The position numbers and the translations under genes were made by a program. Below, one piece after another: positions 1 through 30,873 of a DNA stretch of 30,873 nt. The notes under the pieces were generated by a model that saw nothing but the letters and a program-made list of their open reading frames with translations, had not been told where the DNA came from and did no database searches. The stretch spans positions 1 through 30,873 of the IMG/VR virus record IMGVR_UViG_3300026078_000071; one strand, given 5' to 3'. This stretch comes from a virus. Each line of letters begins with the position of its first letter. The stretch's first letter is position 1.

Positions 1-62
1 CGGCTGGCTGTCACCTTGCCGCAGCGGGACGCGAACCATTCGTCGGTGCGCTGCTCGATCAT
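1..62 (-). CDS. YqaJ-type viral recombinase/exonuclease, N-terminal fragment
   Basis: Only the first 20 codons lie in the window; the gene runs off the left edge. The minus-strand ATG at 62 overlaps the stop of the ERF gene as ATGA, so it is translationally coupled to it. The visible start reads MIEQRTDEWFASRCGKVTAS, which matches the typical opening of YqaJ/lambda-exonuclease-like nucleases (an E/QRTxEWxxxRxGxxTAS motif). These enzymes resect double-stranded DNA ends 5' to 3' and hand single strands to an annealing protein. Finding it directly after an ERF annealase is the standard two-component phage recombination pair. The catalytic core is outside the window, so activity cannot be judged. 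Confidence 0.8.
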   Translation of the reverse strand, partial: MIEQRTDEWFASRCGKVTAS

Positions 63-649
63 GCCGCTTCCTTCCGGGTCAGCGCGGCCTTGGCGTGCGC
101 GTATTTCGACGCTGGCAACTCAGGCAGGGCGTTGATCTTGTAGAAGGTGCAAAAGGCTTTCATGTCGGTGTTCTTGCCGGCTGCTAGCGCCATTAGCTCA
201 ACCCGCTGCGCTTCGGTGATGCGATCCTCGCTCTTGGCGTCGTTGCGCGGCGTGCCGCGGCTGGCGGCGTTGCCGTCGTCATCCTCCGGGCACACGCCAA
301 CCACGGCAGCCAGGGCATAGCGGCGAGCATAGGTGACTGCCGAGCCGTAGCCTTGCGCGTCCGCCTTGGTGAGCGGGATCGATAGCGTGCAGCGCATCCA
401 TTCGCCGCTTTCGTGCGAAAGCTGGGTCGTGAGCGTCATGCGGTTGTCGATCATTTCGCCGGGGAATTGCACGACCGATAGGCCGTTCATCACCAGCGGC
501 TCGCGGCAGGCCTCCCACACGCTCGTCAGATCGGCGTACTTGGACTTGAAGGCAGGGTTTACCTTGCCCTTGACGGCACCCTCTACGCTGCCCTGAACCT
601 GCGTCAGGGCTTTCGAGAGCGCGGCGATGCTTTCACTCTGTTCGATCAC
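59..649 (-). CDS. erf: ERF-family single-strand annealing protein
   Basis: A 196-residue protein with the hallmarks of the ERF superfamily: an N-terminal helix, the segment around residues 30-45 (NPAFKSKYADLTSVWEACRE), and the conserved GSAVTYARRYAL stretch near residues 102-113. ERF proteins of phages such as P22 anneal complementary single strands for genome circularisation and homologous recombination. The start is GTG at 649, chosen because a strong AAGGAGA site (656-662 on the plus strand, read as complement) sits about 7 bases upstream. Its stop overlaps the YqaJ-type gene by 4 bases. The C-terminal third is less conserved and probably contacts the partner nuclease (inference). Confidence 0.92.
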   Translation of the reverse strand: MIEQSESIAALSKALTQVQGSVEGAVKGKVNPAFKSKYADLTSVWEACREPLVMNGLSVVQFPGEMIDNRMTLTTQLSHESGEWMRCTLSIPLTKADAQGYGSAVTYARRYALAAVVGVCPEDDDGNAASRGTPRNDAKSEDRITEAQRVELMALAAGKNTDMKAFCTFYKINALPELPASKYAHAKAALTRKEAA

Positions 650-760
650 AGATTGTCTCCTTGATTGCGATATGCGGTACTCACCGAATGGCCGAGACCG
701 GAACGGGCTCGGGGCGAAGCCTGAGTGACGCGGTGACGCGAAGCGGCAATCGCCCGACCT

Positions 761-1138
761 TCACTCGCCATTGTTGTTCTCCCCACTACTAAGGGCGGCA
801 TCGATCATCTCCACGAACTCTTGGTTCGTCGCTGCCTTGTCCATGTCGGGCGGAGACTTGCTCATATGTGCCTGAACGTATAACTCGAATTGAGAACGCG
901 CCTTCTCCAGAGCCCTTCTCAACGGATCAGCATGAGAGGCTCGGGTGTTCCAAGCTGTAGCGGATGCTTCGCTGGTCAATGCCGTGGGGCCGAACGCTGC
1001 GCAGTTGGCGCACTCGACAGCCCAATCAGTGGGTTCGCCGCCAAGGTTGTGCATCTGGTACGGCTGGAGCTGGAACTCTTCATCCGTCGCTCCGCAGAAC
1101 GGGCATGGCTTCAGGCCCTCCATCACCTTGGTTGTCAT
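761..1138 (-). CDS. Lar-like restriction alleviation protein
   Basis: The 125-residue product opens with a zinc-knuckle CPFCG (residues 12-16) followed by a second pair ECANC (about 43-47) and the ATAWNTRA segment typical of the Lar/Ral restriction-alleviation family (PF14354-type). Phage Lar-type proteins reduce type I restriction, or promote modification, of incoming DNA. The remaining C-terminal half is acidic and helical and not recognisable. Start ATG at 1138 overlaps the preceding stop as ATGA. The family is often called from the zinc motif alone, so the anti-restriction role is family knowledge rather than proven here. Confidence 0.7.
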   Translation of the reverse strand: MTTKVMEGLKPCPFCGATDEEFQLQPYQMHNLGGEPTDWAVECANCAAFGPTALTSEASATAWNTRASHADPLRRALEKARSQFELYVQAHMSKSPPDMDKAATNQEFVEMIDAALSSGENNNGE

Positions 1139-1629
1139 GAGGGGTTCTCCGATGGGGTGGTTTGGGCGTCCCCGGCTTCGCCGGTCAGGCTCTCGCCTTC
1201 GGCCGAGCCGCTACGCGTCTCGTCGGCTGGCGCCGCTTCGATCCTTGACGCGGGGCTCACCAGCCGCGCGAGAGCTTCCTGCTCGCGGATGGATTGCCGG
1301 TGTGCGCTCCAAGCATCCAGCGCTCGCCGGACAACGCCCTCTTCCTGCGTAGTCAGCGTGAATGGCGTAGAAAGGTAGATGCCATAAGAGTATCTGCTGA
1401 AACAGGACGTGATGGATATATCTCGCAAGTCGTTCCGATAGTGTCTGGTGACACCGATCAGATCGGGTACGCCGGGTTCCAGCTTCCACTCTCCACGCGT
1501 TTCTGGGTCGGTGAGCGAGCGTTCAAGAGCCAAAGCTGGGGATGACGGCGCAACGCACGGCTCCTTCGGCGGCGCTTGCACTGCGGCATGATCGCACCGG
1601 CAATTCTGCTTGCGGAACCACATGGTCAT
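1135..1629 (-). CDS. Hypothetical early protein
   Basis: A 164-residue protein I do not recognise. It has three cysteines and a histidine near the N-terminus (NCRCDH, residues 9-14) that could bind metal, a central region rich in aromatic and beta-prone residues (about 60-110), then a helical stretch and a low-complexity acidic tail. It sits in the leftward early operon, with ATGA overlaps at both its start (with a 37-codon frame upstream) and its end (with the Lar-like gene). The overlaps support it being a real coupled gene. No function assigned. Confidence 0.65.
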   Translation of the reverse strand: MTMWFRKQNCRCDHAAVQAPPKEPCVAPSSPALALERSLTDPETRGEWKLEPGVPDLIGVTRHYRNDLRDISITSCFSRYSYGIYLSTPFTLTTQEEGVVRRALDAWSAHRQSIREQEALARLVSPASRIEAAPADETRSGSAEGESLTGEAGDAQTTPSENPS

Positions 1630-1739
1630 TCTCCCGCGCGAAAGTCGATTGAAGCCCGGAGGGGCGAAACACGCGAAGCGGGGTTCGATGCCGAAGGCAC
1701 GAAAGCGCGGTGCGAAGCATTCGCCAAGTATTCGCTCAC
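1626..1739 (-). CDS. Tiny hypothetical ORF, 37 aa, coupled at both ends
   Basis: A GTG-started frame of 37 codons reading VSEYLANASHRAF and onward, rich in Ser, Arg and Pro. It would normally be ignored on length, but its GTG start at 1739 overlaps the previous gene's TGA and its own TGA overlaps the next gene's ATG, the same 4-base coupling used throughout this operon. Without it there would be a gap of about 100 bases in an otherwise gapless operon. The composition is not protein-like enough to be certain; it may serve mainly to carry ribosomes to the downstream gene. Confidence 0.45.
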   Translation of the reverse strand: MSEYLANASHRAFVPSASNPASRVSPLRASIDFRAGE

Positions 1740-1909
1740 TTCACACCTCCATAAAGAAACTTCTCCGCTTCCTCGCGTCGCTCAACGTCACCCCAACAAT
1801 TCGGGTAAGCCTGCATCTGAAGTTCAATCATCCTATTCAGGCACACCCCCAAGCTTTCCAGAACAGGAATGGTCTTGTCGGTTACCTTGATCTCTGGGAG
1901 GGGGATCAT
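1736..1909 (-). CDS. Small hypothetical early protein, 57 aa
   Basis: Fifty-seven codons from ATG at 1909, overlapping the upstream stop as ATGA. The product begins MIPLPEIKVTDKTIPVLESL and continues as an amphipathic helical protein with a single Cys-Trp centre (PNCWGDVERREEAEKFL). It ends just after a GGAGGTGTG motif that can act as the ribosome site for the next frame. Function unknown. The coherent amphipathic sequence and coupling on both sides make it a likely real gene. Confidence 0.6.
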   Translation of the reverse strand: MIPLPEIKVTDKTIPVLESLGVCLNRMIELQMQAYPNCWGDVERREEAEKFLYGGVK

Positions 1910-2223
1910 GCTTCACCGCCCTTCAGTGTCAGCAAAGCACGCCGAACCATTTGCATCGCGCGATAGTCAGCGGTAGTTGTTCGGTAGCAGCTCTCATTCG
2001 ACATCGCGCCGCACAGCGGACACTTCTCGCTGCCCGAAACCCGGCCCTTATTAACCGGGCAGGCCTTCTCCGCTTCATCCGATACGGTAACGGCATCGGC
2101 AATAATCGCCACCGGCGCGAGGGCGTCCGCCATCGCTTTGATGGCCCGACCGCTACCGAAGTCGCTAGGCGGTAGGGACATTGCCGTCTTGCGGACGATT
2201 TCCTCAATCCACGCCTCGCTCAC
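1906..2223 (-). CDS. Hypothetical protein with CPLCG zinc motif
   Basis: I take the GTG at 2223 as start, giving 105 residues, because it overlaps the upstream stop as GTGA and lies behind a GGGAGGG stretch; a longer in-frame ATG would overlap the upstream gene by about 70 bases. The product begins VSEAWIEEIVRKTAMSLPPS. It has a helical N-terminal half and a C-terminal single knuckle KCPLCGAMSNESCYR, suggestive of one zinc site built with the nearby cysteines. Several small phage early proteins with such knuckles bind host enzymes or nucleic acid; no specific role is claimed. Confidence 0.6.
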   Translation of the reverse strand: MSEAWIEEIVRKTAMSLPPSDFGSGRAIKAMADALAPVAIIADAVTVSDEAEKACPVNKGRVSGSEKCPLCGAMSNESCYRTTTADYRAMQMVRRALLTLKGGEA

Positions 2224-2465
2224 AGAGCCCTCCCATATCCACGGTTGAGCGCCCGATCGGACGCAAAGAAGGGATCGACCGGTTCCGCACATTCCATTGC
2301 GCGAGCATCAGAAGCCCATGCTTCCTCTGTTTCCTGCCAGAGGGTCAGGTCTATGATGGAGAGGCATTCAAGACACGTTCCGTCTTCAGCCATCTCTGAC
2401 ATTGCTGTGCAGGTAGGGCAGTAACGGAGAGCGTTGTGCGCCTTCAGGGTGGCGGTGGCGTTCAT
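2220..2465 (-). CDS. Small zinc-ribbon protein
   Basis: An 81-residue protein with two CxxC pairs, YCPTC (residues 15-19) and TCLEC (about 30-34), spaced as in a zinc ribbon, followed by an acidic helical tail. It overlaps its neighbours by 4 bases on both sides. Zinc ribbons of this size are common in phage early regions and may bind DNA, RNA or a host protein. I see no enzyme motif and assign no function. Confidence 0.65.
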   Translation of the reverse strand: MNATATLKAHNALRYCPTCTAMSEMAEDGTCLECLSIIDLTLWQETEEAWASDARAMECAEPVDPFFASDRALNRGYGRAL

Positions 2466-2692
2466 GCCGACACCACGCGGTAGGCGATGATGTCATAGCC
2501 GCTGCCGTTGTGGACCCAGCCCTTATAATCGGACCTGTCCCAGTCTCCGGCCAACGCCGCAACGCGATTGCTTCCGCGACTGCCGTCCCGATGGAGAACT
2601 TCGACTACCGCTATGATCGGAGTTGGGTTGAAGTCGCCATACCATTCGATCCAGTCGCCAGCTTCTTCTATAGGGTGAGAGTGAGCGGTCAT
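2462..2692 (-). CDS. Conserved-type phage early protein (DIIAYRV motif)
   Basis: Seventy-six residues with the layout WIEWYGDF..., a beta-rich middle (VEVLHRDGSRGS), GDWDRSDY, and the C-terminal DIIAYRVV signature. This pattern is familiar from small proteins in many proteobacterial phages, where the consensus is roughly W-x-x-[WHN]-x-G, then a DV-R-DG strand, then DIIAYRV. Their function is unknown to me. It is coupled by ATGA overlaps in the leftward operon. Confidence 0.7.
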   Translation of the reverse strand: MTAHSHPIEEAGDWIEWYGDFNPTPIIAVVEVLHRDGSRGSNRVAALAGDWDRSDYKGWVHNGSGYDIIAYRVVSA

Positions 2693-2952
2693 GCCGAAGC
2701 CTGCTCAGCTAGGTGGATAAAGGCATCCGGAGAGCAGAAATATCCTTGCCCGTAATCGCGGTGGCTCATCTCGACCGTATCGCCAGCGAGGACAAAGCCA
2801 TCAGCGAACGCAGACATCTTCATCACCGACCGGGCGGCGTCATACGCCCGACCCGGCCAACAGTGCGGCTTAAGTGCACTGGCGAGCATCTCGATCCAGC
2901 TATCCGGATCGTTCTCCGCTACGGCGGCGCGCCCTGAAACATCCTGAACCAT
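2689..2952 (-). CDS. First gene of the leftward early operon, hypothetical
   Basis: An 87-residue protein beginning MVQDVSGRAAVAENDPDSWI. I recognise no family. ATG at 2952 is preceded by a clear GGAGGCGG ribosome site about 5 bases upstream. It is the first gene downstream of PL, whose predicted start point is near 2981, so it should be made earliest and most strongly in the leftward transcript and would be directly repressed by the S24 repressor. Product is mildly acidic, with no membrane segment. Confidence 0.65.
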   Translation of the reverse strand: MVQDVSGRAAVAENDPDSWIEMLASALKPHCWPGRAYDAARSVMKMSAFADGFVLAGDTVEMSHRDYGQGYFCSPDAFIHLAEQASA

Positions 2953-2987
2953 ATTCCGCCTCCAACACTCTGATCGTGTTGAAGGGG

Positions 2988-3017
2988 GTTCTATCCGGTT
3001 TTCGGATTTGCTGTCAA
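2988..3017 (-). promoter_or_regulatory. PL promoter of the leftward early operon
   Basis: On the minus strand a perfect -35 box TTGACA (3012-3017) is followed after 18 bases by TAGAAC (2988-2993), a four-of-six -10 box. The predicted start is near 2981, about 30 bases before the first gene. One palindrome fills the spacer and enters the -10 box, and a second covers the first two bases of the -35 box, as expected for a repressed early promoter. The -35 box is seen directly; the -10 choice is inference. Confidence 0.7.
2992..3008. promoter_or_regulatory. Repressor operator OL1
   Basis: Palindrome with arms ATCCG (2993-2997) and CGGAT (3003-3007) around GTTTT. It lies between the PL -35 and -10 boxes. 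The same arms and 5-base spacing recur at 3016-3032 and 3704-3720, flanking the repressor gene, which is strong evidence for an operator. Binding of the S24 repressor and/or Cro-like protein is inferred. Confidence 0.82.
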
Positions 3018-3032
3018 TCCGTTTTTCGGATT
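3016..3032. promoter_or_regulatory. Repressor operator OL2
   Basis: Perfect palindrome AATCCG-TTTTT-CGGATT. Its centre is 24 bases from that of OL1, slightly over two helical turns, so two dimers could bind on about the same face and cooperate. It overlaps the first two bases of the PL -35 box. Confidence 0.82.
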
Positions 3033-3055
3033 ATTTTCGCAAGGGGTGAAAAACC

Positions 3056-3679
3056 CTAGAGGCCGTCGTCATTGCCGTAGGCAACAACACGCCCAATTAC
3101 CCGATATGGAAGACCGGTGAGCGAGATAGGCTTATGCATTTCGTTATCGGAGACGGGTTCAAGTCTGGCCGGATCGGACGCATACCGTTTGATAGTTACG
3201 TCATCGTCACCATTCTGAACTAGGTAGACGCGGCCTGAATAGAGGTCGGATTGATCTGGATCAATCACAGCCCAGCCGCCTTCAGGAAGCAGCTTGTTCA
3301 TGCTGTCGCCCACTATCTCTACCGCAAAAGCTCTTTTACCGGCCTTCCGTAGGGGAATACTCACTTCACCCGAGGACATCAGGACAGCTTCGTTCCAATT
3401 GCCTGCAGATGCAAGGCCTATTAGCGGCACCCACTGCACGGACGGGGTGTCTTCGATATTAAGGAAGCGCTTCAGGATATCGGCCTCCTGGATAGTCAGC
3501 CGGCGCTTGCCCTTAAAGACGTTCGACATGGCCGATTGCGACGGCATTCCAGCCACGCGTGCCAGCTCAGTCTGCGAAACCTTCTGGCGCCGCGCCTGCT
3601 CCCGGATCGTCTCGACAAGCTCATCTTCCGACATGGGCGGATATTGCCGCATGTGCGAAATGAACGCCTCATCTAACAT
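3056..3679 (-). CDS. CI-like repressor, S24/LexA self-cleaving family
   Basis: An N-terminal HTH (about residues 22-72, with QTELARVAGMPSQSAMSNVFKG as recognition region) is joined to a C-terminal S24 peptidase domain. The domain shows an Ala-Gly cleavage site in LASAG (A92-G93), the catalytic serine in GDSM (S126) and the catalytic lysine in TIKRY (K164). Such repressors hold lysogeny and self-cleave when RecA is activated by DNA damage. I chose ATG 3679 (207 aa) because further upstream in-frame ATGs would put the operator inside the gene; ATG 3652 is an alternative. Neither start has a good ribosome site, so a leaderless mRNA is possible. Divergent from the Cro-like gene and flanked by its presumed operators. 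Confidence 0.93.
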   Translation of the reverse strand: MLDEAFISHMRQYPPMSEDELVETIREQARRQKVSQTELARVAGMPSQSAMSNVFKGKRRLTIQEADILKRFLNIEDTPSVQWVPLIGLASAGNWNEAVLMSSGEVSIPLRKAGKRAFAVEIVGDSMNKLLPEGGWAVIDPDQSDLYSGRVYLVQNGDDDVTIKRYASDPARLEPVSDNEMHKPISLTGLPYRVIGRVVAYGNDDGL

Positions 3680-3696
3680 CGGATAGATCGAGGGGC

Positions 3697-3724
3697 TTGC
3701 GTTTATCCGATTTGCGGATATTAT
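3697..3724 (+). promoter_or_regulatory. PR promoter of the rightward early operon
   Basis: TTGCGT (3697-3702), 16-base spacer, then TATTAT (3719-3724), five of six to the -10 consensus. The OR palindrome fills the spacer and ends on the second base of the -10 box, exactly the geometry of OL1 in PL. Transcription should begin around 3731, immediately at the preferred ATG of the Cro-like gene. The -35 box is weak, so this is a moderate call. Confidence 0.6.
3704..3720. promoter_or_regulatory. Repressor operator OR
   Basis: Perfect palindrome TATCCGATTTGCGGATA, matching OL1 and OL2 in both arms and spacing. It lies in the roughly 50-base divergent region between the repressor and Cro-like genes, and can control both. 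A degenerate half-site CGGATA at 3680-3685, at the repressor start codon, might be a second weak OR site. Confidence 0.82.
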
Positions 3725-3731
3725 GCGGCTC

Positions 3732-3962
3732 ATGGACCCAGTATCAGACATCTTTGATGCCTTTGGCGGAAGCCCGAAGGCGATCTCTGACGCCACCGGC
3801 ATTCCCGTCCAGACGGTCTGCGATTGGCGACGCAAGGGCACACCCAACATTCCGCCGTGGAGGCGCGATGCGGTGCTGGCGGCAATTGAGAACTCCGGCA
3901 AGGCCGTTCAACCCGCGACGCTGGCGTATCTGGGAGCAGAGCGCGCGCAGGCCGCAGCATGA
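3732..3962 (+). CDS. Cro-like HTH regulator
   Basis: A 76-residue protein that is little more than one HTH: DIFDAFGGSPKAISDATGIPVQTVCDWRRKGTPNIPPWRRDAVLAAI. The pattern (PKAISDATG then VCDWRRKG) fits the YdaS/Cro class of phage repressors, which recognise operators and shut off the lysogeny promoter. An in-frame ATG at 3723 would add three residues but overlaps the predicted -10 box; ATG 3732 sits right at the predicted transcription start, so the gene may be leaderless. It is the first gene of the rightward operon and overlaps the next as ATGA. Confidence 0.85.
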   Translation: MDPVSDIFDAFGGSPKAISDATGIPVQTVCDWRRKGTPNIPPWRRDAVLAAIENSGKAVQPATLAYLGAERAQAAA

Positions 3963-4327
3963 GCGTTCTCCGCATCGGCGCGCTGCGCATCCGCTATAGC
4001 TGGGCTGGGGTATCCAAGTGGGGATATTCGCGCATTGAGATAAATGGCTACAGCCTCCTGACCCGACAAAGCGACGGCGCGCTTGGGCTGATCAGCTATC
4101 ATCCGCGTTGGTCCAATACCTGGATTTGGTCGGTTGCTCTGCGGCGATCGACGCCACAGCAATGGACGCGCCTCGGCAACCGAGATTGGCGCAAGCATTT
4201 CGTCCAGCGCTGTTCGCGACGCCGGTCGCAATGGCATGACTACTACCGGCTTCCGTTCGGTCGGACGCTGATCTTTTCCCATCAGGATTATCACGTTGGG
4301 CGTCCTCGCAAGGACATTCCGGCATGA
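3959..4327 (+). CDS. Hypothetical early protein
   Basis: A 122-residue, strongly basic and tryptophan/tyrosine-rich protein (for example RWSNTWIWSVALRR and RRRSQWHDYYRLPFGRTLIF). I do not recognise a family. The start overlaps the Cro-like gene's stop as ATGA and its end overlaps the next small gene in the same way. The basic aromatic composition would suit nucleic-acid contact, but that is only a compositional guess. Confidence 0.65.
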   Translation: MSVLRIGALRIRYSWAGVSKWGYSRIEINGYSLLTRQSDGALGLISYHPRWSNTWIWSVALRRSTPQQWTRLGNRDWRKHFVQRCSRRRSQWHDYYRLPFGRTLIFSHQDYHVGRPRKDIPA

Positions 4328-4482
4328 GCTACCCCACACGCGAGATCATCGGGCTCGGCGTCGTTCTTGATGACGACGCTATCGAGCGCCTGTTTGCGGA
4401 AACTCCCGGCGTGGTGTGCCCATCCCCTTTCCAACACCCCGCCGGTCTTTGTCTCACTCACGGAAGGAACTCCCATGATTAA
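4324..4482 (+). CDS. Small hypothetical early protein, 52 aa
   Basis: Fifty-two codons from ATG 4324, coupled by ATGA to the upstream gene. The product begins MSYPTREIIGLGVVLDDDAI and ends after a Pro/Cys/His-rich tail. The end of the frame overlaps the next gene by 8 bases and contains that gene's GGAAGG ribosome site. Unknown function. Confidence 0.5.
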   Translation: MSYPTREIIGLGVVLDDDAIERLFAETPGVVCPSPFQHPAGLCLTHGRNSHD

Positions 4483-4795
4483 TACCATCACTGGCGGCAG
4501 CGCGATGCAGAAGACAGCCGACTACTACGACGAGCAAGCCGTCAGCACTTCCAAGCTGACCGCGCTTGTGGACCGGGTTCGTCAGGCAATTTCGTTCTCC
4601 GACAATGCGCGCCACACGCTCGGCATGGAACTCGACCGGCTGCTTGGGCAAGTTCCGACCAGTGTCAGCAACGGCAAGCCCGCTGAGCCCCGCCTGAACA
4701 CTGGCGTCGTCGGCGAATTGGATGACGTGTTGTCCGAGCTGATCAATTCGCTCGAACTCGTCAACGCCCAAGCTGTCCGGCTCCAGAACGTCTAA
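4475..4795 (+). CDS. Hypothetical helical early protein
   Basis: I start this at ATG 4475 (106 aa), which has GGAAGG 8-13 bases upstream; an upstream in-frame ATG at 4367 would instead read through the previous small gene. The product is mainly helical with leucine-rich heptad-like stretches (LTALVDRVRQAISFSDNA and LDDVLSELINSLELVNAQAV) separated by a Pro/Gly-rich linker, suggesting a small dimerising or adaptor protein. No family recognised. Confidence 0.65.
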   Translation: MINTITGGSAMQKTADYYDEQAVSTSKLTALVDRVRQAISFSDNARHTLGMELDRLLGQVPTSVSNGKPAEPRLNTGVVGELDDVLSELINSLELVNAQAVRLQNV

Positions 4796-4821
4796 CCCAC
4801 TCAACATGACGGAGAAGCCTG

Positions 4822-5007
4822 ATGGCTGACGACTTCAACTTTTGGGCGATCGTCATTGGCGTCTTCGGCGCGGCCTTCGTGCTGGGTGGCGTCTACGGGC
4901 TCATCGAGATCGCCGATGCCCGCCAGAACGCGCGCTACCACCGCGCTCAACGGGACAGGATCAAGGGCAGGGGCTTCATCGATCATTACGGGAGCGCCTC
5001 TAAATGA
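4822..5007 (+). CDS. Small single-pass membrane protein
   Basis: Sixty-one residues with one clear membrane segment (about 7-29, FWAIVIGVFGAAFVLGGVYGLIE) and a basic cytoplasmic-type tail (RQNARYHRAQRDRIKGRG). The positive charges after the segment suggest N-out/C-in orientation. GGAGAAG lies upstream of the ATG. It sits early in the rightward operon, so roles such as superinfection exclusion or membrane anchoring are possible but not shown. Confidence 0.7.
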   Translation: MADDFNFWAIVIGVFGAAFVLGGVYGLIEIADARQNARYHRAQRDRIKGRGFIDHYGSASK

Positions 5008-5465
5008 CGCACCGCAACAATGACGAGCGGGAAAAGCCTGTCTTTTCCGCTTCAACCGTTTTGGACGCATTGGCGGAATCGCTGTCGGCCATCCGGCGGG
5101 ATGATAAGCTGACGTTCGCCGACATGGCGGCTGTCCTCGGCAAGAGCGAGGATCAGGCCGGCAAGTATGCCAGCGGTCAGCAGGAAATGGGCGTGATCGC
5201 CTTCGCCCGCGCCAAGCGTGAATGGAATGGCCGCTTCACCGGGGCATTCGACCGTCTGTGCGTCGAGAGCCGCCCTGCTGCCATCGGGACTGACCGCGCC
5301 AAGGGCTCTGCTGTTCTGAAAGCCGCTCTCGCCCTGTCTGTCGCCCTTGAGGATGACGACGCGATCGACAGCAACGAGGTCCGCGCCAATCGCGGGACGC
5401 TGGAGAATGCACGAGACGCGATCGAAGCGCTGCTGACGAAGCTCCAGCCCAGGGAAGTCGCATGA
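5004..5465 (+). CDS. Putative HTH regulatory protein
   Basis: A 153-residue protein whose region about 18-60 (LDALAESLSAIRRDDKLTFADMAAVLGKSEDQAGKYASGQQEM, given here as its extent) reads like an XRE-type HTH: helix, TFADMAAVLGKS turn, recognition helix, then YASGQQEM. The C-terminal half is helical and acidic. By position (after Cro, before replication genes) it could be a CII-like activator or a lysogeny-decision factor, but no sequence signature of CII is evident. Coupled by ATGA at both ends, to the membrane protein and to the methyltransferase. Confidence 0.6.
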   Translation: MTHRNNDEREKPVFSASTVLDALAESLSAIRRDDKLTFADMAAVLGKSEDQAGKYASGQQEMGVIAFARAKREWNGRFTGAFDRLCVESRPAAIGTDRAKGSAVLKAALALSVALEDDDAIDSNEVRANRGTLENARDAIEALLTKLQPREVA

Positions 5466-6199
5466 GCCGCGTAGAGGTCATCGGTAACGCCACGCTGTAC
5501 CTGGGCAATGCGCTGGAGGTGCTGCCGACGATGGAATCCGTCGATCAGGTCATTACCGACCCGCCGTACGAACAGTTGATGCACGACCTGCATGCATCGG
5601 TGAAGCTTCGCCGTACAGATGGTGGAAGCCAGCGCAAGGATCTTGGCTTTGATGGGATAGACGAAATCCGCGTTCCGTTCATTGCCGAAGTCAAGCGCAT
5701 CAACCAAGGTTGGTTTCTTGCTTTCTGCAACGTCGAAGGTGTCTGGCATTGGCGCCAAGCCCTGCTTGACGGTGGCCTTAAATTCAAAACGACGTGCGTC
5801 TGGATCAAGCCGGACTGCACGCCAAAGCTAAATGGGCAGGGCCCGGCGCTCGGCTATGAGTGCATTACCACAACGTGGTGCGGTTCGGGCCACGCCCGCT
5901 GGAATGCTGGTGGCAAGCGAGGCGTTTACACCCACAACACGAATAATCACGAGCGCACTGGCCTTCACCCGACCGAAAAGCCCCGCCGGCTGATGAGCGA
6001 GATAATCGCCGACTTCACCAATCCGGGCGAGCTTATCTGTGACCCTTTCATGGGTAGCGGAACAACTGGAGTCGCCGCCGTCATGGCTGACCGCCGGTTC
6101 GTCGGCATTGAGCTTAACGAGACGTATTTTGACCTAGCCTGCAAGCGCCTTGAGGACGCTCAGCGCCAAGGCTCGCTGTTTCAGGAGCAAGCAGCATGA
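5462..6199 (+). CDS. DNA N4-cytosine or N6-adenine methyltransferase, beta class
   Basis: The 245-residue enzyme has catalytic motif IV DPPY at residues 33-36 and the SAM-binding motif I DPFMGSGTT at 194-202, followed by FVGIELNETYFDLACKRL. Motif IV before motif I is the beta-class (CcrM-like) order. GLHPTEKPRRLM (motif X region) precedes motif I. The target site cannot be read from sequence. No restriction endonuclease is next to it, so it is a solitary phage methylase, likely to protect phage DNA or to affect regulation. It is coupled to genes on both sides in the rightward early operon. Confidence 0.93.
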   Translation: MSRVEVIGNATLYLGNALEVLPTMESVDQVITDPPYEQLMHDLHASVKLRRTDGGSQRKDLGFDGIDEIRVPFIAEVKRINQGWFLAFCNVEGVWHWRQALLDGGLKFKTTCVWIKPDCTPKLNGQGPALGYECITTTWCGSGHARWNAGGKRGVYTHNTNNHERTGLHPTEKPRRLMSEIIADFTNPGELICDPFMGSGTTGVAAVMADRRFVGIELNETYFDLACKRLEDAQRQGSLFQEQAA

Positions 6200-6342
6200 T
6201 CTCCCATCTCATAGCCTCCTATCGCCAACGCAAAGCCATGAAGCGCTTGGACGAGTTGGTTCAGCAAACCCTCTCAAGCTACGAGCATCGCCAATACCTG
6301 GCACGCCGCGCTGCTGCCTTGAAGGGGAGGGCGCGGGCATGA
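6196..6342 (+). CDS. Small basic hypothetical protein, 48 aa
   Basis: ATG at 6196 overlaps the methyltransferase stop (ATGA) and its own stop overlaps the next ATG in the same way. The 48-residue product is a highly basic helix, with KAMKRLDELVQQTLSSYEHR in the middle. No family recognised. Coupling on both ends and helix-like periodicity support it. Confidence 0.55.
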   Translation: MISHLIASYRQRKAMKRLDELVQQTLSSYEHRQYLARRAAALKGRARA

Positions 6343-6500
6343 AAGCGGAGATTAAAGTCCTCGGGACTCCGGTTCCCTGCGTCGTGCACTTCACCCCTGG
6401 CCGAGTGACGATCGACCGCCTGCAACCAGTACCAGTCAACACCAAGCATCCCAGCCTGTCCGTTTGGAACTCCAAGGCAACCATGTGGGGGCAGGGGTGA
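6339..6500 (+). CDS. Small hypothetical protein, 53 aa
   Basis: Fifty-three codons from ATG 6339, within the coupled chain. The product MKAEIKVLGTPVPCVVHFTP is beta-prone, with a strand-turn-strand look through GRVTIDRLQPVPVN. Its stop codon overlaps the GTG of the RusA-like gene (GTGA), and the GGGGGCAGGGG before that GTG lies inside it. Function unknown. Confidence 0.55.
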   Translation: MKAEIKVLGTPVPCVVHFTPGRVTIDRLQPVPVNTKHPSLSVWNSKATMWGQG

Positions 6501-6850
6501 TCATCGAACTACCTTGGCCGGCGCGTGAAGTGTGGCCGAACTATCGCCAGTCACATCACTGGTCGAGCTTCACAAAGGCTCGCAAGCAGCAGCGTGCAGA
6601 TGCTCATAAGACGGTTCTCTGGACCACAGGCAGCGTTGCTCTTGACGAGCGAATCCCGCTCCAGGTGCATTTCTACCCGCCTGACCGCCGTAAGCGTGAC
6701 GATGACGGTTGCGTCGGCGCGTTCAAGTCCGCTCGCGACGGAATAGCTGATGCGCTCGGCATAGACGATCGACGCTTTAAGCCAACCTATTGGTTCCACG
6801 AACCGGTCAAGGGCGGCAAGGTCGTGGTTGAGATAGGGGAACCGACATGA
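6497..6850 (+). CDS. rusA: RusA-like Holliday junction resolvase
   Basis: The 117-residue protein has the RusA core PPDRRKRDDDGCVGAFKSARDGIADALGIDD, in which the acidic DDD cluster (about residues 68-70) and the later DD pair form the metal site of the dimeric junction nuclease. It starts with a promoter-like beta segment IIELPWPAREVWPNYR and a WSS/TKARK stretch also typical of the family. Phage RusA resolves branched intermediates before packaging. GTG 6497 is preferred because of the GTGA coupling; ATG 6464 is an in-frame alternative. The usual DxDN motif reads DDDG here, so the Asn is replaced by Gly. Confidence 0.85.
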   Translation: MIIELPWPAREVWPNYRQSHHWSSFTKARKQQRADAHKTVLWTTGSVALDERIPLQVHFYPPDRRKRDDDGCVGAFKSARDGIADALGIDDRRFKPTYWFHEPVKGGKVVVEIGEPT

Positions 6851-7047
6851 GCGGCTGGGCGATCGGCAGCCTGTTTCCTGGCATCCTAGAGCGCGCTGAG
6901 CAGATGCGCAGTTTTCAGCAACTCATCAACGGTTGCGCCACGGCGTCGGCGCGCAAGCAGATGATCATGACCGCTTGTATGGGTGGCCTTATCACAGACG
7001 ACGAAACAACCTTGCTTATCCAAGCCTACGGATTGGAGACAGCATGA
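6847..7047 (+). CDS. Small hypothetical protein, 66 aa
   Basis: Sixty-six residues coupled by ATGA to the resolvase upstream and to the DUF1376 gene downstream. The body is helical (LERAEQMRSFQQLINGCATA then RKQMIMTACMGGLITDDET). The last part, GLITDDETTLLIQAYGLE, looks like a short adaptor or C-terminal docking helix. It precedes the replication genes; whether it acts with them is unknown. Confidence 0.6.
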   Translation: MSGWAIGSLFPGILERAEQMRSFQQLINGCATASARKQMIMTACMGGLITDDETTLLIQAYGLETA

Positions 7048-7712
7048 GCGGCACAGCATCGGCTTGGATGCCCTTTTACGTGGGCGATTATCTGGGCGAC
7101 ACCCAGCGCCTCACAACGGAGCAGCATGGCGCCTATCTGCTGCTCATTCTTGACTACTGGCGCAGCGGTCCAGCTCCGGACGATGACGCCGTTCTGGCGC
7201 AGATCGTCAGGCTCCCGGTATCTGCGTGGAAGCGGCACCGCCCTACGCTCGCCCGCATGTTCCAAGTCGTGGATGGGGAATGGCGGCATAAGCGCATCGA
7301 CCATGAAATCGCTGCTGCTAAGGACAATGCCGAGCGTCGATCGAACAAAGCCAAGAAGGCTGCTCAAGCACGCTGGGAGCATACTGATGACGATGCTCCG
7401 GGCAATGCTCCGAGCATGCCACAAGCATTGCTTGATGAATGCCCGCCACCTTCACCCATTCCGTTAGATAAATCTAACGGGGCTGAGCCCGATTCTGACA
7501 AGGTGTTTTGGGACGGAGCAAAGTCCTTCCTGTCGACCGAAAGCAGAAACCCCGGAGCAATCATCGGCAAGTGGGTTCGTGAGCATGGCAAGCAGCCAAC
7601 AGCCGATGCGCTCACCAGGGCACAACTGGAGCGCCCGGTAGCGAGAATTCCATTTATTGAGGGCTGCTTTCGAAAGCAGATGGCCAACGCTGATTGGCAA
7701 TCGCCATGCTGA
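7044..7712 (+). CDS. DUF1376 replication-associated protein
   Basis: The 222-residue product opens with the DUF1376 signature: WMPFYVGDYLGDTQRLTTEQHGAYLLLILDYWRSG, a winged-helix type fold found in phage replication initiators such as YdaU. A charged linker and Pro-rich region (about 110-150) precede a helical C-terminal part (RNPGAIIGKWVREHGKQPTADALTRAQ and beyond). It lies directly before the primase-helicase genes, where such proteins typically recruit helicase or bind the origin. ATG 7044 is chosen for its ATGA overlap; a longer upstream frame reads through the previous gene. Confidence 0.88.
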   Translation: MSGTASAWMPFYVGDYLGDTQRLTTEQHGAYLLLILDYWRSGPAPDDDAVLAQIVRLPVSAWKRHRPTLARMFQVVDGEWRHKRIDHEIAAAKDNAERRSNKAKKAAQARWEHTDDDAPGNAPSMPQALLDECPPPSPIPLDKSNGAEPDSDKVFWDGAKSFLSTESRNPGAIIGKWVREHGKQPTADALTRAQLERPVARIPFIEGCFRKQMANADWQSPC

Positions 7713-8224
7713 ACTGGCGCCCCGTCAAGCCCGGCAAGCAAACTTGCCCCGAGTGCTCGGACAAGCGTCGGAACAAGCGAGATCGATGTTTGAGCGTATC
7801 GCCGGAAGGCTCGGGGTTCATCTGGTTTTGTCACAATTGCGGTTTCAAGGGGATTACTGACGATGCACGAGAAGCACCGCGCATGGATCGAGGATCGGGG
7901 CATCGATCCTACTCTGGCGGAAAAGCTTGGCTTGACGACAACCCGCGACGGCGACGGCTTTTGGCTTACCGTGCCGTACAATCATCGCGGCGAGACGGTG
8001 AACCACAAGTACCGCATGACCACCGAGAAGCGGCATCGGATGGACACCGGCGCGCCGTTGTGCCTGTGGAACGCGGATTGCCTGAGCCATCCCGAGGTAT
8101 TGGCGGGAGCGCCAGTAGTTATCACGGAGGGGGAGTGGGACGCGCTGGCAGCGATGACGGCCGGCATCAAGCACGTGGTATCTGTTCCCAACGGAGCGCC
8201 CGCGACGCGCACTTCCGAGCCTGA
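7706..8224 (+). CDS. Primase zinc-binding domain in a separate frame
   Basis: From ATG 7706 (7-base overlap with the DUF1376 gene) this frame encodes a T7 gp4-type zinc-binding domain: CPEC at residues 14-17 and CHNC at 42-45 followed by GFKG. This module reads the template trinucleotide and starts primer synthesis. From about 7863 onward the frame is just the +1 shadow of the primase-helicase gene and has Arg/Ser-rich, unprotein-like sequence, so only the first 50 or so codons look coding, although the frame stays open to 8224. A +1 shift near GGGGATTACTG (7849-7859) would fuse it to the primase as GFKG-LLT-MHEK. It may be programmed frameshifting, an indel, or a sequence error. Confidence 0.7.
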   Translation: MLNWRPVKPGKQTCPECSDKRRNKRDRCLSVSPEGSGFIWFCHNCGFKGITDDAREAPRMDRGSGHRSYSGGKAWLDDNPRRRRLLAYRAVQSSRRDGEPQVPHDHREAASDGHRRAVVPVERGLPEPSRGIGGSASSYHGGGVGRAGSDDGRHQARGICSQRSARDAHFRA

Positions 8225-9287
8225 AGCGGCCAAGCGCTATGATTTCATCTGGCGGCATCTGGCGGAGCTCGATCAGGTCAAGACATTCGTGATCGCGACC
8301 GATGGAGACGAACCCGGCCGCAATCTTGCCGCCGATCTCGTTGCGTTACTTGGCGCCGATCGCTGCCGGTTCGTCCGCTACCCGGAGCACGCCAAGGACC
8401 TCAATGAGGTGGCCTTAGGCTACGGCCATCCTGCCGTGGTTGAATTGATCAATGGCGCAAAGCCATACCCGGTGAAGGGGCTCTACACGATCGATGATTT
8501 TCCCGAGACGGCACCCAAGGCGAATTGGTCGACCGGGTTGCACATGCTGGACGACCACATCCGCATGGTACCCGGCACGCTCACGGTCTTCACGGGCTAT
8601 GCGAACATCGGCAAATCGACCGTGCTTTCCTCGATCATGGGCGCGCAGATCGAAAACGGCATTCCAGTGTGCATCGCTCCGTTCGAGACGGATATTCAGA
8701 TTCTCCGCGATAGCATCCGGCAAGCCATCATGCGCTGCCCGCATCACGAGATGGCAAAGCGGGGGACTAGCTCAGCGGACGCCCTGATCCGCGATAATCT
8801 GACGATCATCTTTCAGGCTGTCGACGCAGACGACGAGATGGATCTCGAATGGTTTCTGGACCGCTGCCGCGTGGCTGTCCTCCAGCATGGCGCCAAGGTC
8901 ATCATCCTGGATCCGTGGAACGAGCTGGAGCACAAACGCCGGCGCGACGAGAACGAAACCGAGTACACCAACCGGGCATTGCGCGCGATGCGACGGTTCG
9001 CCGAGAAATATCAGGTGTGCCTATGGGTAGTTGCGCACCCGGCAAAGCCTGAGAAAGGCTTTACCGGTGTGCCGAAGCTATACCAGATCGCGGGCTCCGC
9101 AGCATGGGCGAACAAGCCGCACTACGGGCTGACATATCATAGGCCTGACCCTGCCGCGAACGCAGCTCAACTCCACATCACCAAGGTCAAGCAGGGCCTC
9201 CCAGGCAAGAAGACGGAGAAGGACGGCATCGCTGTCTCGCTGGACTTCCGTACCTGGGAATTTGTTACGCAGCAGGTGCCAGCATGA
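7863..9287 (+). CDS. T7 gp4-like primase-helicase (TOPRIM plus RecA-type helicase)
   Basis: From ATG 7863 this is 474 residues. The TOPRIM primase core has TEGEWDA (catalytic E89 of the window's start) and DGDEPG (D147 and D149), then a linker, then a RecA-fold helicase with Walker A GYANIGKST (245-253), Walker B-like KVIILDPWNEL and HPAK motif 3. It unwinds the fork and lays primers. Length and order match phage T7 gp4 minus its zinc domain, which is encoded just upstream in another frame. T7 itself makes a zinc-less gp4B from an internal start, so the short form alone could be an active helicase. No clear ribosome site precedes 7863, consistent with entry by frameshift or coupling. Confidence 0.93.
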   Translation: MHEKHRAWIEDRGIDPTLAEKLGLTTTRDGDGFWLTVPYNHRGETVNHKYRMTTEKRHRMDTGAPLCLWNADCLSHPEVLAGAPVVITEGEWDALAAMTAGIKHVVSVPNGAPATRTSEPEAAKRYDFIWRHLAELDQVKTFVIATDGDEPGRNLAADLVALLGADRCRFVRYPEHAKDLNEVALGYGHPAVVELINGAKPYPVKGLYTIDDFPETAPKANWSTGLHMLDDHIRMVPGTLTVFTGYANIGKSTVLSSIMGAQIENGIPVCIAPFETDIQILRDSIRQAIMRCPHHEMAKRGTSSADALIRDNLTIIFQAVDADDEMDLEWFLDRCRVAVLQHGAKVIILDPWNELEHKRRRDENETEYTNRALRAMRRFAEKYQVCLWVVAHPAKPEKGFTGVPKLYQIAGSAAWANKPHYGLTYHRPDPAANAAQLHITKVKQGLPGKKTEKDGIAVSLDFRTWEFVTQQVPA

Positions 9288-9328
9288 CCCATCCCTACAC
9301 CCTGGCATATCGAGAGAGGATCTAAACG

Positions 9329-9421
9329 ATGGGCTGGATTCTCATTGGCGTGATCGCGTTGCTGGTGATCACGGGCGCTCGGGTCATCTCTGACAAGTTC
9401 AATTCTGGCGGCAAATACTGA
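9329..9421 (+). CDS. Tiny membrane protein, 30 aa
   Basis: Thirty codons from ATG 9329 with GAGAGGA upstream. The product is one hydrophobic segment (about 2-20, GWILIGVIALLVITGARVI) with a short polar tail. Too short to assign; a small membrane protein such as an inhibitor or regulator of host functions is possible. A further 13-codon frame (9284-9325), ATGA-coupled to the helicase, lies between and is probably not significant. Confidence 0.55.
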   Translation: MGWILIGVIALLVITGARVISDKFNSGGKY

Positions 9422-9435
9422 TCGGAGGATTTATC

Positions 9436-9999
9436 ATGGGGGGGCAAGAAGGTTGGTGCATCCTGCGCACGCGCGGCGCTAGCACGATGCGCCTTGCGTC
9501 GTCACTTAGGGACAGCGGCATCTCCGCATGGACGCCGATTGGCAGCGTGACGAAGCGAAAGGGCAGGGCGCGCGATCGTGTCGATAGCCCAACGCCGATC
9601 ATGCCAACATTCGTGTTCGCCAGGTCAAACCACATTGGCGAACTGCAACGCCTGCGCACGTTGATACTCAGCCCGCACCCGGCATTCTCGATATTCCGTC
9701 ACCTAAACCGCGTCCCGATCATCTCGGACAATGAAATTCTCGGCTTGAGGCATGTAGAGGAAACCGCCGCGCTCGATCAGCGTAAACGGCAGCGCACAGT
9801 CGTTCCGATCGGCACTCGCGTGGACATCGCAGACGGGGCCTTCGCCGGCTTGTCTGGCATCGTTGAGCAGAGCGATGGCAAGTCAGCGCTGGTCGCGTTC
9901 GGGGGCAGTTTCAAGGTCACAATTGCCGCTTGGCTTTTGCCTCAAGATTTGCTAGAAGCGTGCGGGTCTAATTCGGACACTGCCGCTCAAGCGGCCTAG
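9436..9999 (+). CDS. NusG/RfaH-like transcription elongation factor (putative late antiterminator)
   Basis: The 187-residue protein has two parts. Residues 1-115 resemble the NusG N-terminal (NGN) domain: GWCILRTRGASTMRLASSLRDSGISAWTPI then MPTFVFARS. Residues 123-167 match a KOW domain (VPIGTRVDIADGAFAGLSGI, strand-turn, ALVAFGG, VTIAAWLL). NusG paralogs bind RNA polymerase and suppress pausing or termination. ATG 9436 has GGAGG 8-12 bases upstream. It is the last gene before DNA packaging and virion genes, the place a lambda Q-like late regulator occupies. Host NusG is essential and about 180 aa; this one is divergent, so a phage-specific role is inferred. Confidence 0.85.
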   Translation: MGGQEGWCILRTRGASTMRLASSLRDSGISAWTPIGSVTKRKGRARDRVDSPTPIMPTFVFARSNHIGELQRLRTLILSPHPAFSIFRHLNRVPIISDNEILGLRHVEETAALDQRKRQRTVVPIGTRVDIADGAFAGLSGIVEQSDGKSALVAFGGSFKVTIAAWLLPQDLLEACGSNSDTAAQAA

Positions 10000-10009
10000 A
10001 CTGTCCCGC

Positions 10010-10198
10010 GTGGCCGAGCCACCGATGGTCGCACCTGCACACAGCGGGAGTGCGACTGCATTGATCAACAATCCGGCATGGTCGCCTCCCGTTTCCGAAC
10101 CCAGCCGGTTCCCGCCGCCCCTCCCTCCGTCGATGCACGATCAGCCAGGCGACGAGACAGTAGGGCGGCGGGTTTCATTCAAAGAGGTTGGTAGATGA
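10010..10198 (+). CDS. Doubtful proline-rich ORF before terminase
   Basis: A GTG-started 62-codon frame, rich in Pro, Ser and Ala, ending as ATGA overlap with the small terminase. The coupling and continuous frame favour translation, but the sequence has no fold-like pattern, and the 195-base stretch between the NusG-like gene and TerS may instead be a leader carrying a late promoter, pac/cos site or NusG-recruiting signal. I see no convincing promoter boxes in it. Confidence 0.3.
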   Translation: MAEPPMVAPAHSGSATALINNPAWSPPVSEPSRFPPPLPPSMHDQPGDETVGRRVSFKEVGR

Positions 10199-10581
10199 GC
10201 CGCCCAACCGTTTACGACCCTGCGTTCTGCGAAGCCGTGGTTGAGCATGGAAGAGCCGGCAAATCGGTTACGTGGATTGCAACAGAACTCGGCGTTGTTC
10301 GCCAGACGCTTCACAACTGGATGAGCGAACATCCTGAGTTTCTGGACGCCATGACGCGTGCGAAGCAATTAGCCCAGCGCTGGTGGGAAGACGCCGGTCA
10401 AGAAGGGATGGAGAAGAGCTGCTTCAACGCTTCGGTGTGGTCGCGTTCGATGGCCGCTCGGTTCCCTGACGATTGGCGTGAAGTGAAGGGGCAAGAGATC
10501 AGCGCCCCAGGCGGTGGCCCCGTTCAGGTGCAGGAGGTTCGGCGCGTTGTCATCGATCCTCGAAATACAGACGCCACGTAA
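10195..10581 (+). CDS. terS: Terminase small subunit
   Basis: A 128-residue protein with an N-terminal HTH (AVVEHGRAGKSVTWIATELGVVRQTLHNWMSEHPEF) followed by a long helical segment (LDAMTRAKQLAQRWWEDAGQEGM) that would form the oligomer ring, and an acidic tail. This is the standard small terminase layout: it recognises the packaging site and regulates the motor. Its 3' end overlaps the large-subunit gene by about 35 bases and includes that gene's AGGAGG ribosome site. Its pac or cos target cannot be read by eye; in P22 it lies inside this gene. Confidence 0.88.
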   Translation: MSRPTVYDPAFCEAVVEHGRAGKSVTWIATELGVVRQTLHNWMSEHPEFLDAMTRAKQLAQRWWEDAGQEGMEKSCFNASVWSRSMAARFPDDWREVKGQEISAPGGGPVQVQEVRRVVIDPRNTDAT

Positions 10582-11857
10582 GTTCCTCCCGTTCCTAGAG
10601 TCGGCTCGATACAAGGGCGCGCATGGTGGTCGCGGATCGGGCAAGTCGCACTTCTTCGCTGAGATGCTCGTTGAACGGTGTGTGCTTAAGCCAGGCACTC
10701 GCGCCGTTTGTGTTCGTGAAGTGCAGCGCAGCCTGAAGAACTCGGTCAAGCTCCTCGTTGAGGACAAGATACGATCGCTCGGAGTGAGCGAGAGCTTCAA
10801 GATACTGGATGCCGAGATCGAAACGCCGGGTGGCGGTTTGATCATCTTCCAGGGAATGCAGAACCACACCGCCGATAGCATCAAGTCGCTTGAGGCATTC
10901 GACATCGCATGGGTCGAGGAAGCCCAATCTCTTTCGCAACGGTCATTGGATCTACTCAGGCCAACAATCCGATCGCCCGGATCTGAACTGTGGTTCACGT
11001 GGAACCCGAATAAGCCGACCGATCCGGTTGACGTGTTGCTAAGGGGTGAGAACGCGCCGACCGACGCGATCGTCGTTGAGGTCAATGCGGCCGACAATCC
11101 GTGGTTCCCGCAAGAACTGCGGAACGACATGGTCGAGGACCAGCGCCGCGACCCTGACAAGTACGCGCACGTCTGGCTTGGTGCTTACACTCGCAACAGT
11201 GAAGCGCGGGTCTTTCGCAACTGGACGACCAAGGAGTTTGAGACGCCGGCTGGTGTTGAGTTCAGGTTTGGCGCCGATTGGGGCTTTGCCACTGATCCGA
11301 CCGTGCTGGTTCGCGGGTTCGTTGATGGGCGCAAGCTCTACATCGATCAGGAAGCATGGGGATCACAGGTCGAGATCGACCATATCCCCGCGCTGTTTGC
11401 CGGAACCGATACGCAGACGCCTAAGCGCTGGGAGAACCCCAAGGACTTCCCCGGCATTCCGGGTGCTGCAAAGTGGCTGATACGGGCAGACAGCGCCCGG
11501 CCAGAGACGATCAGCTACGTAAGGCGCAAGGGCTTCAGGATCGTTGAGGCGATCAAGGGGCCTGGCTCGCTGGAAGACGGTATCGAGTTTCTCAAGGCGT
11601 TCGACATCATCGTCCACCCACGTTGCGTCAACGTCATCAATGAGCTGACATTCTACAGTTACAAGACTGATCCCCTGACCGAGGAAGTGCTCCCGGTTCT
11701 GGAGGATAAGAACAACCACACGATCGACGCTCTGAGGTACGCGCTGGAATCCCTGCGAAGGGTGAGCAGGCGACCCGAAGAAAAGACGCGCAACGTGCCG
11801 AGCGACAGCTTCAGGCGCAGCAACACAGGAGGCGCTGGCGGATGGAAAACGGCATGA
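10547..11857 (+). CDS. terL: Terminase large subunit
   Basis: The 436-residue motor ATPase/nuclease has Walker A GGRGSGKS (residues 27-34), Walker B FDIAWVEEAQ (about 118-127) and a RuvC-like nuclease start FGADWGFATDPT near residue 240. WFTWNPNKPTDPV is the motif III region (coupling). I chose TTG 10547 because AGGAGG ends 9 bases before it, the same spacing as for the portal gene; GTG 10514 is possible. The family is the PBSX/P22-type Terminase_3 group as far as the motifs show, consistent with headful packaging, though that is inference. Confidence 0.95.
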   Translation: MSSILEIQTPRKFLPFLESARYKGAHGGRGSGKSHFFAEMLVERCVLKPGTRAVCVREVQRSLKNSVKLLVEDKIRSLGVSESFKILDAEIETPGGGLIIFQGMQNHTADSIKSLEAFDIAWVEEAQSLSQRSLDLLRPTIRSPGSELWFTWNPNKPTDPVDVLLRGENAPTDAIVVEVNAADNPWFPQELRNDMVEDQRRDPDKYAHVWLGAYTRNSEARVFRNWTTKEFETPAGVEFRFGADWGFATDPTVLVRGFVDGRKLYIDQEAWGSQVEIDHIPALFAGTDTQTPKRWENPKDFPGIPGAAKWLIRADSARPETISYVRRKGFRIVEAIKGPGSLEDGIEFLKAFDIIVHPRCVNVINELTFYSYKTDPLTEEVLPVLEDKNNHTIDALRYALESLRRVSRRPEEKTRNVPSDSFRRSNTGGAGGWKTA

Positions 11858-13734
11858 ATCCCGTTACCGCCAGTGGCTCGCAGCCTGACAACGCACAGGT
11901 GATGCAGAACGGCGACACGCAGGCGCCCGACCTCGCCAAATACAAGCGCATGTTCACCGAAGCGCAGACGATCACCGAGCAGGCGCGCATCGAAAGCCAG
12001 ACGGACGACGACTATTTCAACGGCTACCAGCTAACGGCAGACGAGCGCCGCGTGTTGCAGGAGCGCCGCCAGCCTGACGCCATCTTCAACCGCGTGCGCC
12101 CTGCCGTGCTTGGCTCGTTGGGTGTCATCAAGCAGGGCAAGACGAGCCCAAGGGCCTATGCTCGCAACCCAGACGACGAGCAGTCGAGCGACGTTGCATC
12201 GAAGGTGCTGCGGTTCATCGCCGATGAGAGCAATTTCCACGCCGTTCGCATCGATGCCGCTCAGAACTACCTCGTTCAGGGCACGTGCGCGGTCATTGTC
12301 GAGCCCAATGAGGATGGGCGCATTGAGATAGTCCAGGGGCGTTGGGAAGAGTTCTTCTACGATCCCCGCGCGAGGCGCCAGGACTTCGGCGACGCCCGCT
12401 ATCTGGGCTTTGCCAAGTGGATGTACGCCGACGATCTGGAGGCGGCGCATCCCGACCTGAAGGGGCAGATACAAGTCGGCGTTGACGCCGCCATGACCCA
12501 GATGGGCATGACGTTCGCCGACCGCCCCGGCAACAGCGCTATTACATGGATCGATCCCCGTCGCCGCCGTGTGCTGGTGGTGGAGATGTATCACCGCGAG
12601 GGCGCCAACTGGTATCGCTGCACGTTCTACGGCAACGGCATCATCTCGGCAGAGCTATCGCCATACAAGGACCCCAAGGGGCGGCCTGTGTGCCCGATCG
12701 TAGCGCAGTCGTGCTTTATCGATCGAGAGAACAACCGCTACGGCATCGTTCGCGACATGCGCGGGCCGCAGGACGAGATCAACAAGCGCCGCGCAAAGCT
12801 GCTGCACCTGTTGAACAGTCGGCAGCTCGAAACCGATGTTGAGGGCTTTGATGCGTCTGCCGATGTTGCCCGCAAGGAAGCTGCCCGGCCGGACGGTGTG
12901 ATCCCGTTTGGGTTCAAGCCTTCCCAGACAACCGATATGTCGACGGGCCAGTTCAACTTGCTCGGCATTTCGACCGCAGAGATCGAGCGCATGGGGCCAA
13001 ACCCGGCCGTTCTGGGCCGCTCTGGTGAGGATCAATCGGGCCGGGCACAGTTAGTGCGCCAACAGGCCGGCATGACCGAACTGGCCGTTGTGCTGGGCGG
13101 TATCGAGGAATGGGAGCTTCGCGTCTATCGGGCGTGTTGGACCCGTGCCAAGCAATTCTGGAAGTCGGAGGATTACGTTCGCGTCACCGACGACATGAAT
13201 GCGCCTCAGTATATCGGGATCAACCAGCCCAAGGTCGCCCAAGTGCCCGCGATCGTGCCGCACCCGGAGACGGGTATGCCCATGGTCGGAACGCAAGAGG
13301 TGATCCTGGGCTACGAAAACCAGTTGGCTGAGATGGACGTGGATATCATCCTCGATACCGTCTCCAACACGCAATCGCTCCAGCAAGAGCAGTTCCAGAT
13401 GCTGGTTGACCTGGCCCGCGCCGACGCGGTGCAGATCCCGCTGCCGCTGCTCATTCAGATGTCGTCGCTGCCGAACAAGGCTGATCTACTCCAGAAGCTT
13501 GAAGAGCTATCAAGCCAGCCCGATCCGGCCGCGCAACAGCAACAGCAATTGGCCGCAGCCGAAATGCAGGCGCAGATCGCCGTGGATCAGTCGGTGGCCA
13601 CTCTCAACACCGTGAAGGCGCAAGTTCTCGAGAACGAGGCTCACGTCAACATGTTCGCAACAGGGCTAGAGGCCGCAACGCCCCTGCCAGTACCCGCCGC
13701 CGGGGTTAACGGGCGATCAGCTGCCGCAGCGTAA
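11842..13734 (+). CDS. Portal protein, P22 type
   Basis: The 630-residue protein resembles the P22 portal family in length and signature: DDDYFNGYQLTADERRVL, QPDAIFNRVRPAVLGSLGVI, NYLVQGTCAVIVEP, then FFYDPRARRQDFGDARY (about 170-190). The C-terminal part (550-600) is Gln-rich, with a run of QQQQQ, as in P22 barrel helices. The dodecameric ring is the DNA channel and nucleates capsid assembly. It overlaps TerL by 16 bases and has AGGAGG 9 bases before ATG 11842; ATG 11854 is an alternative that makes an ATGA overlap. Confidence 0.93.
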   Translation: MENGMNPVTASGSQPDNAQVMQNGDTQAPDLAKYKRMFTEAQTITEQARIESQTDDDYFNGYQLTADERRVLQERRQPDAIFNRVRPAVLGSLGVIKQGKTSPRAYARNPDDEQSSDVASKVLRFIADESNFHAVRIDAAQNYLVQGTCAVIVEPNEDGRIEIVQGRWEEFFYDPRARRQDFGDARYLGFAKWMYADDLEAAHPDLKGQIQVGVDAAMTQMGMTFADRPGNSAITWIDPRRRRVLVVEMYHREGANWYRCTFYGNGIISAELSPYKDPKGRPVCPIVAQSCFIDRENNRYGIVRDMRGPQDEINKRRAKLLHLLNSRQLETDVEGFDASADVARKEAARPDGVIPFGFKPSQTTDMSTGQFNLLGISTAEIERMGPNPAVLGRSGEDQSGRAQLVRQQAGMTELAVVLGGIEEWELRVYRACWTRAKQFWKSEDYVRVTDDMNAPQYIGINQPKVAQVPAIVPHPETGMPMVGTQEVILGYENQLAEMDVDIILDTVSNTQSLQQEQFQMLVDLARADAVQIPLPLLIQMSSLPNKADLLQKLEELSSQPDPAAQQQQQLAAAEMQAQIAVDQSVATLNTVKAQVLENEAHVNMFATGLEAATPLPVPAAGVNGRSAAAA

Positions 13735-13803
13735 AGCGGAAACCTGCCGCCGGGGACCGGGCGTATCGTGGAGCCGCTGACGCAATAGCGGCGAGGGTGA
13801 ACA

Positions 13804-14562
13804 ATGGATACTTTGGACTTTCTGAACCCGGCGGAAGCCGGACCTGAAGACGTACCCGGCGCTGTTGAGGCTCCTGCCAACGCTGCGCCTGTCGAAACGC
13901 CACCCGAGGTTGTGAATGAGCCGGCGCCCGCGCCGATTCCCAGCCCCGAGCCGGCCGCTAAGCCAGTCATCCCCGAAGGCTATGTGCCTCTCGCGGCGGT
14001 TCTGGATACGCGCGACCAGTTGAAGGCGGAACGTGATCGGGCAAAGGCACTGGAGGATCAGCTTCGGCAGTTCCAACGGCCCGCGCCGTCACCGGATGAT
14101 GAGGGTTATGTCGATCTCAGGTTAGACCAGACCCAGCAAGCCGTACTCAGTGCCAAGCTCGACATGTCGGAAGAGATGACGCGCGAGAAGTTCGGCAACG
14201 AGACGGTGGACGCGGTCAAGGATTGGGCGGTCAAGCGGTTCGCCGAAGACCCGTCCTTCCATCAGCAAGTTCTCTCCCAACGCAACCCCTATGGATTTGC
14301 GGTTGCCCAATATCAGCGCACTCAGGCGCTCGATAAGCTGGGCGCTACCGTCGATCCTTCCAAAATAGAAGCGTTCCTCGCGTGGCAAGCCGCGCAGACG
14401 CCCGACACGCAATCGGCTGCTGCCCCCGTGGCTGCTGCTACTCCCCAAGAGCAGGCCCCAATCCCTGCGCGCTCCATTGCTTCCGCACCTAGTGCCGGCG
14501 GTGGTGCGGCCCACGTCCCGGCTGGTCCGGGCGTCGCATATGCGGGCCTATTCGGACAATAG
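13804..14562 (+). CDS. Capsid scaffolding protein
   Basis: A 252-residue acidic protein between portal and capsid, the usual scaffold site. The N-terminal 60 residues are Pro/Ala/Glu-rich and disordered; the middle is a coiled-coil-like helix (LDTRDQLKAERDRAKALEDQL); and the C-terminal end is Pro/Ala-rich. It would drive procapsid assembly and then leave or be cleaved. Low-complexity ends make homology hard to see; the role is inferred mainly from position and composition. Confidence 0.82.
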   Translation: MDTLDFLNPAEAGPEDVPGAVEAPANAAPVETPPEVVNEPAPAPIPSPEPAAKPVIPEGYVPLAAVLDTRDQLKAERDRAKALEDQLRQFQRPAPSPDDEGYVDLRLDQTQQAVLSAKLDMSEEMTREKFGNETVDAVKDWAVKRFAEDPSFHQQVLSQRNPYGFAVAQYQRTQALDKLGATVDPSKIEAFLAWQAAQTPDTQSAAAPVAAATPQEQAPIPARSIASAPSAGGGAAHVPAGPGVAYAGLFGQ

Positions 14563-14572
14563 GAAATAGATC

Positions 14573-15700
14573 ATGTCTGAAGTCGTTCTCGCTTCTGCAT
14601 CCGAAAAGCAGAAGTGGATCGCCAAGTACTTCCAGGAGTACGTGCGCGATTCGCGGTTCATGCCCTACATGTCGAACGCCGACCTCAACAAGGGCGGCAT
14701 CATCCTGACTCGTTACGAGCTTCAGGAAGAGGCGGGCAAGACCATCAACATCCCGTTCATCGGCCGCCTCAAGGGCTCCGGTGTCACCGGCTCCGAGGTG
14801 CTTGACGGCGCCGAGGAAGAGCTGACCAACTTCAACTTCGCCATGTCGATCGACTGGCGCCGCAACGCGGTGCGGGTCCCCAAATCGACCAGCTACAAGA
14901 CCGAAGTCAACTTGCTCAACGCCAGCAAGGACGCCCTGAATGTCTGGGAATCCGAGAAGCTGCGCGACGACATCATCAAGGCGTTCGCCTCGGTGGTCGT
15001 GGGCACGGCTGGTGCATCGACGGACCTCGTCAACTTCGACGTTGCCACCGCTGGCAACAAGAACACGTGGACCGCTGCCAATCAGGATCGCATCCTGTTC
15101 GGTAACGCCCTGTCGAACTACAGCGCCACATTCGCGACGGCGGCGGCCAACGTCACGTCGAGCATGAAGGCGTCTGTGGCGATCATGGGGCTGGCGAAGC
15201 GCATGGCCAAGTCGGCCGACCCGCGCATTCGTCCGTGGCGTGTGGACAGCATGAACGGTCGCGAGTTCTTCGTGGCGTTCCATGGCGCCCGCTCGTTCCG
15301 CGACTTCAAGGCGGATACCACGATCGTCAGCGCCAACACCAATGCACGCGCTCGCGAGGATGACGGCTGGAAGAACAACCCGATCTTCCAGGACGGTGAC
15401 CTGTTCTACGACGGTGTTCTGCATCGCGAAGTGCCGGAAATCGATGACTACTGCGCCACGGCCGGCTTCAACGCCATTGGCGGCTCGTCTGCGGACGTTC
15501 GCCCGGTGTTCCTGTGCGGCTCGGGTTCGGCTGCCGTCGCCTGGGGGCAGGAGCCGACCCCGCGCACCGACTACGTCAAGGACTATGGCTTCCGTCCGGG
15601 TGTGGCCATCGAGGAACTGCTCGGCGTCAAGAAGATCGCCTACAACGGTGTTCAGAATGGCGTTGTGACGGTTCTCGTCGGCGCGGCGGCAGACAGCTGA
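14573..15700 (+). CDS. Major capsid protein, N4-gp56 family
   Basis: The 375-residue protein carries the N4-gp56-type pattern: an N-terminal arm, IAKYFQEYVRDSRFMPYM, ILTRYELQEEAGKTINIPFIG, LTNFNFAMSIDWRRNAVRV, and later DPRIRPWRVDSMNGREFFVAFHG. It would form the HK97-fold capsid. The start ATG 14573 has AGGAAA upstream. Family N4-gp56 coat proteins are found both in N4-like phages and in many prophages with P22-like portals, so this combination is an established mosaic class rather than unique. Codon use is strongly biased to C/G-ending codons, as expected for the most abundant protein. Confidence 0.93.
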   Translation: MSEVVLASASEKQKWIAKYFQEYVRDSRFMPYMSNADLNKGGIILTRYELQEEAGKTINIPFIGRLKGSGVTGSEVLDGAEEELTNFNFAMSIDWRRNAVRVPKSTSYKTEVNLLNASKDALNVWESEKLRDDIIKAFASVVVGTAGASTDLVNFDVATAGNKNTWTAANQDRILFGNALSNYSATFATAAANVTSSMKASVAIMGLAKRMAKSADPRIRPWRVDSMNGREFFVAFHGARSFRDFKADTTIVSANTNARAREDDGWKNNPIFQDGDLFYDGVLHREVPEIDDYCATAGFNAIGGSSADVRPVFLCGSGSAAVAWGQEPTPRTDYVKDYGFRPGVAIEELLGVKKIAYNGVQNGVVTVLVGAAADS

Positions 15701-15888
15701 TGTTCCGGGCTCGCTATATCGCGACGCCTGATCCTACCGACAACGAGACTTGCGAGTTCGCTGGGGAGGTTTTTCCCAAGGACAAGTGGGTTTCGGTGTC
15801 GGAGGAGCTTGCCGAACGCCTCAAAACCAATGGCACCTTCGAGGTGCAGGACCGCCGCCCGGCTACCAAGTCGGCGGGAACGGAGTAA
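15700..15888 (+). CDS. Small hypothetical structural-region protein, 62 aa
   Basis: ATG at 15700 overlaps the capsid stop by one base (TGATG). The product MFRARYIATPDPTDNETCEF is an acidic protein with a short beta segment, a WVSVSEELAERLKTNGTFEV pattern, and a basic tail. Such a small protein after the coat gene is common; it may be a head-completion or decoration accessory. I see no known family. Confidence 0.6.
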   Translation: MFRARYIATPDPTDNETCEFAGEVFPKDKWVSVSEELAERLKTNGTFEVQDRRPATKSAGTE

Positions 15889-15894
15889 TCGGTC

Positions 15895-16332
15895 ATGGCT
15901 ACGTACAACTCGCCCGCTGTGGCGAACAAGAACCCGATCGCCGCGCACGGCTTTCGGAACAATGTTCAGGTAGCGACGGCTGTCGTCACTTGCACAGCGG
16001 CACCCGCAACCACTGACACCATGAACTTCTTCTACATGCCGAAGAACGCGGTGTTGCTCGACGCATACCTGTCCGCCACGGACATGGACACCAACGGCAC
16101 GCCGACGCTGGCTCTGAACATCGGTGATGCCGGCTCGGCCTCCAGGCTGTTCGCAGCTTCGACGGTCGGCCAGGCCGGGACTGCCGCCGCGATCGCAGCG
16201 GCGGGTCGCGGCTATCAGTACACGGCAAAGACACTGATCACCGGCACGGCGAGCACCAACGCCGCAACCGGGGCAGCGGGTACGGTCACGCTGACCGTCC
16301 TCTACTACGTCGCGGATTCCACCACGTCGTAA
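15895..16332 (+). CDS. Putative head decoration protein
   Basis: The 145-residue protein is almost entirely Ala/Thr/Gly/Val with beta-strand periodicity (TAVVTCTAAPATTDTMNFFY, AVLLDAYLSATDMDTN, TVTLTVLYYVA) and very few charges. It directly follows the capsid genes and is closed by a strong terminator. Position, size and beta-rich makeup fit a capsid decoration or cement protein; sequence alone does not prove that. No signal peptide or enzyme motif. Confidence 0.6.
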   Translation: MATYNSPAVANKNPIAAHGFRNNVQVATAVVTCTAAPATTDTMNFFYMPKNAVLLDAYLSATDMDTNGTPTLALNIGDAGSASRLFAASTVGQAGTAAAIAAAGRGYQYTAKTLITGTASTNAATGAAGTVTLTVLYYVADSTTS

Positions 16333-16338
16333 TGAATT

Positions 16339-16370
16339 GGGCGGGGGTTTCGGCTCCCGCCCTCCTTTTT
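16339..16370 (+). terminator. Intrinsic terminator after the capsid genes
   Basis: GGGCGGG (16339-16345) pairs perfectly with CCCGCCC (16356-16362) around a 10-base loop, followed by TCCTTTTT. It lies 7 bases past the stop of the decoration-like gene. It would cut down transcript into the tail genes, or be read through in antiterminated transcription, keeping head proteins in excess. Confidence 0.85.
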
Positions 16371-16383
16371 CGGAGATAGCCTA

Positions 16384-16641
16384 ATGGCTGAGAACCTTTG
16401 GCAGGGTCCGGCAACGGATATGCGCGCCGTTACGCCAAGCGATACCGTCGATCTGCCGGCGGGCTGCCGTGGGCTGATTATCGGCACAGCCGGCAATCTG
16501 ACAGCGACTGCCGTCGCCGCGCCAGCATCCGCGACCGGTACTTTGGTCAAGAATCTCGCCAATGGGCAGATTATCCCGGTCGCCATGCGCCGTGTCTATA
16601 GCACCGGTACGACCGCAACGGACATCGTGGCGCTCTACTGA
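16384..16641 (+). CDS. Small hypothetical structural protein, 85 aa
   Basis: The 85-residue product MAENLWQGPATDMRAVTPSD is a beta-rich, Ala/Thr/Gly-rich protein (LPAGCRGLIIGTAGNLTATA, then QIIPVAMRRVYSTGTTATDIVALY). Similar small proteins with the ALY end are seen in prophage head regions, with no known role to me. It follows the terminator directly, has a weak GGAGA ribosome site at 16372-16376, and its stop overlaps the next ATG. Confidence 0.6.
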   Translation: MAENLWQGPATDMRAVTPSDTVDLPAGCRGLIIGTAGNLTATAVAAPASATGTLVKNLANGQIIPVAMRRVYSTGTTATDIVALY

Positions 16642-17201
16642 TGACGACCTGTCGCGATCTGGGAACTTCCGCGCTGCGAATGATCGGCGTGTACGGCGGC
16701 AACGAAACGCCATCGGCCGCCGATGCCCAGATCGCGCTTGATCAACTTCAATCCATGCTGACCGGCTGGGTCCATTCCGGCATGTTCGGGCGCCTCAACG
16801 ACCACCACGCCGCGACCGACTACACCGCCAAGGAGTTCGACCGCGTCGTTGCCGATGCTGCCGTTGTCGTGACGCTTCCGGTGACCGTGCTGGGCTCTGA
16901 CGGCGTGTATCGCAAGCCGCGCGACCTGACCGCGATCGAAATATCCGACGATAGCGGGCGTAACACATGGATTTGGGATCGCGATGCCTGGGTTAGCCTC
17001 AGCGGGCTTGCCTTTGCCGATGACTGCCCAATCGCCTGGCGCTCCCCCAGGGGCTTTGCCGCGTGTCTGGGCGTCAACCTTACCGGCGACTTCAATATGC
17101 CCCTGACGCCCGCCCTGACGCGTCTGGCGAGCCAATTCCGCACCATGATCAGCATGAAGCTTGGATCTACCCAAGACCCAACGCCGGTGAGCTACTTCTA
17201 A
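16641..17201 (+). CDS. Head-to-tail connector, P22 gp4-like
   Basis: The 186-residue protein starts MTTCRDLGTSALRMIGVYGG and has the helical segment DAQIALDQLQSMLTGWVHSG, which matches the helical pattern of P22 gp4-type connector subunits (helix, AL-DL-xML-xW, glycine). The later half is beta-rich (VVTLPVTVLGS and WIWDRDAWVSL). It lies between the capsid and the gp10-like gene, as gp4 does in P22 (order 5-4-10-26). gp4 rings attach below the portal and close the packaged head. The call is position plus pattern, not a full match. Confidence 0.7.
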   Translation: MTTCRDLGTSALRMIGVYGGNETPSAADAQIALDQLQSMLTGWVHSGMFGRLNDHHAATDYTAKEFDRVVADAAVVVTLPVTVLGSDGVYRKPRDLTAIEISDDSGRNTWIWDRDAWVSLSGLAFADDCPIAWRSPRGFAACLGVNLTGDFNMPLTPALTRLASQFRTMISMKLGSTQDPTPVSYF

Positions 17202-18577
17202 TGGTCGCCATCCCTTTCGGTATAAACGCCTATCGCAGGAATGTGGGGCAGTTCTCCGAAACGCGGCTGGTCAATCAGTATCTTGAGGTTGGCGCCGACA
17301 AGTCGCTGCGTCTGATCGGCCGGCCGGGACTGGTTGAGTTCGACAATGTCGGTATTGATCCGATCTTCGGTCTGTTCGCCCAACCTGGCACGTTCAACGG
17401 CGAAGTGTTCGCGGTCAGCAATAACACCTTGTTTCGCAGTGGCGACGATATCGGGAGTGTGATGGCATCGGGGCGGGTGAGTTTCGCCGCGAGCGAGCTA
17501 CAGCTTCTCGTCGCAACCGGGTCGGACATGTACTGCTATGACGGCAGCACCACCACTACGGTGACATTCCCGGATGACGCAGGCGAAAACAGCGTCGTCT
17601 ATTTCGCGGGCCTGTTCGTGGTTGCCAGGACGGGAACTGAGAAATTCTACTGGTCAGCGGTGCTGGACGGCGAGACGTGGGATAGCCTCTCGTTCGCCTC
17701 TGCCGAGCGCAAGCCCGACAATTTGGTCGGAATCGTTGTTGTCGGTGACGAGCTATGGATGTTCGGCGAGGCTTCGACCGAGTTCTTTCAGGCAACCGGT
17801 GACGGAACGCAGCCCTTTTCCCGTATCGAGGGAAGGGTCTACGACAAGGGCGCGGTCAACCGGGATTCGATTTGCAGCTACGACAACACCGCTGCGTGGG
17901 TTGGCCAGGATAAGATCGTCTATCGCGGCGATGCTGTCCCGACCCGCATTTCCGACTTCGGCATAGAGGAACGACTTGGCCGGACGAGCGCTGGCGACAT
18001 CCATATTTGGGCATTCGTCTGGAACGGGCATTATTTCCTCTGCGTCAACACGATCGACGGCACCTTTGCCTATGACGCGGCAACGAGCGAATGGCAGGAG
18101 TTCAAAACCTGGAACCGCTCTGGCTGGCGGGCGCATCTCGGCTGCATCATCGACAGCACCGTCTATGCCGGCGACGACACGACGGGTATCATCTGGACGC
18201 TCGACCAGTCCGCCTTGGTGGATGGCGACGACCCGATCGAACGTATTGCCAGTGCGATCATTCGCAAGACCGGCAAGCCCGAACCGCTCAACAGCGTCCA
18301 CGTAGATATAAGCCCCGGCCAGACCCCAAGCCTGACGGGGCAAGGCGCGGACCCTGTCGTTGAGCTTCGCCTATCGAGAGACGGCGGCAAGAGCTTCGGG
18401 GATTGGATGCCATCGGCGATCGGCCGGCAGGGCGACTACCGTGTTCGTTCGATCTGGCGCCGCTTGGGGCAATTGGACGAGCCCGGGGCGCTCATGGAGT
18501 TCCGCACCACTGACCCCGCACCGTGGACCCTGTCAGGCGTCAGGGCGAACGAGATGGCAGGGGGGAGAAGCCGCTAA
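17201..18577 (+). CDS. Packaged DNA stabilization protein, P22 gp10-like
   Basis: ATG 17201 overlaps the previous stop by one base (TAATG), giving 458 residues, near the 472 of P22 gp10. The opening MVAIPFGINAYRRNVGQF, then RLVNQYLEVGADKSLRLIGRPG, is the recognisable start of the family. The body is a beta-propeller-like string of strands (VVGDELWMFGEASTEFFQ, FFxATGDGTQPFSRIEG). gp10 forms the hexameric tail ring under gp4 and helps hold DNA after packaging. A longer in-frame start at 17063 reads through the gp4-like gene and is rejected. Confidence 0.85.
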   Translation: MVAIPFGINAYRRNVGQFSETRLVNQYLEVGADKSLRLIGRPGLVEFDNVGIDPIFGLFAQPGTFNGEVFAVSNNTLFRSGDDIGSVMASGRVSFAASELQLLVATGSDMYCYDGSTTTTVTFPDDAGENSVVYFAGLFVVARTGTEKFYWSAVLDGETWDSLSFASAERKPDNLVGIVVVGDELWMFGEASTEFFQATGDGTQPFSRIEGRVYDKGAVNRDSICSYDNTAAWVGQDKIVYRGDAVPTRISDFGIEERLGRTSAGDIHIWAFVWNGHYFLCVNTIDGTFAYDAATSEWQEFKTWNRSGWRAHLGCIIDSTVYAGDDTTGIIWTLDQSALVDGDDPIERIASAIIRKTGKPEPLNSVHVDISPGQTPSLTGQGADPVVELRLSRDGGKSFGDWMPSAIGRQGDYRVRSIWRRLGQLDEPGALMEFRTTDPAPWTLSGVRANEMAGGRSR

Positions 18578-18996
18578 TGGCCACGTTCAACAAGTTCAAC
18601 AGCTTCGTGGAGGCGCTGGCCGAGAAGAAGCATAACTTGGGCTCTGACACGCTCAAGGTTATGCTGACCGACACGGCGCCAAGTGCGTCGAACACACAGA
18701 AGTCCGACCTGACCGAATTGACCCCCGGCAACGGCTATGTCGCCGGTGGTCTGACGGTTACGATCACCTCATCCGCCCAGACCAGTGGAACATATAAGCT
18801 AGTCGGCAGCGACGTGACGTTCACGGCTGCAGGCGGTTCGCTTGGCCCGTTCCGCTACATCGTCTTCTATAACGATACGGCAACGAACAAGGAGCTTATC
18901 GGCTATTGGGATAATGGATCATCGGTCACGCTTGCTGACACCGAATCCTACCCGATCGACTTCAGTTCCAGCAACGGCATCCTTCAGGTCGCATAA
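18577..18996 (+). CDS. Virion-region protein (FNKFNSFVEALAEKKHNL family)
   Basis: Start ATG 18577 overlaps the preceding stop (TAATG); 139 residues. The opening ATFNKFNSFVEALAEKKHNL followed by LKVMLTDTAPSASNTQKSDL is a frequently seen pattern in proteobacterial phage structural regions, with a beta-sandwich C-terminal half (YIVFYNDTATNKELIGYWD and onward). Exact virion position is unknown to me; a tail or decoration component is likely. The gene is single-copy here. Confidence 0.7.
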   Translation: MATFNKFNSFVEALAEKKHNLGSDTLKVMLTDTAPSASNTQKSDLTELTPGNGYVAGGLTVTITSSAQTSGTYKLVGSDVTFTAAGGSLGPFRYIVFYNDTATNKELIGYWDNGSSVTLADTESYPIDFSSSNGILQVA

Positions 18997-19487
18997 TGCC
19001 GAGCCTCACAGCCGACGCCGGCATTTTTGGCCTTACGGGGCAGGGCACGGCGCCGCGCTTGCTCGCGATGGCAGGCATGTTCGGCCTGACCGGAAGCGGG
19101 GCTACATTCAGCCGATCCTATTCGGTAAACCTGGGCGATCTCAGGCTGCGATTGGAGCGTCTCAATTCCGCATTCCCTGTCGTGGACAAGCTGGGGCGGC
19201 CATCCGGGCAGTTCCAGCGTTTCTGGCAGAAACATTGCGAGGCGATCGAGAGCGCATATTCGGCGCTCGCCTCTGCCGTTGTCGCCATTCAGACGGCCTA
19301 TGACGTAGCTGCCCAGGCGTCGGCGGCGACAGCGGTGGCGAACGATGCCGCTACGCAGGCCGGGGTCGCGGCAGATCAGGCCAACCAACTGATCGACGAT
19401 ATTCAGGGTGGCGTTCTCAACTTCCCAACGATCCAGATCGGCGGGGACAAGTTCTACAACAACGGTGGCGTGCTGGAGCCGTTATGA
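18996..19487 (+). CDS. Virion-region protein with coiled coil
   Basis: The 163-residue protein opens with two related segments, ADAGIFGLTGQGTAPRLLA and MAGMFGLTGSGATFSRSYS, a short internal repeat. A basic helical middle (LRLRLERLNSAFPVVD) is followed by a long Ala-rich helix (SALASAVVAIQTAYDVAAQASAATA region, about 90-130) with heptad-like Ala spacing, and a beta end (IQIGGDKFYNNGGVLEPL). An Ala-rich needle-like coiled coil here recalls the P22 gp26 tail needle by position, but length and sequence do not establish this. Confidence 0.6.
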   Translation: MPSLTADAGIFGLTGQGTAPRLLAMAGMFGLTGSGATFSRSYSVNLGDLRLRLERLNSAFPVVDKLGRPSGQFQRFWQKHCEAIESAYSALASAVVAIQTAYDVAAQASAATAVANDAATQAGVAADQANQLIDDIQGGVLNFPTIQIGGDKFYNNGGVLEPL

Positions 19488-19921
19488 TCGAGCGGTCTTT
19501 TGATGCCGACACGATCAACGCGCTTGTGAACCACCCGGAAATTCGTCCGCACGTCGGGGGCGATCCGAACGTCTATATCGACCTGACGAGTGCGATTGCG
19601 AACGACGACAACTATTTCCTGCTGGGCGAACATGGCGGGTTCGCCTGTTCCTGGACGGCTCCGAAAACGTATGAGATCCACACGTTCGTTCGCCCTGAAG
19701 GTCGGGGCAAGTGGGCATACCAGCTAGCCCGCGCCGGTCGCGACTACATGGAAGCGATCGGGGCAACCCATCTTTGGACGCGGGTCCACCCGGGCGCCGA
19801 GAACGTCAAGCGCTTCACACTGGCGGCCGGATTTGTGCCGGTCGGTTCGCAGACGGTCGATTTCGGCATTGGTCCGCAGATTTACGATTTGTACGATTGG
19901 AGAAGCGGATGCCCGCAATAG
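19484..19921 (+). CDS. GNAT-family acetyltransferase
   Basis: The 145-residue protein has GNAT motif A: HTFVRPEGRGKWAYQLARAG, with the acyl-CoA pyrophosphate loop R-x-x-G-R-G/A at residues 70-76. Before it lies the strand-type segment FLLGEHGGFACSWTA, and after it ATHLWTRVHPGAENVKRFTLAAGF, which fits motif B. The sequence supports a small N-acetyltransferase. It is coupled by ATGA in the structural operon between connector and ejection genes, so it may modify a virion or host protein or be a packaged/maturation factor. Similar genes are known at this spot in P22-like phages (DUF2824-type, inference). Confidence 0.75.
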   Translation: MIERSFDADTINALVNHPEIRPHVGGDPNVYIDLTSAIANDDNYFLLGEHGGFACSWTAPKTYEIHTFVRPEGRGKWAYQLARAGRDYMEAIGATHLWTRVHPGAENVKRFTLAAGFVPVGSQTVDFGIGPQIYDLYDWRSGCPQ

Positions 19922-20586
19922 CAATTGCCGCCGGTGTTGCTGCCGTTGGCGGCGTAGCCAGCGCCGCGATCTCGTCTCACGCCGCCAATAAGGCGACGCA
20001 GGCAGCAACCAATGCTGCGGACCAGAACAATGCTCTGCAGAAGGACATCTACAACCAGAACCGGGCAACCCTGTCGCCGTTCGTCAACAACGGGACGCAG
20101 GCGAGCAATGCGTACAACGCGCTGCTCGGCCTTCCTGGCGCCAATGGCGGTGCGAACGACAATCTTCCCGGCGCTCAGCAGGCATACAACACGTTCCTGA
20201 ACAGCGACGGTTATCAGTTCCGCACGAACGAGGGCATGAAGGCGCTGAACACCGGCTATGCCGCGCGCGGTCTGATCCAGTCTGGCGCGGCCATGAAGGG
20301 GATCAATAGTTGGGCGCAAGGCAACGCATCGGACGAGTTCAGCAAGTATCTCGGCCAGCTCGGCAACCAGCAAGCGGTAGGCCTGAGCGCCGGCAACGCC
20401 ATCGCTGGCGTGGGCACCAATTACGCCAATCAGACGAGCGCCAATAACAACAATGCAGCGGCGGCTGTAGGTAACGGCGCGATTGCCAATGCCAATGCGT
20501 GGAACGGCGCCATCGGAAACGTGACGAACGCGCTAGGTATGTTTGCCGGGCAGGGCTCCAGCTACAAGAAGCAGGGAGGCTTCTAA
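19909..20586 (+). CDS. Putative ejection (DNA transfer) protein, gp7-like
   Basis: ATG 19909 lies in the end of the GNAT gene; 225 residues. The N-terminus (AIAIAAGVAAVGGVASAAISS) is a hydrophobic, small-residue segment like those at the start of podoviral ejection proteins. The rest is rich in Asn, Ala, Gln and Gly (DAADQNNALQKDIYNQNRAT, then FVNNGTQASNAY). In P22, gp7, gp20 and gp16 are ejected with the DNA and form a conduit through the envelope. The gene occupies the gp7 position, but direct similarity is weak. Confidence 0.7.
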   Translation: MPAIAIAAGVAAVGGVASAAISSHAANKATQAATNAADQNNALQKDIYNQNRATLSPFVNNGTQASNAYNALLGLPGANGGANDNLPGAQQAYNTFLNSDGYQFRTNEGMKALNTGYAARGLIQSGAAMKGINSWAQGNASDEFSKYLGQLGNQQAVGLSAGNAIAGVGTNYANQTSANNNNAAAAVGNGAIANANAWNGAIGNVTNALGMFAGQGSSYKKQGGF

Positions 20587-22817
20587 TGGCTGAGATTGAA
20601 TGGGGTAATCTCCAGCCCGCACCAAACTTCTCGGCCGGCGTGGCGCAGTCTTTCGAGGCTGGCCGTCAGATGGGTTTGCAGAAGCAGGCCGATAATGCCC
20701 TAGCCCGCGCCCGCGCCAACCCTGACGACCCTCAGGCGATGACGGACCTCGCCCTGTACAATCCGCAGGCCGCTAACGCCTTCATGGCGGTGAAGGCGAA
20801 CCAACGCGCTATCCAGGCCCGTTCTGCCGCCTCTGACGTGTTCAAGTCATATGGCAACATCACGGCACCACCACCCGTTGCTTCGCCCGCTGTCGGCTCT
20901 ATTCCTCCGCAGGCGACGACTGTTCCGAACGTTCCGCAAATGCTCGGGACTCTGCCGGGCCCGAATGGGCAGCCAGGCCAGCCTATGCCGCAGGGCACGC
21001 CGGGGCCGTCGCCTATCGGCCCGCAAACTCTTCCGAACGGAGACATGCAGCCCGGTACGGTTTCCCCGACCGCGATGCTCCAGCCTGATCATCCGATTAC
21101 GCAGGCGATCGGCGGAGCGGTGGCGAACGGCCAAATGTCCCTCCCGGACGCTATCGCCAAGTTCGCACAGTTCGCCGATCCGCAGGAAACCGCCCAGATG
21201 ATCCAATCGCTGGGTCAGATGGACAAACTGCGCCGTGATCGCCTAGGGGAGTCAGCAGACGCGCTGGCATCGGAAGCGGTGACGTTGAAGAACGTGCCGC
21301 AGGCGCAGCGGATGCAGGTCGCGATGGCCGCGCTTCCGCAACTCGCCGCCCATGGCGTTACTCCCGAGATGATCCAGGGTGCCGATCTCTCCGACAACGG
21401 CCTGAACGGCATTATCGGGCAGTCGATCGGTGCCAAGGCCCTGATCGATGAAGCTAACAAGCAAACCGAGCTTGGCTTTGAAGGTCAGCGTCTCGATATC
21501 GCGCGGGATCAGAACAAGCTTGGCTATGCTCAGCTTGACGAGACAAAGCGCCGCGACACGCTGGAATACAACAAACCTGTCGCCGCGCCCTTCGGTCAGT
21601 CGCTCGTCAATCCGCAGACAGGCCAGGTTGTGTACGATGGCTTCGGCGGCGGTTCTGGCGGTGGTGATCCGTACAACGTCGTCGTCGGCAATGGTCAGTA
21701 CGGCAAGCCTCCGCAGCCGCTAACCTCGATGACTGTCGGGCAGGTGTACGACTTCGGCCGCTCCACGCTGATCCCAAACACCAAGGCGGCCGGCGTCGGC
21801 AAGGATAGCCGAGGAACGCTCGGATCGAGCGCTGTCGGTGCGTATCAGATCACTGGCGAAACATTGGCGAAGATCGCCCCACAGGTTCTCGGCGCGGACT
21901 GGCGCAATCAGGCTTTCACCCCCGAGGTGCAGGACAAGCTGGGCGCGGCGATCTATGCGGATGCCCAGGCTAAGGGAACGCCGCTGAATAAGGTGTGGGC
22001 GTCGCTCAGCGCCAACGAGGCGCAGGCGCTCAAGGGCCAGCCGTGGGAAGCAGTGCGCGGCAAGATCATCGCCGGGGAATCCGGTGGCGGCGGCCAGAGC
22101 AGCGGCATGAACATGCTCCAGGCTACTGCTGAGAAGATCGCTAACTACGACATGCCGCCCCCGTCCGGTCGGGCTGCCATGACCCCGCAGGCAATGATGA
22201 CGATGCAGATCGTCAAGACGATGAACCCGACCTACGACGCCACCCAGTATCCGATGCGCGCAAAAGCGGCTTTGGCGTTTGGCACTGGCAAGCAGGGTGA
22301 CGCGGTTCGGTCGTTCAATGTCGCCGTGGATCACCTTGACAAACTTCAGGGCGCCGCGAAGGCACTGGGTAACGGCAACATTCAGTTGTTCAATTCCATC
22401 TCCAATGCCTTCCGCACCGCAGGCGGTAGCGCGATCCCCACGAATTTCGAGGCGATCAAGAATTTCGTGATGGACGAAACCACGAAGGCGATTGTGGGGA
22501 CTTCAGGCGGCGTGGCCGATCGCGAGAAGGCGGCAGCAATCATCAACTCAGCCCAGTCGCCGGAGCAGCTTGCGGGCGCCATCTATCAGGTGAAGGCGCT
22601 GATGGTCGGGCAGTTGAAGGGCCTCCAACAGCAATACGAGACTTCGACGGGCCGCAGCGACTTTGCAAACAAGCTGTCGTTCGAAACCCGGTACATTTCA
22701 CGTATCGGTCGTCCGCCCGACGAAGCCGTCGCCCTGCTCAAGCAGAATCCCGGCATGGCCAGCGCATTTGACCAGAAGTTCGGTCGCGGTGCCTCCAAGT
22801 GGTATTTGAGGAAGTAG
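20586..22817 (+). CDS. Putative ejection protein with lysozyme-like domain
   Basis: Start ATG 20586 (TAATG overlap), 743 residues. The N-terminal region is helical (FSAGVAQSFEAGRQMGLQKQ, residues 15-34), followed by a Pro/Gly-rich linker (about 95-165). Near residues 405-460 is a lysozyme/transglycosylase-like segment, SRGTLGSSAVGAYQITGETL then FTPEVQDKLGAAIYADAQAKG. The GAYQIT core is typical of phage-associated muramidase folds, so this could thin peptidoglycan during DNA entry. I cannot identify the catalytic Glu with certainty. The C-terminal half is helical. It is the second of three large genes in the ejection block. Confidence 0.75.
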   Translation: MAEIEWGNLQPAPNFSAGVAQSFEAGRQMGLQKQADNALARARANPDDPQAMTDLALYNPQAANAFMAVKANQRAIQARSAASDVFKSYGNITAPPPVASPAVGSIPPQATTVPNVPQMLGTLPGPNGQPGQPMPQGTPGPSPIGPQTLPNGDMQPGTVSPTAMLQPDHPITQAIGGAVANGQMSLPDAIAKFAQFADPQETAQMIQSLGQMDKLRRDRLGESADALASEAVTLKNVPQAQRMQVAMAALPQLAAHGVTPEMIQGADLSDNGLNGIIGQSIGAKALIDEANKQTELGFEGQRLDIARDQNKLGYAQLDETKRRDTLEYNKPVAAPFGQSLVNPQTGQVVYDGFGGGSGGGDPYNVVVGNGQYGKPPQPLTSMTVGQVYDFGRSTLIPNTKAAGVGKDSRGTLGSSAVGAYQITGETLAKIAPQVLGADWRNQAFTPEVQDKLGAAIYADAQAKGTPLNKVWASLSANEAQALKGQPWEAVRGKIIAGESGGGGQSSGMNMLQATAEKIANYDMPPPSGRAAMTPQAMMTMQIVKTMNPTYDATQYPMRAKAALAFGTGKQGDAVRSFNVAVDHLDKLQGAAKALGNGNIQLFNSISNAFRTAGGSAIPTNFEAIKNFVMDETTKAIVGTSGGVADREKAAAIINSAQSPEQLAGAIYQVKALMVGQLKGLQQQYETSTGRSDFANKLSFETRYISRIGRPPDEAVALLKQNPGMASAFDQKFGRGASKWYLRK

Positions 22818-22818
22818 A

Positions 22819-24867
22819 ATGGCGGGCAACCCCTTCGACCAGTTCGATGCCACGGCGCCGCAGGGCCAAGCTCCGGGCGCGCCCGCTGGAGCCAATCCCT
22901 TCGATCAGTTCGATAATGCGCCAGCGCCGGATGCTGTGGCGCCACAGGATGTGCCCGACCCCGTCCTCAACACCGTCCGCGAGCTATTGAAACGGGGGGC
23001 ATCATCGCATGACATCCACCTCTATCTCCAGAGCGTGCAGCGCGACAATCTGCCGGGCGTGGACAATGCGGCGCAGTTCATCGCCAGCCATCCGGGTGAA
23101 ACCGATAAGGTCGCCGTGGCAAGCGATGGCGTCATCTCGCCTAAGATCGATCCCAGCGGACGCCTAAACGCGGGCGCGAACGAGGCGGCCAACGGGTATA
23201 CCGGTGGGTTCTGGGATAAGATCCAGGCGGGGTTGGATACTATTACGCCCTCTCACAACGTGTGGGGCTACGACATGAAGACCGATCCCAATGCCAAGTC
23301 TGCATGGGACACCGGAAACATCTCAGATACCTACCAGCATAACCTTGACCGTTATCGTGGCCAGACGGCGGCAGATGACAAAGCCTACGCTGGCCAATCT
23401 CTCGCCCTGAATGCGGCTGGTGCCGTTGCGTCGCCGCTCAACAAGGTGTTTGGCGCGGCCGGCGGCGCGATCAAGGGCGAGAGCGCGATTGCCGGCGCAG
23501 CACGCGGACTTGTTCCAGATGCGCTGATGGGTGCGACCTATGGCGCCGGCCAGTCCGATGCCACGACATGGGCGGGGCAGGGTGGAGACGCCCTTGTTGG
23601 TGCTGGCCTTGGCGCGGCTGGTGGCGCGATCGGTCGCGGGATCACCAATGCAGCCGGGTCGATTCTCAATCCAGCGGTTAACGCGGGCAAGAAGCTCCTT
23701 GGCGATGCTGGTGTTTCGATTACGCCGCTGCGGTCCATGTTCGGCGGGACGACTGAAGACGCCCTGACCAGCGTTCCGGTCCTTGGCAGCGTCATCAGGG
23801 GCGGGCAGGAGCGGTCGGGGCAAGAGTTCGTCCTGGGCGGCGTCAACAAGGCCATCGAGCCCCTGAAGCCGTTCGCGGAGGTACTGGAGCCGCTGCAAAA
23901 GCAGTTACCCCCGAACGTCTCTGGCGATCAGGCCATGAAGTACATGAACGATGCCTTCAACGCGGCCTATTCCAAGGCGCGGGCTGGCATGGCGTTCGCG
24001 AAGGACGAGCAATACGACGCGGCGATTGCCCATCTCACCGATCAAGTGAAGAACGGTGGCATTGACGCCCTGACCCCGCAATATCGCAAGCAGTTTATCG
24101 ATGTCCTGAAAGGGACGGTGGATAAGCGCATCGGCGAAGATGGCATGATGGACGGTAGCACCCTCAAGAAGGTGCTGTCCGCGATCGACAAGAAAGCCGC
24201 TGATTACAAATCAGCCGATCGCGACGTTGAGAAGCACGCCTATGGCGAAGCGCTCAGCCAGCTTTCTGCGCTGATGGATGACGCGGCGCGCCGTAACCCT
24301 GCCTCCGATCCACAAGCCATTGCCCTGCTCGACGCGGCGGACAAGGGCTATGCGATGAAGGTCGTTCTCGACCGGGCTGGTAGTTCGCTCGGCAGTGAGC
24401 CCGGCAGCTTCACCCCGAAACAGCTTCTCAGCGCCGTCAAGACCTCGGATCGATCCGCACGCAAGACGCGGTTCAACGAGGGCGGAGCGCTGATGCAGGA
24501 TTACGCCCAGGCTGGCGTTAACAACCTGTCGCCCAAGCTGGGCAATTCCGGCACAGCCGATCGCCTGGAACTGGCGAGGTTCGGCAAAAACGCGCTTGGT
24601 ATCGGCGCGCTCGGGACGCTCGGCTATGAGGCTGATGGCCACCAAGGGGCGCTGGCTGGCGTTGGCATTCCGCTCGCTGCTGCTGCGCTCGCGGCCGGCC
24701 CCTACAGCCGGAGGGGTAACGCCTTTCTACGGACCGCCATGACCAGCCGGGGGCCTGGCGCCAGGTTCATAGGTCAACAGGTGCAAAGGCTCGCACCTAC
24801 GGCCGGCGCCGCTGGCGTTGGCGCGCTCAACACGTTCGCCGCGAATCGTGCCGCCCTCAATAACTGA
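22819..24867 (+). CDS. Large putative ejection protein, gp16-like
   Basis: The 682-residue protein begins with tandem NPFDQFD motifs (residues 4-10 and 26-32) separated by a Pro/Gln/Ala-rich spacer. It then has a short helical domain (VLNTVRELLKRGASSHDIHL), a long Gly/Ala-rich hydrophobic region (about 195-290, repeated AAGGAI- and GAGLGAAGGAIG-type) that could insert into membranes, and a helical C-terminal half with charged segments. This architecture and place fit the third ejection protein of podoviruses. A hydrophobic Gly/Ala-rich second block lies at about 595-625. Confidence 0.75.
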   Translation: MAGNPFDQFDATAPQGQAPGAPAGANPFDQFDNAPAPDAVAPQDVPDPVLNTVRELLKRGASSHDIHLYLQSVQRDNLPGVDNAAQFIASHPGETDKVAVASDGVISPKIDPSGRLNAGANEAANGYTGGFWDKIQAGLDTITPSHNVWGYDMKTDPNAKSAWDTGNISDTYQHNLDRYRGQTAADDKAYAGQSLALNAAGAVASPLNKVFGAAGGAIKGESAIAGAARGLVPDALMGATYGAGQSDATTWAGQGGDALVGAGLGAAGGAIGRGITNAAGSILNPAVNAGKKLLGDAGVSITPLRSMFGGTTEDALTSVPVLGSVIRGGQERSGQEFVLGGVNKAIEPLKPFAEVLEPLQKQLPPNVSGDQAMKYMNDAFNAAYSKARAGMAFAKDEQYDAAIAHLTDQVKNGGIDALTPQYRKQFIDVLKGTVDKRIGEDGMMDGSTLKKVLSAIDKKAADYKSADRDVEKHAYGEALSQLSALMDDAARRNPASDPQAIALLDAADKGYAMKVVLDRAGSSLGSEPGSFTPKQLLSAVKTSDRSARKTRFNEGGALMQDYAQAGVNNLSPKLGNSGTADRLELARFGKNALGIGALGTLGYEADGHQGALAGVGIPLAAAALAAGPYSRRGNAFLRTAMTSRGPGARFIGQQVQRLAPTAGAAGVGALNTFAANRAALNN

Positions 24868-24990
24868 TTCCTGGGAAACATAGCGGGCCTTGAAGGCCTC
24901 CCACCCGACCTTAATCCCGCCGGCCGCTCCGACAATGAGCGCCTTGGTGAGCATCACGCCAAATATTGAAACCGCCATCAGCGGCAACAT
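24727..24990 (-). CDS. Doubtful antisense membrane ORF
   Basis: A minus-strand frame of 87 codons whose first 45 residues occupy the 141-base gap between two plus-strand genes (24868-25008). That part, beginning MLPLMAVSIFGVMLTKALIV, has a believable membrane segment followed by KVGWEAFKARY, while the C-terminal half is a shadow of the upstream gene. There is no good ribosome site. It could be a true small antisense gene or chance; see the findings. Confidence 0.25.
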   Translation of the reverse strand: MLPLMAVSIFGVMLTKALIVGAAGGIKVGWEAFKARYVSQESVIEGGTIRGERVERANASGAGRRCEPLHLLTYEPGARPPAGHGGP

Positions 24991-25008
24991 ACCACCGGAG
25001 TACCGTGA

Positions 25009-25797
25009 ATGGCAAATCTCTGGCAGCCGTCGATCGTCCGCACGACAGACGAGAACGGCGACCCTGTTTCCGGCGCCAAGCTGTACTTCTACGCGACCGG
25101 CACAACGACGCCCGCGACATACTATCTGGACGCGGCGGGTCTAATTCCGGGGGCCAACCCGCTTGTTTCTGACGGCGACGGTATGTTCGTTCCGGCCTTC
25201 GCCGATGGGGGTACAACCTATCGCATCAAATGCACCAACAGCGACGGCAGCGCGACGTTCTACGATGTAGACCCCGTCATTGTCTCTGGTGATGGGGGAG
25301 GCGGTACATACACCGATGAGAACGCCCGCGATGCTGTCGGGGCAGCCCTGCGAGAGGGCGACGGGATCACTATTGCCGTTAACGATGGTGCGGACACGAT
25401 TACGATCGGCCTTGACGGCACAGCCGACGCTTTCAAGGTCAAAGAAAGCTTCGTCGTTGTCTGCTCTGATCAGACGACGGCGCTAACGGCGGGCGCGGCA
25501 AAACTGACGTTCCGAATGCCTTATGCCTTCACGCTGACAGCGGTGCGCGCGAGTCTCAAGACTGCCCAAACGTCGGGCCCCATCTTCACCGTGGACATCA
25601 ACGAGAACGGTACGTCGGTCCTCTCGACCAAGCTTACAATCGACAACACCGAAAAGACCAGCGCGACCGCAGATACTCCGGCAGTGATCAGCGATGCCAG
25701 TCTTGCCGACGATGCGGAGATGACATTCGACATCGATCAAGTAGGCGACGGGACCGCGATCGGGCTGGTGGTTACCTTGGTCGGTCACCGCACATGA
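25009..25797 (+). CDS. Tail fibre / receptor-binding protein
   Basis: The 262-residue protein opens MANLWQPSIVRTTDENGDPV and continues SGAKLYFYATGTTTPATYYLDA, a beta-sheet N-terminal module found on phage tail-fibre proteins, here likely the virion attachment part. The middle has a Gly-rich hinge (VSGDGGGGTYTDENARDAVG) of the type seen before fibre stalks, with the consensus TIAVNDGADTITIGLDG, and the last 110 residues are beta-rich (SFVVVCSDQTTALTAGAAKL and onward), likely a head or trimerisation domain. The start has GGAG upstream, separated from the ejection gene by 141 bases. Confidence 0.8.
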   Translation: MANLWQPSIVRTTDENGDPVSGAKLYFYATGTTTPATYYLDAAGLIPGANPLVSDGDGMFVPAFADGGTTYRIKCTNSDGSATFYDVDPVIVSGDGGGGTYTDENARDAVGAALREGDGITIAVNDGADTITIGLDGTADAFKVKESFVVVCSDQTTALTAGAAKLTFRMPYAFTLTAVRASLKTAQTSGPIFTVDINENGTSVLSTKLTIDNTEKTSATADTPAVISDASLADDAEMTFDIDQVGDGTAIGLVVTLVGHRT

Positions 25798-26339
25798 GCA
25801 TGGTGATCAACCCCTTTTGGGGCAGTGGAAGCGGTGAGTATCTGGAGGACGGATACCTAGGGTATTTCGGGCCGGCACCTTACGGCTATGCCGGGTTTGC
25901 TGATACGAAAAACGCCCTCCCGGTCACCGTTCCGTCGCCCGGCGTATACGCCAAGCGCATTGTCGTCCGTGTATATAGCTCCACTACTGGAACTCAAATC
26001 CGCTCGCTTGTCTACGCTGGATCGGCGCCGACTGCGACACTCGTCAAGACTGGGATCGATATCACATTGCCGACTATCGTTGACACAGGAATCGGGGACG
26101 CTGGAACCGACATAGACCTTTGGTTTAATTCGGATCACTCATCCATTTATCTTCCCGCCGGCTCTTATCTCATCGGCTTTCAGGAAAGCGATACGATTGG
26201 GGTGAACGAGGACTCGGCCGGCAACACCACCAAGAATAGCGACACGTATTCGGATGGCCTAGACGCTGTCTTTGGCACCGCCAGTCTCGGGTCCGGCACG
26301 GCGAAATGCAAAATGCCCTATTCCGCTAACGGCCCGTAG
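25794..26339 (+). CDS. Putative receptor-binding or tail protein
   Basis: A 181-residue beta-rich protein coupled by ATGA to the tail fibre gene. The start MSMVINPFWGSGSGEYLEDG leads into a compact strand-rich domain (VYAKRIVVRVYSSTTGTQIR, TLPTIVDTGIGDAGTDIDLWFN, and then SYLIGFQESDTIGVNEDS). No known domain recognised. It could be a second fibre subunit, a collar or an adhesin tip. The rapid Gly/Thr/Asp beta pattern and its place support a virion surface role. Confidence 0.65.
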   Translation: MSMVINPFWGSGSGEYLEDGYLGYFGPAPYGYAGFADTKNALPVTVPSPGVYAKRIVVRVYSSTTGTQIRSLVYAGSAPTATLVKTGIDITLPTIVDTGIGDAGTDIDLWFNSDHSSIYLPAGSYLIGFQESDTIGVNEDSAGNTTKNSDTYSDGLDAVFGTASLGSGTAKCKMPYSANGP

Positions 26340-26351
26340 AGAGGCTTCATC

Positions 26352-27965
26352 ATGCTTAGTCTCGGCCTTGGGCCATCCTGGATCGCCGGTGCGACTGGCG
26401 CGATCCCCGGCGTCACGTATGACCAATATTGGGCGCAGACCGTCCTGCTGCTCGGTTTCAACGGGACAAACGGCTCAACCGCCATCACCGATGAGAGCCC
26501 CTCATCGCACACTGCTACGGTTGGCGGTGATGCCCAAATATCCAACACGAAACAGCTATTTTCTCAGAACGCGGGGAAGTTTGACGGGACCGGAGATTAC
26601 ATCTCATTCGCAGACAGCGCCGATTGGTCACTCGGTAACGGCGACTTCACTATCGAAACGTTCTTCAACGGCAGCAATCTGAGCGACCGGCCGTTGTTCA
26701 GCATCTATGACGGATCGAGTGGAGCGGGCTCATCTTGGCTACTGCGTCACCTCAATGATAATACCATTCAGTTCGTGTGCTACGACCTTACCGGCAATCC
26801 GATCACGACGGCAGCGCAAGCTGTCACGTCGGGCAACTGGTACTATTACTGCGTCGATCGGTCTGGCGCGACACTGCGTATCTATTTCGGCCCGGCTGGC
26901 GGTTCGGCCGCTGTAGTGGCTACCCAAAACGTCGGGACATCGTCGCTACATGATGCCACCAGTGCCCTTGTGCTGGCTGCATATGCGGCGGCGGGTGGTT
27001 ATGCGACCGGGTATCTGAAAGAGGTTCGGGTGACCAAGGGGGTTGCTCGCTATGCCAACGCCAGTGGCTTTACCGTGCCGGCAACCTCCTTCCCGCGCGG
27101 TGGCCTTCCGTTCTTCTCGGTCAATCCGACGATCAGCGGCAATTCCTGGGTCGGTCAGACGCTTACACTGAGCGCGGGAACGGATAACGGGACTAGCCGA
27201 TCGTACCAATGGAAGCGCGACGGCGTGGCGATTGCTGGGGAAACCGGAACCACCTACGTCAACCAAAGCGCCGACATCGGTCATAGCGTGACCTGTGCGG
27301 TAACGGCTACCAACACCAACGGAGCCACGGTCGCAACGAGCAACGCCCTGGCGATCACTGCGACCGACCCGCTTGCCGCGATCAGGGGCAGTCGCCTAGC
27401 TTATGTGAACAATACCAGCAGCGTTGTCCTGACGCTGCCAACCGGCTCTGTGGCTGGCGATCTCATGGTAATTTTTGCTGGCCACGGCTTCGGCGTCAAC
27501 ACGCCCAGTGGATGGACGGTGCGGGATGCGTCTGCCGGGTCGAACTATAACGGCGGCACTTTCTCCAAGGTGTTGAGCGCTGGCGATATCTCGACAGGCT
27601 CCGTCACTGTGTCGTTCACCGGCTCGTATTACGGCACCGTCGTTGGGGTGACGTTCGTTGGAGGAACGAGTGGCTATCGTGATATTGGTGTATTGCGGAG
27701 CAGCACAGGCGCGGCAAGCCGTACCATCACGACAGGCAGTAGCGTGCAAGCGGGTGATTATCTCTTGGTGTTCGGCTCAGCACGGGTCAATGCCGCTGCA
27801 ACTTCGGCGTCCCTATCGAGCGCGTTGCAGAACAATACGGCGCTGGAATCGTCCAGCGTGGCGAGGTTCGGCATTGCGGGCTCCAGTGGCGCCCAATCGG
27901 CCACAATCAACTATGCCGGCTCGCCAACGGGCGATTACCAAGCACTGATAGCGATTGCCCCTTAA
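26352..27965 (+). CDS. LamG- and Ig-domain receptor-binding protein
   Basis: A 537-residue protein in three parts. Residues about 30-240 match a LamG/concanavalin-A-like jelly roll: LLLGFNGTNGST, FDGTGDYISFADSADWSLGN, WYYYCVDRSGATLRIYFGP, VRVTKGVARY. Next, about 255-330, is a bacterial Ig-like domain (TISGNSWVGQTLTLSAG, SYQWKRDGVAIAG, TCAVTATNTNGATV). The C-terminal 200 residues form another beta domain (VVLTLPTGSVAGDLMVIFAG and GDYLLVFGSARV). LamG and Ig modules bind carbohydrates on cell surfaces. ATG 26352 has GAGAGG 9 bases upstream. Its last 59 bases overlap the convergent glycosyltransferase. Confidence 0.85.
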   Translation: MLSLGLGPSWIAGATGAIPGVTYDQYWAQTVLLLGFNGTNGSTAITDESPSSHTATVGGDAQISNTKQLFSQNAGKFDGTGDYISFADSADWSLGNGDFTIETFFNGSNLSDRPLFSIYDGSSGAGSSWLLRHLNDNTIQFVCYDLTGNPITTAAQAVTSGNWYYYCVDRSGATLRIYFGPAGGSAAVVATQNVGTSSLHDATSALVLAAYAAAGGYATGYLKEVRVTKGVARYANASGFTVPATSFPRGGLPFFSVNPTISGNSWVGQTLTLSAGTDNGTSRSYQWKRDGVAIAGETGTTYVNQSADIGHSVTCAVTATNTNGATVATSNALAITATDPLAAIRGSRLAYVNNTSSVVLTLPTGSVAGDLMVIFAGHGFGVNTPSGWTVRDASAGSNYNGGTFSKVLSAGDISTGSVTVSFTGSYYGTVVGVTFVGGTSGYRDIGVLRSSTGAASRTITTGSSVQAGDYLLVFGSARVNAAATSASLSSALQNNTALESSSVARFGIAGSSGAQSATINYAGSPTGDYQALIAIAP

Positions 27966-28950
27966 CGGTCTGAACCCACAGCGCCGCTAACAGCATTGGT
28001 GGCGCGACCCATGACCCGAATATCATCAGTGCTGGCGTGAGAAACGCGATGGTAAGGATTGCCGTTTGGTAAGGCGGGCGGTCTTCAGACAGAGCAACGG
28101 CAAAACCGAGGCAGGCGACCGTCATATCGTAATGGTAAGAGTAGGGGGAAATTAGCAGCGTAGCGGTCGCGGCAGTGAATACGTTGAATTTGCGGGTTAG
28201 GAGCAAGATGGCGGCTACTGCAAACGCGATCTGACCGACTAGGCCATAAGCAACCGAAGGCGGCGCAAATTTAGTGTCCTGAAACGTGCTGGACGACTTC
28301 GCTTGATGGAGCATCACATCAATCCAGCGGGACCAGGCTTCAAAGCCAAAGACCAAGCCCGATGCCAGAACGAGGCCCACGCCGATGATCAACGCCGGCA
28401 AAACCGCGCGCCGATTGTTGAAAGCTGCTAGGAATCCGATATGCGGTTTGATCGTCAGGGCGGCTAGCGCCCATTGCTGGCCACTGAAGGCTAACAACCA
28501 CAGGGCTCCAATAAACAGCCCGGTTTGCCCATAAGTGATGCAAACAAGACTGGCAGGTAGGGCCAGCGGAACCCAGTTCGGCACGTTGTTCAAAAACGGC
28601 CGAGCTGCCCACCAGAACAACCCCAACCCAACTATTACCCATAAAGCATATGCCAGAGGGAATGGCAGCGCGCCGAACGGCGCCACCAGGAATAGAGCAT
28701 GAGGCGGGTAGGGGAACGGAACATGGAGATCGAAGCCGTACAGTTGTCGCACGTACGCGGCCAACGCAGTCGGATCGTAAACTGACGCCCCATTTGACCA
28801 CGCGAGCCTGCCTGCGGCGTAGAAAATGCCAAAGTCTCTGTTTTGCAGCGATGTAGAATAGATCAGGTCAAAAGCTCTGGGCAGTGCCCCAAGCGCGCAA
28901 AGCACAACCCAAAAGAACCAAGGCGGTCCCGCACTTTTGCTGCTCTCCAT
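27907..28950 (-). CDS. GT87-type membrane glycosyltransferase
   Basis: From ATG 28950 a polytopic membrane protein of 347 residues with at least eight hydrophobic segments. It shows family DUF2029/GT87 features: RDFGIFYAAGRLAWSNGASVYDP (DF-x-YYxA and YDP motifs), PYPPHALFLVAPFGALPFPLAYALWV, GQTGLFIGALWLL, and IKPHIGF. GT87 enzymes transfer sugar from polyprenyl-phosphate donors at the periplasmic face. It is the only minus-strand gene in the late region and converges onto the last fibre gene, overlapping it by 59 bases. Probably a lysogenic-conversion gene changing host surface sugars. Its start is unsure: a longer frame to 29103 would overlap the first lysis gene. Confidence 0.8.
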   Translation of the reverse strand: MESSKSAGPPWFFWVVLCALGALPRAFDLIYSTSLQNRDFGIFYAAGRLAWSNGASVYDPTALAAYVRQLYGFDLHVPFPYPPHALFLVAPFGALPFPLAYALWVIVGLGLFWWAARPFLNNVPNWVPLALPASLVCITYGQTGLFIGALWLLAFSGQQWALAALTIKPHIGFLAAFNNRRAVLPALIIGVGLVLASGLVFGFEAWSRWIDVMLHQAKSSSTFQDTKFAPPSVAYGLVGQIAFAVAAILLLTRKFNVFTAATATLLISPYSYHYDMTVACLGFAVALSEDRPPYQTAILTIAFLTPALMIFGSWVAPPMLLAALWVQTVKGQSLSVLGNRPLASRHS

Positions 28951-29031
28951 TTCCGCATGGTGCTTCGGAACACCAAAACAAGCAACCCCGTAACGATCCA
29001 GAATCGAGACGCCCAAGATGGACGCCACCGC

Positions 29032-29340
29032 ATGAACGAACCACTTGACACAACGGGGATGATGTTGGGCGAGATCAAGGGGCAGATGCGCGAACTCGTC
29101 CACACGGTCAACAACATGTCGATGAAGATGGATGGCCTGACAGAGAAGGTCATCAGCGCCCAGGAATTGCCGGGCAAGGTCGCGGACCTCGATCGCCGCG
29201 TGGTCTTGCTGGAAACCGACATGAACCGGCGAGCTGGGGCCATGGGCTTCGGTGGCTGGATAATCAACTCGCCGTTGGTCGGTTGGCTCGTTGGGGCCGG
29301 CGTCACGGTTTGGGTAATGCTCAGAGGGAAATTGGGATGA
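29032..29340 (+). CDS. Coiled-coil/membrane protein in lysis cassette (XhlA-like topology)
   Basis: ATG 29032 gives 102 residues; in-frame upstream ATGs would overlap the antisense glycosyltransferase. The N-terminal two-thirds is a heptad-like helix (GEIKGQMRELVHTVNNMSMKMDGL, then VADLDRRVVLLETDMNRR), and the C-terminal end has a membrane segment (about 77-97, IINSPLVGWLVGAGVTVWVML) and a short basic tail. This resembles XhlA-like and DUF1515 phage proteins; XhlA works with holin and endolysin in lysis. It is coupled to the lysozyme gene by ATGA. Confidence 0.7.
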   Translation: MNEPLDTTGMMLGEIKGQMRELVHTVNNMSMKMDGLTEKVISAQELPGKVADLDRRVVLLETDMNRRAGAMGFGGWIINSPLVGWLVGAGVTVWVMLRGKLG

Positions 29341-29897
29341 CCGACCAACTGACGCTCCGCGTTGCGCTGGAGCTTGCCGAGCAAGAGGCGCTTGTCCGCG
29401 AATGGTACAAGGACAGCGAAGGCGTGGGGACGTGGTCGATCGGGATCACCGATGCGTCGGGCCACGATGTCGATCGGTACAAGGACAATCCCCAGCCGAT
29501 TGAACGGTGCCTGGAGGTTTACGTCTGGCTGCTCCGGACGAAATACATCCCCGACGTGCTGCGCGCGTTCACAGGCCGATCGTTGACCGAAAGCCAGTTC
29601 GCCGCAGCGCTGTCGTTCCACTACAATACCGGCGCGATCAATCGTACCGATTGGGTCGTGCTGTGGCGGCAGGGCAAGATCGCGGCAGCTCGGACCTTCC
29701 TCGAAACGCATTATCTGAACGGCGGCGACCTAACCAAGCGGCGAGACGCCGAAGCCGCGCTATTCTTTGACGGCGTGTGGTCGCAGACGGGAGAGATCAC
29801 GGTATGGCCGGTGAAGAAGCCGAGCTACACGCCGGATTGGTCGCATCCGCAGCGCGTCGATATCTCCGGCGATATGGCGAAGGCGTTGGCGCCATGA
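29337..29897 (+). CDS. Phage lysozyme (T4 type, GH24)
   Basis: The 186-residue endolysin aligns by eye with T4 lysozyme: E17, then YKDSEGVGTWSIGIT with D26 and T32, matching the E-8-D-5-T catalytic triad of E11, D20 and T26. SLTESQFAAALSFHYNTGAINR is the following core helix. It cuts the glycan backbone between NAM and NAG. There is no N-terminal signal or anchor, so it needs the holin for release. Start ATG 29337 overlaps the preceding gene (ATGA). Confidence 0.95.
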   Translation: MTDQLTLRVALELAEQEALVREWYKDSEGVGTWSIGITDASGHDVDRYKDNPQPIERCLEVYVWLLRTKYIPDVLRAFTGRSLTESQFAAALSFHYNTGAINRTDWVVLWRQGKIAAARTFLETHYLNGGDLTKRRDAEAALFFDGVWSQTGEITVWPVKKPSYTPDWSHPQRVDISGDMAKALAP

Positions 29898-30238
29898 AGC
29901 TCCCCGGCTGGCCCCCACGCGATCTACGCGCCTTCGTGGCCCTTGCCGCGTCGATCGGCGGCGCGATGGTGCTGACGGCGCTACTAGGCTGGATCATCCG
30001 CATATTCCAGAACTGGCATATCGCCGATCCATTGGCGAACATAGCCTATGGCCTGCTTGCTATCATCGGGATCATCCTCATGTCGCTGGGGCTAGCGATC
30101 AACCGGCGATCGGTGAAGGCGTCCGGGCTTGGCTTCTCGCTGGACGCGACCGGAGGTGACGACAGCACGCCCACGGTGACGACCACCACGACCACAGCGG
30201 TGGCGACGCCGGCCACGACAACGACGGAGACGATCTGA
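29894..30238 (+). CDS. Putative two-TM holin
   Basis: ATG 29894 overlaps the lysozyme stop; 114 residues. Two membrane segments, about 12-37 (FVALAASIGGAMVLTALLGWII) and 48-70 (ANIAYGLLAIIGIILMSLGLAI), are followed by a basic stretch and an unusual Thr-rich tail (TVTTTTTTAVATPATTTTETI, residues 94-114). Topology and place right after lysozyme fit a class II holin or antiholin. The Thr tail is encoded by ACC/ACG-type repeats, so it could be length-variable. No specific holin family recognised. Confidence 0.7.
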   Translation: MKLPGWPPRDLRAFVALAASIGGAMVLTALLGWIIRIFQNWHIADPLANIAYGLLAIIGIILMSLGLAINRRSVKASGLGFSLDATGGDDSTPTVTTTTTTAVATPATTTTETI

Positions 30239-30564
30239 TGTTCGGACTCGACAAGACCGCAACGCGCATCATCGCCGCATTGGCGGCGTGCGCTCTTCTC
30301 GCGCTCATCTTCGCCGTTGTGTCGTGTCATCATGCCAGCACGACTACCAGCGTCGTCAAGGCCACCGCGCGCAACGACGCGGCGAAGGATCAAGCCTCGA
30401 TCGAACGAGGCAACGACACAGCAGCAATCTCGAACAGCCAACAGGAACGAACCGATGCGATCAAATCCGCTCCCAAGGGAGAGACTGGCCCTGCTACTCA
30501 TGCTCTCAATTGTGCCCGTTGGGTGCGCGCCAACCCTGGCAAAGCTAAACCCGCCGGTTGCTGA
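30238..30564 (+). CDS. Inner-membrane spanin (Rz-like)
   Basis: A 108-residue protein with a single N-terminal membrane segment (residues 10-29, RIIAALAACALLALIFAVVSC) and a periplasmic helical part rich in Asp, Ser and Gln (TARNDAAKDQASIERGNDTAAISNSQQERTD). This N-in signal-anchor plus helix is the i-spanin layout. It overlaps the holin stop by one base, and its 3' third contains the whole beginning of the o-spanin gene in a different frame, as in lambda Rz/Rz1. The two spanins join to fuse inner and outer membranes at the end of lysis. Confidence 0.82.
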   Translation: MFGLDKTATRIIAALAACALLALIFAVVSCHHASTTTSVVKATARNDAAKDQASIERGNDTAAISNSQQERTDAIKSAPKGETGPATHALNCARWVRANPGKAKPAGC

Positions 30565-30742
30565 CCTCGCCGTCGAGAAAAAGCCTGTGATGCCCGTAGA
30601 GGCGGTTACAGACGATACGGCGGCGGCTCAGTACAGCAGCGACGTTGAGGGCTGGGGGGATAGAGGTTGGGCCGCTATTGCTCGTCTCTGTCGCTGGGCG
30701 CAGGCGAACAAGATGCCGCACCCGGATTGCCCAGCTCCCTAA
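30455..30742 (+). CDS. Outer-membrane spanin (Rz1-like lipoprotein)
   Basis: ATG 30455 with AGGAA upstream opens a 95-residue frame overlapping the i-spanin gene by 110 bases in another frame. The signal reads MRSNPLPRERLALLLMLSIV followed by PVGC, making C24 the likely lipidated cysteine; the lipobox is weakened because -3 is Pro rather than Leu. The mature part is Pro-rich at first (LAKLNPPVADLAVEKKPVMP) and later contains WGDRGWAAIARLCRWAQANK. Overlap, lipoprotein signal and position make this the o-spanin. It is longer than lambda Rz1 (60 aa). Confidence 0.82.
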   Translation: MRSNPLPRERLALLLMLSIVPVGCAPTLAKLNPPVADLAVEKKPVMPVEAVTDDTAAAQYSSDVEGWGDRGWAAIARLCRWAQANKMPHPDCPAP

Positions 30743-30793
30743 TTTACCGTGGACACGAGGCAAGTAACGACTCAAGCAGAATGCCCACGGCAG

Positions 30794-30873
30794 CTAGGGG
30801 TTAGAGCGGGCGATTCCCAACATGTCCAGCGTGGCCGCTACCTTCTCACCAAGTCTAACAGCGTAGTAGATAT
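30794..30873 (-). CDS. Partial minus-strand gene end at the right edge
   Basis: The last 25 codons and TAG (30794-30796) of a minus-strand gene entering from the right edge: IYYAVRLGEKVAATLDMLGI then ARSNP-stop. The residue pattern looks like a real amphipathic C-terminal helix, not chance. It could be a phage gene (for example the end of the leftward operon if the genome is circular) or host DNA flanking a prophage. Too little for a family. The 51 bases between it and the o-spanin hold a CCGTGG/CCACGG inverted repeat (30747-30752, 30785-30790) with a 32-base gap, too loose to call a terminator. Confidence 0.4.
   Translation of the reverse strand, partial: IYYAVRLGEKVAATLDMLGIARSNP

Follow-up and report, generated by a model that had tools for sequence, protein, structure and literature searches.

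Introduction

In bacteriophage lambda, three operators are found at each of OL and OR, and the repressor mRNA that is transcribed from PRM is leaderless. In a lambda-type switch, CI and Cro bind to the same sites with opposite preference. Smaller switches have been described. The immB regions of PY54, N15, and phiKO2 contain fewer operators at the right promoter; in PY54, the cI and cro mRNAs were shown by RACE to be leaderless, and the single site OR3 is located upstream of the repressor gene, outside of PR, where it is bound by Cro (PMC4488713). The CI-MOR switch of TP901-1 and S. aureus phi13 is a small switch with three high-affinity CI operators, all of which are near the divergent promoters; the operator arms are AGTTCAYR and the partner protein is MOR (PMC8516035).

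The window analyzed here is a stretch of 30,873 bases that constitutes the entire virus record. Its immunity region shares with lambda a gene for an S24 CI-type repressor between PL and PR, 17-bp dyad operators inside the -35/-10 spacers, a center spacing of approximately 24 bp on the left side, and the assignment of recombination genes to PL and of replication genes to PR. It differs from lambda in that the three plus three operators are replaced by two full operators at PL and one full operator plus one half-site at PR (15 modules), in that the candidate for a leaderless mRNA is cro rather than cI, and in a predicted hairpin that covers the Shine-Dalgarno sequence of the PL leader. With PY54 the locus shares the smaller number of operators at the right promoter, and its cro mRNA is probably leaderless as well; the operator arms are unrelated and the PR operator is located within the promoter. 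With TP901-1 and phi13 it shares the small number of full operators, although the arms, the partner protein, and the placement of the operators are different. The system is ordinary in kind (CI-type operators in a switch of the lambda/PY54 type), its layout of two sites, one site, and a half-site is unusual, and the footprint seen by comparison among relatives is well supported.

Probable Operators and Early Promoters

The operators and promoter elements of the immunity region are the following:

2992–3008, minus strand: PL-proximal operator, TATCCGGTTTTCGGATT on the plus strand; found at the same place in 15 of 15 modules
3016–3032, minus strand: PL-distal operator, AATCCGTTTTTCGGATT on the plus strand; position kept across modules
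3704–3720, plus strand: PR operator, TATCCGATTTGCGGATA; position kept across modules
3012–3017, minus strand: PL -35 element, TTGACA; TTGAC is kept in all modules
2988–2993, minus strand: PL -10 element, TAGAAC; only TA is conserved
3697–3702, plus strand: PR -35 element, TTGCGT, seen in the sequence
3719–3724, plus strand: PR -10 element, TATTAT, seen in the sequence

A previous sequence-only reading of the window had described 17-bp palindromes with AATCCG arms at these three places. The palindromes were confirmed at exactly these positions, but the outermost letter is W (T or A), and the arm is thus TATCCG or AATCCG. The exact pattern ATCCG-N5-CGGAT occurs three times in the record, at 2993, 3017, and 3705, always within the immunity region, and a control search of the same 30,873-bp record with the reversed pattern gave 0 matches. 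In 300 dinucleotide-preserving shuffles, the maximum number of copies of any 5-5-5 palindrome per 1 kb was 2 and never 3. Using a weight matrix that was built from other phages only, without the window, these operators were ranked as the top three sites of the whole record, with scores of 27.6, 25.9, and 23.8 bits. With 16.7 bits, the site at 28433 came next; it was rejected as a fourth operator because it falls within coding sequence.

The centers of the two PL operators are 24 bp apart, in agreement with the spacing originally assigned to the left pair. The proximal operator fills the PL spacer, and its final TA also forms the beginning of the -10 element. The PR operator likewise occupies its whole spacer and shares its terminal TA with the -10 element. 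The coordinates confirm the claim that in both promoters an operator ends exactly on the second base of this element. The end of the distal operator overlaps the start of the PL -35 element TTGACA in the window. It reaches the -35 element in most of the related modules, with a gap of 2 bp in L014, L118, and L120 and a larger one in L126. It is possible that the -10 element is instead GATANT, located two bases upstream; the operator would then cover four of its bases, and the argument for occlusion would be unchanged.

Related Immunity Modules

IMG/VR was searched with the repressor and Cro proteins, which returned L004–L008, L013, and L014, and with a pattern of paired sites 2–26 bp apart, which returned 24 stretches. 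Three loci (L006, L013, and L014) were recovered through the protein search only, without the site pattern. In the combined searches, a related repressor was found in approximately 15 distinct modules, which do not count as independent events because they are related by descent. One of them is a prophage contig of Novosphingobium rosa NBRC 15208. The repressors in the aligned set are 39–88% identical to that of the window. All of the approximately 15 modules contain two PL sites and one PR site, and the centers of the PL sites are 23–26 bp apart, except in L126, where the spacing is 35 bp. The conservation of the PL arms is in part the result of selection, since most of the modules were collected via the PL-pair search. 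The search pattern did not include the PR site, which thus constitutes independent evidence.

The sequence-only reading had suggested asking whether the sites are confined to the immunity region and had held that a motif frequent in the genome or host would speak against it. For 17 of the 18 module-bearing records that were searched whole, there are exactly three exact matches, and none of them lies outside of the immunity region; in the record of L006 there are two, because its PR site contains one mismatch. The N. rosa genome contains only 14 further matches in approximately 7 Mb, and the centers of these are mostly GC-rich; the proposed objection therefore does not overturn the operator reading. 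The operator centers of the modules are 86% AT.

Single AATCCGNTTTNCGGATT sites were not considered to be informative; they were found in 92 IMG/VR stretches, mostly as lone matches at about the rate expected by chance (a rough estimate). When genome contigs were scanned for pairs of sites, 117 stretches were obtained, in which the spacings were mixed, and among the 80 of these that were returned as loci, a related repressor was found only in the N. rosa prophage. The protein scan of genome contigs found no related protein. L122, L123, and L124 were set aside; the motif is present in these loci and a related repressor is absent by tblastn. No near-identical named phage was found.

Genes of the Immunity Region

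3056–3634, minus strand: S24 CI-type repressor, 192 aa; recognition helix PSQSAMSN
3732–3962, plus strand: Cro-like small HTH protein, 76 aa; ATG 7 nt past the end of the -10 element
2689–2952, minus strand: first gene of the PL operon, 87 aa, no assigned function

The S24 gene sits between the PL and PR operators, as had been noted from the sequence. Its product matches PF00717 (Peptidase_S24) with a score of 59.5 bits (cut-off 23.3) and phrog_4 (repressor) with an E value of 5e-31; the matches of the N-terminus to HTH_3/HTH_31 are below the cut-off, though with E < 1e-3. The modeled repressor has helices at residues 21–28 and 33–40. Its nearest folds are those of lambda CI and LexA, and the nearest solved structure is lambda CI. 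The catalytic dyad, Ser111 and Lys149, is invariant in the aligned repressor set, and the window repressor carries LASAGNW, which contains the Ala-Gly cleavage site. The start codon is most likely the ATG at 3634, which gives a protein of 192 aa, since it is conserved in 15 of 15 modules; an in-frame alternative at 3679 would give 207 aa.

Rightward of the Cro-like gene are an N6/N4 methylase and then a Toprim/AAA primase-helicase, and on the left side there is an ERF recombinase gene that has the orientation of PL. This gene order is lambda-like. The repressor gene is flanked by two divergent early promoters with the same operators, which is the arrangement by which a lambda-type switch is recognized.

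Two observations were made on the variation among these genes. The expected cleavage site is GSASSW, with A-S in place of A-G, in the repressors of L014 (2329–2904, minus strand) and L118 (832–1407, minus strand), and the usual route of SOS induction may not apply to these two phages. In L006, an additional gene for a probable membrane protein of 162 aa with no Pfam match (3621–4109, plus strand) is found between the repressor and PL. The distance from PL to PR ranges from 664 to 1131 bp across the modules, and together with the gene in L006 this indicates that the slot between the repressor and PL holds variable cargo.

Probable Operator Recognition and the PR Half-Site

The recognition helix (residues 33–40) of repressors with ATCCG operators is nearly invariant as PSQSA-SN, with PSNSYVSK in L013. 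Other helices are accompanied by other arms at the same promoter positions: APSAVSML, SFSTVAKL, and TRDAVAKV are found with GTTATG, TTGGCC/TTGTCC, and TGTGCT, respectively. The changed arms in L007, L009, and L010 are still located in the spacer beside TTGAC, and L009 has the 2 + 1 layout despite a repressor that is only 39% identical. The distant S24 repressor of L107/L125, with the helix SQSTVARW, is again found with ATCCG arms. The arms change with the recognition helix, which points to the repressor as the probable ligand.

We conclude, with a probability of roughly 87%, that the CI-type S24 repressor encoded by the phage itself uses the three palindromes as its operators. The Cro-like protein may share them, and it could be the main ligand of one or more of them. 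The sequence-only reading had assigned the sites to the S24 repressor, its Cro partner, or both; the repressor part of this proposal is supported by the recurrence in approximately 15 modules and by the covariation of helix and arm.

There is about an even chance that all three sites are used by both regulators and that, as in lambda, Cro has a preference for the PRM side with the half-site; this would refine rather than exclude the assignment to the repressor. Lambda-type switches generally behave in this way, and the half-site described below is on the side of the repressor promoter. However, half-sites are not bound by the Cro protein of PY54 (PMC4488713), and the present sequence data do not separate Cro from the repressor.

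The half-site is a single element:

3680–3685, minus strand: conserved half-site, CGGATA on the plus strand and TATCCG on the minus strand; on the repressor side of the PR operator

This element had been proposed to be a degenerate second operator. It is conserved, but it is not a full degenerate palindrome: one arm is invariant as CGGAT(A/T), apart from TGGATA in L109, and the second arm is absent in 15 of 15 modules. The half-site is 35 bp from the center of the PR operator in the window and 34 or 35 bp from it in 15 of 15 modules. Compared with the 24–25 bp spacing at PL, a distance of 35 bp is longer by about one turn of the helix, and L126 has the 35-bp spacing at PL as well. In L010, which has TGTGCTN5AGCACA operators, a TGTGCG half-site is found 34 bp from the PR operator, and in L125, which has another S24 repressor, a degenerate site is likewise found at 34 bp. 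The candidates found in L007 and L009 were unconvincing.

We infer from this spacing that a dimer on the full PR site contacts a second dimer on the half-site, on the same face of the helix, and the contact probably serves autoregulation. It is unlikely that the half-site is instead the -10 element of the repressor's own promoter and no protein site at all. The position, approximately 46 nt upstream of the conserved repressor ATG, would suit such an element, but TATCCG is a poor -10 sequence, and the element of L010 has become TGTGCG, matching the arm of that phage's own operators. The odds are balanced that the perfect dyad and an obligatory half-site, placed exactly one helical turn beyond the spacing of the PL pair, form a composite PR operator in which one and a half sites take the role of OR1–OR3, in combination with a leaderless cro and a PL Shine-Dalgarno sequence that is closed by a 5' hairpin, and that this 2 + 1 + half arrangement is kept across operator specificities.

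It is quite improbable that the three sites serve mainly the Cro-like protein, with the S24 repressor bound elsewhere. In favor of this reading, every module has a conserved Cro-like protein, whose gene begins immediately behind the PR operator, and the Cro protein of PY54 binds to one site only (PMC4488713). However, the arms follow the helix of the repressor, even for the distant S24 repressor that is paired with a different type of Cro; in L007 the arms are different although the Cro helix, which was read by eye as PFQTV, is similar; and no other conserved palindrome was seen that the repressor could use. Palindromes that arose by chance or serve a host factor, unrelated to immunity, are scarcely credible. 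Other contigs do contain lone exact sites, at a frequency roughly estimated to be that expected by chance, and unrelated pairs are found in genomes. Here, however, three sites are found within 730 bp with none elsewhere in the record, and the fixed promoter geometry that is kept in approximately 15 modules already refutes this explanation.

Proposed Switch Mechanism

For the three palindromes as repressor operators, the following switch is proposed. In the prophage state, repressor dimers bound between the -35 and -10 elements of PL and of PR would exclude RNA polymerase from both early operons. PL would be occupied by two dimers 24 bp apart, the distal one also lying over the start of the -35 element, and these would probably touch via their C-terminal domains and bind cooperatively. 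At PR, one dimer would bind to the perfect operator and a second probably to the half-site 35 bp away, on the same helix face and beside the repressor's own promoter, resulting in autoregulation. After DNA damage, the repressor would cleave itself upon stimulation by RecA and the switch would be released, although this may not hold for all modules because L014 and L118 lack the Ala-Gly pair.

These results define an operator code and an architecture for an uncharacterized immunity family, for which the one named host here is a sphingomonad, and immunity groups can be read from sequence. With its two sites, one site, and a half-site, the locus is a minimal switch of natural origin on which models of lambda cooperativity and autoregulation can be tested, and the matched repressor helices and operator arms provide a ready test of HTH specificity.

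A Probable Leaderless cro and the PL Leader

Counted from the first base of the -10 element, the distance to the ATG of cro is 12–13 nt in 15 of 15 modules. Transcription normally starts at about that distance from the start of the -10 element, and the cro mRNA is therefore probably leaderless. Transcripts of this kind are common in an alphaproteobacterium (PMC4117421).

The leader of the PL transcript contains one predicted structure:

2956–2987, minus strand: PL leader hairpin, which pairs the Shine-Dalgarno sequence GGAGG (2963–2959)

The PL leader of the window, from the end of the -10 element to the first start codon, folds with -17.9 kcal/mol (z -5.4), and the mean z for 16 PL leaders is -3.5, with L013 as the exception. 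The hairpin is predicted in the window and in L006, L014, L026, L097, L108, L109, L111, L112, L117–L120, and L126. The 5' arm starts directly after the -10 element and the 3' arm is the Shine-Dalgarno sequence; the sequences vary and the pairing is kept. The 5' arms tend to fit their own Shine-Dalgarno arms better, with a mean of -14.8 kcal/mol versus -9.0 kcal/mol with those of other modules, and 0 of 20,000 permutations were as good. Folds that were begun inside the 5' arm were not significant; those that were refolded from the end of the -10 element were. If transcription starts 6–7 nt after the -10 element, part of the 5' arm would be outside of the RNA. The search of Rfam gave no match. 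The PL leader of L010 apparently contains a similar hairpin, GATCTCCTC...GAGGAGATC.

Other Immunity Classes

In L009, the operators are TTGGCCGCNGCGGACAA (2844–2860 and 3573–3622), with two at PL approximately 31 bp apart and one at PR. A second immunity class was observed in L125 (1635–2464), L107 (10430–11250), and L110 (6039–6086), with a different S24 repressor and AATCCGTCAAACGGATT operators. In this class, TTGACA is located between two PR sites, and the ATG of cro again follows directly after the -10 element.
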